A stretch of DNA of 64,000 bases from contig CASFZJ010000003.1 in assembly GCA_949299165.1 (NCBI GenBank), positions 1 through 64,000 on the forward strand, written 5' to 3'. The position numbers and the translations under genes are program-made. Of the stretch, positions 1 to 64,000 are shown piece after piece. How positions within the stretch are numbered: position 1 is the first letter of the stretch; each line of letters begins with the position of its first letter. Below the pieces are notes generated by a model that was given only the letters and a program-made list of their open reading frames with translations, made no database searches and was not told the origin of the DNA. This DNA is from an uncultured bacterium. Lineage in GTDB: Bacteria > Bacillota_I > Bacilli_A > RFN20 > CAG-826.

Positions 1-242
1 ATTCCTTTTTCTTTCAAAAGTTTGTTATTGATTCCAGTCATTTTTTCGATAATTGGAGTGATTTTAGTATCTGTATAGATATAACATTTAAAACCCTTGT
101 CGTGAGATTTAATTTGCTTTTTGTTATCTAAATCAGCTTTTACAGCCCCAATTGATATAATTTCTTGACTAGTTTCAGTGGCTTCAAAATCTAAAAAAAC
201 TAGTTTATTTGCGTCTTTTAAAACTTCATTAATAATTTTCAC
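1..242 (-). CDS. DEDDh-family 3'-5' exonuclease, partial (N-terminus only)
   Basis: The reverse strand is open from a GTG at 242 to the window edge, giving about 80 residues. Near the N-terminus it reads VFLDFEATET followed by EIISIGAV, which is the Exo I motif (D-x-E) of DnaQ/ERI-like exonucleases. A TAA lies in frame 6 nt upstream of the GTG, so no longer start exists. No Shine-Dalgarno sequence is present, and a strong promoter ends immediately before the start (see promoter entry), suggesting a leaderless mRNA. The family trims RNA or DNA 3' ends, but the substrate cannot be told from this fragment. The gene continues beyond base 1. Confidence 0.7.
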   Translation of the reverse strand, partial: MKIINEVLKDANKLVFLDFEATETSQEIISIGAVKADLDNKKQIKSHDKGFKCYIYTDTKITPIIEKMTGINNKLLKEKG

Positions 243-248
243 AAATTA

Positions 249-277
249 ATTATAAAAAGCAGGCATATTTTTTTCAA
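249..277 (-). promoter_or_regulatory. Sigma-A promoter of the exonuclease gene, leaderless geometry
   Basis: On the minus strand, TTGAAA (277-272) and a perfect TATAAT (254-249) are separated by 17 nt. The expected start of transcription falls at about 243-242, on or next to the GTG start codon at 242. Confidence 0.65.
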
Positions 278-352
278 TTTTTAGCATAAAAAAGAGCAAA
301 ATTTTAACAAATTAACTATGTTAAAATGTTTCAAAATTATTGATATATCAAG

Positions 353-381
353 TTGCTAAATGCTTAATTTTCTCATATAAT
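353..381 (+). promoter_or_regulatory. Promoter of gpsB-rnpB
   Basis: TTGCTA (353-358) and TATAAT (376-381) are separated by 17 nt. The start of transcription should be near 388, only about 12 nt before the gpsB ATG at 400, with an AGGA at 391-394 in between. Confidence 0.65.
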
Positions 382-399
382 AAAAAAGTTAGGAACACT

Positions 400-756
400 A
401 TGAAATTACACTTAAGTTCTCGCGATATTTTAAATAAAAAATTTAAGCAAGCTCCAAATGGCTATGATCCCGATGAAGTTGACAATTTTTTAGATAAAGT
501 ACTTGAAGATTATCGCAATATCGATAAAGAAATTGATGGATTAAATGCGAATATTATCTCATTAAAACGCGACAATGAAACTTTAAAAGCTTCTTTGAGA
601 GATAAAGAACAAATTATTTCGGTTCAAAAGAGCAAAAACATCGCTTTAATGAGTAATCATCAATCTTCCCTTGATAACCTTGAACTTTTACAAAGATGTA
701 GTGCCTATGAAAGAAAGCTCTATGAGCTTGGCGTAGATCCTAATAAAGTTAAATAA
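400..756 (+). CDS. gpsB: GpsB, DivIVA-like cell-division regulator
   Basis: This 118-aa protein carries the GpsB/DivIVA N-terminal membrane-targeting motif: SSRDILNKKF, then NGYDPDEVDNFLDKVLEDY, followed by a coiled coil (about residues 35-85) and a short tail. Family members are cytosolic peripheral-membrane proteins that couple division and envelope synthesis. I chose ATG 400 (AGGA 6 nt upstream) rather than the in-frame TTG at 340, because homology begins at MKLHLSSRD and the promoter -10 lies inside the longer reading. rnpB follows immediately, as in Bacillus. If this organism is wall-less, GpsB would have to serve division without peptidoglycan; that is not resolved here. Confidence 0.85.
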   Translation: MKLHLSSRDILNKKFKQAPNGYDPDEVDNFLDKVLEDYRNIDKEIDGLNANIISLKRDNETLKASLRDKEQIISVQKSKNIALMSNHQSSLDNLELLQRCSAYERKLYELGVDPNKVK

Positions 757-757
757 T

Positions 758-1097
758 TTCAGTCTATGTAACCGCTGCTTGTTTATCAAGTAGAGGAAAG
801 TCCTGGCTTGCACGGTCTGCGATGATCGTAGTGATTATGCTAGTTGAATCAATAAAACTAGGTACTCTGGAGAGAGTAACGGCGGAAATAGTCTAAAAGT
901 TTTGCTCAAGATGATTTTCCTTAATGTGCCACAGTGACGAATTTGAAGGAAACTTCAAAGTGAAACGCGGTAAACCCCTTAAGCAAGAAACTCAAATTTT
1001 GGTAGAGGAAACTAGAAAAGAGAACTGAATCGATTCTAGTAAGTGGAAACACTTAGATAAATGGTTACATAAAACAGAACTAGGCTTATGGACTGAA
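758..1097 (+). ncRNA. rnpB: RNase P RNA (bacterial type B)
   Basis: The conserved core is visible: GAGGAAAGTCC near 793, ACAGTGACGAA near 930, GAAACGCGGTAAACCCC near 963 and AGGCTTATGG at 1082. The ends pair: TTCAGTC (758-764) is complementary to GACTGAA (1091-1097), defining helix P1 and the boundaries. It is the catalytic RNA that matures tRNA 5' ends. It sits 1 nt after the gpsB stop and 19 nt before pgsA, with no separate promoter evident, so it is probably excised from or co-transcribed with gpsB-pgsA. Confidence 0.95.
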
Positions 1098-1116
1098 CAC
1101 TCACTAAGGTCGAAGT

Positions 1117-1773
1117 ATGAAGAAAATTAATTTACCAACAAAAATTACAATTGCGCGAATTGCTCTTGCAACTTTATTAATTTTTTCTATTGTTGTTCTT
1201 TATCTTTGTGACCAATTTGGTGCGATAAATATCGCGCAAACTGGCAATATTTATCTTATTGAAGGTAAAGCGACAATCAACTGGATAATGATTATTTTGA
1301 TGCTTGTGTTTTTCGTTGCTTCAATGACAGACTTTTTAGATGGCTATCTCGCAAGAAAAAATAATGAAGTAACTGACCTTGGGAAATTTTTAGATCCAAT
1401 CGCTGATAAAATGCTTATCAATTCAATGATGGTATTTTTAGCCCTTAACTTTGTAAGTTTAGCTGGAGATAATAAATTCCCATTTTTCTTAGTTATTATC
1501 ATGATTGTTCGTGATTTAGTTGTTGATGGACTTCGTTTTATGGTCGCCAAGAAAAATGTTGTTGTTGCCGCAAATATTTTTGGAAAACTCAAAACTGTAA
1601 CTCAAATGGTTGCAATTGTTGTAGTTTTCTTAAATGGTTTCCCATTTTCTTACTTTGATTATAATTGGCCAATGTACTTACATATTGGTGATTGGCTATG
1701 TTATATTGCCACATTCTTTAGTGTTTTAAGTGGCATAATTTATGTAAAACAAAACATTAAACACCTATTTTAA
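1117..1773 (+). CDS. pgsA: CDP-diacylglycerol--glycerol-3-phosphate 3-phosphatidyltransferase
   Basis: This enzyme makes phosphatidylglycerol phosphate, the committed step to acidic phospholipids. The CDP-alcohol phosphatidyltransferase signature is complete: D72, D75, G76, A79, R80, G89, D93 and D97 (DFLDGYLAR ... GKFLDPIAD). The 218 residues include several hydrophobic segments (about 10-32, 54-72, 112-130, 155-172, 190-210). An AAGG at 1106-1109 serves ATG 1117, directly after rnpB. The following genes cinA and recA match the Bacillus pgsA-cinA-recA-rny order. An insertion of roughly 20 residues between the first two hydrophobic segments makes it longer than many PgsA proteins. Confidence 0.92.
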   Translation: MKKINLPTKITIARIALATLLIFSIVVLYLCDQFGAINIAQTGNIYLIEGKATINWIMIILMLVFFVASMTDFLDGYLARKNNEVTDLGKFLDPIADKMLINSMMVFLALNFVSLAGDNKFPFFLVIIMIVRDLVVDGLRFMVAKKNVVVAANIFGKLKTVTQMVAIVVVFLNGFPFSYFDYNWPMYLHIGDWLCYIATFFSVLSGIIYVKQNIKHLF

Positions 1774-1783
1774 GGAGGGAATT

Positions 1784-2248
1784 ATGAATAACGCGCAAAA
1801 ATTAATCGAAAGATTAACCGAAAAAAATCTCACTTTAGGTTCAGTTGAAAGTTTCACTGGTGGTCTTTTTGCAAAGAAAGTTACTGATGTAAGTGGAGCA
1901 AGTAAAGCATTTAAAGGTGCCTTAGTTACTTATTCAAAAGAACTTAAAGAATCATTACTTGGTATTCCTGCTTCATTTATTGAAGAACATGGAGTAGTCA
2001 GTTATGAAGTTTGCCAACAAATGGCTATTAAAGGCAAAAAAGTCTTAGGAGTTGACGTTTGTGTTGCTTTCACAGGAAATGCAGGACCAGAAGTTAGTGA
2101 AGATGGCGGCGAAGTTGGTGAAGTTTATATCGCTGTTTGCTACGCTGGACAAGTTTGGCCAATTCCTCTACATTTAGAACTTGGTAGAGAAGGCAATAGA
2201 GAATACGCAGTTGAGGCTGCTTTAACAGCACTTTTAAGCATCATTTAA
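1784..2248 (+). CDS. cinA: CinA C-terminal domain protein (PncC-type amidohydrolase)
   Basis: The 154 residues match only the C-terminal CinA/PncC domain, with SVESFTGG at about 20-27 (the ES-x-TGG motif), then GALVTYSKELKESLLGI and FTGNAGPE. Full-length CinA has an N-terminal MoaB-like domain that is absent here. PncC-type domains deamidate nicotinamide mononucleotide to nicotinate mononucleotide for NAD recycling. A strong AAGGAGGG precedes ATG 1784. It lies between pgsA and recA as in many Firmicutes, where cinA and recA can be competence-induced. Activity is inferred from the family. Confidence 0.85.
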   Translation: MNNAQKLIERLTEKNLTLGSVESFTGGLFAKKVTDVSGASKAFKGALVTYSKELKESLLGIPASFIEEHGVVSYEVCQQMAIKGKKVLGVDVCVAFTGNAGPEVSEDGGEVGEVYIAVCYAGQVWPIPLHLELGREGNREYAVEAALTALLSII

Positions 2249-2270
2249 AAAAAATTAAAAATTTTAAAAA

Positions 2271-2325
2271 TTTTTTTAACATTTTTGATGTTGATAGCGT
2301 TCGTACTATATGAAAGGAGTTTTTT
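2271..2325 (+). promoter_or_regulatory. recA 5' element shared with comEA (putative competence promoter)
   Basis: A T-tract ending in AAC (2271-2280) is followed after exactly 19 nt by TTCGTA (2300-2305), one variable base, TATATGAAAGGAG and six T residues up to the ATG at 2326. The same arrangement precedes comEA at 48098-48153. No sigma-A spacing is shared by the two copies. The AAAGGAG is the Shine-Dalgarno sequence; the upstream conserved part is the candidate promoter. Confidence 0.55.
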
Positions 2326-3348
2326 ATGAACGAAAACAAATTTATTAGTAAGGACGCATTAAAGAACATTCTTAGTCAAGTCGAACACGAATTTGGAAAA
2401 GGTTCAGTAGTGCGATTAGGCGACAAGCCTAGTGTAGACGTTGAAGCCATTTCAAGTGGCAGCATACTTTTAGATGAGTGCCTTGGAATTGGCGGTTATC
2501 CAAAAGGAAGGATCGTTGAAATATATGGTCCAGAGAGTAGTGGCAAAACAACTTTAGCTTTAACAGCGGTTGCTGAAGCACAAGCTAAAGGAGGAATTGC
2601 TGCTTATATTGATGCTGAAAATAGCATCGACCCTGATTATGCAAAAAATTTAGGAGTAGATATCGATAATCTTATCCTTTCTCAACCAGATAGTGGTGAA
2701 GAGGCGCTTGAGATTGTTGAGACACTAGCAAAAAGTGGAGTATTTTCATTAATTGTAGTCGATAGCGTAGCAGCTTTGGTACCTCAAGCCGAACTTGAAG
2801 GTCAAATGTTAGATACTAACGTTGGACTTCAAGCCCGTATGATGTCTAAAGCAATGAGAAAAATAACTGGCGTTTTAAATAAAAACGATTGTACTGTTAT
2901 TTTTATTAATCAATTACGTGATAAAGTTGGCGTAATTTATGGAAGTAATGAAACCACAACTGGTGGAAGAGCTCTAAAATTCTATTCTTCGGTCAGAATT
3001 GATATTAGAAGAAGCGAAGCGATTAAAGAAGGAGCCAATATTATTGGTAATGTTGCCAATATTAAGGTTGTTAAAAATAAAGTCGCTCCTCCATTTAAAA
3101 GTTGTAAAGTCGATATCATATTTGGCCAAGGAATTTCGAAAGAAGGTGAACTTCTTGATCTTGCAATTCAAAAAGGAATTGTTAAAAAAGCAGGAAGTTG
3201 GTACGAGGTATATGGTGAAAGAATGGGTCAAGGCAGAGAAACTGCTAAGTCCTATTTAAGAGAAAATCCTGATATTTTTAAAAAAGTTAAAGAAGATATT
3301 TTATCTTCTAAAAAACAACCTATACCAGTTCAAGGCACCGACATATAG
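2326..3348 (+). CDS. recA: RecA recombinase
   Basis: RecA forms ATP-dependent filaments on single-stranded DNA, promotes strand exchange and stimulates the SOS co-protease. The 340-aa protein has Walker [10 protein letters not shown] at 68-76, the [10 protein letters not shown] Walker B region, the NQLRDKVG segment with the loop L1/L2 area and [10 protein letters not shown]. Length is typical. A strong GAAAGGAG lies 6 nt before ATG 2326. No LexA-type palindrome is obvious upstream; instead the leader shares a long identical element with comEA, which suggests induction in competence (inference). Confidence 0.97.
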
Positions 3349-3362
3349 ATTGAACTCAATTT

Positions 3363-3422
3363 CTCTCTTTAATTAGAGAGTGAAATAAATTGCTTGCATA
3401 ATCCTTTATTTAGAGAGGATTA
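3363..3422 (+). promoter_or_regulatory. Two adjacent hairpins in the rny leader, the second covering the RBS
   Basis: CTCTCT (3363-3368) can pair with AGAGAG (3375-3380). Next, TAATCC (3399-3404) can pair with GGATTA (3417-3422), which overlaps the Shine-Dalgarno of rny. TTAGAGAG occurs in both hairpins, so the first CTCTCT could also pair with the second copy. This geometry would allow alternative folding around the rny ribosome site. A weak recA terminator is an alternative reading, but there is no T-tract. Confidence 0.4.
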
Positions 3423-3426
3423 AACT

Positions 3427-5025
3427 ATGAATTTATTTATTAATGTATTAGCTGAGTCTGGTCTTGAAACATGGACTTGGATTTTAATTTTAATAATTGT
3501 TTTACTTGTAGGCGCAGCCCTTGGAGCAATAACAGTTTACTTTTTAGCAAAGGAAAAAGTTAAAAAAGCAGGAACTAATGCAGAAAAAATCATTAACGAT
3601 GCCAACATAAAAGCTGAAAAGATTCAAAAAAATGCTCAAATTGATGCTAAACAAACATTATTTGAGATGAAACAAGAGGCTGAAAAAGATATTAAAGAGC
3701 GCAAACAAGAAGTTATCTTACAAGAAAATAAACTTCTACAAAGAGAGCAATCAATTGATCAAAGAGATCAAGCGTTGCTAAAAAAAGAAAATGCTTTAGA
3801 AAATAAAGAGAAGAACCTAGACAGACAAATTGAAGAAAATAAGAAAAAATCTGAAACTCTTAACGAAAAAATTAATTCTATCTTAGCTGAACTTGAGAAA
3901 GTTTCAAATCTTACCGAAAAAGAAGCTAGAGAAGAAATTTATCGTCGAGTTGAAGAAAAGGAAACTACAAATATTGCCAAATTTTTAAAGGAAAAAGAAG
4001 AAGAAGCTGAGAGCAAAGCCGATGATAAATCCAAAGAGATTTTAGCGATGGCTATGGCTCGAAATGCTCAAGATGTGACTAACGAAAGAACTGTTACAAC
4101 AATTTCTTTACCTAGCGATGAAATGAAAGGTAGAATCATTGGTCGTGAAGGTAGAAATATTAAATCATTAGAGCAACTTTTAGGTGTCGATATTATCATC
4201 GATGATACACCTGAAGCCTTAACGATTTCTTGTTTTAATCCAATTAGAAGAGAAATTGCTTCAAGAGTTTTAAATACTCTTATTAAAGATGGCAGAATTC
4301 AACCAGGTCGTATTGAAGAAGTTGCAAATAAATGCCAAAAAGAAGTAAACGAAATTATTAAAAAAGCTGGAGAAGATGCCGTTTCTAAACTTGGCATCTC
4401 CAATATGAATAAAGAACTCGTTAGCTTAGTTGGAAGATTAAAATATCGTACAAGTTATGGCCAAAATCAACTTACACATTCAGTTGAAACCGCTCAAATT
4501 TGTGGAGCAATGGCTAGTGAACTTGGACTTAATGTTCAACTTGCTAAAAGAGCTGCTCTTCTTCATGATTTAGGAAAGGGACTAGATTATGAAGTTGAAG
4601 GAAGCCATGTTGAAATTGGGGCTAGACTTGCTAAAAAATATGGTGAAAATGATCTTGTAGTTAATGCAATTGAATCACACCATGGTGATGTGCCAGCAAA
4701 ATCGGTTATTGCTTATCTTGTTCAAGCTGCCGACACTCTATCGGCTGCAAGACCTGGAGCAAGAAGCGAAACTCTTGAATCTTATATTAAAAGAGTTGAA
4801 CAACTTGAAAGTATCTGCAAGTCATATGATGGCGTTCAAACATGCTACGCAATGCAATCAGGTCGTGAAGTTAGAGTCATGGTAATTCCTGAAAAAATTA
4901 ATGATTTACAAGCATTTAAACTTGCTCACGACATTAAAGAGAGAATTGAAAATGAAATGACCTATCCTGGTCAAATCAAAGTTAATGTAATTAGAGAATA
5001 TAGAGCGCAAGAAACGGCTAAATAG
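3427..5025 (+). CDS. rny: Ribonuclease Y
   Basis: RNase Y is the membrane-anchored endonuclease that initiates mRNA decay in Firmicutes. The 532-aa protein has a transmembrane helix at about 17-40, a long charged coiled coil at about 42-210, a KH RNA-binding domain (GRIIGREGRN beginning at residue 235) and an HD hydrolase domain with H380-D381 in LLHDLGKG. The architecture and length are typical. It is followed directly by ymdB, whose Bacillus product interacts functionally with RNase Y. The leader has two potential hairpins (separate entry) that could allow autoregulation. Confidence 0.96.
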   Translation: MNLFINVLAESGLETWTWILILIIVLLVGAALGAITVYFLAKEKVKKAGTNAEKIINDANIKAEKIQKNAQIDAKQTLFEMKQEAEKDIKERKQEVILQENKLLQREQSIDQRDQALLKKENALENKEKNLDRQIEENKKKSETLNEKINSILAELEKVSNLTEKEAREEIYRRVEEKETTNIAKFLKEKEEEAESKADDKSKEILAMAMARNAQDVTNERTVTTISLPSDEMKGRIIGREGRNIKSLEQLLGVDIIIDDTPEALTISCFNPIRREIASRVLNTLIKDGRIQPGRIEEVANKCQKEVNEIIKKAGEDAVSKLGISNMNKELVSLVGRLKYRTSYGQNQLTHSVETAQICGAMASELGLNVQLAKRAALLHDLGKGLDYEVEGSHVEIGARLAKKYGENDLVVNAIESHHGDVPAKSVIAYLVQAADTLSAARPGARSETLESYIKRVEQLESICKSYDGVQTCYAMQSGREVRVMVIPEKINDLQAFKLAHDIKERIENEMTYPGQIKVNVIREYRAQETAK

Positions 5026-5814
5026 ATGAATATATTATTTATTGGTGATATAGTTGGAAAAGTTGGTCGCAAAGCTTTAATTCAAAATTTACATACGATT
5101 AAAAATAAATACGATATTTCCTTTACTGTTGCAAATGGGGAAAACATTTCAAATGGTAAAGGAATAAATCGTAATCATTATGATTTCCTAATTAAAAACG
5201 GGGTTGATTGTGTAACTTTAGGCAATCATTATAAAGACCGTGATGATATTAGAAATTATATTGATAAAGTTGATAAACTTATTCGCCCACTAAATTTAAA
5301 GGATGAGTTTCCTGGTGAAGGAAGTAAAATTTTTGATGTTGATGGCGTCAAAATTAGGGTGAGTAATTTACTTGGAAGTGCCTTTTTAAAATTTGAAGTA
5401 AATGATCCATATCAAGAAATATCAAAAGTCATCGAAACTGATGAAAGTGATATTCATATTATTGATTTACATGGAGAGAGCACCGGAGAAAAAAAGGCCT
5501 TGGCTTATGCTTTGAAAAATAGCGTAAGTGCCGTGCTAGGCACTCATACCCACGTACAAACTCGTGATGCGCAAATATTAAATTCGGGAGCATTTTTTAT
5601 AAGCGATGTTGGAATGTGTGGAAGTTATAACAGTGTCCTTGGTACTGAAATTGAAAGTGTCGTTGATAAAATTATTTATCACGACGAAACAAAACATTTT
5701 AAATATTTAGACGAGGATGATACACTTTTTTCCGCTGTTGTTTTAAAGTTTGACGCATTAACTTTTAAACCAGTTGAAATTATTCCATTATATTTAATTA
5801 ACAAGAAAGGATAA
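5026..5814 (+). CDS. ymdB: YmdB-family 2',3'-cyclic-nucleotide phosphodiesterase
   Basis: This 262-aa calcineurin-like metallophosphodiesterase begins MNILFIGDIVGKVGR and contains GNHYKDRDDI, DLHGES and GTHTHVQTRDAQIL, the metal-ligand motifs of the YmdB family. In Bacillus, YmdB affects RNA turnover and the motility/biofilm decision. ATG 5026 begins on the base after the rny stop codon with no ribosome site of its own other than purines in the rny 3' end, so translation is probably coupled. Length is typical (about 264 aa). Confidence 0.92.
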   Translation: MNILFIGDIVGKVGRKALIQNLHTIKNKYDISFTVANGENISNGKGINRNHYDFLIKNGVDCVTLGNHYKDRDDIRNYIDKVDKLIRPLNLKDEFPGEGSKIFDVDGVKIRVSNLLGSAFLKFEVNDPYQEISKVIETDESDIHIIDLHGESTGEKKALAYALKNSVSAVLGTHTHVQTRDAQILNSGAFFISDVGMCGSYNSVLGTEIESVVDKIIYHDETKHFKYLDEDDTLFSAVVLKFDALTFKPVEIIPLYLINKKG

Positions 5815-5819
5815 AAGTT

Positions 5820-7268
5820 ATGGCACGAAATGTAGTAATTGAATCTCTTCCAAATATGGATGAAGCTAGAAAGAGAGTTGGAAAAGTTGAAACCATAACT
5901 TTTTCTTATAAACCTAGCAAAGAATTAATCGATCGTTTTACAGGTAAAAAGATTTTTATTAGAACTTATGGTTGTCAAGCCAATATTAGAGACGAAGAAA
6001 CCCTTCTTGGTTTGTTTTCTCTTTTAGGAATGACAAGAACTGAAAATCCAGAAGAAGCAACAATCGCGATTTTAAATACCTGTGCAGTCAGAGAAAATGC
6101 TGAGGACAAAGTTTTTGGTGAAATTGGTCAATTCAAAGCTTTAAAAGCTAAAAATAAAGATTTAATTTTGATGCTTTGTGGATGTATGGTTGAACAAAAA
6201 CACATTGTTGAGGAAGTTTTAAATAAATATCCTCAAGTTGATATCTTTTTTGGCACTCATAATTTAGAAGATGCGCCTGAACTTGTTGAGAAATACCTTT
6301 TCGATAAGAAAAAATCACGTATTGTAAATGTTTTATCAAAAGAAGGTAGCATTGTTGAAAAAATACCAGTCACAAGAATTGATGATTATAAAGCTTTTGT
6401 AAATATTACTTATGGATGTGATAAATTCTGTACTTATTGCATCGTGCCTTATACAAGAGGTAAAGAAAGAAGTAGAAATATTAATGATATTTTAGATGAA
6501 TGTCGCACACTTGTAAGTGAAGGTTATAAAGAAATTACTTTGCTTGGTCAAAATGTTGATAGTTATGGAAAAGATTTAGATGATGGCGTAACTTTTGCAA
6601 AACTTTTAGAAGAAGTAGCTAAACTCCGTATCCCTCGTTTAAGATTCTTAACAAGTTATCCTAGTGATTTTAGTGATGAAGTTATTGATGTTATCGCAAA
6701 ATACGATAACATTATGAAATATATCCATCTTCCAATTCAAAGTGGAAACGATGAAGTTTTAAAACGTATGGGAAGAAGGTATACGAGTAAACAATATTTA
6801 GATTTAGTTGATCGCATTAGAGCAAAAAATCCAGGTATTGCCTTATCTACTGATATTATTGTTGGTTTCCCAAACGAAACTTATGAAGAATTTTTAGATA
6901 CAATTAAAGTCGCTTTGAAAGCAGATTATACAAGTGCATTCACTTTTATTTATTCGCCAAGAAAAGGCACACCAGCTGCTCGACTTCAAGATAATGTAAC
7001 TTACGATGAAAAAGTCAAAAGATTTAAAGAGCTCGTCGATAATCTTGAAGTTAACTTTAAAAAGCATGCTGATGAAATGGTTGGTAAAACTTTTGAAGTT
7101 TTAGTCGATGGAGAAAGCAAGAAAAATAAAGACTTGTTATCGGGTTATGCTTATAACATGAAAATCATTCATTTTAAAGGTGATAAATCTTTAATCGGCA
7201 AATTAGTAAAAGTTAAAGTAACTGAATCCCACGTTTATTCTTTAATTGGAGAACTTGTTAATGATTGA
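5820..7268 (+). CDS. miaB: tRNA-2-methylthio-N6-isopentenyladenosine synthase MiaB
   Basis: This radical-SAM methylthiotransferase adds the 2-methylthio group to i6A37 made by MiaA, encoded two genes downstream. The N-terminal UPF0004 cluster ligands are C52, C88 and C122; the radical-SAM triad is C200, C204 and C207 (YGCDKFCTYC). A TRAM-like RNA-binding segment occupies the last 60 residues. The 482-aa length is normal for Firmicutes. AAAGG lies 9 nt before ATG 5820. The stop codon TGA overlaps the start of ricA. Confidence 0.95.
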   Translation: MARNVVIESLPNMDEARKRVGKVETITFSYKPSKELIDRFTGKKIFIRTYGCQANIRDEETLLGLFSLLGMTRTENPEEATIAILNTCAVRENAEDKVFGEIGQFKALKAKNKDLILMLCGCMVEQKHIVEEVLNKYPQVDIFFGTHNLEDAPELVEKYLFDKKKSRIVNVLSKEGSIVEKIPVTRIDDYKAFVNITYGCDKFCTYCIVPYTRGKERSRNINDILDECRTLVSEGYKEITLLGQNVDSYGKDLDDGVTFAKLLEEVAKLRIPRLRFLTSYPSDFSDEVIDVIAKYDNIMKYIHLPIQSGNDEVLKRMGRRYTSKQYLDLVDRIRAKNPGIALSTDIIVGFPNETYEEFLDTIKVALKADYTSAFTFIYSPRKGTPAARLQDNVTYDEKVKRFKELVDNLEVNFKKHADEMVGKTFEVLVDGESKKNKDLLSGYAYNMKIIHFKGDKSLIGKLVKVKVTESHVYSLIGELVND

Positions 7269-7557
7269 TGAAAAAGTGAAAATCGACATAATTAATTTAA
7301 AAAATAATTATTTAAATTTACCACTTTTTCAAGAATATTTTAGATTGAAAAATCTAATAAAAAATTCAAAAACCCTGCAAAACTCAGATAAAATTATTAT
7401 TTTAAGTAATTATCGAAGTTTAAAAAATGAAGAAAAGAAAATTTATGGACGCATAAAACTTAACTCTCCAAACGATCCGCTTTTATATAATTTTTTTGAG
7501 ATAAAAGAGCAGGTAGAAGATTTTAAAGAAGAAATAAACGATTTATTAAAATTATGA
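7261..7557 (+). CDS. ricA: YlbF/YmcA (RicA-like) family protein
   Basis: This small helical protein of 98 aa has the family's spacing: LPLFQEYFRLKNLI near the start, and NDPLLYNFFEIKEQVEDF near the end, followed by EEINDLL. In Bacillus, ymcA follows miaB and its product, with YlbF and YaaT, forms the Fe-S complex that promotes RNase Y specificity and competence/sporulation. ATG 7261 overlaps the miaB stop and was preferred to the in-frame TTG at 7246. Assignment rests on length, motif pattern and synteny; I cannot tell YmcA from YlbF. Confidence 0.7.
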   Translation: MIDEKVKIDIINLKNNYLNLPLFQEYFRLKNLIKNSKTLQNSDKIIILSNYRSLKNEEKKIYGRIKLNSPNDPLLYNFFEIKEQVEDFKEEINDLLKL

Positions 7558-8384
7558 TTTATGCAATTTTAGGACCTACATGCAGTGGGAAAAGTGATCT
7601 TGCTGAGACATTATCAAAAAAATATAACGCACCAGTTATAAATTTTGATGCTTTTCAAGTCTATAAAGAACTTAATAAAGGCACAGCTAAACCAACAAAA
7701 GAAGAATTAAATAATGGTCGATACTTTTTATATGATTATGTTTCAATCACCGAAGAATATAGCGTAAGTCGTTACCAAAAAGAAGCTCGCGAATTATTGG
7801 AAAAATTTAAAGATAAAGATGTAGTCATGGTTGGTGGGACAGGTTTATATCTAAAAGCAGCGCTTTATGATTATAAATTTATGGATGAAGATCCAATGCC
7901 AAAAAATTATTTAAACAATCTTTCAAACATTGAACTTTATGAAAAAGTTTTAAAAATTGATAAAGATGACGCATTAAAAATTGGTCCTAATAATCGTAAA
8001 AGATTATTAAGAGCCATTTATATCTTTGAAACCCACAACAAAAATAAATCTGAATTAAACAATAATGGCAAAAATATTTTGCTTTATAAAGACACTAAAT
8101 TTATCGGCATAAATTATAATCGTGAAAAACTTTATGAAAGAATCGATAAAAGAGTTGATTTAATGTTTGAAAATGGATTAGAAGAAGAAGCAAAATTTTT
8201 ATTTTCTAACTATGATCATTCATTAAGAGCTCTTCAAGCGATAGGATATAAGGAATTTTTACTCTCAAATGATGTTGAAGAAGTTAAAAAAATAATCAAA
8301 AATAATACGCACCATTATGCGAAAAGACAAATGACTTTCTTTAAACATCAATTTGATAACGTCGAGCGGATTAACAATGACTAA
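7554..8384 (+). CDS. miaA: tRNA dimethylallyltransferase MiaA
   Basis: This enzyme transfers a dimethylallyl group to A37 of UNN-reading tRNAs, creating the MiaB substrate. The P-loop GPTCSGKS is at residues 6-13, followed by NFDAFQVYKELNKGTAKPT (usually D-S-x-Q-V-Y) and MVGGTGLYLKA. The C-terminal HHYAKRQMTFFKHQFD is the family's tRNA-contacting ending. The 276-aa length is slightly short for the family (about 300). The start overlaps the ricA stop by 4 nt, and the last codons overlap tcdA, so this is one tightly packed operon. Confidence 0.94.
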   Translation: MIYAILGPTCSGKSDLAETLSKKYNAPVINFDAFQVYKELNKGTAKPTKEELNNGRYFLYDYVSITEEYSVSRYQKEARELLEKFKDKDVVMVGGTGLYLKAALYDYKFMDEDPMPKNYLNNLSNIELYEKVLKIDKDDALKIGPNNRKRLLRAIYIFETHNKNKSELNNNGKNILLYKDTKFIGINYNREKLYERIDKRVDLMFENGLEEEAKFLFSNYDHSLRALQAIGYKEFLLSNDVEEVKKIIKNNTHHYAKRQMTFFKHQFDNVERINND

Positions 8385-9069
8385 CGATTTTGACACAAGA
8401 ACAAGATTACTTTTAAAAGATGATTTTGATAAATTATCTCATTTTAAAATTGCAGTTATTGGAATTGGTGGAGTTGGCTCTATCATTCCAATATCATTTG
8501 TAAGAAGTGGCGTTAAAAATCTTATTTTAGTTGATGGCGACAAAGTCGATATCTCAAATTTAAATCGTCAAATTGCTTATGATTTAAAAGATGTAGGAAA
8601 AATTAAGGTCGAAGCTTTAAAGGGAAAGCTTTTTGCTTTAAGAGATGATTTAGATATTGAAACTTTTAGCGATTTTATTGATGAAAATTTTAATTTTGAA
8701 GTTTTTAAAAATGTAGATTTTATTGTCGATTGTATTGATGATCTAAAAGCAAAAGTATTGCTTGCTAAATTTGCATTAAAAAACAATATTAATTATATCT
8801 CCTCTATGGGCACCGGAAATAGACTGGATCCGACAAAAATTTCTATAACGAGTTTAAATAAAACAAGCGGCGATCCGCTTGCTAGAAAATTTAGATATTT
8901 ATTAAGACAAGAAAATATCGATCTTAAAAAGATTAATGTTGCTTGTTCGAGCGAAGAGCCTATTATTAAAGATAGAGTAATTTCTTCGATGATATTTGTA
9001 CCTAATGCAACAGGTCTAGCGATTGCATCTTTTGTTTTAAATAAACTTTTAGGGAGGACTTCAAAATGA
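8377..9069 (+). CDS. tcdA: ThiF/MoeB-type protein, likely tRNA t6A dehydratase TcdA
   Basis: The 230-aa protein has the E1-like adenylation fold: the GIGGVGS nucleotide loop (about 28-34), NLILVDGDKVDISNLNRQ, and VDCIDDLKAK. These match TcdA/CsdL, which cyclises t6A37 of tRNA to ct6A using ATP. SMGTGNRLDP and the late CSSEEP are also TcdA-like. ATG 8377 overlaps the miaA end (ATGACTAA) and its TGA overlaps fhs. The gene sits in a tRNA-modification run, which supports TcdA over a ThiF role; no thiamine genes are nearby. Confidence 0.82.
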   Translation: MTNDFDTRTRLLLKDDFDKLSHFKIAVIGIGGVGSIIPISFVRSGVKNLILVDGDKVDISNLNRQIAYDLKDVGKIKVEALKGKLFALRDDLDIETFSDFIDENFNFEVFKNVDFIVDCIDDLKAKVLLAKFALKNNINYISSMGTGNRLDPTKISITSLNKTSGDPLARKFRYLLRQENIDLKKINVACSSEEPIIKDRVISSMIFVPNATGLAIASFVLNKLLGRTSK

Positions 9070-10697
9070 GATTAGAAAGAATTGAAAAAGTAGCAAAAAA
9101 ATTTGGGATTAACGAGAAATTTCTTGAATTATATGGAAATTATAAAGCTAAAGTAGATTTTAATAACCTTTACGAAAGTGTTAAAAATAACGAAGATGGA
9201 AAATTGGTTTTAGTTACTGCAATTACTCCAACAAAGGCAGGAGAAGGAAAAACAACAACAACTATCTCTTTAATTGATGGCCTCGCCAAAATTGAACAAA
9301 AAGCAATCGGATGTTTACGAGAGCCAAGTATGGGTCCGGTTTTTGGTCTTAAAGGCGGGGCAACTGGTGGAGGAAAAGTAACGATTGAGCCAAGCGAAGA
9401 TATTAACCTTCATTTTACAGGTGACATGCATGCTTTAACTAGTTCAATAAATTTGATTAGTGCTGTGATTGATAATCATATTTATCAAGGAAATGAATTA
9501 AATATCGATCAAAATAAAATTGTTTGGAAAAGAGCTCTTGATATGAATGATCGTGAACTAAGAACGATTGAAATTGGACTGGGAAGCGATAAAAATGGAA
9601 TTAAAAGAAAAGATCATTTCCAAATTACAGTTGCAAGCGAACTAATGGCTATTTTATGTTTAGCTAAAGATGAAATTGATTTCATAAATAGAATTAATAA
9701 CATTATTGTTGCATATAATTACGATAATAATCCTGTTTATTTAAAAGATTTACGAATTTCAAAAGCAATTATGAAGCTCATGAAAGAGGCCTTAAAACCT
9801 AATATTGTTCAAACTCAAGAACATAATCTTGTCTTTGTTCATGGTGGACCATTTGCAAATATTGCTCATGGTTGTAGTTCTTTAATTGCAACTCGACTAG
9901 CGTTAAAACTTTCACCAATTGTTGTTACAGAGGCTGGATTTGCGGCAGACTTAGGAGCAGAAAAGTTCTTTGATATTAAAGCGCGAACCGGAAATTTAAA
10001 ACCAAATGCAGCTGTACTTGTTGCAACAATTAGAGCTTTAAAACTTCATGGTGGAGTAAATTTTGAAGAACTTGATAAAGAAAATTTAGAAGCGTTAGAA
10101 ATAGGTTTTAAAAATCTCGAACAACATTATCAAAATTTAAGGAAATATAACATTCCGATTGTTGTTGCAATTAATCATTTTAAAAATGATTCTGATAATG
10201 AAGTTAAAAAGCTTATCGAATTATTAAACAAAAATTATTATCCTTATGCATTTTTAGATGGATATCTAAAAGGCGGAGAAGGAAGTCGTGAACTTGCAAG
10301 TAAAGTTATGGAAATTCTTGAAACAAAGCGTTCAAATTTTGAGCCTTTATATGCAATAACCTTGCAAATCACAGATAAAATTAAAAAAATTGCTAAAGAA
10401 ATTTATCGTGCTGATGATGTTGAATTTTCAGAACTTGCTCATGAAAAAATCAAACTTTATGAAGAAATGGGTAAAGGTAATTTACCAGTTTGTATCGCAA
10501 AAACTCAATCAAGTTTTTCAGATGATGCCAAACTTTTGAATACACCTCGAAACTTTAATTTACATGTAAAAGATGTTTCATTATCAAATGGAGCAGGATT
10601 TATTGTTGTATATTGTGGCAACATCTTAACAATGCCAGGCTTACCTAAAATTCCTGCAGCTGTAAAAATGGAAGATGAGCCAGTTACTAAATATTAA
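9066..10697 (+). CDS. fhs: Formate--tetrahydrofolate ligase
   Basis: The enzyme makes 10-formyl-THF from formate, THF and ATP, supplying purines and fMet-tRNA (fmt is at 52118). The 543-aa sequence contains the family P-loop TPTKAGEGKTTTT near residue 53, REPSMGPVFGLKGGATGGG, and FVHGGPFANIAHGC. GGAGG lies just upstream, within tcdA. The last 11 nt overlap the 3' end of the convergent ABC transporter gene and no terminator separates them, an unusual collision arrangement. Confidence 0.96.
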   Translation: MRLERIEKVAKKFGINEKFLELYGNYKAKVDFNNLYESVKNNEDGKLVLVTAITPTKAGEGKTTTTISLIDGLAKIEQKAIGCLREPSMGPVFGLKGGATGGGKVTIEPSEDINLHFTGDMHALTSSINLISAVIDNHIYQGNELNIDQNKIVWKRALDMNDRELRTIEIGLGSDKNGIKRKDHFQITVASELMAILCLAKDEIDFINRINNIIVAYNYDNNPVYLKDLRISKAIMKLMKEALKPNIVQTQEHNLVFVHGGPFANIAHGCSSLIATRLALKLSPIVVTEAGFAADLGAEKFFDIKARTGNLKPNAAVLVATIRALKLHGGVNFEELDKENLEALEIGFKNLEQHYQNLRKYNIPIVVAINHFKNDSDNEVKKLIELLNKNYYPYAFLDGYLKGGEGSRELASKVMEILETKRSNFEPLYAITLQITDKIKKIAKEIYRADDVEFSELAHEKIKLYEEMGKGNLPVCIAKTQSSFSDDAKLLNTPRNFNLHVKDVSLSNGAGFIVVYCGNILTMPGLPKIPAAVKMEDEPVTKY

Positions 10698-12624
10698 TAT
10701 TTTTAGCTTTAATTTGATTATCGTAAGTTTTGATTTGCTCTTCTAAATTCAAATCTTTAAATTGATTCATATAAAGTTGGTAATAATAACCATGTTTTTC
10801 TATTAGTGATTTATGGTTTCCATCTTCAATAACTTTTCCATCTTTCATTACTAAAATGCGATCACAATCGACAATTGTTGATAGACGGTGAGCAATCATG
10901 ATACTTGTTCTGCCTTTTAAAACTTTAGAAATTGCACCTTGAATAATGTGTTCAGTTTCAGTATCAATTGAAGAAGTAGCTTCATCTAGAATTAAAATTT
11001 TAGGATTACGAATTATTGCTCGAGCAAAAGAAATTAATTGTTTTTGACCTTGTGATAATTCGTTTCCGCCATCTTTTAAGAAAGTATTGTAACCTTCAGG
11101 AAGCGAAAGAATGAAATTATGTAAGTCAACAATTTTTGCGGCTTTAATGACTTCTTCGTCAGTTGCGTTTAATTTTCCATATTTAATGTTATCTTTAATT
11201 GTACCTTTAAAGATGAATGGAGTTTGTTGAACGTATCCAATATTACTTCTTAACCAGCCAACACTACGGTCTTTATAATTTACGCCATCAATTAAAATTT
11301 GCCCTTTTGTTGGCTCATAGAATCTACAAAGTAAGTTAACGGTAGTGGATTTTCCACTTCCAGTTTCGCCAACAATCGCGATGCTTGTTCCTTGAGTGAT
11401 ATGAATATTCATATCATGTAAAACTTCAAGATCTTTTTTATAAGAGAAAGAAACGTGATCAATTACGATATCGCCTTTCATTTCTTCAAAATTTTCAATT
11501 TTATTGTTGAATAAATCACCATATTTTTCGACAACTTCTGGTTTATCAACAAGTTCTGGCTTAGTATCAATGAGCATGAACAATTTTTCAACATTAGCTT
11601 GGGTTGAAATAAGTTCTGCAAATATTTCAGCAAATTGAGCAATTGGGTTAAAAATACTGCCAACAAACCCTAGGAAAAGAACCATCATGGCAATTGAACT
11701 TGTTGTTTCACTAGAAATATTAATTAAAGGGAAAACAACAATAATTATAGCGGTAGTGATTGCAGCCAAAATATTAATTGAAGGGTTAAAGAAAGCGTTA
11801 ACTTTTCCTGTTTTAGTACGCTTTTTGCAAACATCGTTTGAAATATCATTGCATTCTTGATAAATAGTATCTTCAATTGCGAGCGATTTAATAGTTTTAT
11901 TTCCGCTGATACATTCAGCAAGCCACCTAACAAAATCACTATAAGCAGTACGAGCAATACGTGAAAGTTTTAAAATCCATTTTTGGAAAAATAAAACTAT
12001 AAAGAAAATAAGTGGAGTTGTAGCAAGTATTATTAATGATAATAGCCAACTATAACTAAACATCGTAATAAGAGTAAAAATAAGTTCACTTAAAATCCAG
12101 AAAACTCTTAAAACCGAGTTTGATAAGACATCCCCAATATTAGCAGCATCGTTTTGAAGACGGGCAATGAGCCATCCACTTGGAGTTTTATCAAAATAAG
12201 AAAAACTTAATTCTTGGATTCTTCCAAATGCATCACGTCTTAATCCAGTCATGATAATCATTTCGAAATAGTTCATTGTGAAAAAAGTGATGAAAACTGC
12301 TATACTTCTTAAAATAATCATGACGATATAAAAGATTATGTAATTTAAAAAAGTTAAAGTGAAGTCAATTCCCAAAATTTTAACTTGTAAGATAACATCA
12401 AAAATATTGGAGTTTAGCACGAAATTTCCAGAATCAAAGCAAGAAATTAAACTTGCATTCATCGAAGGAATGAAGCTAGAATCATAAAAAGATGTAAACA
12501 TCATGCCAACAAAAAGCAAGATTAAAAATGGCCATTTACAAAGGACGTATTTAAAAGTTTTAGCCCATACTGAGAGACTAAATTTCGAGTTAATTTCTTC
12601 TTCTTTAAATGCTTGTGTTGCCAT
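10687..12624 (-). CDS. ABC exporter half-transporter, canonical catalytic subunit
   Basis: This 645-aa type IV exporter has an N-terminal membrane domain (about residues 30-345) fused to a nucleotide-binding domain: Walker A GETGSGKST at 419-427, signature LSQGQ, Walker B ILILDEATSS with catalytic E548, and IAHR switch. It begins 3 nt after the stop of its partner (12628-14454), whose catalytic glutamate is replaced. The two therefore fit a heterodimeric exporter like LmrCD, BmrCD or TM287/288, pumping lipids, drugs or peptides outward. No Shine-Dalgarno is seen, so translation is probably coupled. Substrate unknown. Confidence 0.9.
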   Translation of the reverse strand: MATQAFKEEEINSKFSLSVWAKTFKYVLCKWPFLILLFVGMMFTSFYDSSFIPSMNASLISCFDSGNFVLNSNIFDVILQVKILGIDFTLTFLNYIIFYIVMIILRSIAVFITFFTMNYFEMIIMTGLRRDAFGRIQELSFSYFDKTPSGWLIARLQNDAANIGDVLSNSVLRVFWILSELIFTLITMFSYSWLLSLIILATTPLIFFIVLFFQKWILKLSRIARTAYSDFVRWLAECISGNKTIKSLAIEDTIYQECNDISNDVCKKRTKTGKVNAFFNPSINILAAITTAIIIVVFPLINISSETTSSIAMMVLFLGFVGSIFNPIAQFAEIFAELISTQANVEKLFMLIDTKPELVDKPEVVEKYGDLFNNKIENFEEMKGDIVIDHVSFSYKKDLEVLHDMNIHITQGTSIAIVGETGSGKSTTVNLLCRFYEPTKGQILIDGVNYKDRSVGWLRSNIGYVQQTPFIFKGTIKDNIKYGKLNATDEEVIKAAKIVDLHNFILSLPEGYNTFLKDGGNELSQGQKQLISFARAIIRNPKILILDEATSSIDTETEHIIQGAISKVLKGRTSIMIAHRLSTIVDCDRILVMKDGKVIEDGNHKSLIEKHGYYYQLYMNQFKDLNLEEQIKTYDNQIKAKNINI

Positions 12625-12627
12625 AAA

Positions 12628-14454
12628 TTAAATCATCTTAGTTTGTATTTCAAAAATTCTTTTATACAAACCTTCCTTTTTAATAAGATCGTTATGTTTA
12701 CCCATTTCAGATATTTTTCCATTATCTAAAACAAGGATTAAATCGGCATCTTTCGCAGTTGCAATACGATGAGTAATAATGAAAGTTGTTCTTTTTCCGG
12801 TATCTTCTTTAAGTGCTTTTCTTATGTTATAGTCAGTTTCTGTATCAAGTGCTGATAAAGAATCATCAAAAATTAAAACAGGAGCATTACTCAATAAAGT
12901 ACGCGCAATCGCAACTCTTTGAAGTTGACCTCCACTTAAAGTTGTGCCTTTTTCGCCAACTGGTGTTTCGTATCCATTTGGAAATTGCATAATGCTTTGG
13001 TGGATTTGGCTAATTGAAGTTGCGACCATAACATCTTTATCTTTTGCATCTTGATTTGCGATTTTAATATTATCTTTAATAGTTTTGGAGAATAAGAATG
13101 GATCTTGTAAAACAATTGAAACGTTTTTTCTTAAATATCTTTTTTGAATATCTTTGAGTTCAACGCCATCAATTTTAATACTTCCATCAGTATAGTCATA
13201 AAGACGAGTTAATAAATAAGCAAGGGTGGATTTCCCAGAACCAGTTTTACCCATAATTGCAACTGTTTGACCTTCTTTAACCGAAAAAGAAACATCACTA
13301 ATTGCAGCTTGATTAGAATCACAAAAGAAAAATGAAACGTTATCAAACACTATATTTCCTTTAATAGCAGGAGTTAAGCCACTTTCAGTATCTTCAAGTG
13401 GTTCATTTAAAATTAGATAAATTCTATCTAAACTTGCTTTTGCTCTTGCAAGATTTGATAAAACTGTTGCAACGTCTCTTACTGGCCAAACCATTAAATT
13501 AACAAAAGTGAAGCTAACAAAAAGTGTGCCAACAGAAATTTGTCCATTAAAGCAAAGGACGAAGCCAACAATAGTAGTTAAAGCAATTTGCGAGAAAACG
13601 AAAATGTCGCTACTTGAGAAGAAAAAGGCCGATAATTTTCTCCAATTTAGATATTTTGTGCGGAAATCTTCGATGAAGTGTTCAAAGCTTTTTATTTCAT
13701 GAGCTTCGTTGTTGAAAGCTTTAACAAGTCTTACACTCGCTAAATTTTCTTCGATTTTATCAGTCATATTTCCTTCGCTATCATCTGTTAATCTATATCT
13801 TCTTCTAACTTCTTTAATAACAAAGAAAGAATAGATGAACATGAGTGGCAAAATGCAGATACTTACAAGAGCGATAATCCAGTTTGTAATGCATAAAAAG
13901 ACAAAGCTTAACAAAACGATGTCGAGAGTGTAAATGATTAAAGCAACATCTGGTCCGAAAAATCTTCTAACAATATCTTCGTCTCTTGTACAAGTTTGAA
14001 TGATATCACCATTTTTCATCCCTTTAATTTTTGAATATGGGAGGCGTTCAATATGAGAAAAGAGTAGAAGTTGTAAATTTTTACTCATTTTATTCATAAA
14101 TGTACTTCTCATAATCATTCTTATAACAACATTTACTGCAGCAAGAAGAGCAAATCCAACAATAAGAATTGCAAACATCCATATATTTGAACTTAAAAAT
14201 TCGATTCCACCAAAAATTGTTACGAAAAATGTGGTTAAAATGTTTACGTCGTTTCCTAAATATGAAATGTTTGGAATTGTAGAACCGATTCCACCTAAAT
14301 TTTCTTGAGCTTGCAAGATATCGATTAAAATTTTATTTAAATAAGATGAAGTTATTGTGAATAAGACCGATAAAAAGGTAAGAAAAAAATAAAAGAAGTA
14401 AATAAACTTACAATCTTTAATCATCACCTGTAAAATCGACCAAAATTTTCGCAT
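12628..14454 (-). CDS. ABC exporter half-transporter, degenerate-site subunit
   Basis: The 608-aa protein has six predicted membrane helices and a nucleotide-binding domain with Walker A GKTGSGKST at 402-410, signature LSGGQ at 506-510, and Walker B IFDDSLSALD in which D531 replaces the catalytic glutamate. The switch reads ITHR. An Asp at this position is the hallmark of the degenerate site in heterodimeric exporters, and the canonical partner follows immediately. No ribosome site is seen; the -10 box ends 6 nt before the ATG, pointing to a leaderless transcript. It is divergent from the flippase operon. Confidence 0.9.
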   Translation of the reverse strand: MRKFWSILQVMIKDCKFIYFFYFFLTFLSVLFTITSSYLNKILIDILQAQENLGGIGSTIPNISYLGNDVNILTTFFVTIFGGIEFLSSNIWMFAILIVGFALLAAVNVVIRMIMRSTFMNKMSKNLQLLLFSHIERLPYSKIKGMKNGDIIQTCTRDEDIVRRFFGPDVALIIYTLDIVLLSFVFLCITNWIIALVSICILPLMFIYSFFVIKEVRRRYRLTDDSEGNMTDKIEENLASVRLVKAFNNEAHEIKSFEHFIEDFRTKYLNWRKLSAFFFSSSDIFVFSQIALTTIVGFVLCFNGQISVGTLFVSFTFVNLMVWPVRDVATVLSNLARAKASLDRIYLILNEPLEDTESGLTPAIKGNIVFDNVSFFFCDSNQAAISDVSFSVKEGQTVAIMGKTGSGKSTLAYLLTRLYDYTDGSIKIDGVELKDIQKRYLRKNVSIVLQDPFLFSKTIKDNIKIANQDAKDKDVMVATSISQIHQSIMQFPNGYETPVGEKGTTLSGGQLQRVAIARTLLSNAPVLIFDDSLSALDTETDYNIRKALKEDTGKRTTFIITHRIATAKDADLILVLDNGKISEMGKHNDLIKKEGLYKRIFEIQTKMI

Positions 14455-14460
14455 AGCAAA

Positions 14461-14488
14461 ATCATACTATTTTTATAGTTAAAAGCAA
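14461..14488 (-). promoter_or_regulatory. Promoter of the ABC exporter operon, leaderless geometry
   Basis: On the minus strand TTGCTT (14488-14483) is followed after 16 nt by TATGAT (14466-14461). The start codon ATG begins at 14454, seven bases past the -10, where transcription is expected to begin. No Shine-Dalgarno is present. Confidence 0.5.
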
Positions 14489-14495
14489 GATTGTT

Positions 14496-14504
14496 TGCTA
14501 TCAT
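14496..14504 (+). promoter_or_regulatory. Extended -10 promoter candidate for the flippase operon
   Basis: TGCTATCAT at 14496-14504 fits the extended -10 form TG-n-TATNNT. It would start transcription near 14511, about 12 nt before ATG 14523. No clear -35 and no ribosome site are seen. Confidence 0.35.
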
Positions 14505-14522
14505 ATTACTGGTATTTTTATT

Positions 14523-16118
14523 ATGGATAACGAAAGAGAAACTAAGGAAATAATTGAACATAAAGAAAAAAACCCTGCAGAAACCAAATATTTTGATGGA
14601 AATAGTCCGTTAGTAGATATTGAAAATGTTGAACCGGGTGAACAAAATTTAGGCGAAAGCATTCAAGAAGACGTCCGCGAAGAAAAAAAAGAAATTAGTG
14701 AAAAGAAAAATCCTAAAAATTCTTTGTTCAAATATTTAATTTATTTAGGAATTATTTTAATCATTACTGCCTGTGTTTTATGGTACAACTTAACTCGAGA
14801 AACTATTGGCTTAAATGGTGAAACTGTATTGGTTTACGAAACTATTGGTGATGTTGCTGCAAACACCAATATTTGGTATTTTTTACTTCTAATTCTATCG
14901 GTAGTTTTCGGATTTTTTATCTCTGCTTTAATTATATGGTGCTTTGCAAGACTTTATACAAAGCATTATAAAATGCATCAAGCTGTTGCTAACTCATTAA
15001 TCGGAGCTTTTTATAGCGCAATTACTCCTGGATCGAGTGGTGGACAATTCGCCCAAGTTTATGTCTTTAAAAAACAAGGTATGCCAGTTTCAAATAGTGC
15101 CTCTATCTTCGTAATGAGTTTTATTGTTTATCAAGTTTGTCTTATTGCTTTTGGTTTAATTTCTTTAATTACAAGTTTTTCTGCGATTGCAAATATTAAT
15201 GTTGTGCCTATCACAATTGGCGATGTTAACATTAATATTCCTATTTGGATTTTTATTCTTTTTGGATTTGCTTTGAATTTAATTGTCATTGCTGCTTTAT
15301 TCTTTATGTCTTTATCAAGAAGATTTCAAAATTTTATTTGTAATGGCGTTATAGGAATCCTTGCAAAATTAAAAATCATTAAAAATCCTGATGAAACACG
15401 TAAATCAATTCGAATTCAAGTTGAAAATTATCGTATTGAATTTAGACGTCTTCAATCAAATCTCGCTTTTACTGGTTTAATATTTTTGATTTATTGTATT
15501 TCTTTGATTAATACAAATATTCAGCCATTTTTATGTGGTTTAGCTCTCAACGCTTTTGATGCTGAAACAATGAGTAACGCTGGATTGATGTTCCAAAAAT
15601 TTTACGAAAGTGTTGCTTATTCAAATTTCCATCAAATGGCAACTGGTTTATTACCTTTACCAGGAAGCGCTGGTGTTAGTGAAATTGTTTTTGGCTCATT
15701 ATTTGGTCCAACAAGTCATTATTTCAGCGATTCTTTCTATACAACTGGTGGAGGAATTAACATTTTATTACTCCTATGGCGTTTTATGACTTTCTATATT
15801 CCATTTATTATAAATGGCGTAGTTGCAGCAACTTACAAAAGTAGAGGCATGCCAGTTTCTGAAAGAATTGTTCCTGTTGGAAACAAGAAAACTATGCTTA
15901 CAATTCAACTTGAAACATATAACGAGAGAAAAGAAACAAGTGATATTGCTTATTCAACTCGCGTAATGGAAAGAAAAGAATTGCTTCAAAAAATGAAGTT
16001 AATAAAACCAAAACTTAAAAATAAAAAATCCACTAAAATTATCAAAAAACCTGCAAATCCTGAATTAAACAATAATGAAACTGAAAATTTGAGCGATAAA
16101 GAAGAAGGTGAAAACTGA
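14523..16118 (+). CDS. MprF-type flippase-domain membrane protein (LPG synthase TM region)
   Basis: The 531-aa protein has a charged cytosolic N-terminus (1-68), then multiple membrane segments. ITPGSSGGQFAQVY in the middle and LPLPGSAGVSEIVFGSLF later are the signatures of the lysylphosphatidylglycerol-synthase transmembrane family (UPF0104/YbhN). The C-terminus (about 470-531) is basic then acidic and cytosolic. No aminoacyl-transferase domain is present, so it resembles only the flippase half of MprF. The glycosyltransferase that overlaps its stop suggests a role in moving or organising a glycolipid (inference). Confidence 0.82.
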   Translation: MDNERETKEIIEHKEKNPAETKYFDGNSPLVDIENVEPGEQNLGESIQEDVREEKKEISEKKNPKNSLFKYLIYLGIILIITACVLWYNLTRETIGLNGETVLVYETIGDVAANTNIWYFLLLILSVVFGFFISALIIWCFARLYTKHYKMHQAVANSLIGAFYSAITPGSSGGQFAQVYVFKKQGMPVSNSASIFVMSFIVYQVCLIAFGLISLITSFSAIANINVVPITIGDVNINIPIWIFILFGFALNLIVIAALFFMSLSRRFQNFICNGVIGILAKLKIIKNPDETRKSIRIQVENYRIEFRRLQSNLAFTGLIFLIYCISLINTNIQPFLCGLALNAFDAETMSNAGLMFQKFYESVAYSNFHQMATGLLPLPGSAGVSEIVFGSLFGPTSHYFSDSFYTTGGGINILLLLWRFMTFYIPFIINGVVAATYKSRGMPVSERIVPVGNKKTMLTIQLETYNERKETSDIAYSTRVMERKELLQKMKLIKPKLKNKKSTKIIKKPANPELNNNETENLSDKEEGEN

Positions 16119-17293
16119 TGAATGTAGCTATTTTTTCTGACACATATTTACCAGAAATTAATGGAGTTGCAGTTAGTGTAAATTCTTTATTTACTCTTTT
16201 AAGAAAATATGGGCATAATGCTTATGTTGTTACAACAAGTAGTGAAAAAGATATTTCTTTTAAAGATAACGTTTTGCGTATTCCTGGGTTAGAACTTAAA
16301 AAGCTTTATGGTTATCGTGCATCTTTCATTTATAACGAAAAAGCTTTTAAGATTTTAAAAGATTTAAAACTTAATCTAGTTCATATCAATACTGAATTTG
16401 GAATATCTCAATTTGGCTTTATTGTTGCTTCAAAACTTGGAATTCCAAGTGTTTATACATATCACACAATGTATGAAGATTATACATATTATGCAACAAA
16501 AGGCTATTTTGATCGTTTCTCAAAACGGGCAATCAGAGAATTTGATAAAACTTGTATGAATAGGGCAACAGAAATTATTTCCCCAAGCGAAAAAACTAAA
16601 ATTTATATTCGCTCGGTTGGCGTTGAAAAATATGTAAATGTCGTTCCAACAGGATTTGATTTTGAAAGATTTAGACCAACACCAGAAAGTTTAGAAAAAA
16701 GCCATGAAATTCGATTAAATCATGGATTTAAAGATAATCAAAAAATATTACTTTGTCTTGGTAGAATTGCTAAAGAAAAGAGTTTTGATATCATTATTCA
16801 AGGGTATGCTGATTATTTAGCAACTTATTCAGAGGACAAAGAAACAGTTCTTCTTTTTGTTGGAGATGGCCCAGCAAGAAAAGAATTAGAAAATTTAGTC
16901 ACATCATTAAAAATTAATGATCGAGTTAAATTTATTGGAAAAGTTGATAATTCACTTGTTCCTTATTACTATCTTATGAGTACAATTTTTTTAAATGCTT
17001 CAATTAGTGAAACTCAAGGTTTGACTTTTATGGAAGCGATGGCAAGTGAATTATTGGTATTATGTCGTTTTGACAACAACCTTGTAGGAGTTATTGATAA
17101 TAATAACACTGGTTTCTTTTTTCAAGAAACAAGCGATTTTAAAACTCGTTTACATCATGTGTTGTCTTTAGATGAAAAAGAGGGCGATTTAATCAAGAAA
17201 AATGCTCTTGCATCGATAGATTGTTTTTCCGAAAAGACTTTCTATAATAATATTATTGAGGTATATAAACGTGCACTTAGAAGAAGTTGGTAA
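16118..17293 (+). CDS. GT4 glycosyltransferase, probable diacylglycerol glucosyltransferase
   Basis: The 391-aa GT-B enzyme begins MNVAIFSDTYLPEINGVA, with YTYHTMYEDYTYY, PTGFDFERF and LGRIAKEKSFD, and the E-x7-E-like segment near ASISETQGLTFMEAMA. These features are characteristic of the 1,2-diacylglycerol 3-glucosyltransferase group, including the Acholeplasma laidlawii monoglucosyl-DAG synthase. Such enzymes act at the inner membrane face to make non-bilayer glycolipids. The start overlaps the flippase stop as TGATG with GAAGGTG upstream. Donor and acceptor are inferred from the subgroup. Confidence 0.82.
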   Translation: MNVAIFSDTYLPEINGVAVSVNSLFTLLRKYGHNAYVVTTSSEKDISFKDNVLRIPGLELKKLYGYRASFIYNEKAFKILKDLKLNLVHINTEFGISQFGFIVASKLGIPSVYTYHTMYEDYTYYATKGYFDRFSKRAIREFDKTCMNRATEIISPSEKTKIYIRSVGVEKYVNVVPTGFDFERFRPTPESLEKSHEIRLNHGFKDNQKILLCLGRIAKEKSFDIIIQGYADYLATYSEDKETVLLFVGDGPARKELENLVTSLKINDRVKFIGKVDNSLVPYYYLMSTIFLNASISETQGLTFMEAMASELLVLCRFDNNLVGVIDNNNTGFFFQETSDFKTRLHHVLSLDEKEGDLIKKNALASIDCFSEKTFYNNIIEVYKRALRRSW

Positions 17294-18107
17294 AACTGAA
17301 TTAATAATAAAAGAAATTAAAGATAAAGGAAGCAAAGTCATCCTTATTTTTACTAACGATGAAAAATTAAAAATATATAAAACAACCTACCTTGAATTTA
17401 ATTTAGCTAGCGGAGAAGTCATTACTCCTGAACTAGGGAAAGAAATAGTTAAATTTGAAACGAAAGAAGAGATTGTTAAATATTTAAAAAACTTAATTGC
17501 GAAAAGACCTTATACTGAGAAAGGTTTGCTTAAAAAAGCATTATCGAAATTTAAAGATTATCGTCTTGTTAAAAACGCGATTAATGATTTGAAAAGTTTT
17601 AAATTAATCGATGATAAAGATTATATCGAAAATTATCTCGATTATTTTGATAAGAATAATTTTGGCCAATATTTCATTATTAACTTTTTCAGAAGTAATG
17701 GTTTAAGTGAAAAAATGATTAGCGAACTTGATTTTGATGAAGAAAACGAAAAAAGAAAAGCAAAAAATTACTTTGATAGCGTTAAAAACAAGGTTGTAAG
17801 TAATAATTTTGCAAAACAAAAGAAAAAAATATACGAAAGAATGCTTTTAAGAGGATTCAATATTGAAATTATTTTAGATGTATTGAACGAACTTAAAATC
17901 GATATTAAAGCCGAACGCGAAAAACTTGAAAGAGATTATAAAAAAGTTAAAAACAAATATTTCATGACGAATGACGTTAAACTTGATGCAAACGCTAAAA
18001 TTGTAAATAAACTTATCGATAAAGGTTATAATCTTGATGATATTAACGAAATAATCGAAAAAGATAGTGATTTTGAAAAAGAAGAAGGAGTAAAACTTGA
18101 TGATTAA
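17271..18107 (+). CDS. recX: RecX-like regulatory protein
   Basis: The 278-aa protein has the RecX three-helix repeat pattern: RPYTEKGLLKKALSKF, then INDLKSFKLIDDKDYIENYLDYF, then repeats ending ERMLLRGFNIEIILDVLNEL. RecX binds within the RecA filament groove and inhibits it. The N-terminal 80 residues (a beta-rich segment) are typical of Firmicute RecX. I chose GTG 17271, which has GAGG 10 nt upstream, over the TTG at 17256. It overlaps the glycosyltransferase by 23 nt. RecX sequences diverge quickly, so identity is good but not certain. Confidence 0.78.
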   Translation: MHLEEVGKTELIIKEIKDKGSKVILIFTNDEKLKIYKTTYLEFNLASGEVITPELGKEIVKFETKEEIVKYLKNLIAKRPYTEKGLLKKALSKFKDYRLVKNAINDLKSFKLIDDKDYIENYLDYFDKNNFGQYFIINFFRSNGLSEKMISELDFDEENEKRKAKNYFDSVKNKVVSNNFAKQKKKIYERMLLRGFNIEIILDVLNELKIDIKAEREKLERDYKKVKNKYFMTNDVKLDANAKIVNKLIDKGYNLDDINEIIEKDSDFEKEEGVKLDD

Positions 18108-19026
18108 AGATTTAAAAGATGGAATGAGTGTTAGTGATGTCTTTTTGGTAAAAGATTTCACAAAAAGAGTTACTTCCGCTGGTCTTAATTATTTAACTAT
18201 TACTCTTCAAGATTCAAGTGGTGTAATTGATGCGAAAAAATGGGAAATCGCAGCTAACGATTTAGACATTATTAAAATTGGATCGGTCATCAAAATTCAT
18301 GGTGAAGTATTAGATTATAAAAATAAACTTCAAATTAAAGTATTGAAAGTTGAAAAAGTTGATTCTGATGATGAAAGTTTGAAAAATCTTTTGATAGAAT
18401 CACCTGTTCCTAAAGAAGTTTTAATTCAAAAGTTTAGAAATATATATTCAAGTGTTAAAAATCCTGATTGTAGAGCGCTTTTGGATGAAATTTTTAAGAA
18501 ATACTATGATAAATTTTTAGATTATCCTGCTGCCGTTAAAAATCATCATGAATTTTATCATGGATTAATTTATCACACAGTTTCGATGTGTGAAATTGCA
18601 GATTTTATTGCTTCACATTACGAAAACATTAATCGTGATTTATTAATAAGTGGTTGTATTCTTCATGATATTGGAAAAGTTGTGGAATTATCTGGTCCAG
18701 TCGCTACAAAATATACTGATGAAGGCAATTTGCTTGGTCATTTAACAATCGGAATGTCGATTGTTCGAGAAGCGGCTGAAAAATTAAATATTAAAAGCGA
18801 AGTTCCTATGCTTTTAGAACATATGATTTTATCTCATCATGGAAAATTAGAATTTGGTGCAGCGGTTTTGCCGTCAACAAAAGAAGCTTTGCTTCTTTCT
18901 ATGATTGATGACATGGACGCTAAAATGATGATGCTTGAGAAAGCTTATGAGAACGTAAAAGAAGGGGAATATACTGAACGATTGTTTGCCCTAGATAATA
19001 GAGCTTTTTATAAAAGTAGAGATTAA
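18100..19026 (+). CDS. yhaM: 3'-5' exoribonuclease YhaM family (OB fold plus HD domain)
   Basis: The 308-aa protein has an N-terminal OB-fold (about 1-90: DVFLVKDFTKR, YLTITLQDSSG, VIDAKKWE) and an HD phosphohydrolase domain with HGLIYHTVSM, LISGCILHDIGKV and ILSHHGKLEFG. This is the YhaM/CBF1 architecture, a Mn-dependent exonuclease trimming RNA or single-stranded DNA 3' ends. AAGGAG is 9 nt before ATG 18100. The recX-yhaM junction overlaps by 8 nt. A strong intrinsic terminator follows, closing the operon. Confidence 0.9.
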   Translation: MIKDLKDGMSVSDVFLVKDFTKRVTSAGLNYLTITLQDSSGVIDAKKWEIAANDLDIIKIGSVIKIHGEVLDYKNKLQIKVLKVEKVDSDDESLKNLLIESPVPKEVLIQKFRNIYSSVKNPDCRALLDEIFKKYYDKFLDYPAAVKNHHEFYHGLIYHTVSMCEIADFIASHYENINRDLLISGCILHDIGKVVELSGPVATKYTDEGNLLGHLTIGMSIVREAAEKLNIKSEVPMLLEHMILSHHGKLEFGAAVLPSTKEALLLSMIDDMDAKMMMLEKAYENVKEGEYTERLFALDNRAFYKSRD

Positions 19027-19031
19027 AAATT

Positions 19032-19062
19032 AATGGTGAAGCACATCGCTTCACCATTTTAA
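19032..19062 (+). terminator. Intrinsic terminator after yhaM
   Basis: AATGGTGAAGC (19032-19042) pairs perfectly with GCTTCACCATT (19048-19058) across a 5-nt loop, followed by TTAATTT. Confidence 0.85.
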
Positions 19063-19107
19063 TTTGTGTAAAAATACCATTTTTGTAGATTTTGTAAAAA
19101 TAAAAAA

Positions 19108-19222
19108 CCCGGAAATTCATGCATTTTTCCTAAGGATTTATATATTTTTTCGGAACTTTTTAATTATTTCTAGAACTTTTGATCATTTTTCCTAGGAATT
19201 TTGATTTTTTGCTAGTTTTTGA
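19108..19222. repeat. Non-coding array of ~20-bp units with GGAA cores and T-tracts
   Basis: Between two convergent terminators, imperfect units recur with GGAA-like cores at about 19111, 19134, 19152, 19172, 19195 and 19214, each flanked by runs of 4-6 T. The mean period is about 20.7 bp, close to two helical turns. An exact 19-mer, TTTTTTCGGAACTTTTTAA (19145-19163), recurs at 39314-39332 in a similar array. No reading frame is present. Phased T-tracts predict curved DNA; function is unknown. Confidence 0.5.
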
Positions 19223-19239
19223 AATTAAGTTTTTTATCT

Positions 19240-19272
19240 TTTTAAATTAAAAGAGCCGGGAATTCCGACTCT
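19240..19272 (-). terminator. Intrinsic terminator of the HIT gene
   Basis: On the minus strand AGAGTCGG (19272-19265) pairs with CCGGCTCT (19259-19252), with one G-U pair and a 5-nt loop, followed by TTTTAATTT. Confidence 0.75.
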
Positions 19273-19278
19273 AATTTA

Positions 19279-19695
19279 TTAAAGCTTTTCTTTGATTTCC
19301 GCTGCAATTGAAGGAAGATTTACATCTTTTAATTGCTTTAATTCAAGCTTGAATCCATCAGTTGCTTTATATCTAGGTATGACATGAACATGGAAATGCT
19401 GAACTTCTTGACCAGCAGCTTCTTTACAATTTATTAAAATGTTAACGCCTTTAGCACCAAGTTGTTCCATTTGAACTTGTCCAATTCTTTGAGCAACATT
19501 CATAACTTTATTCATAACATCTTTTGGAGTAGATAGAAAGTTAGAGTAGTGAGCTTTTGAAATAACAAGTGCATGACCATATGTAACTGGATTTACATCT
19601 AAAAAAGCCATTACATCATCATCTTCATAAAGCTTTGCACATGGAATAATTCCTTGCACTATTTTACAAAAAATACAATTTGCATCAAATGCCAT
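19279..19695 (-). CDS. HIT-family nucleotide hydrolase
   Basis: The 138-aa histidine-triad protein contains FCKIVQGIIPCAKLYEDD near the N-terminus, VTYGHALVISK in the middle and QHFHVHVIPR with the H-x-H-x-H catalytic triad near residue 110. HIT proteins hydrolyse nucleoside phosphoramidates or dinucleoside polyphosphates. The N-terminal C-x2-C pair (CIFC) may bind zinc. AGGAG is placed 8 nt before the ATG. It is separated from the upstream lipoprotein gene by a terminator, so it may have a weak promoter of its own or depend on read-through. Confidence 0.92.
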   Translation of the reverse strand: MAFDANCIFCKIVQGIIPCAKLYEDDDVMAFLDVNPVTYGHALVISKAHYSNFLSTPKDVMNKVMNVAQRIGQVQMEQLGAKGVNILINCKEAAGQEVQHFHVHVIPRYKATDGFKLELKQLKDVNLPSIAAEIKEKL

Positions 19696-19711
19696 AAAAG
19701 TCTCCTTTTAG

Positions 19712-19741
19712 AAAAAAAGCCAACAAAAGTGGCTTTTTTCA
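19712..19741 (-). terminator. Intrinsic terminator between lipoprotein gene and HIT gene
   Basis: On the minus strand AAAAAAGCCA pairs with TGGCTTTTTT around a CTTTTGT loop and the 3' side runs into T residues. It lies 5 nt after the lipoprotein stop at 19746. Confidence 0.75.
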
Positions 19742-19745
19742 ATTT

Positions 19746-21611
19746 TTATTCAAATAAGTCTGGGTAAGTTGAATTGAAGTAATCATATATATCTTGATCA
19801 TGGTAATTGATATTACATTGTTTAAGATAATATGTGATTGCATTTGTTGTATATGTATCACCGCTTGCAAGAGTATATCCAATTGTTCTTGCTTTGTTTT
19901 CTCTAGCAACTTTGACTTCTTTGGAGTCATCTTCGCTAATAGAAACAAGGTTTGGAGTTACGATATCTTCGATTTCAACAAGATAGTAGTTTGTTCCATC
20001 TTCCCAAATAATAGCGTTAGAGTCAGCATCATAACTATTTTTTCTTAAATAGGATTTGCCAGTTGCGCTATTTTTATAGATGTAGTTGCCATAATAGTTT
20101 CCTTCAGCACTACGTGAATTGTTCCATTCGTTAACTAAACCAAAGCTATATAAGCTATTTTTGAGAGTATCTGGAAGAGTACTATCATCTCTTGTTTGCC
20201 AACCTGCTGTAGTGAAATCTTCAACTAAAATTTCATCAGTTTTGATTGTAAATCCAACGATTGGATCGTAATTATATGAATCAATTGTTGTAAATGTTGT
20301 GAAATTTGTTGAATTATTTGTTGCTGAATCATTTGTTAATGTTGAATATTGTTCAATTAAATCAGCATATTCACTATTTTCATAATATGTGAAGTATTTT
20401 TCATTAGCTTCTTGTGTGCCATAGCTTTGATAATATGAATCATCGAAAGCATCGCCACTTGGATCTTTATGACCATCAAGTCCTGCACTTGGATTTTTTG
20501 CAGTAGGATTACCGAATGCATGTTGAGCTAATGTTTGAGCCGCTTCATTTTCAGCAGTTTTATAATGAACACCCTTCCAAGCAGCTGATAAGATATCAAA
20601 TTGTTGATCGGTTGTAAGTTCTGAATTTCCTTCTAAATATGTTTCTGTAAATTCATTTACTAAAGTTGAAGCATTCTTTTCGGAGTTATCTGCGATAGAG
20701 ATATAGTTAACTCTTCTTGATTGAGTATTACCGATTGCGGAATATTGTTGTTCAAAAATGTACTGTTCAACAAGTAAATTTTGAATAATATCAGGCATAA
20801 TAGTGTTATTGATGTAATCCAAATAATATTCAATGTGTAATACATCTTTAATTTTGTTTCTGCCTTCAGTAGAAGTTGTGTTGTAACTTCCATCAATTAA
20901 AACACCGTTTGTTAATCCGTGGTAATCATCTGTTTCTTTAAAACCGATGAATTCCTTGTTTTCAGGATCATAATCATAGTGTTCTTCGTAAGTTGGGTTT
21001 ACATAAAGAATTTCTTCAAGATTTTCGCCATCTTGTAATGGAAGAGCAACATTATAAAGTTGTTCGTAAATATTTCTTGCGAATAAAACTTCATAGAAAC
21101 GATTGTTTCTCTTATAATTTGTCGCATTTGCTTCGCCCCAAAGAGTTGAAACGACTTGTGAATCAATAATATTCTTAATTGAATTTAATCTTGTTTCGAA
21201 ATCAGCTTTGGAAGGAGCGGTTTCGGATAAAGTTAATCTGTATCCTGAAACTTGCCAATCATTGTAAGCAGGGTGAGTTTCGATAAAGTGTGTTTTACCA
21301 GCATCATCGACATCGTCATAACCGACTAAAACAACTTTATATCCGTTTGCATCATCTTGTTGAACTTCAAAATTACCAATAACTTCCCTTGCGATTGCAT
21401 CATTTAAAATTGCCGAAACATCACTTTCGTAGTTATCGGAATTTTTAATCAAATCATAGATAACATCAAGTGTGTTATGGTCGATTTGAATATTTTCAGT
21501 TCCGGTTGTTAATGGATCATTTCCGGTTGGGAATTGAGCTGTAACTTTACCACAAGAAGCGAGGAGTAGCGTTGATGTTGCTAATGTTAATAATAATGTA
21601 GTCTTTTTCAT
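19746..21611 (-). CDS. Large lipoprotein of unknown function
   Basis: The 621-aa protein has a lipoprotein signal peptide with lipobox LLASC, the lipidated cysteine at residue 20. The mature part is acidic, rich in N, T, Y and D, and lacks transmembrane segments, so it is expected on the outer face of the membrane. Its N-terminal ILNDAIAREVIGNFEV region is loosely like the SurA/PrsA N-terminal helix in its upstream neighbour, and the two may be diverged paralogues. No catalytic motif was recognised. It is 15 nt after the neighbour's stop, with GAGG upstream. Confidence 0.75.
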   Translation of the reverse strand: MKKTTLLLTLATSTLLLASCGKVTAQFPTGNDPLTTGTENIQIDHNTLDVIYDLIKNSDNYESDVSAILNDAIAREVIGNFEVQQDDANGYKVVLVGYDDVDDAGKTHFIETHPAYNDWQVSGYRLTLSETAPSKADFETRLNSIKNIIDSQVVSTLWGEANATNYKRNNRFYEVLFARNIYEQLYNVALPLQDGENLEEILYVNPTYEEHYDYDPENKEFIGFKETDDYHGLTNGVLIDGSYNTTSTEGRNKIKDVLHIEYYLDYINNTIMPDIIQNLLVEQYIFEQQYSAIGNTQSRRVNYISIADNSEKNASTLVNEFTETYLEGNSELTTDQQFDILSAAWKGVHYKTAENEAAQTLAQHAFGNPTAKNPSAGLDGHKDPSGDAFDDSYYQSYGTQEANEKYFTYYENSEYADLIEQYSTLTNDSATNNSTNFTTFTTIDSYNYDPIVGFTIKTDEILVEDFTTAGWQTRDDSTLPDTLKNSLYSFGLVNEWNNSRSAEGNYYGNYIYKNSATGKSYLRKNSYDADSNAIIWEDGTNYYLVEIEDIVTPNLVSISEDDSKEVKVARENKARTIGYTLASGDTYTTNAITYYLKQCNINYHDQDIYDYFNSTYPDLFE

Positions 21612-21626
21612 ATCTTTTCTACCTCG

Positions 21627-23696
21627 TTAGTTTTGTCCACCAGCTGTAATTTCATCATATGCAGGATTGTAACCAGGAGCACCTTTTTGATATAAGCTTG
21701 GGTTTCCAAAATCTGCAGCTAAAATTTCTGGGAGCAACATATATTCTCTTTGTCTTGTTTGTTGAACAATTGAATTTGCATAATTCATCCAACTATCTTC
21801 TAATGTTTGAGCAGCAGAATCAAGAGCAGTTCTTGTTTCTTTTGCGATATAATTGTCAACCATTTGTTGGATATCTTGGTCGGCAATTTTATTTAATTGA
21901 ACAGCATTGTCTCTGTTTAACCATTTATAGGTATCGTATGTATCGATTGCTGTACGAATATTTTCACTTAATGTACTAACACGATTTGTTAATGTTTGGA
22001 CAGGAGTGTTAATTTGTGTATCTAAAGTGACTTTAGAAGTTTGAACATATGTTTGTTTTGGGAGTAAAACATTGTTTTCAGTATAGTTAGGTGCTGTACT
22101 AGTCCAATATGGACGACCTGTTGAAGAATCGATTTGGTCAGTATCCTTTGGCGAAACTGGTGCGTAATATTCTTCAATAGAAGCTTTCCATGGATTTTCG
22201 GTTTCGGCAGAACCACCATTGACATCAAAAGCAGATCTTTCAATAACGATTAAATGGATACCTGAAGATGATTCTTGATTTCTGACAACCATAATTGGAT
22301 TGCCGTTTTGATCGCAAAGAACATTTTTGGTTTCGCCATTAATTGTGATTGGTTGGAATTTTTTCAATTGATCTTCAGATAATTCTGCATATCTTTCGCC
22401 TGTAGTTTGATAGTGGCCATTATCGTCAACATCGCTAAAAACTTTATTGCCAGAGACTGAATCGGTTCTAGTATACATTGCATGTTGGTTAGAACCTTCA
22501 ACATAAGGATTTTCGTAAGCGAGCCAATTAGAGACATCACCTGATAGTTCACTTTTAAGAGGCAATCTTTCATCAGTAATAAATCCGATATTTCTATTTT
22601 GGAAGTATTTATTGAAATAAATATTTCTTGGGAAGTAGTTTGCATCTCCACCATAAACGCTTTGACCGGTTGATGGACTTGTTTCGACATTTCTAACTTC
22701 TTCTAATCTATCAATAACTTCATAAGGAATCCATGTAACACCAAAATCAGTTAATCCTTGTTCAACAGATTCAGGAATATGAAGATTATCTCTTTTTTCT
22801 TTATAATTAGAATCTTTTTGGTAATCGGTTTGATCTTTTAAAAGTAAATCATATGTATAAATTCCGAGTTTGAATTCGTTAACAAACGATTCTTCGTTAT
22901 CCATGATGTATTCGCCACCAAGTTTTTCTCCATTGCTTCCAGTATTTCCACTAGAATCATCTGTATAGGAGTTTGCGACAGATGAGAAGGAATTATTACC
23001 AGTTAAAGCAGTGAAGACTTGATAAATCTTGTGTGCGTTATCGCTGGAAATTTGACCACGAGCATAACCGTAATCATCGCTTGCGTCAACTTGAATTAAT
23101 ATATGTCTAATGTGATAAGGAACTTGTTTTTGGATGTAGCCGTTTTCACCATATAAAAGATTATAGGTGTTTTGCATTTCCTGCTCAGCTGTTGAAGCAT
23201 TTGTGTCTCTTTGATAATCATTAAATCTTTCAAAATATTGTTCTTCAACAGTAGTTTGCATTGCTTCATATTGTTTTTGTAAGAATAATTCTTGCTCTCT
23301 TTCAGCGGTTGTTAAATCATCGCCAGTAATTTGTCCTTGAAGATATTCGTCCCAACTTTGTCCATTGTTATCAGCTGTTTCTTGCTCATTTTTAACAGCA
23401 TCAGTCGCTTCTCTGTCAACAGTTGATTTAAATTCAGCAAGGTCACCGCCTTCTTCGAATGCAAGTCTAATTACTACTTCGTTGAGAGCGTCATAAAAAG
23501 TAGCAGCATGTTCGTTTCTATTTTCATTTAAATATCTATCAATAATTTGACCTGTACTGATATTAAATTGGTTTCCGTTATAGGTGTAGGTAAGAATATA
23601 CCCCTCTGAACTACTTGTTACTGAACTACAACCTGAAAGGGAAATTGTGGCTAATGCAGCCAAAGCTAAGCTTATCGATTTCTTTCTTTTGATCAT
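21627..23696 (-). CDS. PrsA-like lipoprotein with parvulin-like region
   Basis: The 689-aa protein starts with a lipoprotein signal, lipobox LSGC with C23. A SurA/PrsA-like helical segment (about 60-190) is followed by YHIRHILIQV near residue 195, then SSVANSYTDDSSG and GGEYIMDNEESFVNEF, the order of motifs in PpiC/parvulin domains. It therefore probably helps fold exported proteins at the membrane outer face. The C-terminal 300 residues match nothing I recognise. ATG 23696 has AAAGGA 6 nt upstream and was preferred to the GTG at 23711. It is more than twice PrsA's usual length (about 290). Confidence 0.7.
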   Translation of the reverse strand: MIKRKKSISLALAALATISLSGCSSVTSSSEGYILTYTYNGNQFNISTGQIIDRYLNENRNEHAATFYDALNEVVIRLAFEEGGDLAEFKSTVDREATDAVKNEQETADNNGQSWDEYLQGQITGDDLTTAEREQELFLQKQYEAMQTTVEEQYFERFNDYQRDTNASTAEQEMQNTYNLLYGENGYIQKQVPYHIRHILIQVDASDDYGYARGQISSDNAHKIYQVFTALTGNNSFSSVANSYTDDSSGNTGSNGEKLGGEYIMDNEESFVNEFKLGIYTYDLLLKDQTDYQKDSNYKEKRDNLHIPESVEQGLTDFGVTWIPYEVIDRLEEVRNVETSPSTGQSVYGGDANYFPRNIYFNKYFQNRNIGFITDERLPLKSELSGDVSNWLAYENPYVEGSNQHAMYTRTDSVSGNKVFSDVDDNGHYQTTGERYAELSEDQLKKFQPITINGETKNVLCDQNGNPIMVVRNQESSSGIHLIVIERSAFDVNGGSAETENPWKASIEEYYAPVSPKDTDQIDSSTGRPYWTSTAPNYTENNVLLPKQTYVQTSKVTLDTQINTPVQTLTNRVSTLSENIRTAIDTYDTYKWLNRDNAVQLNKIADQDIQQMVDNYIAKETRTALDSAAQTLEDSWMNYANSIVQQTRQREYMLLPEILAADFGNPSLYQKGAPGYNPAYDEITAGGQN

Positions 23697-23746
23697 AATC
23701 AATCCTTTCACATAAAAAATATTGCTAAAAATAATTAGCGTTTATA

Positions 23747-23775
23747 ATTTTATACTATAAGTATAAATTTAACAA
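23747..23775 (-). promoter_or_regulatory. Promoter of the lipoprotein operon
   Basis: On the minus strand TTGTTA (23775-23770) and TAAAAT (23752-23747) are separated by 17 nt, about 50 nt before ATG 23696. Confidence 0.5.
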
Positions 23776-23847
23776 CAATGAATATTTGGACAATTTCGAA
23801 GAATTTTTGTATTTGCTTTACGAGTTGTAATTTAAAAAGTATTTTTA

Positions 23848-23885
23848 TCGTAAAAAAATTACGATTTCGTTGAAATATTACGAAA
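23848..23885 (+). promoter_or_regulatory. Paired palindromes over the ATPase/TOPRIM promoter (putative operator)
   Basis: TCGTAA-N5-TTACGA (23848-23864) is followed directly by TTTCGT-N9-ACGAAA (23865-23885), the second palindrome covering the -35 box. TTACGA occurs three times on the plus strand (23818, 23859, 23878) and once inverted (23848). This suggests a repressor site, but no regulator gene is adjacent. Confidence 0.45.
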
Positions 23886-23897
23886 ATAATTTATAAT
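23870..23897 (+). promoter_or_regulatory. Promoter of the ATPase/TOPRIM pair
   Basis: TTGAAA (23870-23875) and TATAAT (23892-23897) are separated by 16 nt. AAAAGG lies upstream of ATG 23924. Confidence 0.6.
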
Positions 23898-23923
23898 TAA
23901 TAATATTAAAAGGAAAAAATAAT

Positions 23924-25027
23924 ATGTTAGTTAAATTTAAGTGTAAAAATTTTAAAGGATTTAAAGATTTGTTAACTTTCGATTTAAAGAGTCGCGAATA
24001 TAATTTTAATGAAGAGATTATTAAAAATGGAGTTATAAATAAAGCAATTATTTATGGCAAAAATGGTAGTGGGAAATCCAATTTAGGCATAGCCTTATTT
24101 GATATAATTCATCATTTGACCGACAAACAAAGATTACCTCAAAATTACATGTTTAATTATTTAAATTTATCATCCAAGGAGAGTTTTGCTGAATTCGAAT
24201 ATGAATTTAAATTTGGAAAAGATTATCTTGTTTATTCATACAGAAAGCAAAATGTCGATCTTTTAATTTCTGAAAAATTAACTTTTAATAATAAATTAAT
24301 TATTGATTATGATTTTTTTGACAATGAAAAAAGATTTATAGACACTAGTGTAAAAAAAGATTTAAATATAAATTTAATTGATAATAAACTCTCTATAATC
24401 AAGTATATTTATCGAAATACACCAGAAGAAATTAATAGTCCGATTACAAAACTTGTTAAATTTGTTGAAGGCATGCTTTGGTATAGAAGTTTAAGCGATG
24501 GAAATAATTATGCAGGATTTTTAAATGGGAGCGCTTCGCTAGATGAAGCATTATATTTAAATGGCAAAATTCATGAGTTCGAGAATTTTTTAAAAACTGT
24601 TGATTTGGAGTACAAACTTAAATTTTTATCTTCGCCAAACGGTCACCAACTGTTTGTTGATTTTGGTTCAGGAAAGATTGCACCTTTTTCGACAATAGCT
24701 TCTATAGGAACAAATACACTTTATTTATTTTTCTATCGGAAACAATTTTTTGATAAGGTAACTTTCCTTTTTATTGATGAATTTGATGCTTTTTTGCATT
24801 ATGAAGCGGCTGAAAATATTATAAAATTTTTAAACGAACAATATAATTGTCAAAGTTTACTTACAACACACAATACTTATTTTATGAAAAACGAGTTAAC
24901 TCGCCCTGATTCCTGTTTTATCATTTCGAATAATCAAATTAAAAGTTTAGTGAATTGTACTAATAAAGAGATAAGAGAAGCTCACAATCTTGAAAAAATG
25001 TATATAAATGGTGCTTTCCATGGTTGA
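23924..25027 (+). CDS. AAA/ABC-type ATPase of OLD/RloA/AbiL-like defence family
   Basis: The 367-aa protein starts with the SMC/OLD-like MLVKFKCKNFKGF strand. It has Walker A GKNGSGKS at 45-52, a signature-like ASIGTNTL at 259-266, Walker B FLFIDEFD at 281-288 and a TTHNTYFM switch at 314-321. This is the AAA_15/AAA_21 fold of RloA, AbiLi and PARIS AriA, which act as phage sensors with a partner effector. The start codon of a TOPRIM protein overlaps its stop. The pair interrupts otherwise housekeeping genes and has its own palindrome-covered promoter. Which named system it belongs to is not decided. Confidence 0.8.
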   Translation: MLVKFKCKNFKGFKDLLTFDLKSREYNFNEEIIKNGVINKAIIYGKNGSGKSNLGIALFDIIHHLTDKQRLPQNYMFNYLNLSSKESFAEFEYEFKFGKDYLVYSYRKQNVDLLISEKLTFNNKLIIDYDFFDNEKRFIDTSVKKDLNINLIDNKLSIIKYIYRNTPEEINSPITKLVKFVEGMLWYRSLSDGNNYAGFLNGSASLDEALYLNGKIHEFENFLKTVDLEYKLKFLSSPNGHQLFVDFGSGKIAPFSTIASIGTNTLYLFFYRKQFFDKVTFLFIDEFDAFLHYEAAENIIKFLNEQYNCQSLLTTHNTYFMKNELTRPDSCFIISNNQIKSLVNCTNKEIREAHNLEKMYINGAFHG

Positions 25028-25790
25028 ACAAAATATTTTATTTATAGTTGAAGGCGAAAATAAGGAAAAAGCTTTTTTTGAGAAAATCTCGGGAGAATTT
25101 GGTTTAAATTCTGCTATTTACGCTTATAAAACAAACATTTATGCATTGTATAGTGAAATGAAATCATACGATTTTAATGCTGATATTATTTCAATTTTAA
25201 AAACGAAAGCAAGAAAAGAAGAACTTACAATTTTAAATAAAAAATTTGCTTATATATATTTGATTTTTGATTATGAGATTCAACATAATACATCACATGG
25301 CGACTTCGAATTTAATAAAGTACAAATTAATGCTGATAAAATAAAAGAAATGGCTGATTATTTTGTTAATGAAACCGATCCGACGATTGGAAAACTGTAT
25401 ATAAATTTTCCGATGTTTGAATCTTACAAAGACATTGATGATTTCAATGACGAAAGTTTTGCAAATAGAATTTGCTTATTTAAGGACATACAAAAATATA
25501 AAGAAAAAGTAGGATGTAGGAAGATAGCTAATACAAGAATTGACAAGATGAAAAGTGATGAATTTAAAGCTTTATCACTTCTTAATTTAAAAAAATTAAA
25601 CTTTCTAATGAAAAATGTTTTCGAAAAACCTAATATTAATTCCTATCGAAATTTTAAAATGAGAGATTTAGTTCAAAAGGAAAATGAATTTGTTTTTAGT
25701 GAAAAACATTTTGTTAGTGTCATTAATACCTCTTGTCTATTTATAGTTGATTATTTTGGCTTGATTAATTCTTTTTACGACTCACTGTAA
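25020..25790 (+). CDS. TOPRIM-like effector partner of the ATPase
   Basis: The 256-aa protein begins NILFIVEGENKEKAFFEKI, with E11 as the TOPRIM glutamate, and has LIFDYEIQ at 82-88 (D84, E86) as the acidic pair. KLYINFPMFESYKDI at 125-139 is a further conserved-looking block. TOPRIM partners such as RloB, AbiLii or AriB are nucleases triggered by their ATPase. Either ATG 25020 (ATGGTTGA overlap) or ATG 25008 could be the start; neither has a strong ribosome site. The split arrangement contrasts with OLD or GajA, where the ATPase and TOPRIM are fused. Confidence 0.65.
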   Translation: MVEQNILFIVEGENKEKAFFEKISGEFGLNSAIYAYKTNIYALYSEMKSYDFNADIISILKTKARKEELTILNKKFAYIYLIFDYEIQHNTSHGDFEFNKVQINADKIKEMADYFVNETDPTIGKLYINFPMFESYKDIDDFNDESFANRICLFKDIQKYKEKVGCRKIANTRIDKMKSDEFKALSLLNLKKLNFLMKNVFEKPNINSYRNFKMRDLVQKENEFVFSEKHFVSVINTSCLFIVDYFGLINSFYDSL

Positions 25791-25849
25791 TTAAAATCAT
25801 CTTTTCGGGATTATATTTTACGTATTTAAATTATCAAATTATTTTATTC

Positions 25850-25871
25850 TTAAACTTAATTGGTTTAAAAT
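25850..25871 (+). promoter_or_regulatory. Palindrome over the putative suf operon -10 box
   Basis: TTAAAC (25850-25855) and GTTTAA (25863-25868) form an inverted repeat with a 7-nt spacer. A TAAAAT (25866-25871) -10 candidate overlaps its right arm. The -35 is unclear. A GAGG ribosome site lies 7 nt before sufC ATG 25892. Confidence 0.4.
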
Positions 25872-25891
25872 ATGTTGCTTGAGGAATAACT

Positions 25892-26725
25892 ATGGATGTT
25901 TTAGAGATAAAAGATTTACATGTTACTGTTGAAAACAAAGAAATTTTAAAAGGGTTAAATTTAATTATTAATAAAGGCGAAAAAGTGGCGTTACTTGGCC
26001 CTAATGGACATGGAAAAAGTACCTTACTTAACGCAATTATGGGCAATCCTCGCTATAAAATTACTAAAGGTGAAATTTTATTAAATGGTGAAAATGTTCT
26101 CGAGATGAAAGTCGACGAAAGAAGTAGAAAAGGACTATTTTTAGCTTTCCAAAATCCAGTCGAAATCCCTGGAGTTATTAGTGCTGATTTTTATAAAAGT
26201 GCCATTCAAGAACATAGCGAAAAACGTGTTTCTTTGTATCAATTTTATAAAGTTTTAGATGATGCTTCAAAAGAAGTTAAAATACCTTTTGAAATGTTCA
26301 ATCGTCCACTTAATGATGGATTTAGTGGTGGTGAAAAGAAAAGAAACGAAATTTTACAAATGATGCTTTTAAATCCAAAAATTGCGATGCTTGACGAAAT
26401 AGATAGTGGACTTGATGTTGATGCAATTAACACTGTTAGTGAATGTATCAATAAACAATTTGAAGAAAATGGCACAGGATTTTTAATTATTTCTCACTAC
26501 GCACGTCTTTTTGAATTAATTAAACCTACAAGAAGTGCGGTTATTATTAATGGAAAAGTTGTTTTAGAAGGTGGTCCTGAGGTCTATAAACGTATTGATA
26601 AAGAAGGATACGAGTGGATTAAAGATGAACTTAATATTTCAATTGAAAACGAAAACGAAAAAACAATGAATCAAGTTTCAATTGGAGTTTGTGCTACAAA
26701 AGAGATTATTAAAAATGAAAAGTAA
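25892..26725 (+). CDS. sufC: SufC, Fe-S assembly ATPase
   Basis: SufC is the ABC-type ATPase that powers the SufBCD scaffold. Walker A GPNGHGKST is near residue 35, the signature FSGGEKKRNEI near 148 is SufC-specific, and Walker B AMLDEIDSGLDVDAI follows. At 277 aa it is longer than usual (about 250) because of a Glu/Asn-rich C-terminal tail overlapping sufD. It is the first gene of a sufCDSUB operon, the Firmicute arrangement that uses SufU in place of SufE. Confidence 0.95.
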   Translation: MDVLEIKDLHVTVENKEILKGLNLIINKGEKVALLGPNGHGKSTLLNAIMGNPRYKITKGEILLNGENVLEMKVDERSRKGLFLAFQNPVEIPGVISADFYKSAIQEHSEKRVSLYQFYKVLDDASKEVKIPFEMFNRPLNDGFSGGEKKRNEILQMMLLNPKIAMLDEIDSGLDVDAINTVSECINKQFEENGTGFLIISHYARLFELIKPTRSAVIINGKVVLEGGPEVYKRIDKEGYEWIKDELNISIENENEKTMNQVSIGVCATKEIIKNEK

Positions 26726-27467
26726 TTCTAATAATTTCATATCTTTTTTAAACGAAAAAGAGCAAATTTTAAATGTCAAAAAAGATGAAGTTTTAAACAT
26801 AAATCTTGTTGATGTTTTTGATGCAAATTTAGATATTTTTCTTCAAGAAAATAGTGTTTGCAATTTGCGTATTTTTTATAAAAACGAAAAAAATAGTTTA
26901 GTTTTGCACGGAAATTTAACAAAAAACTCAGTTTTAAATATTTATTTTGCTGATTTTTCAAGTGGTGATTCAACACTTTCAAGTAACGTTATTCTTCTTG
27001 ATGAAAATGCAAAATCTAGCTTTAAATTTTCTTCTTTAACAAAAAATGAAGACCACAAAAAATATTCAATTTCTTTTTCTCATATTGGTGAAAAAACTGT
27101 TTCTGAACTTGAAGGATATTCAGTAAATATGAATTCTTCAAGATTAAAAGTAGAAGGCGTTTCTCACATTGAAAAAGATTCAATCAAATCTAAAGCAAGT
27201 CAAAAAATTAGATCAATTCTTTTTGATGAAACAAGCTCAGCTATCGCAAATCCTATTTTAAAAATTGATTGCGATGATATTGAAGCAAATCACGCTTGCG
27301 CTATTGGTAGTTTAAATGATGATCATCTTTTTTATTTATTAAGTAGAGGAATTCCTCTAAATGATGCAAAAAAACTCATAACTTATGGATATTTAAATCC
27401 AATTGTTCATTATTTTGATGAAGAAGATCAAAAAGAGTTAAAAGAATTAATAGAGGGAGGAATTTAA
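26715..27467 (+). CDS. sufD: SufD-like scaffold protein, short form
   Basis: The 250-aa protein aligns with the C-terminal part of SufD/SufB beta-helix proteins, ending with DDIEANHACAIGSLNDDHLF, YLLSRGIPLNDA and YGYLNPIV. Bacillus SufD is about 430 aa, so the N-terminal helical domain is missing or nearly so. It should still form the SufB-SufD interface and bind SufC. ATG 26715 overlaps the sufC stop. No frameshift is visible upstream: the preceding sequence is intact sufC. Short SufD proteins occur in reduced Bacilli. Confidence 0.82.
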   Translation: MKSNSNNFISFLNEKEQILNVKKDEVLNINLVDVFDANLDIFLQENSVCNLRIFYKNEKNSLVLHGNLTKNSVLNIYFADFSSGDSTLSSNVILLDENAKSSFKFSSLTKNEDHKKYSISFSHIGEKTVSELEGYSVNMNSSRLKVEGVSHIEKDSIKSKASQKIRSILFDETSSAIANPILKIDCDDIEANHACAIGSLNDDHLFYLLSRGIPLNDAKKLITYGYLNPIVHYFDEEDQKELKELIEGGI

Positions 27468-27468
27468 A

Positions 27469-28704
27469 ATGTTTGATGTAAAAAAGATTAGAAAAGACTT
27501 CCCGATGCTTGATGGAACTAAAAAAAGTGCCAATAACAAGCCATTAATTTATTTTGATAACGCTGCAACAACTTTTAAACCATATTCAGTTATTGAAGCA
27601 TGTGATGAATATTATAAAAACGAATCAGTAAATGCCCATCGTGGAGATTATGATGTAGCTTATAAAGTTGATTCAAAAATTGATGAAATTAGAGAAAAAG
27701 TTGCAAAATTTTTTAACGCTAAAAAAATCGAAATTGTTTTTACTAGTGGTTGCTCAATGAGCATGAATCTTGTTGCATTTGGTTATGGTTTTAAATATCT
27801 AAAAGAGGGCGATGAAATTTTGCTTACTGAAGCAGAACATGCAAGTAATGTTTTACCTTGGTTTAAAGTTAGTGAACTAACTGGTGCCAAAATTCGATAT
27901 ATTCCTTTAACAAATGAAGGTCGATTAACTCCTGAGAACCTTAAAAAAGTAATGAATGAACATGTAAAAGTCGTAAGTGTTGCTCAAGTCACTAATGTAT
28001 TGGGTTTTAAAAATGACATTAAAGAATTATCTAAAATTGCTCATGAATTTGGTGCGATTTTAGTTTGTGATGCTGCTCAAAGTGCACCTCATATGAAAAT
28101 TGATGTTAAAGATTTAGATTGTGACTTTATGTGTTTAAGTGGACACAAAATGTGTGGACCAACTGGAATTGGTGTTTTATATGGGAAATATGATCTTTTA
28201 AAAATCACTGATCCTTTTATGACAGGAGGTGGAGATAACGCTCGCTTTGATATGTGTGGAAACGTTGCTTATCTTGAACCACCTGCAAAGTTTGAAGCTG
28301 GCACCATGAATATTGCTGGAATTTATGGACTTGGCGCTGCAATTGATTATTTAAGTGCTATCGGAATGGATGAAATTGAAAAATATGAAATAGAACTTCA
28401 TGATTATGCAATTTCTAAACTTAAAACAATAAAAGATTTAATCATTTATAACGAAACTGCGGATAGTGGAATTATCACGCTCAACTATAAAGGTGTCTTT
28501 GCTCAAGATGAAGCCAGTTATTTAAACAGTCATGGAATTTGTGTAAGAAGTGGTGAACACTGCGCAAAACTTTTAAAAGATATCTTAAAAGTACCAGCAA
28601 CGGTTAGAGTTAGTTTATATTTTTATAACACTAAAGAAGAAATTGATGCTTTATATGAAGCGCTTAAAAATGGAGGTAATTTTCTAGATGCCTATTTCAA
28701 TTAG
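27469..28704 (+). CDS. sufS: SufS cysteine desulfurase
   Basis: This 411-aa PLP enzyme abstracts sulfur from cysteine for cluster assembly. The internal aldimine lysine lies in LSGHKMCGPTG, and the catalytic cysteine in RSGEHCAKLL, the R-x-G-x-H-C motif of the SufS class. AEHASNVLPW is also family-typical. GGGAGG precedes ATG 27469. It overlaps sufU by 17 nt, consistent with SufS-SufU acting as a pair. Confidence 0.95.
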   Translation: MFDVKKIRKDFPMLDGTKKSANNKPLIYFDNAATTFKPYSVIEACDEYYKNESVNAHRGDYDVAYKVDSKIDEIREKVAKFFNAKKIEIVFTSGCSMSMNLVAFGYGFKYLKEGDEILLTEAEHASNVLPWFKVSELTGAKIRYIPLTNEGRLTPENLKKVMNEHVKVVSVAQVTNVLGFKNDIKELSKIAHEFGAILVCDAAQSAPHMKIDVKDLDCDFMCLSGHKMCGPTGIGVLYGKYDLLKITDPFMTGGGDNARFDMCGNVAYLEPPAKFEAGTMNIAGIYGLGAAIDYLSAIGMDEIEKYEIELHDYAISKLKTIKDLIIYNETADSGIITLNYKGVFAQDEASYLNSHGICVRSGEHCAKLLKDILKVPATVRVSLYFYNTKEEIDALYEALKNGGNFLDAYFN

Positions 28705-29131
28705 TCCTCAAATGATGAGAGAAATCATCATGGATCATTACAATAATCCAATTAATAAAAAAGTTCCTAGTGATTTAAATGGTTATAAATCTATTAGAAT
28801 GGATAGTGATTCATGCATTGATGACATTACAATTTATTTAAAAATTGTTGATGATAAGATAGTTGATGCTTCTTTTGATGGAGTAGCTTGCACAATTTCA
28901 ACTGCAAGTACTGATATTTTATGTGAACTCATTAAAGAAAAAAGCACTAAAGACGCTTTATATATTGTCGAACAATATAAAAATATGATTTATGAAAAAG
29001 AATTTGATGATTCTGTTTTAGATGAATTAATTGTTTTTATTAATACTCATAAACAAGCAGCACGTATTAAATGCGCAACTCTTGGATCAAATGGAATCGA
29101 AGATATAATTGATGGAAAAAGCGATAAGTAA
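28688..29131 (+). CDS. sufU: SufU, zinc-dependent sulfurtransferase
   Basis: The 147-aa protein keeps the SufU ligands: Cys and Asp in SDSCIDD, Cys in [10 protein letters not shown] and Cys in RIKCATLG. SufU accepts persulfide sulfur from SufS. An insert of about 20 residues before the last cysteine, compared with IscU, is the SufU form. GGAGGT precedes ATG 28688 by 10 nt, inside sufS. The usual CGD ligand motif reads CID, keeping both side-chain ligands. Confidence 0.93.
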
Positions 29132-29133
29132 TT

Positions 29134-30543
29134 ATGGATGAGAAAGAAAAGATAAATTTAAAAGAAGATAAAGAATATCAATATAACTTTAAAGATAAAG
29201 TTGATAGCATTTTTTCAACTGGTAAAGGAATTAATGAAGAAGTTGTAAAAGAAATTTCGCGTGCCAAAAACGAACCAGAATGGATGTTAAATTTTAGACT
29301 TGATGCTTATCGTAAATTCGTTAAAATGCCTTTTCCAAACTTTGGACCAGATGTTACAAATTTAGATTTTGATAGTTTTACTTATTTCACGCGTTATGCA
29401 AAAGGCGACAAAACAAACTGGGAAGAAGTTCCAGAAACAATTAAAAATACATTTAAAAAACTTGGTATTCCTGAACAAGAACAAAAATATTTAAGTGGAG
29501 CTGCCACTCAATATGAATCTGAAATGGTTTATCACAATATGCTTAAAGAAGTCGAAGAAAAAGGCGTTATTTTTCTTTCCACTGATATGGCACTTAAACT
29601 TTATCCTGATTTAGTTAAGAAATTTTTTGGTACAGTTGTGCCAGTTGCTGATAATAAATTTTCAGCATTAAATGGAGCAGTTTGGAGTGGAGGAAGTTTT
29701 ATTTATGTTCCAAAAGGTGTAAAACTTGAAAAACCTCTTCAATCTTATTTTAGAATTAACAACGAAAAAACTGGACAATTTGAAAGAACTCTGATTGTTT
29801 GCGATGAAGGAAGTGATGTGCATTATGTTGAAGGATGTACCGCTCCAATTTATTCAAAAGAATCACTTCATGCTGCAGTTGTTGAAATTATTGTCATGAA
29901 AGGTGCAAAATGTCGTTATTCAACTGTTCAAAATTGGTCGAATAATATCGTAAATTTAGTTACTAAAAGAGCTTATGTTTATGAAGATGGCATAATGGAG
30001 TGGATTGATGGAAATATTGGTAGTCAAATCAATATGAAATATCCTGCATGTGTCTTAAAGGGTGAAAGAGCAAAAGGAATTTGCATTTCAATTGCAGTTG
30101 CTGGAAAAGGTCAATTCCAAGATGCAGGAGCAAGAATGATTCACGAAGCGCCAAACACTACAAGTTCAATCATTTCTAAATCGATTGTTAAAAATGGTGG
30201 TATTTCCAACTATCGTGGAACTTGCAGAATTAAAAAAGAAGCAATTAACTCTAAAGCTCATGTTGAATGTGACACATTAATTCTTGATTCAATCTCTAAA
30301 TCAGATACTATACCAAAGAATGAATGCCACAATAATTCTAGTTTCTTAGAACACGAAGCAACAGTTAGTAAAATCAGCGAAGATCAATTATTCTATCTGA
30401 TGAGTAGAGGAATTAGCGAAAAAGATGCTACTCAAATGATTATTATGGGATTTATTGAACCATTCTCAAAAGAATTACCAATGGAATATGCAGTTGAGCT
30501 TAATCAACTTATTAAAATGGATATGGAGGGAAGTGTTGGTTAA
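29134..30543 (+). CDS. sufB: SufB, Fe-S scaffold
   Basis: The 469-aa protein is the main scaffold on which SufBCD builds [4Fe-4S] clusters. [44 protein letters not shown] and, near the end, [20 protein letters not shown] are family signatures. The length is full, unlike its short partner SufD. It starts 3 nt after sufU, and its stop overlaps mnmG as TAATG, so the suf operon runs into the mnmG-parB group with no terminator. Confidence 0.96.
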
Positions 30544-32432
30544 TGATTAATTACGATTATGATGTAATTGTAGTTGGTGGAGGTCACGCAGGATGTGAGG
30601 CTTCTTTTGCATGCGCCCATCGAGGCGACAACACTTTATTGATTACTTTAAATATAAAAATGGCGGCCAACATGCCTTGCAACCCTTCGATTGGCGGAAG
30701 TGCTAAAGGAATTGTAGTCCGTGAAATTGATGCTCTTGGCGGCATGATGGGTAAAATATGTGACCAAGAATATCTTCAAATGAAGATGTTAAATACTAAA
30801 AAAGGACCTGGTGTTCAATGTTTAAGGGCTCAAGCTGATAAAAAAAGATATCCTCACCACATGCAAGAAGCGCTTTTAAATACTAAAAATTTAACAGTTA
30901 TCGAAGGTGAAGTTAAAAAAGTGCTTCATGATGAAGAAAAAGTAATTGGTGTTGTTTTAGATAACGGCAAAGAAATATATGGAAAAGCGATAGTTCTTGC
31001 AACCGGAACATATATGGACAGCGAAATATTAAGAGGACACACTAAAATTTCGGCAGGACCTGATGGAGAAAAACCAAGTGTAGGATTAAGTGATTCATTA
31101 AAAGAAATGGGTTTAAAACTTCAAAGATTAAAAACCGGAACTCCACAAAGAATCGCAAAAGAATCGATTGATTTCTCAAAAACCGAGATTCAATATGGAA
31201 ATGTTGAAGATCAAGCTTTTAGTTACGAAACTCATTCATTTATTCCTTTAAAAGATCAAATTCCATGCTGGTTAATTTATACAACTCCAAAAACACATGA
31301 AATTATTCGTGCAAATTTAGATAAAAGTGCAATGTATGGAGGGCTTGTAACAGGTGTTGGACCAAGATATTGTCCTTCAATTGAAGATAAAATCGTTAGA
31401 TTTTCTGATAAACCTCGTCATCAATTGTTCCTAGAACCTGAAAGTTATGATACTAATTCAATTTATCTTCAAGGTTTTTCAACAAGTATGCCAGAGGATG
31501 TTCAAATAGAAATGGTTCATTCTTTACCAGGTCTCGAAAATGCAAAAATTTTAAAATATGCTTATGCGATTGAATATGAGGCGCTTGAAAGTGATGAATT
31601 TGATGTTTCATTAATGACCAAAAAACGGAAAGGTTTATTTATTAGTGGCCAAATTTGCGGCACAAGCGGATATGAAGAAGCCGCAGGATTAGGTTTAATA
31701 GCTGGAATTAACGCTTCTAAATATATCCATGGCGAAGAACCTTTTGTTCTTAAAAGGGATGAAGCTTATATTGGTGTAATGATTGATGATTTAATTACCA
31801 AAGGCACAAAAGAACCTTATAGATTATTAAGTAGCAGAGCTGAATATCGTTTACTTTTAAGAAGCGATAACGCTGATCTTAGACTTACTGAATATGGTCA
31901 CCAACTTGGTTTAATTAGCGAAGAAAGATATCAAAAATTCGTTGAAAAGAAGGAAAAAATGCATAAAATTGCTGAAATTCTTGATAAAACATATTTTGGT
32001 GCAACAAGTAATATTAACTCTTATTTAACTTCGCTCGGCTATGAAAAACTTTCTAGCGGCGTTAAAGGAACCGATATTTTAAAAAGAAATGGTGTTTCCT
32101 ATCATGAACTTAAAAATTATTTACCAATTAATGAAGATTTAAAACTTGATAATTTAAGTGAATTTGAGTTGGAAGTCATGATTAAGTATCAGGGATATAT
32201 TGAAAATGAAAGAAAAGAGGCACAAAAATTTAGAAAATTGGAAAATATTAAACTTTCCAAAGATATTGATTATCTAAATATGGATGGTTTAAGACTTGAA
32301 GCGAGACAAAAATTAGATAAAGTTAAACCTGATACATTAGGTCAAGCAAGTAGAATTAGTGGAGTAAATCCTAGCGATATTTCTGTTTTGGTATTAAATT
32401 TAAAAAAAGTGAAAGATTATGTTAATAAATGA
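30543..32432 (+). CDS. mnmG: tRNA uridine-5-carboxymethylaminomethyl modification enzyme MnmG
   Basis: This FAD enzyme works with MnmE at U34 of tRNAs. The GGGHAGCEAS dinucleotide loop is at about 12-21, followed by NPSIGGSAKG, and the C-terminal helical tail ends near KDY. The 629-aa length is normal. mnmG followed by rsmG and parA-parB is a classical near-origin cluster, though here mnmE is not upstream and suf genes are instead, so the locus is rearranged. Confidence 0.96.
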   Translation: MINYDYDVIVVGGGHAGCEASFACAHRGDNTLLITLNIKMAANMPCNPSIGGSAKGIVVREIDALGGMMGKICDQEYLQMKMLNTKKGPGVQCLRAQADKKRYPHHMQEALLNTKNLTVIEGEVKKVLHDEEKVIGVVLDNGKEIYGKAIVLATGTYMDSEILRGHTKISAGPDGEKPSVGLSDSLKEMGLKLQRLKTGTPQRIAKESIDFSKTEIQYGNVEDQAFSYETHSFIPLKDQIPCWLIYTTPKTHEIIRANLDKSAMYGGLVTGVGPRYCPSIEDKIVRFSDKPRHQLFLEPESYDTNSIYLQGFSTSMPEDVQIEMVHSLPGLENAKILKYAYAIEYEALESDEFDVSLMTKKRKGLFISGQICGTSGYEEAAGLGLIAGINASKYIHGEEPFVLKRDEAYIGVMIDDLITKGTKEPYRLLSSRAEYRLLLRSDNADLRLTEYGHQLGLISEERYQKFVEKKEKMHKIAEILDKTYFGATSNINSYLTSLGYEKLSSGVKGTDILKRNGVSYHELKNYLPINEDLKLDNLSEFELEVMIKYQGYIENERKEAQKFRKLENIKLSKDIDYLNMDGLRLEARQKLDKVKPDTLGQASRISGVNPSDISVLVLNLKKVKDYVNK

Positions 32433-33123
32433 TTTAAAAAATATAGATTTTCTTAAAGAACTTGATGAAAATAAACTTTTTTTGTTGGAAAAATACCAAA
32501 ATTTAACTTTAGAAATGAATAAAGTTATGAATTTAACTGGCAATGATACTCCTGAAGAATTCGCAACAAAAAATGTTTTAGATTCATTACTATTAATTAA
32601 ATATTTGGATTTTGATATTAAAGGAAAAAATATTATTGATATCGGAAGTGGGGCAGGTTTACCAGGTATTCCCCTTGCTATTTATTTTCCTGAAACGAAT
32701 TTCTATTTATTAGAACCAATTAAAAAAAGATGTAATTTCTTAAATAAAGTTGTCGAGGAACTTTCATTGAAAAATGTAGTAGTTATTAATGGACGTGCTG
32801 AAGAATTAGTAAAAGAAAAAAGATCTTTTTTTGATGTTGCAACCGCTCGAGCAGTGTCTAGTTTAAACATACTTTTAGAGCTTGCAATGCCTTTAGTTAA
32901 AATTGGTGGCATTTTTATCTCCTATAAGGGTAAAAATTACGAAAAGGAGTTAATTAGTAGTAAATTAGCACTTAACGAGTTGAATTCTAGTAGTAAATTA
33001 GTAGTAAATTGTGTAGTTCCAAATACTAATGATGAGAGAAGTTTTTTATTTTTTGAAAAAAAAGAAGAAATTTCTAACAAATATCCAAGAAGTTATAGTT
33101 TAATAAAAAAGAGACCTTTATGA
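32419..33123 (+). CDS. rsmG: 16S rRNA m7G527 methyltransferase RsmG
   Basis: The 234-aa SAM methyltransferase has NVLDSLLLIKYLDF followed by DIGSGAGLPGIPLAI (motif I), ATARAVSSLN and SYKGKNYEKEL. It methylates G527 of 16S rRNA. It overlaps mnmG by 14 nt, and its stop overlaps the parA start (ATGA). The gidA-gidB adjacency is conserved widely. Confidence 0.95.
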   Translation: MLINDLKNIDFLKELDENKLFLLEKYQNLTLEMNKVMNLTGNDTPEEFATKNVLDSLLLIKYLDFDIKGKNIIDIGSGAGLPGIPLAIYFPETNFYLLEPIKKRCNFLNKVVEELSLKNVVVINGRAEELVKEKRSFFDVATARAVSSLNILLELAMPLVKIGGIFISYKGKNYEKELISSKLALNELNSSSKLVVNCVVPNTNDERSFLFFEKKEEISNKYPRSYSLIKKRPL

Positions 33124-33917
33124 GTTGGATTATTTCGATTGTTAATCAAAAAGGCGGTGTAGGAAAAACAACGACCGCTATAAATTTAGCTTCTTCTTTG
33201 TCAAATTTTGGGAAGAAAGTTTTAATAGTGGATTTTGATGCCCAAGGTAATAGTTCAAGAGGTTATGGAATTGATATTTCATTATTAAATAAAACAATTT
33301 ACGAAGCTCTTATTGGAAAATATGATATTAATGCTATTATAAAGAAGACATTAGTTAAAAATGTTGATGTTGCACCAGCAAATTTGAGATTATCTAATTT
33401 TGAAAGTGAAACTGTCGGAACAACTCAAGAACCATTTAAAATTCTTAAAAATGCTTTATCAAAACTTACTAAAAATTATGATTTTATCTTAATTGATTGC
33501 CCACCAAGTTTAGGACTTTTGTCAATTAATGCTTTAAGCGCATCAAATTCAGCTTTAATCCCAGTTCAATGTGAATATTTTGCAATGGAAGGATTAGCAC
33601 AAGTCTTAGCAATTATTAAAAGAGTGCAATCTTCCTATAATCATGACCTTGAAATTGAAGGATTTTTGCTGACAATGTATGAAACTCGTTCAACTTTAGG
33701 TAAAGAAATCGTTAGTCAAGTACGTGGACTTTTTAGAGAAAATACATTTAATGTCGAAATTCCACGTAATATTTCAATTAGTGAATCAAGCGGAAAAGGT
33801 ATTCCGGTAAATTTATATAAGCCAACCAGTGCTGGAGCAAGAGCTTACATGCAACTTGCAAAGGAGATTTTAGAAAATGAAAGCAGAAGAAAAGAAGAAC
33901 GGAACCGTTCAAAGTGA
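33120..33917 (+). CDS. parA: ParA/Soj chromosome-partitioning ATPase
   Basis: The 265-aa deviant Walker ATPase has NQKGGVGKTTTAINLASSL at 8-26, VDFDAQGNSSRG and DFILIDCPPSLGLL. It oscillates on the nucleoid and moves ParB-bound origins. Its last 41 nt overlap parB in another frame. No parS site was found by eye in this window, so the sites should lie elsewhere near the origin. Confidence 0.95.
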   Translation: MSWIISIVNQKGGVGKTTTAINLASSLSNFGKKVLIVDFDAQGNSSRGYGIDISLLNKTIYEALIGKYDINAIIKKTLVKNVDVAPANLRLSNFESETVGTTQEPFKILKNALSKLTKNYDFILIDCPPSLGLLSINALSASNSALIPVQCEYFAMEGLAQVLAIIKRVQSSYNHDLEIEGFLLTMYETRSTLGKEIVSQVRGLFRENTFNVEIPRNISISESSGKGIPVNLYKPTSAGARAYMQLAKEILENESRRKEERNRSK

Positions 33918-34710
33918 CTTAAAAACTTTAATTGAACGTTTCTCAAAAAATGATGTTATCAGCGACATCGACAAAAATTATCAAAGAGAAAATGTTAAAT
34001 ATTTAACATATGATGATATTGTTGATAATGCATTTATTAAAGAAGCAAAAATCGATAAAGAAACTATCAAAAACATCGAAAAATCTATCATTGAAAGAGG
34101 TATTTATAATCCTTTAATTGTTAGAGAAAGCAAAAAAGGAAAATATGAAGTAATTATTGGTAGAAAAAGATGGCTTGCTTCTAAAAAACTTGAATATAAA
34201 AAGATCCCTGTAATTATTAAAAATTACGATGATCAAGAAACATTATTAATTCTTCTTTGCGATGCAAGGGAAAATAAAAACTTTAATCCAATCGAAATTG
34301 CTTTAGTTATAAAACATTTAGCTGAAGATTTTGGTTATAAAATGAAAGATATTGCTGATATTATGCATGTTTCTACTGGTCAAGTAAGTAATTATATTTC
34401 CTTATTATCTATGCCAGAAGATGTTATTTATGATATCTCAACAAATAAACTTTCATTTGGTCACGCAAAAGCTATTTCTAGACTTAAAGAAAAAGATATC
34501 AAAACAATTATTAAAAAGATTTATGCTTATAATTTAAGCGTTAGAGATACTGAAAAACTCGCATTTAATCTTGAAGACAAAAATTTAAAGATCAAAAAAG
34601 ATTATGTTATTAGAAAGAAAGATAAAAGTATTATTATCAAGATTAATAACGATGTAAATTTTGATAAAATCTACAAAAAAATCTCGGAATTTTTAAAAAA
34701 AGAAATATAA
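33877..34710 (+). CDS. parB: ParB/Spo0J-like partition protein
   Basis: The 277-aa protein has the ParB N-terminal CTPase region with YNPLIVRESKKGKYEVIIGRKRWLAS and ENKNFNPIEIALVIKHL, then a helix-turn-helix (MKDIADIMHVSTGQVSNYI) and a short C-terminal dimerisation part. The G-E-R-R-x-R-A motif appears as GRKRWLA, which is a departure. ATG 33877 is served by AGGAG inside parA. The 41-nt overlap with parA is unusually long. It could be Noc rather than ParB; the adjacency to parA favours ParB. Confidence 0.88.
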   Translation: MKAEEKKNGTVQSDLKTLIERFSKNDVISDIDKNYQRENVKYLTYDDIVDNAFIKEAKIDKETIKNIEKSIIERGIYNPLIVRESKKGKYEVIIGRKRWLASKKLEYKKIPVIIKNYDDQETLLILLCDARENKNFNPIEIALVIKHLAEDFGYKMKDIADIMHVSTGQVSNYISLLSMPEDVIYDISTNKLSFGHAKAISRLKEKDIKTIIKKIYAYNLSVRDTEKLAFNLEDKNLKIKKDYVIRKKDKSIIIKINNDVNFDKIYKKISEFLKKEI

Positions 34711-34725
34711 ATTTGAAAATTAGTA

Positions 34726-34731
34726 TATAAT
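34726..34731 (+). promoter_or_regulatory. -10 box of the ribU transcript
   Basis: A perfect TATAAT lies 5 nt upstream of the FMN aptamer. No good -35 was found at the correct spacing. Confidence 0.45.
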
Positions 34732-34735
34732 AAAA

Positions 34736-34845
34736 TTGCTTCAGGGACGGTGAGATTCCGTATTGGTGGTAAACCCCACGAGAGTTAAAACTCAGAACTA
34801 GCGAAATTCTAGTGGCAGCAGTTAAAGTCTGATATAAAGAAGTGA
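34736..34845 (+). promoter_or_regulatory. FMN riboswitch aptamer (RFN element)
   Basis: The RFN consensus blocks are all present in order: CAGGGACGGTGAGATTCCG, TTGGTGGTAAACCCCACGAG, GAACTAGCGAAATTCTAGTG and GGCAGCAGTTAAAGTCTGAT. Helix P1 pairs TTGCTTC (34736-34742) with GAAGTGA (34839-34845), using two G-U pairs. It senses flavin mononucleotide and should repress the riboflavin importer below. Confidence 0.95.
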
Positions 34846-34859
34846 TATATAACTTTTTT

Positions 34860-34890
34860 AGGACCTGGAGTGTTTGGAGGTCCTTTTTTT
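34860..34890 (+). terminator. Riboswitch terminator that also hides the ribU ribosome site
   Basis: AGGACCT (34860-34866) pairs with AGGTCCT (34878-34884), followed by T residues to 34890. The Shine-Dalgarno GGAGG (34876-34880) lies partly in the 3' arm, so the same hairpin could stop transcription and block translation. Confidence 0.8.
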
Positions 34891-35514
34891 ATGAATATTT
34901 CAAGAAGAAAAGTAATTAATTACATTTCTCAAACCGCTATTTTTGGTGGACTGGCTGCAATTTTATATTGCGTGCCAGGATTACAATTTCAATTACCATT
35001 TGTGGCACCAGGATTTATGTCGATTCACCTTGATGAAATTCCTATTTTAATCTCATCGTTTGCATATGGTCCATTACTTGGAGTTTTTGAAATAATTTTA
35101 AAAACTTTAATCAAACTTCCAATGACTAGCAGTCTTTGTGTTGGAGAACTTGGTGACATGCTATATTCATTTGCTTTTATTATTCCTGCCGCATTAATTT
35201 ATAAGAAAAATAGAACTATTAAAGGCGCAGTAATTGGTCTTGCGGTTGGTGTTTTATGTAACTTATTTATGACAACTATCGTAAATTTATATACAATTTT
35301 TCCATTTTATAAATTTGTATATGGATTTGAGGATGGTTATATAGCAGCTGCGTTTAATGCAATATTTAATTGGGGAATCGTAAATGATTTAGATCCTCGA
35401 ATAGCAATTTTACTTATTCCTTTTAATATAATTAAAGATGCAATAGTGGTTGGAGTAACATTTATTTGTTATAAGCCTCTAAGATTTATCTGCGAAAAAG
35501 TCTATAAATATTAA
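34891..35514 (+). CDS. ribU: RibU, riboflavin-specific ECF transporter S component
   Basis: The 207-aa membrane protein has about six helices and RibU-type blocks: FVAPGFMSIHLDEIPILIS, GPLLGVFEIILKTLIKL and TSSLCVGELGDMLYS. It binds riboflavin and needs the shared EcfAA'T energy module, which is not encoded here. ATG 34891 follows GGAGG and the riboswitch T-tract; the GTG at 34870 lies within the terminator and was rejected. No riboflavin-synthesis genes are in the window, in keeping with an importer lifestyle. Confidence 0.93.
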   Translation: MNISRRKVINYISQTAIFGGLAAILYCVPGLQFQLPFVAPGFMSIHLDEIPILISSFAYGPLLGVFEIILKTLIKLPMTSSLCVGELGDMLYSFAFIIPAALIYKKNRTIKGAVIGLAVGVLCNLFMTTIVNLYTIFPFYKFVYGFEDGYIAAAFNAIFNWGIVNDLDPRIAILLIPFNIIKDAIVVGVTFICYKPLRFICEKVYKY

Positions 35515-35521
35515 AAAGAAG

Positions 35522-35557
35522 AAAAAAACTCTCCAATTGAGGAGAGTCATTTTTTTA
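35522..35557. terminator. Bidirectional terminator between ribU and ferredoxin
   Basis: ACTCTCC (35528-35534) pairs with GGAGAGT (35541-35547), with an A-run before and a T-run after, so it can terminate both converging genes. Confidence 0.85.
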
Positions 35558-35570
35558 AATTTTATATATC

Positions 35571-35753
35571 TTATTCTTTTTCGATAGCACCAACTGGGCA
35601 ATTTCCAGCAGCATCGTCGAAATCAGCATCTGCGAGTTCACCAACAACTGTTGCTTTACCTTCATCATCGAAAGCAAATGTATCTGGATAGCTTCCAACA
35701 CATAAACCGCAACCGATGCAAGCTTCTTTGTTTACTTTAACTTTAACTGACAT
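35571..35753 (-). CDS. fer: Single-cluster [4Fe-4S] ferredoxin
   Basis: The 60-aa acidic protein has CIGCGLC at 12-18 and NCPVGAI near the C-terminus, giving exactly four cysteine ligands for one [4Fe-4S] cluster. In two-cluster ferredoxins a further cysteine follows; here that site reads VGSYPD. It transfers electrons between redox enzymes. GGAGG lies 10 nt before the ATG, with a good promoter upstream on the minus strand. Confidence 0.94.
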   Translation of the reverse strand: MSVKVKVNKEACIGCGLCVGSYPDTFAFDDEGKATVVGELADADFDDAAGNCPVGAIEKE

Positions 35754-35775
35754 TTCCCTTAACCTCCGATAACTT

Positions 35776-35803
35776 ATTTTATCAATTATATTGTTTTTTA
35801 CAA
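35776..35803 (-). promoter_or_regulatory. Ferredoxin promoter
   Basis: On the minus strand TTGTAA (35803-35798) and TAAAAT (35781-35776) are separated by 16 nt. A TG before the -10 gives the extended form TGATAAAAT. Confidence 0.6.
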
Positions 35804-36112
35804 GTCTTTTTGGCTATTTATAGGTTCAAAAATTATGAAAATTTATTGGCAAAAATTCGATAAAATTCATTAATTTTTGTTATAAATTAATCTTTAATAA
35901 TATATAAATGTTTTAATATGAAAATAATTCATAATTTTAATACTTAAATTTGGTAATAATTACTGATTTAACCAAATGTAAACCCTTACAATGACAAAAA
36001 TTGATAAAAAAACGCAAAAAAATAGAAAAAAACACATATTTATTATGTTTAATTTGAAGTTAAATTGTTATATACTATTAACGGTAAAATTCTTAAGGAG
36101 GAATTTATAAAT
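35804..36112 (+). promoter_or_regulatory. gapA upstream region with nested palindromes and a cre-like site
   Basis: This 300-bp gap holds no gene. TTTGGT (35949-35954) and ACCAAA (35971-35976) form an inverted repeat. It abuts TGTAAACCCTTACA (35977-35990), which differs from a CcpA cre consensus only at the central CG. A -10-like TATACT (36071-36076) and an AAGGAGG ribosome site lie nearer gapA. The promoter -35 is not clear. Sequence 36001-36040 is nearly all A. Confidence 0.4.
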
Positions 36113-37129
36113 ATGGCTATTAGAGTAGCAATTAATGGATTCGGAAGAATCGGACGTCTTGCATTCAGACAAATGTTCAGAGCAAAAGGATATGAAATCG
36201 TTGCTATTAACGATTTAACAGATCCAAAGATGTTAGCAAACCTTTTAAAGTATGACTCAGCTCAAGGTAGATATGCTTTAGCAGACAAAGTTACATCAAC
36301 AGATCACTCAATCATTGTCGATGGCGATGAAATCGAAATCTTAAGTGAAAAAGATGCAGCAAATCTTCCATGGAAAAAGCTTGGTGTTGATGTTGTCTTA
36401 GAATGTACAGGTTTCTACACAAAGAAAGAAAAAGCAATGGCACACATCAATGCAGGTGCTAAAAAAGTTATCATCTCTGCTCCAGCAGGAAACGATTTAA
36501 AGACAATCGTTTATGGTGTTAACGAACATACATTAACAACAGATGATCAAATCATCTCAGCAGCTAGCTGTACAACAAACTGTTTAGCTCCTATGGCAAA
36601 TGCATTAAATCAACTTTATCCAATTCAATCTGGTATCATGACAACAGTTCACGCATACACAGGTGACCAAATGGTACTTGATGGACCACACAGAAAAGGT
36701 GATTTAAGAAGAGCAAGAGCTGCAGCTGTTAACATTGTTCCTAATTCAACAGGTGCTGCAAAAGCTATCGGACTTGTTATTCCTGAATTAAATGGCAAAT
36801 TAATCGGTAGTGCACAAAGAGTTCCAGTCTGCACAGGTTCAACAACAATCCTTGTCGCAGTTGTCGAAGGAAAAGATGTCACTAAAGAAAGCATTAATGA
36901 ATATATGAAAGCTCACACATCAGCTTCATATGGATACAACGAAGATCCAATCGTTTCTTCTGATGTTATCGGTATGACATATGGTTCATTATTCGATGCT
37001 ACACAAACCATGGTTGCTAAGATTGATGACAATCATTACCAAGTCCAAGTCGTTTCTTGGTACGATAATGAAAATTCATATACTAGCCAAATGGTTAGAA
37101 CAATCAAATACTTTGCTGAATTAAAATAG
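36113..37129 (+). CDS. gapA: Glyceraldehyde-3-phosphate dehydrogenase
   Basis: The 338-aa enzyme starts [15 protein letters not shown], with catalytic cysteine in [12 protein letters not shown] and the later HAYTGDQ and [12 protein letters not shown]. It is the glycolytic NAD-dependent form. A near-perfect AAGGAGG serves ATG 36113; a longer in-frame reading from 36065 runs into the promoter and was rejected. Codon choice looks optimised for high expression. It heads gapA-pgk-tpiA, with a terminator-like hairpin before pgk. Confidence 0.97.
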
Positions 37130-37148
37130 TTAAATAATTTGATTTATT

Positions 37149-37180
37149 GGGGCTTAATAATGGACTTATTAGCCCCTTTT
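37149..37180 (+). terminator. Intercistronic attenuator between gapA and pgk
   Basis: GGGGCTTAATAA pairs with TTATTAGCCCC (one bulged T), followed by TTTTATTT. It probably reduces transcription of pgk-tpiA relative to gapA, or marks the 3' end of a stable gapA mRNA. Confidence 0.75.
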
Positions 37181-37200
37181 ATTTAAATAGAGGAGAAAAA

Positions 37201-38418
37201 ATGAATACAATTGATAATTTAAAAGGATTAAACGGCAAAAAAATCCTCGTTAGAGTTGATTTTAATGTCCCTTTAAAAGGCACAGAAGTTAGAGATGACA
37301 ATAGAGTCGTCGCTGCTTTACCAACAATTAAAAAATTATTAAGTGAAGGAGCTGCTCTTGTCTTAATGTCCCACTTAGGAAAAATTAAATGGGGTAAAGT
37401 TGATGATGCAGAAATCGCTAAAGAAAAAGAAAAGAACAATATGGAATATGTTTATCCAGTTCTTGCTAAACATTTAGAAGGTGTCACAGTTAAATTCTGC
37501 CCTGTCACAAGTGGTGATGAACTTAAAAATGCTATTGCTTCTTTAAAAGCTGGCGAAGTTTTACTTGTTCAAAATACAAGATACGAAAAAGGCGAAAGCA
37601 AAAATGATGCTAAATTATCAGCAGAATGGGCAAGCTATGTTGATGGTTTCGTAATGGATGCTTTTGGTAGTGCACACAGAGCTCACGCATCAACATATGG
37701 CGTTCCAGAAATCTTAAAGAAAGAAGGAAAACCAGTCGCTTTAGGTTATTTAATGGAAAAAGAAGTCAAGAATTTAGGTGCATGTGTTAAAGGTGATGTT
37801 CATCCATATCTTGCAATTCTTGGTGGATTTAAAGTTTCCGATAAGATTAAAGTTATCGATTCCTTACTCAAAAAATGCGATAAGATCTTAATTGGTGGTG
37901 CTATGGCTTATACATTCTTAAAAGCTTTGGGCAAAAAAGTTGGACACTGCCCAGTTGAAGATGATCAATTAGAATATGCTAAAAAATGCTACGAAAGTGG
38001 TAAGATTTTACTTCCAATAGATAATGTCATTGCTGATGGTTTTGATAATTATCATGAAGAAAATATTAAAGTTGTCGGACAAAGCGAAGATATTCCAGAA
38101 GGATACCAAGGTTTAGATATTGGACCAAAAACTGAAGAATTATATAGAAATGAAATTGCAAAAGCAAAATTAATTTTCTGGAATGGACCAATGGGTGTTT
38201 TCGAAGATGCTCATTTCCAACATGGTACAATCGAAGTTTGTAAAGCAATCACAGAAAATACTGAAGCTTTTTCAGTAATCGGTGGTGGTGATAGTGCAGC
38301 TGCTGCTAAACAATTCGGTTATGCTAATAAATTCTCCCATGTTTCAACAGGTGGTGGTGCTTCACTTGAAATGATTGAAAATGATGGACACCTCCCAGGA
38401 ATCGATGTTATTGGATAA
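37201..38418 (+). CDS. pgk: Phosphoglycerate kinase
   Basis: The 405-aa two-domain kinase has VRVDFNVPLKG near the N-terminus, SHLGK, LVQNTRYEKGE, DAFGSAHRAHAS and the nucleotide-site FWNGPMGVFE and GGGDSAAA blocks. It forms ATP from 1,3-bisphosphoglycerate. GAGGAG precedes ATG 37201; the reading from 37147 would start inside the attenuator hairpin and was rejected. Confidence 0.97.
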   Translation: MNTIDNLKGLNGKKILVRVDFNVPLKGTEVRDDNRVVAALPTIKKLLSEGAALVLMSHLGKIKWGKVDDAEIAKEKEKNNMEYVYPVLAKHLEGVTVKFCPVTSGDELKNAIASLKAGEVLLVQNTRYEKGESKNDAKLSAEWASYVDGFVMDAFGSAHRAHASTYGVPEILKKEGKPVALGYLMEKEVKNLGACVKGDVHPYLAILGGFKVSDKIKVIDSLLKKCDKILIGGAMAYTFLKALGKKVGHCPVEDDQLEYAKKCYESGKILLPIDNVIADGFDNYHEENIKVVGQSEDIPEGYQGLDIGPKTEELYRNEIAKAKLIFWNGPMGVFEDAHFQHGTIEVCKAITENTEAFSVIGGGDSAAAAKQFGYANKFSHVSTGGGASLEMIENDGHLPGIDVIG

Positions 38419-38424
38419 TTAAAT

Positions 38425-39186
38425 ATGAGAAGAAAATTATTACTTGGAAACTGGAAAATGAACAAAACACCTAGCCAAGCAATTGAATTTGCTAAGGCTA
38501 GTAAAGATCTTGGAAAACTTGCAAGATCAAACAAAGTTGATATGGGTGTTTGCGTTCCTTATATTGATTTAGTTCCAGTCAAAAAGATTATTAAAAATTC
38601 TTTAATTGTTGGTGCTGAAAATTGCCACTATGAAGATCATGGTGCATTTACTGGTGAAGTTTCAATTCCAATGTTAAAAGAAATTGGAATTAACTGGGTT
38701 ATCATTGGTCACTCTGAAAGAAGAACATATGATGGCGAAACAAGTGAAAAATGTAATAAAAAGATCCTTGCTTTATTAAAAAATGGCATGGTTCCAGTTT
38801 ATTGCTGTGGCGAATCATTAGAAACATACAATGAAGGCAAAACAAAAGAATTTGTTAAAGAACAAATTATTGCCGGATTTAAGGATGTTGCTTATGAAGA
38901 TGCTTCAAAAGTAGTTATTGCTTATGAACCTATTTGGGCAATCGGCACTGGTAAAAACGCTAGTGAAGAAATTGCTGAAGATATTTGCAAATTCATCAGA
39001 ACAACAATCAAATCACTTTACGATGTAAAAGTCGCTAACAAAGTTAGAATTTTATATGGCGGAAGCGTTAAACCTGCATCAGTTAAAGGTTACTTATCAC
39101 AAAAAGATGTTGATGGTGCTTTAGTTGGTGGAGCAAGTTTAGAAGTCGAATCATATAAAGAACTTTTAACTTCTTATATTGATTAA
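38425..39186 (+). CDS. tpiA: Triosephosphate isomerase
   Basis: The 253-aa TIM barrel has GNWKMNKT with the catalytic lysine near residue 13, IIGHSERR (catalytic His), AYEPIWAIGTGK (catalytic Glu) and YGGSVKP for phosphate binding. It interconverts the triose phosphates. It lies 6 nt after pgk and ends with a strong terminator. Confidence 0.97.
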   Translation: MRRKLLLGNWKMNKTPSQAIEFAKASKDLGKLARSNKVDMGVCVPYIDLVPVKKIIKNSLIVGAENCHYEDHGAFTGEVSIPMLKEIGINWVIIGHSERRTYDGETSEKCNKKILALLKNGMVPVYCCGESLETYNEGKTKEFVKEQIIAGFKDVAYEDASKVVIAYEPIWAIGTGKNASEEIAEDICKFIRTTIKSLYDVKVANKVRILYGGSVKPASVKGYLSQKDVDGALVGGASLEVESYKELLTSYID

Positions 39187-39205
39187 TTTTAACTCTTAAG
39201 CAATG

Positions 39206-39238
39206 AAAAGATAGGCCCTAAAAAGTCTATCTTTTTTT
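39206..39238 (+). terminator. Intrinsic terminator after tpiA
   Basis: AAAAGATAG (39206-39214) pairs with CTATCTTTT (39227-39235) and runs into T residues. Confidence 0.85.
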
Positions 39239-39295
39239 GACATTTAAAGTAAAAATATTAGAAAAAAAGTTAAAATTTGCAGTGTTTTTTAAAAA

Positions 39296-39370
39296 AAGTT
39301 TGGGAATTTTAATTTTTTTCGGAACTTTTTAAAAATTCCTTGGAAAAATTGAAAAAAGTTGGATTTTAAC
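39296..39370. repeat. Second ~20-bp periodic GGAA/T-tract array
   Basis: GGAA/GGA cores occur at 39303, 39321, 39342 and 39361 (steps of 18, 21 and 19 bp), with T or A tracts between them. The 19-mer at 39314-39332 is identical to 19145-19163. The array lies between the tpiA terminator and the promoter of the next gene and encodes nothing. The two arrays are likely copies of one non-coding element. Confidence 0.5.
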
Positions 39371-39437
39371 ATTTTTGTAATTTAAATTATTTTAATAAAA
39401 ACTTCAAACAATAAGTGATTTAATCTTGTATTAATAT

Positions 39438-39443
39438 TATAAT
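39438..39443 (+). promoter_or_regulatory. -10 box of the Bax inhibitor-like gene
   Basis: A perfect TATAAT lies about 26 nt upstream of the start codon; the -35 is weak. Confidence 0.45.
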
Positions 39444-39468
39444 CTTTATTAGATGGAGGTTACTTATC

Positions 39469-40290
39469 TTGGAAAATTATGCTCAACAACAAGGTCAAAG
39501 AAGTGAAGTAGTTAGTGAAATTTTTGAAAACAAAACTTCTAAGAGTAAATTTTATACTCAAATTTTCTTGTATTTTGGATTAGGTATTTTATTAACGGCT
39601 GCAGTTAGTTTAATTGCTTCATGGATTTTTGGTTCAATTTGGCCAATGTCAAAAATAGGCGATGATGGAATCATTTATCTTAATGAAACTTCCATGATGG
39701 CTTATACAGTATTATTGGTTGTAAGTGCAATTGCGTTGTTAATCGTTTCTTTTGTTATTACATTTAAATCTTTAAAAGGAAGTGGATCAATTCTAGTCCC
39801 ATATATTCTTTATTCTGCAATAATGGGTATTATGTTATCTTCGCTTTCATTCTTTATTGGAGATGCATATATTATCGGTTGTGCCTTATTAATTACAGCG
39901 GTTTTATTCGTAGGAATGGCTGGAATTGGTTATTTGACACACAATAAATTAGCAACACGGACTAAAGTTTTACTTGGTTTCTCTGTTGCTATTATATTAC
40001 TTTCGCTTTTAAATTTAGTTATTATTCCTTTTGGATTGTTAGGCGGAAATTGGGCATTATTCGAAGCAACAATTTGGCTATATTTACTTGTTGAAGTGAT
40101 TATGCTAGTTTTTATCCTCATTATGGTTGCAGTCGATATGGCAAGAATTAGAACAATTGCTGAACATGGTGCAGGAAGTAAAAATATTGCTTTATATTGT
40201 GCCTTAAGTTTATATTCTGATTTTATTAATTTATTCATTTACGTTTTACGTTTCTTACTTGTAATTGTTGCAAGTAGCAGAAACAATTAA
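39469..40290 (+). CDS. Bax inhibitor-1 (UPF0005/YccA) family membrane protein
   Basis: The 273-aa protein has about seven membrane helices and the family's C-terminal block: MVAVDMARIRTIAE, then LYSDFINLFIYVLRFL (usually LYLDFINLF). BI-1 proteins are pH-sensitive calcium leak channels or protease-associated factors. The start is a TTG with GGAGG 9 nt upstream; no ATG occurs before the first helix. It has its own promoter and terminator. The soluble loop after the first helix is longer than usual. Confidence 0.85.
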   Translation: MENYAQQQGQRSEVVSEIFENKTSKSKFYTQIFLYFGLGILLTAAVSLIASWIFGSIWPMSKIGDDGIIYLNETSMMAYTVLLVVSAIALLIVSFVITFKSLKGSGSILVPYILYSAIMGIMLSSLSFFIGDAYIIGCALLITAVLFVGMAGIGYLTHNKLATRTKVLLGFSVAIILLSLLNLVIIPFGLLGGNWALFEATIWLYLLVEVIMLVFILIMVAVDMARIRTIAEHGAGSKNIALYCALSLYSDFINLFIYVLRFLLVIVASSRNN

Positions 40291-40300
40291 AACATATATT

Positions 40301-40334
40301 AAAAAACTCGAGGATTGATTTCCCGAGTTTTTTT
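40301..40334 (+). terminator. Intrinsic terminator after the Bax inhibitor-like gene
   Basis: AACTCG and CGAGTT pair, with an inner GGA/TCC, followed by seven T residues; the A-run on the 5' side also allows it to serve rarA from the other strand. Confidence 0.8.
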
Positions 40335-40357
40335 GTGCCTATTTTTCAAAAGCACGA

Positions 40358-41641
40358 TTATTTAGCCTTTTTTCCATATAGTTTTTTCATTTGTTTAATG
40401 TCTTTACTACGAATCATCGACAAATGTTTTTTGTATTGCTCATTTAAAAATTTCTCATAGCTTGATTCGGCATCTTTATTAATAATGAAGAATTTTTGGT
40501 TTTTAATTATGTCTGGCAAATATTGAAGATGTGGCCAAACATCAGGCATATCATATGGATATTTTTCTTCTTCACTAACATTAACTGGGGTATAACGTAA
40601 ATAATCTAAAACATCGATTGGTAAATCCTGATTTATTTCCATAGCACGCGCCATTCCCATATATGCAGCTTTTGATTTTGGTGATAAAGCAAGATCAACA
40701 ATCGCAACTGAAATTGGAATTATTGCTTCAGGCAAACCAACTTCATATGCTGATTCAATAGCTATTTTTGTTCTCATACAAGCTTGAGGATTAGCAATTC
40801 CGATATCTTCATAAGCAGTAACAAGAAGTCTTCGGGTTAAAGAATCTAAATCACCAGCCGCTAGTAATCGCGAAGCATAAAATAATGCAGCATTAACGTC
40901 TCCTCCACGAATTGATTTTTGAAGTGCACTTACCGCATCATAATGACCATCTTCATCATTATCGATACCAGAATTTGGAACTTTAATAACTTTTTTGACT
41001 TTTTCGAGATTTATTTCTTCGTTTTTATAGGTTACATCGATAATTTCGAGATAATTTAAAGCAAATCTAAAGTCACCATTTGATTGTTTTGCGATATATC
41101 TTATTGAATCTTCATCAATATTAATTTGGTTATTTAATCCTTTTGAAGAAGAAATTGCTTTTTTTAAACCAACTTCAAGTTGATCAACACTTAATTTCTT
41201 TACTTCCAATAAATGGCAGCGACTTCTTATCGCTTTATTTATTGAAATATAAGGATTAGCAGTGGTTGCACCAATTAAATATACAGTTCCATCTTCAAGT
41301 GCTGGCAATAAAATATCTTGTTTATCTTTATTAAGACGATGAATTTCGTCAATTATTAAAATAGGACATTCGTAATTTTTGCTATCATTTATTGCATCGA
41401 CTAAGTCTTTTTTATTAGAACTGGTTGCATTAATTCGATAATATTTTGCACCCATTGCATTAGCATAACATTCAGCAATTGTAGTTTTTCCAGTTCCTGG
41501 TTCTCCGAACAATATAAAAGAAATAGGTGTCTTATTTTCAACACTTTTACGTAAAAAACCTTGTGGACCAACTAAATCTTCTTGACCAATAACATCATCT
41601 AAAGTTGTTGGACGAAGTCTAAAAGCTAATGGACGTTGCAT
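40358..41641 (-). CDS. rarA: RarA/MgsA replication-associated AAA ATPase
   Basis: The 427-aa protein begins MQRPLAFRLRPTTLDDVIGQ and has Walker A FGEPGTGKTT, Walker B ILIIDEIHR, sensor-1 GATTANP, and the family's tetramerisation tail with KSIRGGDVNAALFYASRLL. RarA acts at stalled forks with SSB. I chose ATG 41641; TATAAT lies only 10 nt upstream and there is no ribosome site, so the mRNA has at most a few leader bases. It is divergent from dtd with only 50 bp between starts. Confidence 0.93.
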   Translation of the reverse strand: MQRPLAFRLRPTTLDDVIGQEDLVGPQGFLRKSVENKTPISFILFGEPGTGKTTIAECYANAMGAKYYRINATSSNKKDLVDAINDSKNYECPILIIDEIHRLNKDKQDILLPALEDGTVYLIGATTANPYISINKAIRSRCHLLEVKKLSVDQLEVGLKKAISSSKGLNNQINIDEDSIRYIAKQSNGDFRFALNYLEIIDVTYKNEEINLEKVKKVIKVPNSGIDNDEDGHYDAVSALQKSIRGGDVNAALFYASRLLAAGDLDSLTRRLLVTAYEDIGIANPQACMRTKIAIESAYEVGLPEAIIPISVAIVDLALSPKSKAAYMGMARAMEINQDLPIDVLDYLRYTPVNVSEEEKYPYDMPDVWPHLQYLPDIIKNQKFFIINKDAESSYEKFLNEQYKKHLSMIRSKDIKQMKKLYGKKAK

Positions 41642-41651
41642 AACTACGAAA

Positions 41652-41684
41652 ATTATACACATTTTAGGCTTGATTTAATATAAT
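41652..41684. promoter_or_regulatory. Back-to-back rarA and dtd -10 boxes
   Basis: TATAAT for rarA lies on the minus strand (41657-41652) and TATAAT for dtd on the plus strand (41679-41684). They leave about 10 nt and 7 nt before the respective ATGs. Neither gene has a Shine-Dalgarno sequence. The -35 boxes are weak and would lie over each other's promoter. Confidence 0.5.
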
Positions 41685-41691
41685 TAACTTT

Positions 41692-42144
41692 ATGAAAATT
41701 GTTCTTCAAGTTGTAAAAAAAGCAAGCGTAACTATCGATGAAAAATTGGTATCTGAAATTGATAAAGGATACTTGCTTTTAGTATCTTTTACGCAAGGCG
41801 ACACTCATGAAATCGTAGAAAAAATGGCGCAAAAAATTGCAAAATTACGTGTATTTTTAGACGAAAATGGTAAAACTAATTTATCAATTTTTGATGTAAA
41901 TGGAGAGATTTTATCTGTCTCTCAATTTACTTTATATGCAAATTTAAAAAAAGGAAATCGCCCAAGTTTTATAGAAGCTTTAAAGGGGGATGAATCAATA
42001 CTTCTTTATAAAGACTTTAATGATGAATTAAGAAAAAATAATTTAAAAGTCAATGAAGGCGTTTTTGGAGCTGATATGAAAATTAATCTAATTAATGATG
42101 GTCCTTTTACCATTGTTTTAGATAGTAAAGAGCTAGGTTTTTAA
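41692..42144 (+). CDS. dtd: D-aminoacyl-tRNA deacylase
   Basis: The 150-aa protein contains LSVSQFTLYANLKKGNRPSF, the family's active-site block, and NDGPFTIVLDS with the cross-subunit Gly-cisPro motif. It removes D-amino acids and glycine from mischarged tRNA. Its start codon is 7 nt after a TATAAT, giving a leaderless mRNA. mnmA starts 2 nt after its stop. Confidence 0.95.
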   Translation: MKIVLQVVKKASVTIDEKLVSEIDKGYLLLVSFTQGDTHEIVEKMAQKIAKLRVFLDENGKTNLSIFDVNGEILSVSQFTLYANLKKGNRPSFIEALKGDESILLYKDFNDELRKNNLKVNEGVFGADMKINLINDGPFTIVLDSKELGF

Positions 42145-42145
42145 T

Positions 42146-43276
42146 ATGAAAGTAATGGTTGGATTAAGTGGTGGCGTTGATAGTGCAATTGCTGCTTATT
42201 TATTAAAAAAAGAAGGTCATGAAGTTATTTGCTGTTTTATGCGTAATTGGGATTCAATGGCAAATAACGATTATTTAGGAAATCCTACGGTTGATGATGA
42301 TATTTGTCCTCAAGAAAAAGATTATCAAGATGCTCTTGCAGTCGCTAATAAGCTTGGTTTAGAACTTCAAAGAGTAGATTATGTAAAAGAATATTGGGAC
42401 AATGTTTTTTCTTATTTTTTAAGCGAGTATAAGAAAGGCAGAACTCCAAATCCTGATGTTTTTTGTAATAAATACATCAAATTTGGCCCATTTTTAGAAC
42501 ACGCTAAAAAAGAAGACTGTGATATGATTGCAATGGGTCACTATGCAAAAAGAGTCGATAAAGATGGCAAGACTTATTTATTAAAAGCTAAAGATCTAAA
42601 TAAAGATCAATCTTATTTTTTAAGCCAAATCTCTTCTTACCAATTAAAAAGTTGTCTTTTTCCATTAGGAGATATTACAAAACCAGAAGTTAGAAAAATA
42701 GCCCACAAACTTGATCTTGAAAGTGTTGAAGACAAAAAAGATTCAACAGGCGTTTGTTTTATTGGAGAAAGAAATTTTAAAGAATTTCTTAAAAATTATA
42801 TACCTGCTAAAAGAGGTGATATTGTTGATATTGATACAAATGAAGTCATTGGAAAACATGATGGAGTAATTTATTACACAATTGGACAAAGAAAAGGCTT
42901 AGGAATTGGCGGAATTAAAGGAATGCCTACCAAAGGATGGTTTGTTTGCAAAAAAGATGTAGAGAAAAATATTCTTTATGTTGGAAGCGGAAGCGAAGAC
43001 GAACATCTTTTTAGCGATTCTTGTATAGTTGACAACATTAATTTATTTAATGAAAAAATTCCTGATGGCACACATATCAATGTTAAATTTAGATATCGTC
43101 AAAAAGATCAAGGCGTAACTTTATACAATCTTGAAAATGGAAATGTAAAATTAGTATTTGATGAAAAATATAAAGCGGTCACTCCAGGACAAATCTGTGT
43201 TTTTTATGATGATGATGTGTGCCTTGGTGGTGGTATTATTGATAAAGTTTATAACTGCAATAAGTTAATAAATTAA
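42146..43276 (+). CDS. mnmA: tRNA 2-thiouridylase MnmA
   Basis: The 376-aa enzyme has the PP-loop GLSGGVDSAIAAYLL, the nucleophile Cys in NPDVFCNKYIKF and the second Cys in TGVCFIGERNFKEFL. It thiolates U34 of Lys, Glu and Gln tRNAs, with sulfur likely routed from a cysteine desulfurase such as SufS. It follows dtd closely without its own promoter. A long hairpin lies just after its stop. Confidence 0.95.
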   Translation: MKVMVGLSGGVDSAIAAYLLKKEGHEVICCFMRNWDSMANNDYLGNPTVDDDICPQEKDYQDALAVANKLGLELQRVDYVKEYWDNVFSYFLSEYKKGRTPNPDVFCNKYIKFGPFLEHAKKEDCDMIAMGHYAKRVDKDGKTYLLKAKDLNKDQSYFLSQISSYQLKSCLFPLGDITKPEVRKIAHKLDLESVEDKKDSTGVCFIGERNFKEFLKNYIPAKRGDIVDIDTNEVIGKHDGVIYYTIGQRKGLGIGGIKGMPTKGWFVCKKDVEKNILYVGSGSEDEHLFSDSCIVDNINLFNEKIPDGTHINVKFRYRQKDQGVTLYNLENGNVKLVFDEKYKAVTPGQICVFYDDDVCLGGGIIDKVYNCNKLIN

Positions 43277-43280
43277 TTGA

Positions 43281-43309
43281 TTTCAACGCTTTAAGGGAAA
43301 GTGTTGAAA
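43281..43309 (+). terminator. Hairpin after mnmA, terminator-like without T-tract
   Basis: TTTCAACGCTTT (43281-43292) pairs with AAAGTGTTGAAA (43298-43309) across 12 bp including one G-U. The following sequence is A-rich, so it may protect the mRNA 3' end rather than terminate on the plus strand. Confidence 0.5.
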
Positions 43310-43345
43310 TAACAAAAATAAATTTCAAAAAACCTATTTTTTACT

Positions 43346-43373
43346 TTGAAACCCTGCAAAACTCCACTATAAT
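43346..43373 (+). promoter_or_regulatory. Promoter of the small membrane protein gene
   Basis: TTGAAA (43346-43351) and TATAAT (43368-43373) are separated by 16 nt; AAAGGAG follows before ATG 43395. Confidence 0.65.
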
Positions 43374-43394
43374 TTATTAAAGGAGATAAAAAAT

Positions 43395-43997
43395 ATGGCT
43401 AAGAAAAGAAAAGGATCATTTTTTGGTCGACTTATTTGGACGTTATTAATCGTTGGTTTTGTAGCGCTTGGAGCAATAATATTTTTAAGTATGCTACCAA
43501 CAAGTGGAGTTACAATTACCTATGCACAAGAAATTAATTTTATTGTAACAACAATAACTTATTCAATCGCAGTAAGTTTAAAAGGTATGGCTCTAGTTTT
43601 TGGTGGAAAATTAGATAACGTGAACACAGCAATAACAGTTAATGGGGAAACCGCTGAGACTGGTGATGTTACTGTACCAGATTTTGCATCGAGTGAATTT
43701 GCATTTAACTATTACGTTTTTATTGGAATTGTTTTAGTTCTTTTAGGTTTAGTTCTTACTATTTTATTCTTTAGAAAAAAGAAAATTTCACTTATTGCAG
43801 CATTATTTATAATTGTTGGTGCGGTAATTTTATGTACAGATAGTTATGTTTTTCCTGCGATAAATAAAGATGTTTTAGGCGAATTACAAAATGTCGAAAA
43901 TCTTCAAATTTTAGACTTACCATCTTTACTTTTTGGTGTATTTAGTGGTGTTAGTGGAATCATCACTTTAGTTCACGCAATAGTCATGAAAAAATAG
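43395..43997 (+). CDS. Four-helix membrane protein of unknown function
   Basis: The 200-aa protein has a basic N-terminus, helices at about 12-34, 104-126, 130-152 and 176-198, and a hydrophilic loop of about 70 residues between the first two, expected outside the cell. It ends in MKK. No family was recognised. It stands alone: its own sigma-A promoter lies upstream and the left arm of a 17-bp inverted repeat begins 7 nt after its stop. Confidence 0.7.
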   Translation: MAKKRKGSFFGRLIWTLLIVGFVALGAIIFLSMLPTSGVTITYAQEINFIVTTITYSIAVSLKGMALVFGGKLDNVNTAITVNGETAETGDVTVPDFASSEFAFNYYVFIGIVLVLLGLVLTILFFRKKKISLIAALFIIVGAVILCTDSYVFPAINKDVLGELQNVENLQILDLPSLLFGVFSGVSGIITLVHAIVMKK

Positions 43998-44003
43998 CGT
44001 GAT

Positions 44004-44076
44004 TTTCTTTCCGCTAAAAAGTGTTTTATTGTTTACTTTTTGACGATAAAAATATATTATTTTTAGCGGAAAGAAA
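44004..44076. repeat. Perfect 17-bp inverted repeat bracketing the alaS promoter
   Basis: TTTCTTTCCGCTAAAAA (44004-44020) has its exact reverse complement at 44060-44076, with 39 nt between. A weak promoter (TTGTTT 44029-44034, 18 nt, TATATT 44053-44058) lies inside. It could be a long-loop hairpin at the 3' end of the upstream gene, or an operator. Confidence 0.7.
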
Positions 44077-44086
44077 TTTATTTGAT

Positions 44087-44247
44087 TCTTTCATAGAGAG
44101 ATGCGTTTTGGTGAAAGCATTAAAGAATGGATAAATGAGCCACTCCAAGTAAAAAAGTAGATAAAATTAAGTGCTTAATCGAAATGATTAAGAAATAGGA
44201 TGGTACCGCGGTTAATTCGTTCCTAGATTTTCTAGGATTTTTTTATT
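44087..44247 (+). promoter_or_regulatory. T-box riboswitch of alaS
   Basis: The leader has a Stem I region with GAGAGATGCG and GGTGAAAGCAT, an alanine specifier GCC at 44139-44141 in the context AATGAGCCACTCC, and the T-box sequence AGGATGGTACCGCGG near 44202. TGGT would pair with an ACCA tRNA end, matching the usual alanine discriminator A. The terminator TCCTAGA/TCTAGGA (44222-44238) plus a T-run follows. Uncharged tRNA-Ala(GGC) should relieve termination. Confidence 0.93.
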
Positions 44248-44263
44248 TTTAAGGAGAAGCACT

Positions 44264-46858
44264 ATGAAATATATGACTAGTCAACAAGTAAGAGAAACTT
44301 GGCTTAATTTCTTCAAAGAAAGAGGGCACATGATTGAACCTGGAGCAAGTTTAATTCCAAATAATGATCCATCTTTACTTTGGATTAATGCTGGAGTTGC
44401 TGCTTTAAAAAAATATTTTGATGGTAGTGAAGTCCCAGATTGTAAAAGAATTACTAACGTCCAAAAATGTATTAGAACAAACGATATTGATAATGTTGGA
44501 AAAACAGCTCGTCATCATACATTTTTTGAAATGTTAGGTAATTTCTCAATTGGTGATTACTTTAGAAAAGAAATCGTTGAATGGGCTTTTGATATTTTAA
44601 CAAACGAAAAATATTTTGGTTTAGAAAAAGATAAACTTTATGTTACATACCACCCAACTGACCTCGAAACGAGAGAACTTTGGATTAAGCAAGGTATGGC
44701 TCCAGAACATTTAATACCACTTGAAGGTAATTTCTGGCAAATTGGAGAAGGGCCATGTGGACCAAATACTGAAGTTTTTTATGATAGAGGCGAGAAATGG
44801 GACGAAAAACATCTTGGAATAGAACTTTTAAAGCAAGATTTAGAAAATGATCGTTACATTGAAATTTGGGGCATTGTTTTCTCTCAATTTAATGCTGTAA
44901 ATGGTGTAAAAAGAGAAGATTATAAAGAACTTCCTCATAAAAACATCGATACAGGTGCCGGTCTTGAAAGAATTTGTTGCGTTCTTCAAAACACCGAAAC
45001 CAATTTTGAGACCGATTTATTCATGCCTATTATTAAAGCAACTGAAAAACTTGCTTCAAAACCATATGGTGAAGGTAATTTAATGCCTTATAGAGTTATT
45101 GCAGATCATATTAGAGCTTGCACGTTTGCTCTTGCGGATGGTGCTAATTTTTCAAACGAAGGTAGAGGATACGTTTTAAGAAGAATTTTAAGAAGAGCAA
45201 TGAGATATGCCCAAAAAATTGGATTATATGAACCTTTCCTTTATAAATTAGTTGATAGTGTTGTTGAAGTAATGCATGATTTCTATCCATATCTTGAAGA
45301 AAAGCAAGAATTCATTAAAAAAGTAATAAAAAACGAAGAAGAAAGATTCATTAAAACACTTATTAGTGGCGAAAATATCTTAAATTCTTATATCAAAGAT
45401 AAAAATGAATTAAGTGGAGAAGAAGCTTTCAAACTTTATGATACTTATGGCTTTCCAATTGAACTAACTAAAGAAATTTGTGAAGATAACGGCACAAAAG
45501 TTGATTTAGAAGGCTTTAAAGTTTGTTTAGAAAAACAAAAAGAGCTCGCTAGAAATTCACGTAAAAATATCGAATCTTTCAATAAACAATCTAAAGATTT
45601 AATGGAATTTAAAGATAAGAGCGAATATACATATAGCGATCTTGAAATTAACGCAAAAGTTATTGGCTTATTTAAAGATGGTGTAAAAGTTGACACAATT
45701 GATGATGAAGGTGAAGTAATTTTTGATAAAACTAATTTCTATGCTGAAATGGGTGGTCAAGTTGCAGATACTGGTAGTATCGAAGGAAAAGACGCACAAG
45801 CTGAAGTTTTAAATGTTACAAAAGCTCCTAATAAACAACATTTACATCATGTAAAAATGCTATTTGGCGCTTTAAAAGTTGGCGATGAACTTACTTTAAA
45901 AGTTGATCATGCAAAACATTTTGCAATCGAGAAAAACCATTCAGCAACGCATTTATTGCAATCTGCTTTAATTAAAGTTTTAGGTGATGAGTGCCATCAA
46001 AAAGGTAGTTTTGTTAATGAAGAATATTTAAGATTTGATTTCTCTTTCTTAAGAAAAGTTGATGAAATTGAATTAAAGAAAGTCGAACATTTAGTTAATG
46101 AATTTATCGCTAGAGGAATTGAAGAAAAAACACTTGTTTTACCAATTGAAGAAGCAAAGAAAGTTGGTGCAATTTCTTTATTTGATGAAAAATATGGTGA
46201 TGAAGTTAGAGTTGTAACTTTTGGTAATGTATCTAAAGAATTTTGTGGGGGAACACACGTTAAAAATTCTAGCGATATTGGCTTATTTAAAATTGTAAGT
46301 GAAGGTTCAATTTCAAGTGGAGTTAGAAGAATTGAAGCTCGTACTGGTTTACTAGCTTACGAAGAATTCAAAAATAAAGAAGATAGACTTGTTGAAACTA
46401 AACACTTATTGGACGCAAAAGCTGATATTGATATATCTCAAAAAATAAGCAATTTTAAAGAAAACCTTGCAAATCTCAACTTAAAATTAGAAAAAATGAT
46501 TTCTGAGTTTGCTGGTTTAAAATCAGAAGGCATCTTAAAAGATATTAACGAAAATGGTTTTGCAGTTGTCTATTCTCCTGATTTTAATAAAGCTGGTTTA
46601 TTGTCATTACTTGATACAATTAAAGCTAGAACTAATTCATATATCGTTGTTTTAATTGGAAAAGAAAATGAAAAATACCCTCTTATTGTTGGAGTTAGTA
46701 AAGATCATGTTGACCAAGGAATCATTGCTGGAAACCTTGTTAAAAACATTACAAGTGTTTTAGGCGGAAATGGTGGCGGAAGGAAAGACATGGCTCAAGG
46801 TAGTGTCGTATCTCTTGATAAAATTTCTTTAATCAATAAGGAATTATTAACTAAATAA
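44264..46858 (+). CDS. alaS: Alanyl-tRNA synthetase
   Basis: The 864-aa class II synthetase has RTNDIDNVGKTARHHTFFEM (motif 2 region), GAGLERI (motif 3), the editing domain HSATHLLQSAL and the zinc-site EFCGGTHV, then a C-Ala domain ending GGNGGGRKDMAQG. It charges tRNA-Ala and edits Ser/Gly errors. AAGGAG lies before ATG 44264. Expression is under the T-box. yqgF follows without a gap, as in Bacillus alaS-yrrL-yrrK-yrzB. Confidence 0.97.
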   Translation: MKYMTSQQVRETWLNFFKERGHMIEPGASLIPNNDPSLLWINAGVAALKKYFDGSEVPDCKRITNVQKCIRTNDIDNVGKTARHHTFFEMLGNFSIGDYFRKEIVEWAFDILTNEKYFGLEKDKLYVTYHPTDLETRELWIKQGMAPEHLIPLEGNFWQIGEGPCGPNTEVFYDRGEKWDEKHLGIELLKQDLENDRYIEIWGIVFSQFNAVNGVKREDYKELPHKNIDTGAGLERICCVLQNTETNFETDLFMPIIKATEKLASKPYGEGNLMPYRVIADHIRACTFALADGANFSNEGRGYVLRRILRRAMRYAQKIGLYEPFLYKLVDSVVEVMHDFYPYLEEKQEFIKKVIKNEEERFIKTLISGENILNSYIKDKNELSGEEAFKLYDTYGFPIELTKEICEDNGTKVDLEGFKVCLEKQKELARNSRKNIESFNKQSKDLMEFKDKSEYTYSDLEINAKVIGLFKDGVKVDTIDDEGEVIFDKTNFYAEMGGQVADTGSIEGKDAQAEVLNVTKAPNKQHLHHVKMLFGALKVGDELTLKVDHAKHFAIEKNHSATHLLQSALIKVLGDECHQKGSFVNEEYLRFDFSFLRKVDEIELKKVEHLVNEFIARGIEEKTLVLPIEEAKKVGAISLFDEKYGDEVRVVTFGNVSKEFCGGTHVKNSSDIGLFKIVSEGSISSGVRRIEARTGLLAYEEFKNKEDRLVETKHLLDAKADIDISQKISNFKENLANLNLKLEKMISEFAGLKSEGILKDINENGFAVVYSPDFNKAGLLSLLDTIKARTNSYIVVLIGKENEKYPLIVGVSKDHVDQGIIAGNLVKNITSVLGGNGGGRKDMAQGSVVSLDKISLINKELLTK

Positions 46859-46859
46859 A

Positions 46860-47294
46860 ATGGAAAAATATATTGGTTTAGATTTAGGCACAAAAACTTT
46901 AGGCATCGCTGTTTGCGATTCGCTTGGTATAGTTCACCCAAGAGAAAATTTTGTTTTCGAAAAAGGAAATTACAAAAAAGCACGCGAACATTTACTCGAA
47001 ACTCTTGAATTTGAAAACATTAAAAATGTTGTGATTGGCTATCCTCGACAACTTGATTTACAAGAAGGTGAGAGATGCCAATCAGTTAAAAGATTTATTA
47101 ACGATATATTAAAAGTTAAACCTGATTTAAATGTCTTTTATCACGATGAAAGTTTTTCAACAATTGAAGCTAGAGAAAGATTAAGAGATCAAGGTGTAAA
47201 AGAAGAAAAAATTAAGCAAATCATTGATATGATGAGTGCTGTCGTAATTTTAGAAGATTTTTTAAGGAGTAATAAAAATGGGACCACTAAATGA
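46860..47294 (+). CDS. yqgF: YqgF/RuvX-type RNase H-fold nuclease (pre-16S rRNA processing)
   Basis: The 144-aa protein begins KYIGLDLGTKTLGIAVCDSLG with the RNase H-fold first Asp, has VVIGYPRQLD, and FYHDESFSTIEARERL with a conserved acidic residue. The family matures the 16S rRNA 5' end and was earlier described as a Holliday-junction resolvase. It starts 1 nt after the alaS stop, so translation is probably coupled; it overlaps the DUF1292 gene by 17 nt. Confidence 0.92.
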   Translation: MEKYIGLDLGTKTLGIAVCDSLGIVHPRENFVFEKGNYKKAREHLLETLEFENIKNVVIGYPRQLDLQEGERCQSVKRFINDILKVKPDLNVFYHDESFSTIEARERLRDQGVKEEKIKQIIDMMSAVVILEDFLRSNKNGTTK

Positions 47295-47547
47295 TGATCA
47301 AATCGTAATTTATGATGAAGAAGGTAAAGAATATTTAATGAATATTCTCTTCACATATGAAAATCCTGAAAGAAATGCAGAATATGTCTTTATTTATGAT
47401 GATAATGACCCAGATGAAGTCATTGTTATGAAATATAATGAAGAACACGAACTCTTCGAAGTAACAGATGAAGAAGAATTAAAGGAAGCTGAGGAAGTTT
47501 TAGAAGCCTTTAATGAAGACCCATCAATCCAAGAAATAAAAGATTAA
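47278..47547 (+). CDS. yrzB: DUF1292 (UPF0473, YrzB-like) protein
   Basis: The 89-aa acidic protein has the DUF1292 pattern: DDQIVIYDEEGKEYLMNILFTYE, YVFIYDDNDPDEVIVMKY and a Glu-rich end. The function is unknown. Its place after alaS-yqgF is the same as that of yrzB in Bacillus. AAGGAG precedes ATG 47278, inside yqgF. Confidence 0.88.
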   Translation: MGPLNDDQIVIYDEEGKEYLMNILFTYENPERNAEYVFIYDDNDPDEVIVMKYNEEHELFEVTDEEELKEAEEVLEAFNEDPSIQEIKD

Positions 47548-47567
47548 TGCATTATTTATCAAAGTTT

Positions 47568-47576
47568 TGATATAAT
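47568..47576 (+). promoter_or_regulatory. Extended -10 promoter of greA
   Basis: TGATATAAT combines a perfect -10 with the TG extension; GCGAGGA serves as ribosome site before ATG 47605. Confidence 0.6.
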
Positions 47577-47604
47577 ATTTAACTGAAAAAAGCGAGGAAT
47601 AGAA

Positions 47605-48078
47605 ATGGCAAAAGATATTATTTTAACTCAAGAAGGTTTAGACAAATTAAAAGCTGAATATAGAAATTTAATCGATGTTGAAAGACCTCAAGTAATCGAA
47701 GCTTTGCAAAATGCTAGAGCAATGGGCGACTTAAGTGAAAACGCTGATTATGATGCTGCTAGAAATAAACAAGCTGAAATCGAAGGTAGAATTAATGAAA
47801 TTGAAAATATTTTAGCAAATGCTAAAGTTGTTGAAGTTGGTAAAACTAAAACAATTAATATTTCAAATGTTGTTACTTACACTGATTTATCTGATAACGA
47901 AACATATACAGTTAAAATTGTTTCAAGTATTGAATCAGATCCATTAAGTGATCCAGAAAATATCAAAATTTCTAATGAATGCCCATTAGGCGAAGCATTA
48001 ATTGGTCATAAAATTGGTGATGAAGTAACAGTTAAAGCTAGCCCAGATTACAAAATTAGAATTGAAGATTTTAAATAA
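47605..48078 (+). CDS. greA: Transcription elongation factor GreA
   Basis: The 157-aa protein has an N-terminal coiled coil (about 1-75) with the tip acidic residues in NARAMGDLSENADYDAARNKQ, and a C-terminal FKBP-like domain with SNECPLGEALIGHKIGDEV. GreA rescues backtracked RNA polymerase by transcript cleavage. It lies before the competence genes. An A/T-only hairpin with a T-run after the stop may end its transcript and coincides with the T-tract of the comEA element. Confidence 0.96.
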   Translation: MAKDIILTQEGLDKLKAEYRNLIDVERPQVIEALQNARAMGDLSENADYDAARNKQAEIEGRINEIENILANAKVVEVGKTKTINISNVVTYTDLSDNETYTVKIVSSIESDPLSDPENIKISNECPLGEALIGHKIGDEVTVKASPDYKIRIEDFK

Positions 48079-48097
48079 TTTTTAAAAAAAGTAAAAA

Positions 48098-48153
48098 TTT
48101 TTTTAACAAAATCGAAATTGAACTCCTTCGTAATATATGAAAGGAGTTTTTTT
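48098..48153 (+). promoter_or_regulatory. comEA 5' element shared with recA (putative competence promoter)
   Basis: The T-tract ending AAC (to 48107), a 19-nt gap, TTCGTA (48127-48132), one variable base, TATATGAAAGGAG and six T residues repeat the layout before recA. TTGAAC at 48118 would be only 10 nt from TATATG, so an ordinary sigma-A promoter is unlikely. Confidence 0.55.
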
Positions 48154-48690
48154 ATGTTAAAAGTTATTGCCGTTGTAGTAATTGCGACAATTATTGGAAT
48201 TGTTGCAATGAACCTCATCCCTAATGTGACAGGAAATGTTACAGGGGATCCAACTCAAGTCGTTGATGATCCTAATAATTTAACTATTGGGATAACAGGT
48301 CAAGTGGTTAAACCAGGGAATTATATTTTAGAACCCGAGAGTACACTGCAAGATTTAATCGATAAAGCAGGAGGAACTAATTCAAACGCTGATGAAAGAT
48401 GTTATTATGCTGATTTAGCAATTGAAGAGAATCAAGAATATTATATTGCTCCTAAATTTGACTTAAATGACCTTTGTGGTGATGAACCATTACCAAAAGT
48501 TAATATTAATGATGGAACAAAAGAAGAATTAATGGGTATTAGTGGTATTGGTGATGCAATTGCTACACAAATTATCACCTATCGAAATGAAAATGGAATT
48601 TTCTATTGTTTAGAAGATTTAATGGATGTAAGTGGCATTGGTAATGCAACATTTGAAAAATTAAAAGATTCAATTTATCTTCATGAATAA
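48154..48690 (+). CDS. comEA: ComEA, competence DNA receptor
   Basis: The 178-aa protein has an N-terminal membrane anchor (about 2-23), a SLBB domain with ITGQVVKPGNYILEPESTLQDLI and a C-terminal double helix-hairpin-helix domain: KVNINDGTKEELMGISGIGDAIAT then FYCLEDLMDVSGIG. ComEA binds double-stranded DNA outside the membrane and hands it to ComEC. ATG 48154 has AAAGGAG; a TTG at 48118 was rejected because it lies in the promoter element. comEC starts 4 nt later. Confidence 0.95.
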   Translation: MLKVIAVVVIATIIGIVAMNLIPNVTGNVTGDPTQVVDDPNNLTIGITGQVVKPGNYILEPESTLQDLIDKAGGTNSNADERCYYADLAIEENQEYYIAPKFDLNDLCGDEPLPKVNINDGTKEELMGISGIGDAIATQIITYRNENGIFYCLEDLMDVSGIGNATFEKLKDSIYLHE

Positions 48691-48693
48691 TTT

Positions 48694-50712
48694 ATGAAAT
48701 TTTTCACGGCCCTTTTATATGCGATTTCTGGGTTACTTTTATTCGATAAACAAGCCTTTATTTATGGTATTGTAATATTTTTAATTGCCATATTTTTAAC
48801 ATTTAAAAAGTTTAGGCGTGAAAAGAAGGTTATTATTTTTCACGCTGTAATTTTTATTTGTTTTTTAATATATGGTCTTTTAGAAATAAAGACTATTCAG
48901 TCTCCCGAAGCAATAAAAGGGATCGTGATTAAAAGAAGCGAGAATTATTTTGTTTTATTTGATGGATTAGAAAGATTTTATGTAAATGCATATAATTTCA
49001 GAGATATTAATCTATTTGATGTAATCGAAATAAATGGTTATTTTACAGAATATAATTTTTCAGTATTGGAAAGTGATTTTGACTTCAATTTATACCTTAA
49101 AAACCTTGGTATAAGTCGTGAATTAGGCATAAATTCATATTCAACACTATTTAAAAATTATATAAATTGTAGTCTATTTCAATCTGACATAATTTCGCAA
49201 TTTAAAAGCGAGAAAACAATAGAATTATTGAATACATTAATTCTCGATAATATTAACTATAATTCAGCATTTGTAAAGCAATTGCAGAGCAATACAATAT
49301 TTTATTTATTTTCTTTATCAGGTATTTATTTAAACTATTTTATCTATAAATTAGTTGATCTTTTGTCGGTTAGATTTAAGCCATTTTTATCAAATATATT
49401 AGCTCTACTAATAGTAAGTCCATTACTAATTTTAAATATCAATAGCTTTGTTGTTTTAAGAATTTTTGTTGTTTGCTTGCTTAAATTAATAAGCATAAAA
49501 AGACACGATTATGATTCGCTTAAATACAAATCTTTATCGTATTTAATATTGCTTATAAACAAGCATAATTTGTATCAATACGGTTTTATTATGCCTCTTT
49601 TAATATCAACATTTATGCAGTTTAGTAAATTACTTTTTAAAAGAAGAAAGTGGTATATAAAGAAATTTGTTCCAATAATTCTTATCTTCTTTTTAGTGTT
49701 GCCATTTTCAATAAGTTTTAATAATTCTTTTAATATCATTTCTATATTATTTTCACTTGTTTTTATGCCAATTATTAGGATTATAATCGTATTATTTTAT
49801 CCATCCATATTCATGATAAATTTACCTTTTATTGAACCGATTATGGATGCTTTTTACGATATAATAATGTTTTTAGACATAAGTGTATTTAATATAAAAA
49901 TACCTGAATTTAGTCCTATTTTAGTTGTGATTTATTATCTATTAATTTTCTCGTTTTTGTATTTTAGGGAAATAAATTTTAAGAAATTCTATGAAGTTGC
50001 AATGAGTGGATATTTAGCTTTTTTATTGTTTTATTGTCTACCTATTAAAAACACTTTTACTAATAGTGTAAGTTTTATCAATGTTGGTCAAGGTGATTCA
50101 ACTTTAATTAGGGTCAAGAATAAAACAATTCTAATTGATACGGGTGGAAGTTTAACAAAAGACATAGCCAATGATTGCTTAATCCCTTATTTTAAAAAGA
50201 ATAGAATTTATAAAATTGATGAAGTCATAATTACCCATTACGATATGGATCATTATCATGCATTAGAAAATCTAAAAGCGGATTTTAAAGTTGGTAAAAT
50301 ATATGATTATAATAATTTTTCAGAGCGTGATAATAGCATTTTATCAATATACAACTTTAATACTAATTTTATAAATGTTGTAGATGAAAATAGTAAATCA
50401 TTAGTACTTTGGTTTGGATTGAATGATAAAAGTTTCTTATTAATGGGTGATGCGCCAATTGAAATTGAACATGAATTGGTTAAAAAGTACTCTAATCTAG
50501 ATTGCGATATTTTAAAAGTCGGTCATCATGGAAGTGATACAAGTTCTTCGCTTGAATTTTTAAAAGCCGTAACACCAGAAGAAGCCATTATTAGTTGTGG
50601 ATTAAATAATAGATATGGACATCCACACGAAAGCGTAATAGAAAATCTGGAATCATTAAATGTAAAGGTCAGAAGAACAGATTATGAAGGAACGATAGAA
50701 TATGTCCTATAA
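48694..50712 (+). CDS. comEC: ComEC, DNA uptake channel
   Basis: The 672-aa protein has N-terminal helices with an OB-like soluble part (about 60-145), the Competence-domain membrane core (about 170-440) and a C-terminal metallo-beta-lactamase-like domain from about 455, with NVGQGDSTLI, LIDTGG, ITHYDMDHYHAL and VGHHGSDTSS. It forms the channel for single-stranded DNA, and the last domain may degrade the other strand. All metal-ligand motifs look intact, so the gene appears functional. No own ribosome site; coupled to comEA. Confidence 0.94.
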   Translation: MKFFTALLYAISGLLLFDKQAFIYGIVIFLIAIFLTFKKFRREKKVIIFHAVIFICFLIYGLLEIKTIQSPEAIKGIVIKRSENYFVLFDGLERFYVNAYNFRDINLFDVIEINGYFTEYNFSVLESDFDFNLYLKNLGISRELGINSYSTLFKNYINCSLFQSDIISQFKSEKTIELLNTLILDNINYNSAFVKQLQSNTIFYLFSLSGIYLNYFIYKLVDLLSVRFKPFLSNILALLIVSPLLILNINSFVVLRIFVVCLLKLISIKRHDYDSLKYKSLSYLILLINKHNLYQYGFIMPLLISTFMQFSKLLFKRRKWYIKKFVPIILIFFLVLPFSISFNNSFNIISILFSLVFMPIIRIIIVLFYPSIFMINLPFIEPIMDAFYDIIMFLDISVFNIKIPEFSPILVVIYYLLIFSFLYFREINFKKFYEVAMSGYLAFLLFYCLPIKNTFTNSVSFINVGQGDSTLIRVKNKTILIDTGGSLTKDIANDCLIPYFKKNRIYKIDEVIITHYDMDHYHALENLKADFKVGKIYDYNNFSERDNSILSIYNFNTNFINVVDENSKSLVLWFGLNDKSFLLMGDAPIEIEHELVKKYSNLDCDILKVGHHGSDTSSSLEFLKAVTPEEAIISCGLNNRYGHPHESVIENLESLNVKVRRTDYEGTIEYVL

Positions 50713-50719
50713 AATAGTG

Positions 50720-50725
50720 TAAAAT
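50720..50725 (+). promoter_or_regulatory. Possible -10 of a leaderless holA transcript
   Basis: TAAAAT ends 7 nt before the holA ATG at 50733 and there is no Shine-Dalgarno. No clear -35 was found. Confidence 0.35.
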
Positions 50726-50732
50726 TGTAAAT

Positions 50733-51686
50733 ATGATTTATTTACTTTATGGCAATGAAAATACAATGATTCGCAATAGAATCAAGAGAATAAGAAAAGA
50801 ATTATTCTCTGAAAGCGATGAATATCTAGTTAATTTTGATTTAGATCACGATAGTATTGGTAATTTAGTTGATGAAATCAATCAAATGTTTATTTATGGC
50901 GATAATAAGTTAATTATTGTCGATAATTGCGAATTTTTGACGACAGAACCAAAAGATAAGAAAAATATTGCGCTTTTTAATGAACTTTATGATTCATTAA
51001 AAAATTTAAGTGAAAACATTGTCGTTATTTTCACGGTTCGCGGATCTAAAGTAAATACCAAAAATTCTATTTATAAATTGATTTTAGAAATTGGTAAAGT
51101 TCTAGAATTTAAAGATATTCAAAAAAATGATTGGCCAATTTATGCTAAGCAATTTTTTCAAAAACGAAATGTTCAAATTGATGAAGATGCACTTTATGAG
51201 CTCATAAAAAGGGCAAATGGCGACTTAAGTACCTTTAATAATGAAGCAAATAAGTTAATTTTATATAAAATTAACAATATAAATTTGCAAGATATTGAAG
51301 ATTTGGTGCCACAAAATCTTGATGAAGATGTATTTAAAATTGTAAATTGCTTAAATTCTGGCGATAAAGCTGGTGCATTAAAGGTTTATCGAGATTTAAG
51401 AGTGAAAAATGTAGAGCCTGTAACTTTAATTAACCTTTTATCATCATCAATTTTTTATATGTTAAATGTTAAAAACTTGCTTTTACAAAAATATAAAGCT
51501 GATGATATCGCTAAAATGACAAATAGTAGTACTGGAAGAGTATATATTACAACTAAAAACTTAAGAACTATTTCATTTGGCTTTTTAGATAGAAAATTGA
51601 ATGAGCTTGCTAAACTAGATAGCGATATAAAACACAGCAAAGTTGATCGTTTTTTGGCTTTTGAAACATTTTTATTAGAATATTAA
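50733..51686 (+). CDS. holA: DNA polymerase III delta subunit
   Basis: The 317-aa clamp-loader subunit begins MIYLLYGNENTMIRNRIKRI and contains VVIFTVRGSKVNTKNSIYK and the C-terminal collar region with FLDRKLNELAKLDSDIKHSK. It opens the sliding clamp. The comEC-holA-rpsT order is that of Bacillus. There is no ribosome site upstream of ATG 50733. Confidence 0.93.
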   Translation: MIYLLYGNENTMIRNRIKRIRKELFSESDEYLVNFDLDHDSIGNLVDEINQMFIYGDNKLIIVDNCEFLTTEPKDKKNIALFNELYDSLKNLSENIVVIFTVRGSKVNTKNSIYKLILEIGKVLEFKDIQKNDWPIYAKQFFQKRNVQIDEDALYELIKRANGDLSTFNNEANKLILYKINNINLQDIEDLVPQNLDEDVFKIVNCLNSGDKAGALKVYRDLRVKNVEPVTLINLLSSSIFYMLNVKNLLLQKYKADDIAKMTNSSTGRVYITTKNLRTISFGFLDRKLNELAKLDSDIKHSKVDRFLAFETFLLEY

Positions 51687-51691
51687 GGACG

Positions 51692-51717
51692 AAAAAAAGA
51701 GCATATCAAGTATGCTC
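51692..51717 (-). terminator. Intrinsic terminator of rpsT
   Basis: On the minus strand GAGCATA pairs with TATGCTC around a 5-nt loop and is followed by seven T residues. It lies 36 nt after the rpsT stop. Confidence 0.85.
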
Positions 51718-51752
51718 AATCATTCAATTCAATTTTTTAAGTTACAAATTAA

Positions 51753-52016
51753 TTAGTTTAATTTGTTAACCATTAATTGAAGATTTGATTTTTGTCTATC
51801 AGCTGTACCTTTGTGTTCAATACCTTTTGTAACAGCTCTATCAATAATTGAAAATGCTTTAACTAATGCTGCTTTTGCTTTTTCGACATCTTTTGCTTCA
51901 CATGCAACTCTAACAGCTTTCATTGCAGTTCTTAATTTTGATTTATAAGCAACATTTCTAACTCTAGCTTTTTCGTTTGTAAGAATTCTTTTCTTTTGTG
52001 ATTTAATATTTGCCAT
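51753..52016 (-). CDS. rpsT: 30S ribosomal protein S20
   Basis: The 87-aa basic helical protein begins MANIKSQKKRILTNEKAR, the S20 signature, and ends with IDRAVTKGIEHKGTADRQKS. It binds 16S rRNA early in assembly. GAGG lies 9 nt before the ATG. It is the only gene transcribed leftward between holA and fmt, as in Bacillus. Confidence 0.97.
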   Translation of the reverse strand: MANIKSQKKRILTNEKARVRNVAYKSKLRTAMKAVRVACEAKDVEKAKAALVKAFSIIDRAVTKGIEHKGTADRQKSNLQLMVNKLN

Positions 52017-52045
52017 AATTTACTACCTCTTTCGATACGAAAATG

Positions 52046-52075
52046 ATTTTATCATAAAAGAAATAGTAAAAGCAA
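52046..52075 (-). promoter_or_regulatory. rpsT promoter
   Basis: On the minus strand TTGCTT (52075-52070) and TAAAAT (52051-52046) are separated by 18 nt, with a TG extension before the -10. Confidence 0.55.
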
Positions 52076-52117
52076 ATACGAATTGATAAAATATATCACT
52101 AGGAAAAAGTGATTAAT

Positions 52118-53065
52118 ATGAATAAAAAAGATTTAAGAATAGTTTACCTTGGAACGCCTAAAATTAGCGCAATAGTTTTAGAAAAATTAATCGAAAATGG
52201 ATATAACATTGTAGCTGTGGTCTCTCAAGCTGACAAACCACAAGGCAGAAAGATGATTTTAACGCCAACTGAAACAAAACTTGTTGCACAAAAACATAAT
52301 ATTCCTGTTTATCAACCTATTAAAATTCGCGATGATTATGCTTTTTTAAACGAGTTAAAACCAGATATTTTATTAACTATGGCTTATGGTCAAATTATTC
52401 CTCAAGCCGTGCTTGATATTCCTAAAATTAAAGCTTTAAATTTACATGGATCTATTTTGCCTAAATATCGTGGTGCAAGTCCTATTCAAGCTGCTTTATT
52501 AAATGGTGATAAAACAACTGGTATAACTTTAATGGAAATGGTCGATAAAATGGACGCTGGAAACATGTTTTATAAGAAAGAAATCGATATTTTAGATACT
52601 GATAATTACGAAACTTTATCTTTAAAACTTACAAATTTAGCTTATGAAACATTTGATGAAGGTATAGAAAACGTTCTTAAAGGCGAAAAAGGAGAAGTAC
52701 AAGATGAAAATCTTGTTACTTTTACTAAAAAAATTAAACCAGAAGAAAGCGAACTAAAATTTTCTGAAAGTGCCGAAAATCTAGTTAATAAAATTAGAGC
52801 TTTCTATAACGATCCTGGCACATATTTTGTAACAAAAATTAATGGTCAAGATGTAAAAATAAAAGTTAATAAAGCTGCTATAGTAAAAAAAGAAAATACT
52901 AAACCAGGAAATATTTATCAATACGATAAAAATGCCTTTATTATCGAAACTTCTTCAAATATGATTTCGATTTTATCCTTACAACTTCCTGGTAAAAAGA
53001 TGCTTGATTTCAAATCATTTTTTAACGGAAACCAAAAATTATTTGAAAAAAATACTAATATTTAA
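52118..53065 (+). CDS. fmt: Methionyl-tRNA formyltransferase
   Basis: The 315-aa enzyme has VYLGTPKISA, VVSQADKPQGR, NLHGSILPKYRGASPIQ with the catalytic Asn-His region, and a C-terminal OB-like domain. It formylates initiator Met-tRNA using 10-formyl-THF, which Fhs can supply. ATG 52118 is preferred to GTG 52109 because AGGA at 52101-52104 is too close to the GTG. The stop overlaps the helicase start as TAATG. Confidence 0.94.
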   Translation: MNKKDLRIVYLGTPKISAIVLEKLIENGYNIVAVVSQADKPQGRKMILTPTETKLVAQKHNIPVYQPIKIRDDYAFLNELKPDILLTMAYGQIIPQAVLDIPKIKALNLHGSILPKYRGASPIQAALLNGDKTTGITLMEMVDKMDAGNMFYKKEIDILDTDNYETLSLKLTNLAYETFDEGIENVLKGEKGEVQDENLVTFTKKIKPEESELKFSESAENLVNKIRAFYNDPGTYFVTKINGQDVKIKVNKAAIVKKENTKPGNIYQYDKNAFIIETSSNMISILSLQLPGKKMLDFKSFFNGNQKLFEKNTNI

Positions 53066-55398
53066 TGAAAACTTTAGAATTATCTGTCCATCAATTAGTT
53101 GATTTTGTTTTGCGTCGAGGAAGTTTAGATACTCGAACTTTTAACTCGATGACAATGCAAGAAGGAACAAAAATCCATAATATTTACCAGTCAAAACAAG
53201 GTTCAAATTATGTAAAAGAATATCCTTTAAGTGGTTTTTTTCAATATGAAGATAATTTAATACGTTTATCTGGTAGAGCTGATGGAATAATTTTAAATGA
53301 AGTGCCAATTATTGAAGAAATTAAGTCAACTAACACAGATTTAGATAAATTTTATATAGAAAATGAAGAGTGGCACCTAGGACAAGCAATTTGCTATGCA
53401 TACTTATATTCACTAGAAACAAAAATCAATAATATTGGCGTTAGATTAACTTATATTTCACAAATTGATAATTTAATCAAAAAACATGATTTTACATATA
53501 ATATCGATGAACTTGCTGAAAAAATTCGTACTTATTTTGATGTTTATTTTCAATTTGAACGTATACTTGACGTTTTAAAAGACAAAAGAAATACATCTTT
53601 AAACGAAATTAGTTTTCCATTTGGTGAAATTCGACCAGGACAAAAAGAATTAATCGATTTTACTAATGAAACAATTGACAAAGTTGAAATGAATTTTGCT
53701 GAAGCAAGCACTGGAATTGGTAAAACAATTGCGACTATTTTTGCAACTTTACCTAATATAAAATCAGGAAAAATCGATAAAGTTTTTTATCTTTGTCCAA
53801 AAAATACAAATTTTGAGAACTCAAAAAAAGCTTTAACGATATTACAAGATTATGGATATAAATTATCTTTTGTCGAATTAAGAGCAAAAAGCAAAATGTG
53901 TCCATATAAACTTGAGAAAAATTGTAATCCGTCGGATTGTCCATTAACTGTTAATTATTACACTAAACTTAAAGATGCATTAATGGACGCGCTTAAAAAA
54001 TATGATTCTTTTAATAGTGAAACAATAAAAGAAGTGGCGAAAAAATACGATATTTGTCCTTTTGAATTCTCACTTGAACTTTCCTTATATTCAGATTTTA
54101 TAATTTGTGATTATAATTATGCCTTTCATCCAATTGCTTATTTAAGAAGATTTTTAGATGCGCCAGATAAAGTTTATCATCTATTTGCTTTAGTCGATGA
54201 AGCACATAATCTTATTGATAGAGCACGCGATATGTTTACCATTTCTTTTAGTGAAAATGGCTATAAAATAATTAAAAATGATTTAAAAAATCATAAAACA
54301 CCTCGTTTAAAGAAAATAATTAGACAACTTAATCAAGATTTAAAGTTATTTAATGAATTTGATTTTTCAAATGGACCAATCATTTTAGAAACGTTGGATA
54401 ACACGTTTATTTCACATCTTGAAAATTTTAGAAATGAAATTAGTGTTCTTGAAGCTGAAAATCCAAACTTAAAACTCATAAAAGCACATGATTATTTAAT
54501 TGATTTATATAAATTTTTGACAATTTATGGTTTACTTAACGATGGTTTTAAGATAATTCTTTCAAAAAATAAAGAAAATTTAGATATAAAGCTATTTTGC
54601 ATTGAACCAAGCGAATTCATTAATAAAACCTTACTTAAATTTTTAGGAACTTTATTTTTTAGTGCGACATTAACTCCAATTGATTACTTTGAAAATGTTA
54701 TTTTGAATCGAAATAATGAAAAACATATTTCTTTGCCATCGCCATTTGATCCAAATAATTTCTTACTCATAATCAATGATAAAATTTCGATAAAATACAA
54801 GGATAGAGAACAAACTATTTCAGAAGTTGCAAAAGAAATACTAGATTTTATTTCATATAAAACAGGAAATTATCTAATTTTTGTGCCGTCTTTTGAATAT
54901 TCAAAAATGTTAAAAAATTATGTCTTAAATGATAAAAGATTTATCTTTCAGACATCTGAAATGAGCGATGTCGAAAAAACTAAATTTTTAGATGAATTTG
55001 CCTCATCACCTAAAGAAAGTAGGGTTGGAGTTTGCGCAATAAGTGGTTCTTTTGCCGAAAGTATCGATTTAGTCGGCGATAGGTTAATTGGTGTTGTAAT
55101 AGTTGGTGTTGGTTTACCTCAAGTTAATTTTGAAAATAACTTAATAAAAGAATTTTATGCTTCAAAAAATATGAACGGATATGATTTTGCTTATCTAAAT
55201 CCTGGTTTAAACAAGGTTTTACAAGCGATCGGAAGAGTAATTCGCACCGAAAATGATAAGGGAGCAGCTTTAATTATCGATAAAAGATATGCGCAAACCA
55301 ATTATCGAATAGTTTTAGATAAACATTTTAAAAACCAAGCAAAAATTTCAAATAGTAATGAACTTATCGGAATTCTAAATTCTTTTTATAAAAAATAA
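53065..55398 (+). CDS. PD-(D/E)XK nuclease fused to Fe-S XPD/DinG-type helicase
   Basis: This 777-aa protein has two parts. Residues 1-175 carry RecB/Cas4-like nuclease motifs: G34-x3-H38, GRADGI with D73, EEIKST with E85 and K87, and Q107-x3-Y-x-Y. Residues 185-777 form a superfamily 2 helicase: Q-like motif RPGQ, Walker A ASTGIGKT (215-222), four cysteines C279, C287, C292 and C331 for an Fe-S cluster, the DEAH box at 379-381 region, FSATLTP, and the motif VI QAIGRVIRTENDKG. It should unwind and cut branched or flapped DNA. It is coupled to fmt by TAATG, a context that does not explain its role. Confidence 0.85.
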   Translation: MKTLELSVHQLVDFVLRRGSLDTRTFNSMTMQEGTKIHNIYQSKQGSNYVKEYPLSGFFQYEDNLIRLSGRADGIILNEVPIIEEIKSTNTDLDKFYIENEEWHLGQAICYAYLYSLETKINNIGVRLTYISQIDNLIKKHDFTYNIDELAEKIRTYFDVYFQFERILDVLKDKRNTSLNEISFPFGEIRPGQKELIDFTNETIDKVEMNFAEASTGIGKTIATIFATLPNIKSGKIDKVFYLCPKNTNFENSKKALTILQDYGYKLSFVELRAKSKMCPYKLEKNCNPSDCPLTVNYYTKLKDALMDALKKYDSFNSETIKEVAKKYDICPFEFSLELSLYSDFIICDYNYAFHPIAYLRRFLDAPDKVYHLFALVDEAHNLIDRARDMFTISFSENGYKIIKNDLKNHKTPRLKKIIRQLNQDLKLFNEFDFSNGPIILETLDNTFISHLENFRNEISVLEAENPNLKLIKAHDYLIDLYKFLTIYGLLNDGFKIILSKNKENLDIKLFCIEPSEFINKTLLKFLGTLFFSATLTPIDYFENVILNRNNEKHISLPSPFDPNNFLLIINDKISIKYKDREQTISEVAKEILDFISYKTGNYLIFVPSFEYSKMLKNYVLNDKRFIFQTSEMSDVEKTKFLDEFASSPKESRVGVCAISGSFAESIDLVGDRLIGVVIVGVGLPQVNFENNLIKEFYASKNMNGYDFAYLNPGLNKVLQAIGRVIRTENDKGAALIIDKRYAQTNYRIVLDKHFKNQAKISNSNELIGILNSFYKK

Positions 55399-55402
55399 AT
55401 AA

Positions 55403-55411
55403 TGATATACT
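55403..55411 (+). promoter_or_regulatory. Extended -10 promoter of lepA, leaderless geometry
   Basis: TGATATACT is an extended -10 box whose end is 8 nt before ATG 55420. No ribosome site precedes the ATG. Confidence 0.45.
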
Positions 55412-55419
55412 TTTCAAGT

Positions 55420-57234
55420 ATGAAATACGATCAATCAAAAATTAGAAATTTTAGTGTTATTGCACATATCGATCATGGTAAATCGACTCTTTGTGATCGC
55501 ATTTTAGAGCTTACTGAAACTATCGAAAAAAGAGAGATGAAATCCCAAATTCTTGATGATATGGATCTTGAAAGAGAAAGAGGAATTACTATTAAATTAA
55601 ATGCTGTCACTGTAAATTATCATTCGCTTGATGGAAATGATTATATTTTTAATTTAATCGACACTCCTGGGCACGTCGATTTTACATACGAAGTCAGTAG
55701 ATCTTTAGCCGCATGTGAAGGTGCAATTTTAGTAATTGATGCTACTCAAGGAGTAGAAGCTCAAACCTTAGCAAATATGTATCTTGCAATCGATAATAAT
55801 CTCGAAATTGTTCCTGTTATTAACAAAATTGATTTAGCTAGTGCAAGAGTTGAAGCATGTAAAGATGAAATTACCAAGCGAATTGGGCTTGCTGGAGATG
55901 CTGCAATTCCAGTTAGTGCTAAAACAGGCGATAATATTCGCGATGTTTTAGAAAGAATAGTTACAGACATTCCTGCTCCTAGTGGAAGTAATGAGGCACC
56001 TTTAAAAGCGCTTATTTTTGACTCATATTACGATTCTTATCGTGGTGTTGTTGTTTTAATTAGAATTAAAGAAGGAACTGTAAAAGTTGGCGATACAATC
56101 CATTTAATGCGCTCTGGTGCGGATTTTTTAGTTACTGAACTAGGAATTCGTACACCAAAAGAAATGCAAACTGATGCTTTATATTGTGGTGAAGTTGGCT
56201 ATTTATGTGCTCAAATTAAAGATATTAAAGAAGTGCGAGTCGGTGACACAATCACTTTAAAAAATAAGCCTGCTTTATTACCTTTGCCGGGTTACAAAAA
56301 GATAAATCCAATGGTTTATTGTGGAATTTACCCAAGTGATTCTAAAAAATATGAAGATTTAAAAGAAGCTCTTGAAAAATTATCATTAAACGATGCATCT
56401 TTACGCTTCGAACCAGAAACATCTCAAGCTTTAGGATTTGGCTTTAGATGTGGATTTTTAGGTCTTTTGCATATGGATGTTATTCAAGAAAGACTTGAAA
56501 GAGAATATAATTTAGATTTAATTTTAACTGCGCCAAGCGTTATTTATAAAGTTTGCTTAACAAATGGAGAAGAATTTGAACTCAGTAATCCAAGCGAATT
56601 ACCTGATTTAACAACAATTGCTCATATCGAAGAACCATTTGTTAAAGCAGAGATCATGATGCCAAAAGATTACATTGGTCCGGTTATGCAACTTTGCCAA
56701 GATAGAAGAGGAATTTATAAAAATCTTGAATATTTTGATGATACAAGAATGATTCTCACTTATGATATGCCATTAAGTGAAATTATTTTTAACTTTTTTG
56801 ATAAATTAAAATCCTATACAAAAGGTTATGCAAGTTTAGATTACGAATTTGCTGATTATAAAGAAAGTAATCTTTCAAAAATGGATATCTTACTAAATGG
56901 AGAAGTGATAGACGCTTTAAGTTCGATTGTTTATAAACCATTTGCTTATAAACGCGGACTCAAGATTGTCTCCAAATTAAAAGAGGTTATTCCAAGACAA
57001 CAATTTGAAATCCCTGTTCAAGCTGCAATAAATGGGAAAATCATTGCTCGTGCAGATATAAAAGCAGTAAGAAAAGACGTTTTAGCTAAATGTTATGGTG
57101 GAGATATCACAAGAAAAAAGAAACTTTTAGAGAAACAAAAAGAGGGTAAAAAGCGTATGAAGTCAATTGGCTCAGTTGATGTCCCGCAAGAAGCTTTTAT
57201 GTCACTTTTAAGCATTGATGACGATGAAAGTTGA
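55420..57234 (+). CDS. lepA: Elongation factor 4 (LepA)
   Basis: The 604-aa GTPase has AHIDHGKST (G1), the RERGITI switch I, DTPGHVDF (G3), NKID (G4), then EF-G-like domains II, III and V and the LepA-specific C-terminal domain with [25 protein letters not shown]. It aids ribosome function under stress. I chose ATG 55420, where the family's [16 protein letters not shown] alignment begins, over the ATG at 55402. Confidence 0.96.
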
Positions 57235-57284
57235 TAATTTGTAGATAATTGGTAGATAACTAGTAGATAATTAGTAAATATTCA
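57230..57284 (+). repeat. Five 11-bp tandem repeats upstream of the Fic-like gene
   Basis: Units GTTGATAATTT (57230), GTAGATAATTG (57241), GTAGATAACTA (57252), GTAGATAATTA (57263) and GTAAATATTCA (57274) follow each other without gaps. The first overlaps the lepA stop codon. They end 1 nt before the -35 box of the next gene, so all units face one side of the helix upstream of the promoter, as activator sites often do. Confidence 0.65.
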
Positions 57285-57313
57285 TTGTAATAAGTCGTTT
57301 TAAATTTTATAAT
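57285..57313 (+). promoter_or_regulatory. Promoter of the Fic-like gene
   Basis: TTGTAA (57285-57290) and TATAAT (57308-57313) are separated by 17 nt; AAGGA precedes ATG 57341. Confidence 0.65.
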
Positions 57314-57340
57314 TTACATATATTTAAGGAATAATCAATT

Positions 57341-59005
57341 ATGGCTGTTAATGAATTCATAAAAAAATTTAGCAATGAAATATATGCTACAAAAAATGAT
57401 GTTATCAGAGAAATGAAAACTCCTTTAGTTGATGGAATTTGGTCACAAGTAATTGAATATAGAAAAGCTTTTTATGAAACTTTGACATTAACAAATTATG
57501 ATTCAACTCGTTTTTCAGTCTGTTTAACACCAAATATCTCAAAGAAAATTAATAATTTTGAAAGAAAATTAATATCAATATTAAACAAATATTCAAAGCT
57601 TCAAAGAAACTTTGCGAATGAATATTTTAAAAATAAAACTTACAAGAAAATTCTAAGATATATCGCAAGAAAATATAAAATTGATATCCAAGATACAGTT
57701 TTAGATGGAATAATTGACGGTACAATTACTTTCAATTTGCCAGCCGATCAAACAATCATTCAAAGATATTATTCTTGTTTACAAGATATTGAAGAAAATT
57801 ATCTCCAAGATATTGATGAAAATACACTTGGAAATTTCTATTCCAAATTAATGGGAACAGATGATTTAACTGAATATTATCGTAAAACTGATACTAATAA
57901 ATATAATGGATATAGTATCGGCAGATTAAAAATTGGAGTAGCACCTCAAAATATTGAAAATTCTGTTAATCAATTAATACGCTTCATTAATTATGACAAT
58001 CAAAGCTTAATCGTTAAAGCAGTATCAACTTTCTATTATATTTATTACATTAGACCATTTGAAAATTATAGCGAAGAAATAGCCTTATTAATGCTTAAAA
58101 AGGTCCTTGCATACAATGATATTAGTTCAGTTGCCGCATTATTATCTTTTGAAGCATTACTTGAAAATAAAGACGAACTTGAAGGCAAAATTGCTGATTG
58201 TCAAAAATACTATGATTTAACCTATTTAATTAACTATGTTTTAGATAAGATTGAGCCATTAACCGATCGTATAGCTGACGATATCGTCGAATCTCAAAAT
58301 GTTACGATCAAAAAGGAACTTTATCAAGCTGATCCAGAACCAATTTCTGAACAAAAAGAGCCTATTTTTGAAAGTGGCGCTCAAACAACAGCAATTCCAA
58401 CTATTGAGAAAGCATTTATTGAAAAAGAACCTCTAACAAGCGAAGAATTAAGAGGTGAACCAATTCAAGAAGGTGTTTTTGAACCAATACACGAAGAAAA
58501 AGTTCAAGAAGTAACTCAAGAACCAGCAGAAGAAAAAGAAGAAACTGTTGCTCCTGTACTCGAAGAAGTTCAAGAACACGTCGAAACCATTGAAGAACCA
58601 AAACAAGAAGAAAAAGATATTTCTGTTGGTAGAACCGAAGAAGAAATTAAAGCTTATGAAGATTTAGTTAAACCTGTTCAACCAACATTAAATGGCTCAG
58701 AAAAAGTTAATTTTGCTCAAAATATTGCAATTTCTAATGTTCCAACCGGATTAACTGAAGATGAAGCGACCAGACTTGAAGAACATCTTATGGAAATGAA
58801 TCCAAATTTATCCCATGGACAAGCTTATTTCTACGCACGTCATTGTACAATTGGAATGTATTATACTGTTGATCAATACAAAAAATGCGTTGGATGTGCT
58901 TATGAAACGGCAAGAAGTAGCATGAATAATTTAGTTTTGTTAGGTTACTACAAAAAAGAATTATTAAAGAAAAAATTTGTATATCTTCCTGTAAAAAGAA
59001 ATTAA
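57341..59005 (+). CDS. Degenerate Fic-fold protein with acidic linker and C-terminal winged-helix-like domain
   Basis: The 554-aa protein has an all-helical N-terminal region. Within it 190-256 resembles a Fic domain: GRLKIGVAPQNIENSVNQLI, then FYYIYYIRPFENYSEEIALL. The catalytic H-P-F-x-D-G-N-G-R is replaced by R238-P-F-E-N-Y-S-E-E, so AMP transfer is not expected. Residues about 325-450 are a Pro/Glu/Gln-rich acidic linker. Residues about 488-554 (SHGQAYFYARHCT, then YETARSSMNNLVLLGYYKK and KKKFVYLP) look like a winged helix. It may be a scaffold or regulator. No family name is certain. Confidence 0.6.
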   Translation: MAVNEFIKKFSNEIYATKNDVIREMKTPLVDGIWSQVIEYRKAFYETLTLTNYDSTRFSVCLTPNISKKINNFERKLISILNKYSKLQRNFANEYFKNKTYKKILRYIARKYKIDIQDTVLDGIIDGTITFNLPADQTIIQRYYSCLQDIEENYLQDIDENTLGNFYSKLMGTDDLTEYYRKTDTNKYNGYSIGRLKIGVAPQNIENSVNQLIRFINYDNQSLIVKAVSTFYYIYYIRPFENYSEEIALLMLKKVLAYNDISSVAALLSFEALLENKDELEGKIADCQKYYDLTYLINYVLDKIEPLTDRIADDIVESQNVTIKKELYQADPEPISEQKEPIFESGAQTTAIPTIEKAFIEKEPLTSEELRGEPIQEGVFEPIHEEKVQEVTQEPAEEKEETVAPVLEEVQEHVETIEEPKQEEKDISVGRTEEEIKAYEDLVKPVQPTLNGSEKVNFAQNIAISNVPTGLTEDEATRLEEHLMEMNPNLSHGQAYFYARHCTIGMYYTVDQYKKCVGCAYETARSSMNNLVLLGYYKKELLKKKFVYLPVKRN

Positions 59006-59018
59006 AGAGGTGTTTTAA

Positions 59019-59279
59019 ATGTTACCAATTAGAGTATTTGATGACTGGATTAATCAACCATGGGCAATATTCTTATTTATTGTCATAATTTTTGGTGTTT
59101 TAGCTCTTGGTGTATTCTTATTATCAAAATTTGTTATAAACAAAAACAAGGATAAAGAAGAAAAACCAGACGAAAAAACATTAGCAAATGAAAATCTTAG
59201 TAGATTTTTAGAAGATGTTGAAGATCCTGAAACTCAAAAACAATTTGATGAATACGAAAAAGAAAACAAAGATAAATAG
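59019..59279 (+). CDS. Small single-span membrane protein
   Basis: The 86-aa protein has one hydrophobic helix (about 15-38) followed by a basic patch and an acidic, hydrophilic cytosolic tail. GAGGTG lies 10 nt before ATG 59019. No family was recognised. It follows the Fic-like gene by 13 nt and overlaps hemW by 32 nt, so the three form an operon. Confidence 0.65.
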   Translation: MLPIRVFDDWINQPWAIFLFIVIIFGVLALGVFLLSKFVINKNKDKEEKPDEKTLANENLSRFLEDVEDPETQKQFDEYEKENKDK

Positions 59280-60360
59280 TTTATATATTCATATTCCTTT
59301 TTGTGATTCAATATGTCCTTATTGCGATTTTACTAAATTCTTAAGTAAGGACATTTTTAAGTTTGAATACATAAATCAATTAATTAGAGATTTAAATGAA
59401 TTAATCGCAGCAAATTATAAATTTAAAACAATTTACATTGGCGGAGGAACACCAAGTTGTTTATCTATTAAAGATTTAATTAAATTACTTAAAAAAGTTA
59501 AGCTTTTAATCGATTTTGATACAAATTACGAATTCACAATTGAAGCTAATCCTGAATCGATTGATGAAGATAAATTAAGATTATTTAAAAGTGCAGGAGT
59601 TAATAGAATTTCTATCGGAATTCAAAGTTTTAATGAGGAATTACTAGAAACAATTAATCGAAATTATCATATAAATTACTTTAATTTGATAAAAACTGTT
59701 AAAAAATATATCAATAATATAAATATAGACTTAATTTATGGTTTACCAGATCAAACCAAAGAAAATCTTTTAGATGATTTAAATAATTTTATTAAATTGG
59801 ATATTAATCATATTTCAACCTACAGTCTTTCAATTAATCCAATGTCCATTTTTTATGTAAAAGGATATAAAGAAATTGATGAAGATTTATCACGCGAATT
59901 TTATGACACAATTTTAGATTTTCTTAGAAAACATGGTTTTGAAAGATATGAAGTGAGCAATTTTGCAAAACCAGGTTATGAAAGCAAACATAATTTAACT
60001 TATTGGAATAATGAAGAATATATTGGTTTAGGAGTTGGTGCAAGTGGATATATTCATCCTTATCGATATAAAAATTCATCAAATTTAACTTCCTACTTAC
60101 ACGGAGAACGTAATTTAGAAAAAGAATTTATTTCAAAAAATGATAATAAAATATATTTTTTACTATGCAATTTGCGAAAAAAACAGGGATTTTTGTTAAA
60201 AACATATGAAATTTTGTTTAAAAGTAGGTTTTTTGATGATTTTTCTGGAAAAATTGAAAAATTCCTAGAAAATAATTTAATAATTACAGAAAATGATAGA
60301 ATTTTTTGTTCTGATGAAGGGCTTATAAAACTTGATTTAATACTAAAAGAAATTATTTAA
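59248..60360 (+). CDS. hemW: HemW-like radical-SAM protein
   Basis: The 370-aa protein starts with LYIHIPFCDSICPYCDF, giving the C19-x3-C23-x2-C26 cluster ligands, and continues with YIGGGTPSCL, RISIGIQSFNEELL and HNLTYWNNEEYIGLG. HemW was first annotated as oxygen-independent coproporphyrinogen oxidase; it lacks that activity and binds haem. There are no haem genes in the window. In Firmicutes hemW sits between lepA and hrcA, as here. The start, inside the preceding gene, has no ribosome site and is uncertain. Confidence 0.88.
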   Translation: MNTKKKTKINSLYIHIPFCDSICPYCDFTKFLSKDIFKFEYINQLIRDLNELIAANYKFKTIYIGGGTPSCLSIKDLIKLLKKVKLLIDFDTNYEFTIEANPESIDEDKLRLFKSAGVNRISIGIQSFNEELLETINRNYHINYFNLIKTVKKYINNINIDLIYGLPDQTKENLLDDLNNFIKLDINHISTYSLSINPMSIFYVKGYKEIDEDLSREFYDTILDFLRKHGFERYEVSNFAKPGYESKHNLTYWNNEEYIGLGVGASGYIHPYRYKNSSNLTSYLHGERNLEKEFISKNDNKIYFLLCNLRKKQGFLLKTYEILFKSRFFDDFSGKIEKFLENNLIITENDRIFCSDEGLIKLDLILKEII

Positions 60361-60365
60361 ACTTT

Positions 60366-60392
60366 TTAGCACTTTTCTGTTGACACTGCTAA
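60366..60392 (+). promoter_or_regulatory. Degenerate second CIRCE-like repeat
   Basis: TTAGCACTT and CACTGCTAA are separated by exactly 9 nt, matching the CIRCE layout; its right half overlaps the -35 box. Confidence 0.55.
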
Positions 60393-60407
60393 ATTTCTCT
60401 ATATAAT
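60380..60407 (+). promoter_or_regulatory. Heat-shock operon promoter
   Basis: A perfect TTGACA (60380-60385) and perfect TATAAT (60402-60407) are separated by 16 nt, the strongest sigma-A promoter in the window. Confidence 0.85.
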
Positions 60408-60411
60408 TTAG

Positions 60412-60438
60412 GTAGCACTTAAGAAGTTAGAGTGCTAG
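60412..60438 (+). promoter_or_regulatory. CIRCE operator of hrcA-grpE-dnaK
   Basis: GTAGCACTT-N9-GAGTGCTAG closely matches the CIRCE consensus TTAGCACTC-N9-GAGTGCTAA and lies at the expected start of transcription. HrcA should bind here. Confidence 0.92.
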
Positions 60439-60452
60439 AAGCTATTTAGAAT

Positions 60453-61499
60453 ATGTCATTAACTAGAAGAGAAAAATTGCTAAAACTTATCGTAGAAGAT
60501 TTTATAAAGACAGCAGAACCTGTTGGTTCTAACTATCTTATTAAGAAATATAATCTTTCTATTTCTAGTGCAACAATTAGAAACGAAATGAATTCTCTTG
60601 AAAAAGAGGGTCTTCTTGAAAAAACACATACTTCTAGTGGACGTGTTCCTTCAATCAATGGTTATAGATATTATATCGACAATTTAAGAAACACTAAGAT
60701 TGATGAGAAAATGAAAAACGAATTAAATAAAGTTTTCTCAAATTCGACTTCAGTTGAAGAAATCTTAAAGGAAAGTTGTGAGATTCTTAGCCATATGACA
60801 AATCTTGCAAGTGTTGTTTTAGGACCTGGTGCTGATGAAGAATGTTTAGTTTCAATGCAACTTATCCCAATTTCTCAAAGTACAGTTACAGCTATCTTTG
60901 TTACAAATAAGGGATATGTTGAGAACAAAACATTCACAGTTCATTCCAGATATCGAATTGAAGACTTGAAGAAGTGCATTGAAGTATTAAATGATAGGTT
61001 AAAAGGGACAAAAGTAAATCAACTTGTAGAAAAACTTGAAAGCATTAAGCCAATTCTTGCTGACTATATGAGTGATTATGCTTATCTCTATAACGCATTA
61101 CTTAAAACTTTCTATGATTTTGCTTCAAGTAGAAATGGTCAGATTTATGGAAAAGAAAACTTGTTAACCCAACCTGAGTTCCAAAATGATGCATCAGAAT
61201 TAAGAAAATTATTTGGATTATTCAACAATCCAAACGAACTTGAAAAAATTCTTGATGAAGCTGAGACAAAATTATTAATCAATGCTGGTGATGTCGAAGA
61301 AAAATATAACGATGTAAGTATTATTTCAAAAGATATTGCAGTAGATGGTGAAAAAATTGGTAAAATTGCAGTTATTGGCCCAACAAGAATGGATTATTCA
61401 AAAGTATTAAATAGTTTGGATTATATTGTAAATAAAATTATGGAGCACTTATCAAATGAAGATATTCAAGAAGAAAACGGAGGCGAAGATGGAGAATAG
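60453..61499 (+). CDS. hrcA: HrcA heat-shock repressor
   Basis: The 348-aa protein has an N-terminal winged helix (LTRREKLLKLIVEDFIKTAEPVG, then SSATIRNEMNSLEKEGLLEK and THTSSGRVPSINGYRYYID) and a C-terminal GAF-like dimerisation region. It represses this operon through CIRCE and is kept active by GroE in other Bacilli. There is no Shine-Dalgarno before ATG 60453, which would keep repressor levels low. grpE overlaps its end by 11 nt. Confidence 0.96.
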   Translation: MSLTRREKLLKLIVEDFIKTAEPVGSNYLIKKYNLSISSATIRNEMNSLEKEGLLEKTHTSSGRVPSINGYRYYIDNLRNTKIDEKMKNELNKVFSNSTSVEEILKESCEILSHMTNLASVVLGPGADEECLVSMQLIPISQSTVTAIFVTNKGYVENKTFTVHSRYRIEDLKKCIEVLNDRLKGTKVNQLVEKLESIKPILADYMSDYAYLYNALLKTFYDFASSRNGQIYGKENLLTQPEFQNDASELRKLFGLFNNPNELEKILDEAETKLLINAGDVEEKYNDVSIISKDIAVDGEKIGKIAVIGPTRMDYSKVLNSLDYIVNKIMEHLSNEDIQEENGGEDGE

Positions 61500-62079
61500 T
61501 GAAGAAAAAAGCCTACAAGAGAATGTTAGCAATGAAAAAGAAGTAAAAAAAGAGGAAGAAATTTCTCTAGAAGAGCAAATTAAAAAACTTCAAGCAGATT
61601 GCGAGCATTGGAAAAATCAATATTATCAAGCTTACGCTGATATGGCTAATCTTAGAAAAGACATTGAAAAAGATCATCGTGAAGCAATGAAATATCGATT
61701 GGAAAGCTTTGTAGATAAAATTGTTGGTATACTTGATGCATTCGATATGGCATTCAAAGCAGAAGCAACAAGTCCAGAACTTAAAAATTACTTAACCGGA
61801 TTCCAATACGTTCATAACACATTACTTAACGTATTAAATGAAGAAGGTGTAGTAACTATAGAGCCAAAAATTGGCGATAAATTCGACGTAAATACAATGC
61901 ATGCTGTTGAAACAGTTGATGATGAAGGTGAAGAAAATATCGTTAAAGAGATTACTTTAAAAGGATATAAACTTCATGATCACTTAATTAGAGCAGCAAT
62001 GGTTGTGGTAAGTAAACATCCTTCAAATGAAGTAAAGGATGAGAGCAAAGAAGAAAGTAAAGAAGATTTAAAGGCCTAA
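61489..62079 (+). CDS. grpE: GrpE nucleotide exchange factor
   Basis: The 196-aa protein has an acidic N-terminal tail, a long helix (about 25-85) with YYQAYADMANLRKDIEKDH, and a beta domain containing VVTIEPKIGDKFDVNTMHAVETV and LKGYKLHDHLIRAAMVVVSK. It releases ADP from DnaK. GGAGG precedes ATG 61489 within hrcA; the ATG at 61456 was rejected. The C-terminus is a short Lys/Glu/Ser tail. Confidence 0.95.
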   Translation: MENSEEKSLQENVSNEKEVKKEEEISLEEQIKKLQADCEHWKNQYYQAYADMANLRKDIEKDHREAMKYRLESFVDKIVGILDAFDMAFKAEATSPELKNYLTGFQYVHNTLLNVLNEEGVVTIEPKIGDKFDVNTMHAVETVDDEGEENIVKEITLKGYKLHDHLIRAAMVVVSKHPSNEVKDESKEESKEDLKA

Positions 62080-62094
62080 AGGAGGTATTAAATT

Positions 62095-63945
62095 ATGGCA
62101 AAAGAAATTATTCTTGGTATAGATTTAGGTACAACAAACTCAGTTGTTAGTTATCTTCAAAGTGATGGAACTGTAAAAGTTATTCCAAACCCAGAAGGAA
62201 CAATGACAACTCCTAGTGTTGTTGCTTTCAAAGCAAATGGTGAAACAATTGTCGGAAACGCAGCAAAAAGACAAGCAATCACAAACCCTGATACAGTTTC
62301 ATCCATTAAAAGACATATGGGTAGTGAATATAAAGTTCATATCAATTGCATTAACAAAGATTTCACACCTCAAGAAATTTCAGCAAAAGTTCTTGCATAT
62401 ATGAAATCATATGCTGAAGCAAATGTTGGACACGAAATTAAAAAAGCTGTTATTACATGTCCTGCTTACTTCAACGATGCTCAAAGACAAGCAACAAAAG
62501 ACGCTGGTACAATTGCTGGATTAGATGTTGTTAGAATTATTAACGAACCAACAGCAGCCGCTCTTGCTTATGGTTTAGGCAAAGATAAGAGTGAAAAGAT
62601 TTGTGTCTTTGATCTTGGTGGTGGTACACTTGATGTCTCTATTCTTGATATTGGCGATGGCACATTCGAAGTTGTTTCAACAGCTGGAGATAACAAACTT
62701 GGCGGTGATGACTGGGATAATGTCGTTGCAGATTGGATTAAAGCTCAAATCAAAATTCAATTCGGTCAAGATATTAACGATAAAATGGCTCTTCAAAGAT
62801 ATAAAGATGCTGCTGAAAAAGCAAAAATCGAACTTTCAAGTAGCTTAGAAACCACAATTTCCTTGCCATTCATTGGTATGGGTAAAAATGGTCCTATCAG
62901 TTTTGAAGCAACATTATCTAGAGCAAAATTTGAAGAGATGACAAAACATCTTCTTGATAGATGTCTTGAACCACTCGAAAGAGCAATTAGAGATGCAAAA
63001 ATGACTTATAACGACATCAACGAAGTCTTATTAATTGGTGGTTCAATCAGAATGCCAGCTGTTCAAGAACTCGTTAGAAGAGTTACAGGAAAACAACCTA
63101 ACTTAAGTGTTAACCCAGATGAAGCTGTCTCAATTGGTGCTGCATATCAAGGTGGAATCTTAAGTGGTGATGTTAAAGACGTTATTCTTCTTGATGTTAC
63201 TCCATTAACACTTGGTATTGAAACTATGGGTGGCGTTTTAACTCCATTAATCCCTAGAAATACAACAATTCCTACAACAAAATCACAAATTTTCTCAACA
63301 GCTGCCGATAACCAACCAGCTGTCGATATTATGGTTTATCAAGGTGAAAGACCAATGGCACACGATAACAAATTACTTGGTCACTTCCAATTAAGCGGAA
63401 TTAAACCAGCTCCAAGAGGAACCCCAAGAATTGAAGTTACATTCAATATCGATGTTAATGGTATCGTTAAAGTTAGCGCAAAAGATCTTGATACACAAAA
63501 AGAACAAGAAATTACAATTTCTGGATCAAATGGTCTTTCTAAAGAAGAAATCGATAGAATGGTTAGAGAAGCAGAAGCAAATAAAGAAAACGATGAAAAA
63601 CGTAAATCTGACATCGAACTTAAAAATAAAGCCGATGGATATATTGCTTCAATCGACCAAGCTTTAAGAGAAAAAGCTGAATCTATCGATCCAAAACAAA
63701 AAGAAGAAACACAAAAATTGAGAGATGAACTCAAAACAGCTCTTGATAACAACGATATGGAAACTCTTAGAAATAAAATTAATGATTTAGAAAAAGCAGC
63801 TGCATTCATGCAACAACAACAAGCTAATGCTGGTGCAAATCCAAATCCAGGAGCTGAACAATCTTATACTCAAGATTCAGGAAATACAAATTCATCTAAA
63901 AAAGATGATGATGTAATCGATGCTGATTTTACTGATAAAAAGTAA
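62095..63945 (+). CDS. dnaK: Chaperone DnaK (Hsp70)
   Basis: The 616-aa protein has [14 protein letters not shown], the ATPase blocks [14 protein letters not shown] and [25 protein letters not shown], the linker [15 protein letters not shown] and the substrate domain, ending with a Gln/Asn-rich lid tail and [10 protein letters not shown]. The length is normal. AAGGAGG precedes ATG 62095. Codon choice looks optimised. dnaJ is expected just beyond the window. Confidence 0.97.
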
Positions 63946-63966
63946 TAAAGATTAAAGATTAATTAG

Positions 63967-64000
63967 TGAAAGGGAAGGTGAAAAAATATCTTCCCTTTCA
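63967..64000 (+). terminator. Hairpin after dnaK (cut by window end)
   Basis: TGAAAGGGAAG (63967-63977) pairs perfectly with CTTCCCTTTCA (63990-64000). Whether a T-tract follows cannot be seen, so it may be a terminator or an attenuator before dnaJ. Confidence 0.55.

Follow-up and report, generated by a model that had tools for sequence, protein, structure and literature searches.

What is the role of a protein that keeps the outline of a Fic domain after losing its catalytic residues, and that joins this domain through a long acidic linker to a putative winged helix? Such a protein, here termed X (554 amino acids; 57341..59005), is encoded in the window studied here, that is, the whole analysed stretch of 64,000 nucleotides from the 1.43-Mb genome of an uncultured member of the Bacilli. 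Its gene is flanked by the syntenic markers lepA upstream (55402..57234) and hemW downstream (59215..60360, with the true start probably after the ORF start), all three on the forward strand, as are the other features of this locus. On the basis of profile comparisons, orthologue alignments and the distribution of a short repeat across related genomes, we suggest that X is probably an undescribed chromosome-terminus protein.

X can be divided into an N-terminal module (residues 1–61; 57341..57523) that is kept even without the Fic part, a degenerate Fic domain (about residues 62–318; 57524..58294), an acidic and fast-evolving linker (319–462; 58295..58726; pI 4.3, 37 D/E versus 14 K/R) and a C-terminal winged-helix domain (463–554; 58727..59002; pI 8.8). 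The winged-helix label comes from the sequence pattern, in which we read a DeoR-like arrangement of helices, and from weak Penicillinase_R matches in 12 of 27 members; no match of X to DnaB/DnaD, which the initial annotation had named for a fold comparison, was found in Pfam or NCBIfam. Structure predictions for X aligned with one 94% homologue (pLDDT 32), and for the winged helix alone (pLDDT 50), were too poor for use. The next gene (59019..59279) encodes Y, an 86-amino-acid protein with a charged tail that looks, as had been claimed, like a small membrane protein with one transmembrane segment. As a small transmembrane gene adjoins X in most loci of the order, a membrane tether of X is possible. 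TIGR04561 was considered as the identity of Y and rejected, given that nothing scored over the cut-off and that it matched at random in control genomes; an Rfam scan of 52–64 kb gave no match.

PF02661 matches X at E = 6e-4, which is under the Pfam cut-off, and matches 17 of 27 X orthologues with a best E of 8.7e-8. When a profile of the X family was aligned by hhalign with 13 intact Fic proteins, the match reached E = 3.9e-14, and the Fic homology exceeds chance. The first description of the ORF as a pseudo-Fic protein with an acidic linker and a winged helix is confirmed. Against PDB sequences, the 27-orthologue profile found the Fic protein 4rgl best (E = 7.7e-9), together with Fic 8cil (E = 1.4e-5) and, weakly, FICD; it also matched intact Fic proteins of relatives, one of them from X's own genome. 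Ordinary Fic proteins with intact HPFxDGNGR are encoded in that genome at L073:605-1366 (contig C2) and L074:471-1532 (contig C26). In the hhalign register, IRPFENYSEE of X (residues 237–246; 58049..58078) stands where the Fic motif HPFx[D/E]GN[G/K]R would be and is aligned to IHPFxDGNGR of the intact proteins, with R238 standing for the catalytic His and Y243-S244-E245-E246 for GNGR, exactly as the initial annotation had placed them.

The same loss extends to every relative in the orthologue alignment that had been proposed as a check. Among 90 distinct X orthologues, the position of the catalytic His is taken by Lys in 63, Arg in 14 and other residues in 13, and by His in none, and no HPFxxGN occurs elsewhere in any of these sequences. 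Pro239 is invariant (90 of 90), and orthologues of the order share a new conserved motif, [YF][VI][KR]PFxx[YFH][NS][ED]E. In the stretch aligned with the inhibitory helix [ST]xxxE[GN] (about residues 104–128), no conserved Glu was found. Because the catalytic motif is lost in all sampled members, X is a pseudo-Fic protein and not an active Fic enzyme, and its Fic region is, to judge from sequence, a pseudo-Fic domain in every member sampled. By profile, this domain is homologous to that of Fic/Doc (fido) AMP-transferases with a C-terminal winged helix (for example, S. oneidensis Fic 2qc0); unlike these, X is without HPFx[D/E]GN[G/K]R in 90 of 90 orthologues, has a long acidic linker, is a core gene at lepA–hemW and is associated with boxes at dif (see below). 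Fusions of Fic with helix–turn–helix domains are known, DUF1612 is described as a remote Fic plus a winged helix, and AvrB has the fido fold without the motif (PMC2686095).

Of 146 genomes of the family, 138 have an X orthologue, as do 182 of the 196 genomes of the order, and the gene arrangement lepA–X–hemW is retained in essentially every locus examined (one locus ends before lepA); no relatives were found among viral contigs. Within the order, dN/dS is mostly 0.01–0.25 for the Fic part, indicating purifying selection, 0.15–0.58 for the linker and 0–0.08 for the winged helix, by far the best conserved part of X.

What this winged helix may recognize is suggested by the X promoter region. In the lepA–X spacer, TRF reports a repeat of period 11 with 4.7 copies (57229..57280), AGTAGATAATT, an array of the direct repeat in 11-bp phase TTAGTA-N5-TTAGTA, which we term the X-box. 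Across 90 lepA–X spacers, TAGTA-N6-AGT at spacing 11 is present in 69, versus 0–9 at other spacings and 3 on the reverse strand; when up to 2 mismatches in the 12 positions are allowed, TTAGTA-N5-TTAGTA is found at 86 of 90 X loci. The box also stands in exact form upstream of X in the Mollicutes-like loci L154, L156, L158 and L159 (Mollicutes-like genomes being those with TGA as a sense codon), and is missing at X in the Mollicutes loci L155 and L157 and in the Erysipelotrichaceae-like loci (a label inferred from gene content). By our own reading of the sequences, the promoter boxes of X often lie directly upstream of a −35-like element. Exact X-boxes outnumber a reversed-pattern control in X-bearing groups, with 169 versus 45 in the host's own genus and 94 versus 33 in group f3; ten genomes lacking a clear X show no excess (7 versus 19).

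Many X-box arrays lie between convergent genes, away from promoters. Genome G000 contains 18 exact X-box pairs, and on contig C3 the gene strand and GC skew flip sharply at ~96 kb, which marks the replication terminus; the strongest arrays surround it. In three other genomes, the skew switch and an array stand at 184,333 and 184,271–184,309 (G011), 83,192 and 83,395–83,422 (G041), and 124,107 and 124,511–124,538 (G174), so that the distance from the cumulative-skew maximum to the array is about 25–400 bp in these three and 3.6 kb in G000. The X gene itself lies 35–57 kb from the skew switch in four genomes. Exact arrays gather around dif: 5 of the 13 in G000 lie within 20 kb of it (p = 2e-5), 9 of the 13 in G011 within 45 kb (p = 2e-7) and all 5 in G041 within 56 kb (p = 1e-5). 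These p-values are only indicative because the distance limits were picked after the data had been seen; in G000, roughly half of the exact arrays are away from dif. A reading of the X-boxes as promoter operators was dropped, given that most strong boxes are at the terminus and many lie between convergent genes. In the window, a cluster of mnmG–rsmG–parA–parB occupies 30543–34710, ~65 kb from the terminus on the same contig and not near an origin, and no dnaA was recognised within the window.

The most regular placement is found beside dif itself, the site at which completed chromosomes are separated. A scan with a Firmicutes dif consensus gave one good dif per terminus. An X-box array lies ~90–150 bp from the right arm of dif (the XerD side, by the usual naming) and is inverted relative to dif. 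As the boxes themselves had guided the choice of stretches in G000, G011, G041 and G174, further genomes were picked by X position alone, and dif was reached in this way in six (G006, G019, G100, G052, G094 and G104). All six have an X-box at ~90–150 bp from dif and inverted (exact in four, with one mismatch in two), and in G104, a complete 1.06-Mb chromosome, the sole exact X-box of the genome is 105 bp from dif. When all 4096 hexamers were ranked as 11-bp repeats beside dif, TTAGTA and its one-base shift TAGTAG came out on top (exact in 8 of 10, and present in all 10 when one mismatch was allowed), with nothing comparable on the other side of dif (0). Each of 30 dif loci, drawn from several families, has an X-box no more than 200 bp from dif, mostly at 103–148 bp; in the g37 genus it is on the opposite side of dif, and in the f5 group dif lies within an X-box cluster of ~500 bp. 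No dif was found near four exact boxes of genomes without a clear X.

The f5 dif spacers (L220:4504-5008 in G178, L221:4464-5009 in G195, L222 and L223) are packed with X-boxes in both orientations and adjoin a gene that resembles an MTA/SAH nucleosidase; the idea that these dense clusters mark the origin was dropped once dif turned up inside them. A separate observation is that 17 of 30 genomes (including G011, G174, G006, G019, G100, G052, G170 and G164) have an exact DnaA-box-like TTWTCCACA no more than 200 bp from dif, nearly always at a distance of 73–99 bp and between dif and the X-box. Its gap to the X-box mostly measures 20–21, 31–32 or 41–42 bp, values that rise in steps of 11 bp.

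On the simplest reading, the X-box is bound by X: two distant lineages have the box in front of X, boxes are in excess in X-bearing groups and not in the ten genomes lacking a clear X, no part of X is better conserved than the winged helix, and X lies close to the terminus in four genomes. Both the binding of X to the X-boxes and its role at the terminus are what we infer from these patterns, and the DNA-binding role that the initial annotation had assigned to X gains indirect support from promoter boxes that are conserved and recur at dif and the terminus. A different protein (for example, an OmpR/PhoB-type regulator or a further terminus factor) could instead bind the boxes, with X merely one controlled gene, and we give this perhaps a one-in-several chance. 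The sites of OmpR/PhoB-type regulators are typically 11-bp direct repeats, and the position of the X promoter boxes next to a −35-like element would suit such a regulator; however, the concentration of strong boxes at the terminus and dif, many between convergent genes, the recurrence of the promoter box in Mollicutes, and an excess over control that follows the presence of X all speak against it.

Whichever protein binds the boxes, the Fic part might be a functionless, decaying remnant, with only the N terminus and winged helix of X being of importance, a proposal that is compatible with X as the binder and with the other alternatives and that we consider rather unlikely. It draws on distant relatives. 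At the same locus, Erysipelotrichaceae-like genomes (f25) encode a protein of ~300 amino acids with the X N terminus and winged helix (profile match to X, E = 6.7e-27), in which the Fic part is not recognisable and the profile gives no Fic match, and one Mollicutes-like orthologue is shortened to 217 amino acids with the Fic part absent. Some Mollicutes-like orthologues retain a degenerate Fic region (full-length profile match to X, E = 2.6e-39), and no orthologue with an intact Fic motif was found, Mollicutes-like and Erysipelotrichaceae-like members included. The motif was lost either before the split of the order, the Erysipelotrichaceae-like and the Mollicutes groups, or repeatedly. Because some lineages have lost the Fic part, it is dispensable for some functions of X, and the claim that it targets the winged helix is not established, given that these relatives kept the N terminus and winged helix without it. 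Against decay stand the retention of the Fic part in all 90 proteins examined within the order, under the purifying selection noted above, and the new motif that has taken the place of the catalytic one. The earlier view that catalysis was lost yet the domain retained thus holds family-wide, and the interpretation from which it came is partly supported overall.

It is improbable, in our estimate, that X acts as a polar trap for replication forks, which would be the third such invention after Tus and RTP, with boxes that face the terminus and block outgoing forks. Like the Tus–Ter system of E. coli and the RTP–Ter system of B. subtilis, X has candidate sites clustered at the terminus, one of them in its own promoter, and a gene near the terminus, and RTP is a winged-helix protein, as proposed for the X C terminus. 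The boxes are non-palindromic, their arrays flank the skew switch and 25 of 34 arrays are oriented towards dif (p = 0.009); the two known fork-trap genes, tus and rtp, also carry a ter site in the promoter through which they regulate themselves (PMC10331603). Unlike the sites of Tus and RTP, however, the candidate sites of X are direct repeats in tandem with an 11-bp period and are linked to dif, and their polarity is suggestive only, falling to 20 of 29 (p = 0.06) without the dif-adjacent arrays. Furthermore, the best conserved site keeps a fixed distance from dif that a fork trap would not need, and the genome of G104 contains a single exact box. Pfam scans up to E = 1 gave no match of X to the Tus, RTP or MatP families. 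That X is an ordinary autoregulated transcription factor with incidental boxes at the terminus, as the box upstream of its promoter and the DeoR-like helix pattern might suggest, is very unlikely in view of the dif geometry, which is fixed in all 10 genomes compared, and of G104 with its single exact box.

We favour, with moderate confidence, a model in which X binds the X-boxes through its winged helix, regulates its own gene and acts at dif and the terminus, with the pseudo-Fic domain as an interaction module. The C-terminal domain would recognise the 11-bp-phased repeats TTAGTA-N5-TTAGTA, those in the promoter of X would provide autoregulation, and the dif-side array and further arrays across roughly 100 kb around dif would load X onto the terminus. 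There, X may assist or organise the resolution of chromosome dimers and the segregation of the terminus, in a mode that can be likened to MatP, or to PepA, ArgR or ArcA at plasmid cer/psi. The acidic linker may let the DNA-bound domain reach partners, and the dead Fic domain may contact them, with topoisomerase IV/gyrase, the Xer/FtsK machinery and the membrane protein Y as candidates. Topoisomerase IV and gyrase are known targets of active Fic enzymes, and we speculate that a pseudo-Fic domain still binding a former Fic target would recruit that target.

The favoured model has parallels in known systems. Like MatP–matS, X has several candidate sites across a terminus domain; matS is a palindrome and MatP a ribbon–helix–helix protein, unrelated to X in sequence. 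In E. coli, MatP modulates the interaction of Topo IV with XerCD at dif (PMC4865107), and MatP interacts with membranes (PMC6538776). The geometry of the X-box beside dif, that is, a candidate protein-binding sequence at a fixed distance from an Xer core site, is like that of the accessory sequences of plasmid cer/psi; unlike these, the site is the chromosomal dif and the presumed binder a pseudo-Fic protein. The chromosomal dif of E. coli relies on FtsK, not on accessory sequences. At cer/psi, the sites for PepA, ArgR or ArcA lie up to about 180 bp from the Xer core site (PMC5357621). A search of open-access papers for tandem repeats at dif, or for a terminus winged helix in Mollicutes, found nothing relevant, an absence that is no proof of novelty.

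A bolder version, which we hold to be doubtful as a whole, is that X is a dedicated dif and terminus factor of the order and some Mollicutes, independent of Tus, RTP and MatP, that binds tandem boxes by dif next to a DnaA box while its inactive AMP-transferase domain keeps a former target of Fic (for example, topoisomerase IV) at dif unmodified. Few groups are known to have a dedicated terminus protein (Tus, RTP or MatP). Should X prove to be another, small-genome Bacilli and Mollicutes would own a non-homologous terminus system in which a dead enzyme is tied to the chromosomal dif by an accessory array, a new fate for a Fic domain would be established, and the use of accessory sites by chromosomal Xer recombination, as in plasmids, would become directly testable. 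The X-box offers a simple locator of dif and the terminus in the fragmented genomes of the order. In the Erysipelotrichaceae-like loci (L062:4885-5592, L085:3377-4105 and others), X is followed by a gene for a receiver-like/Spo0A_C protein (PF08769, E = 2e-17), and the X promoter carries, where the X-box would be, the sequence TTTGTCGAA, which resembles a Spo0A box.
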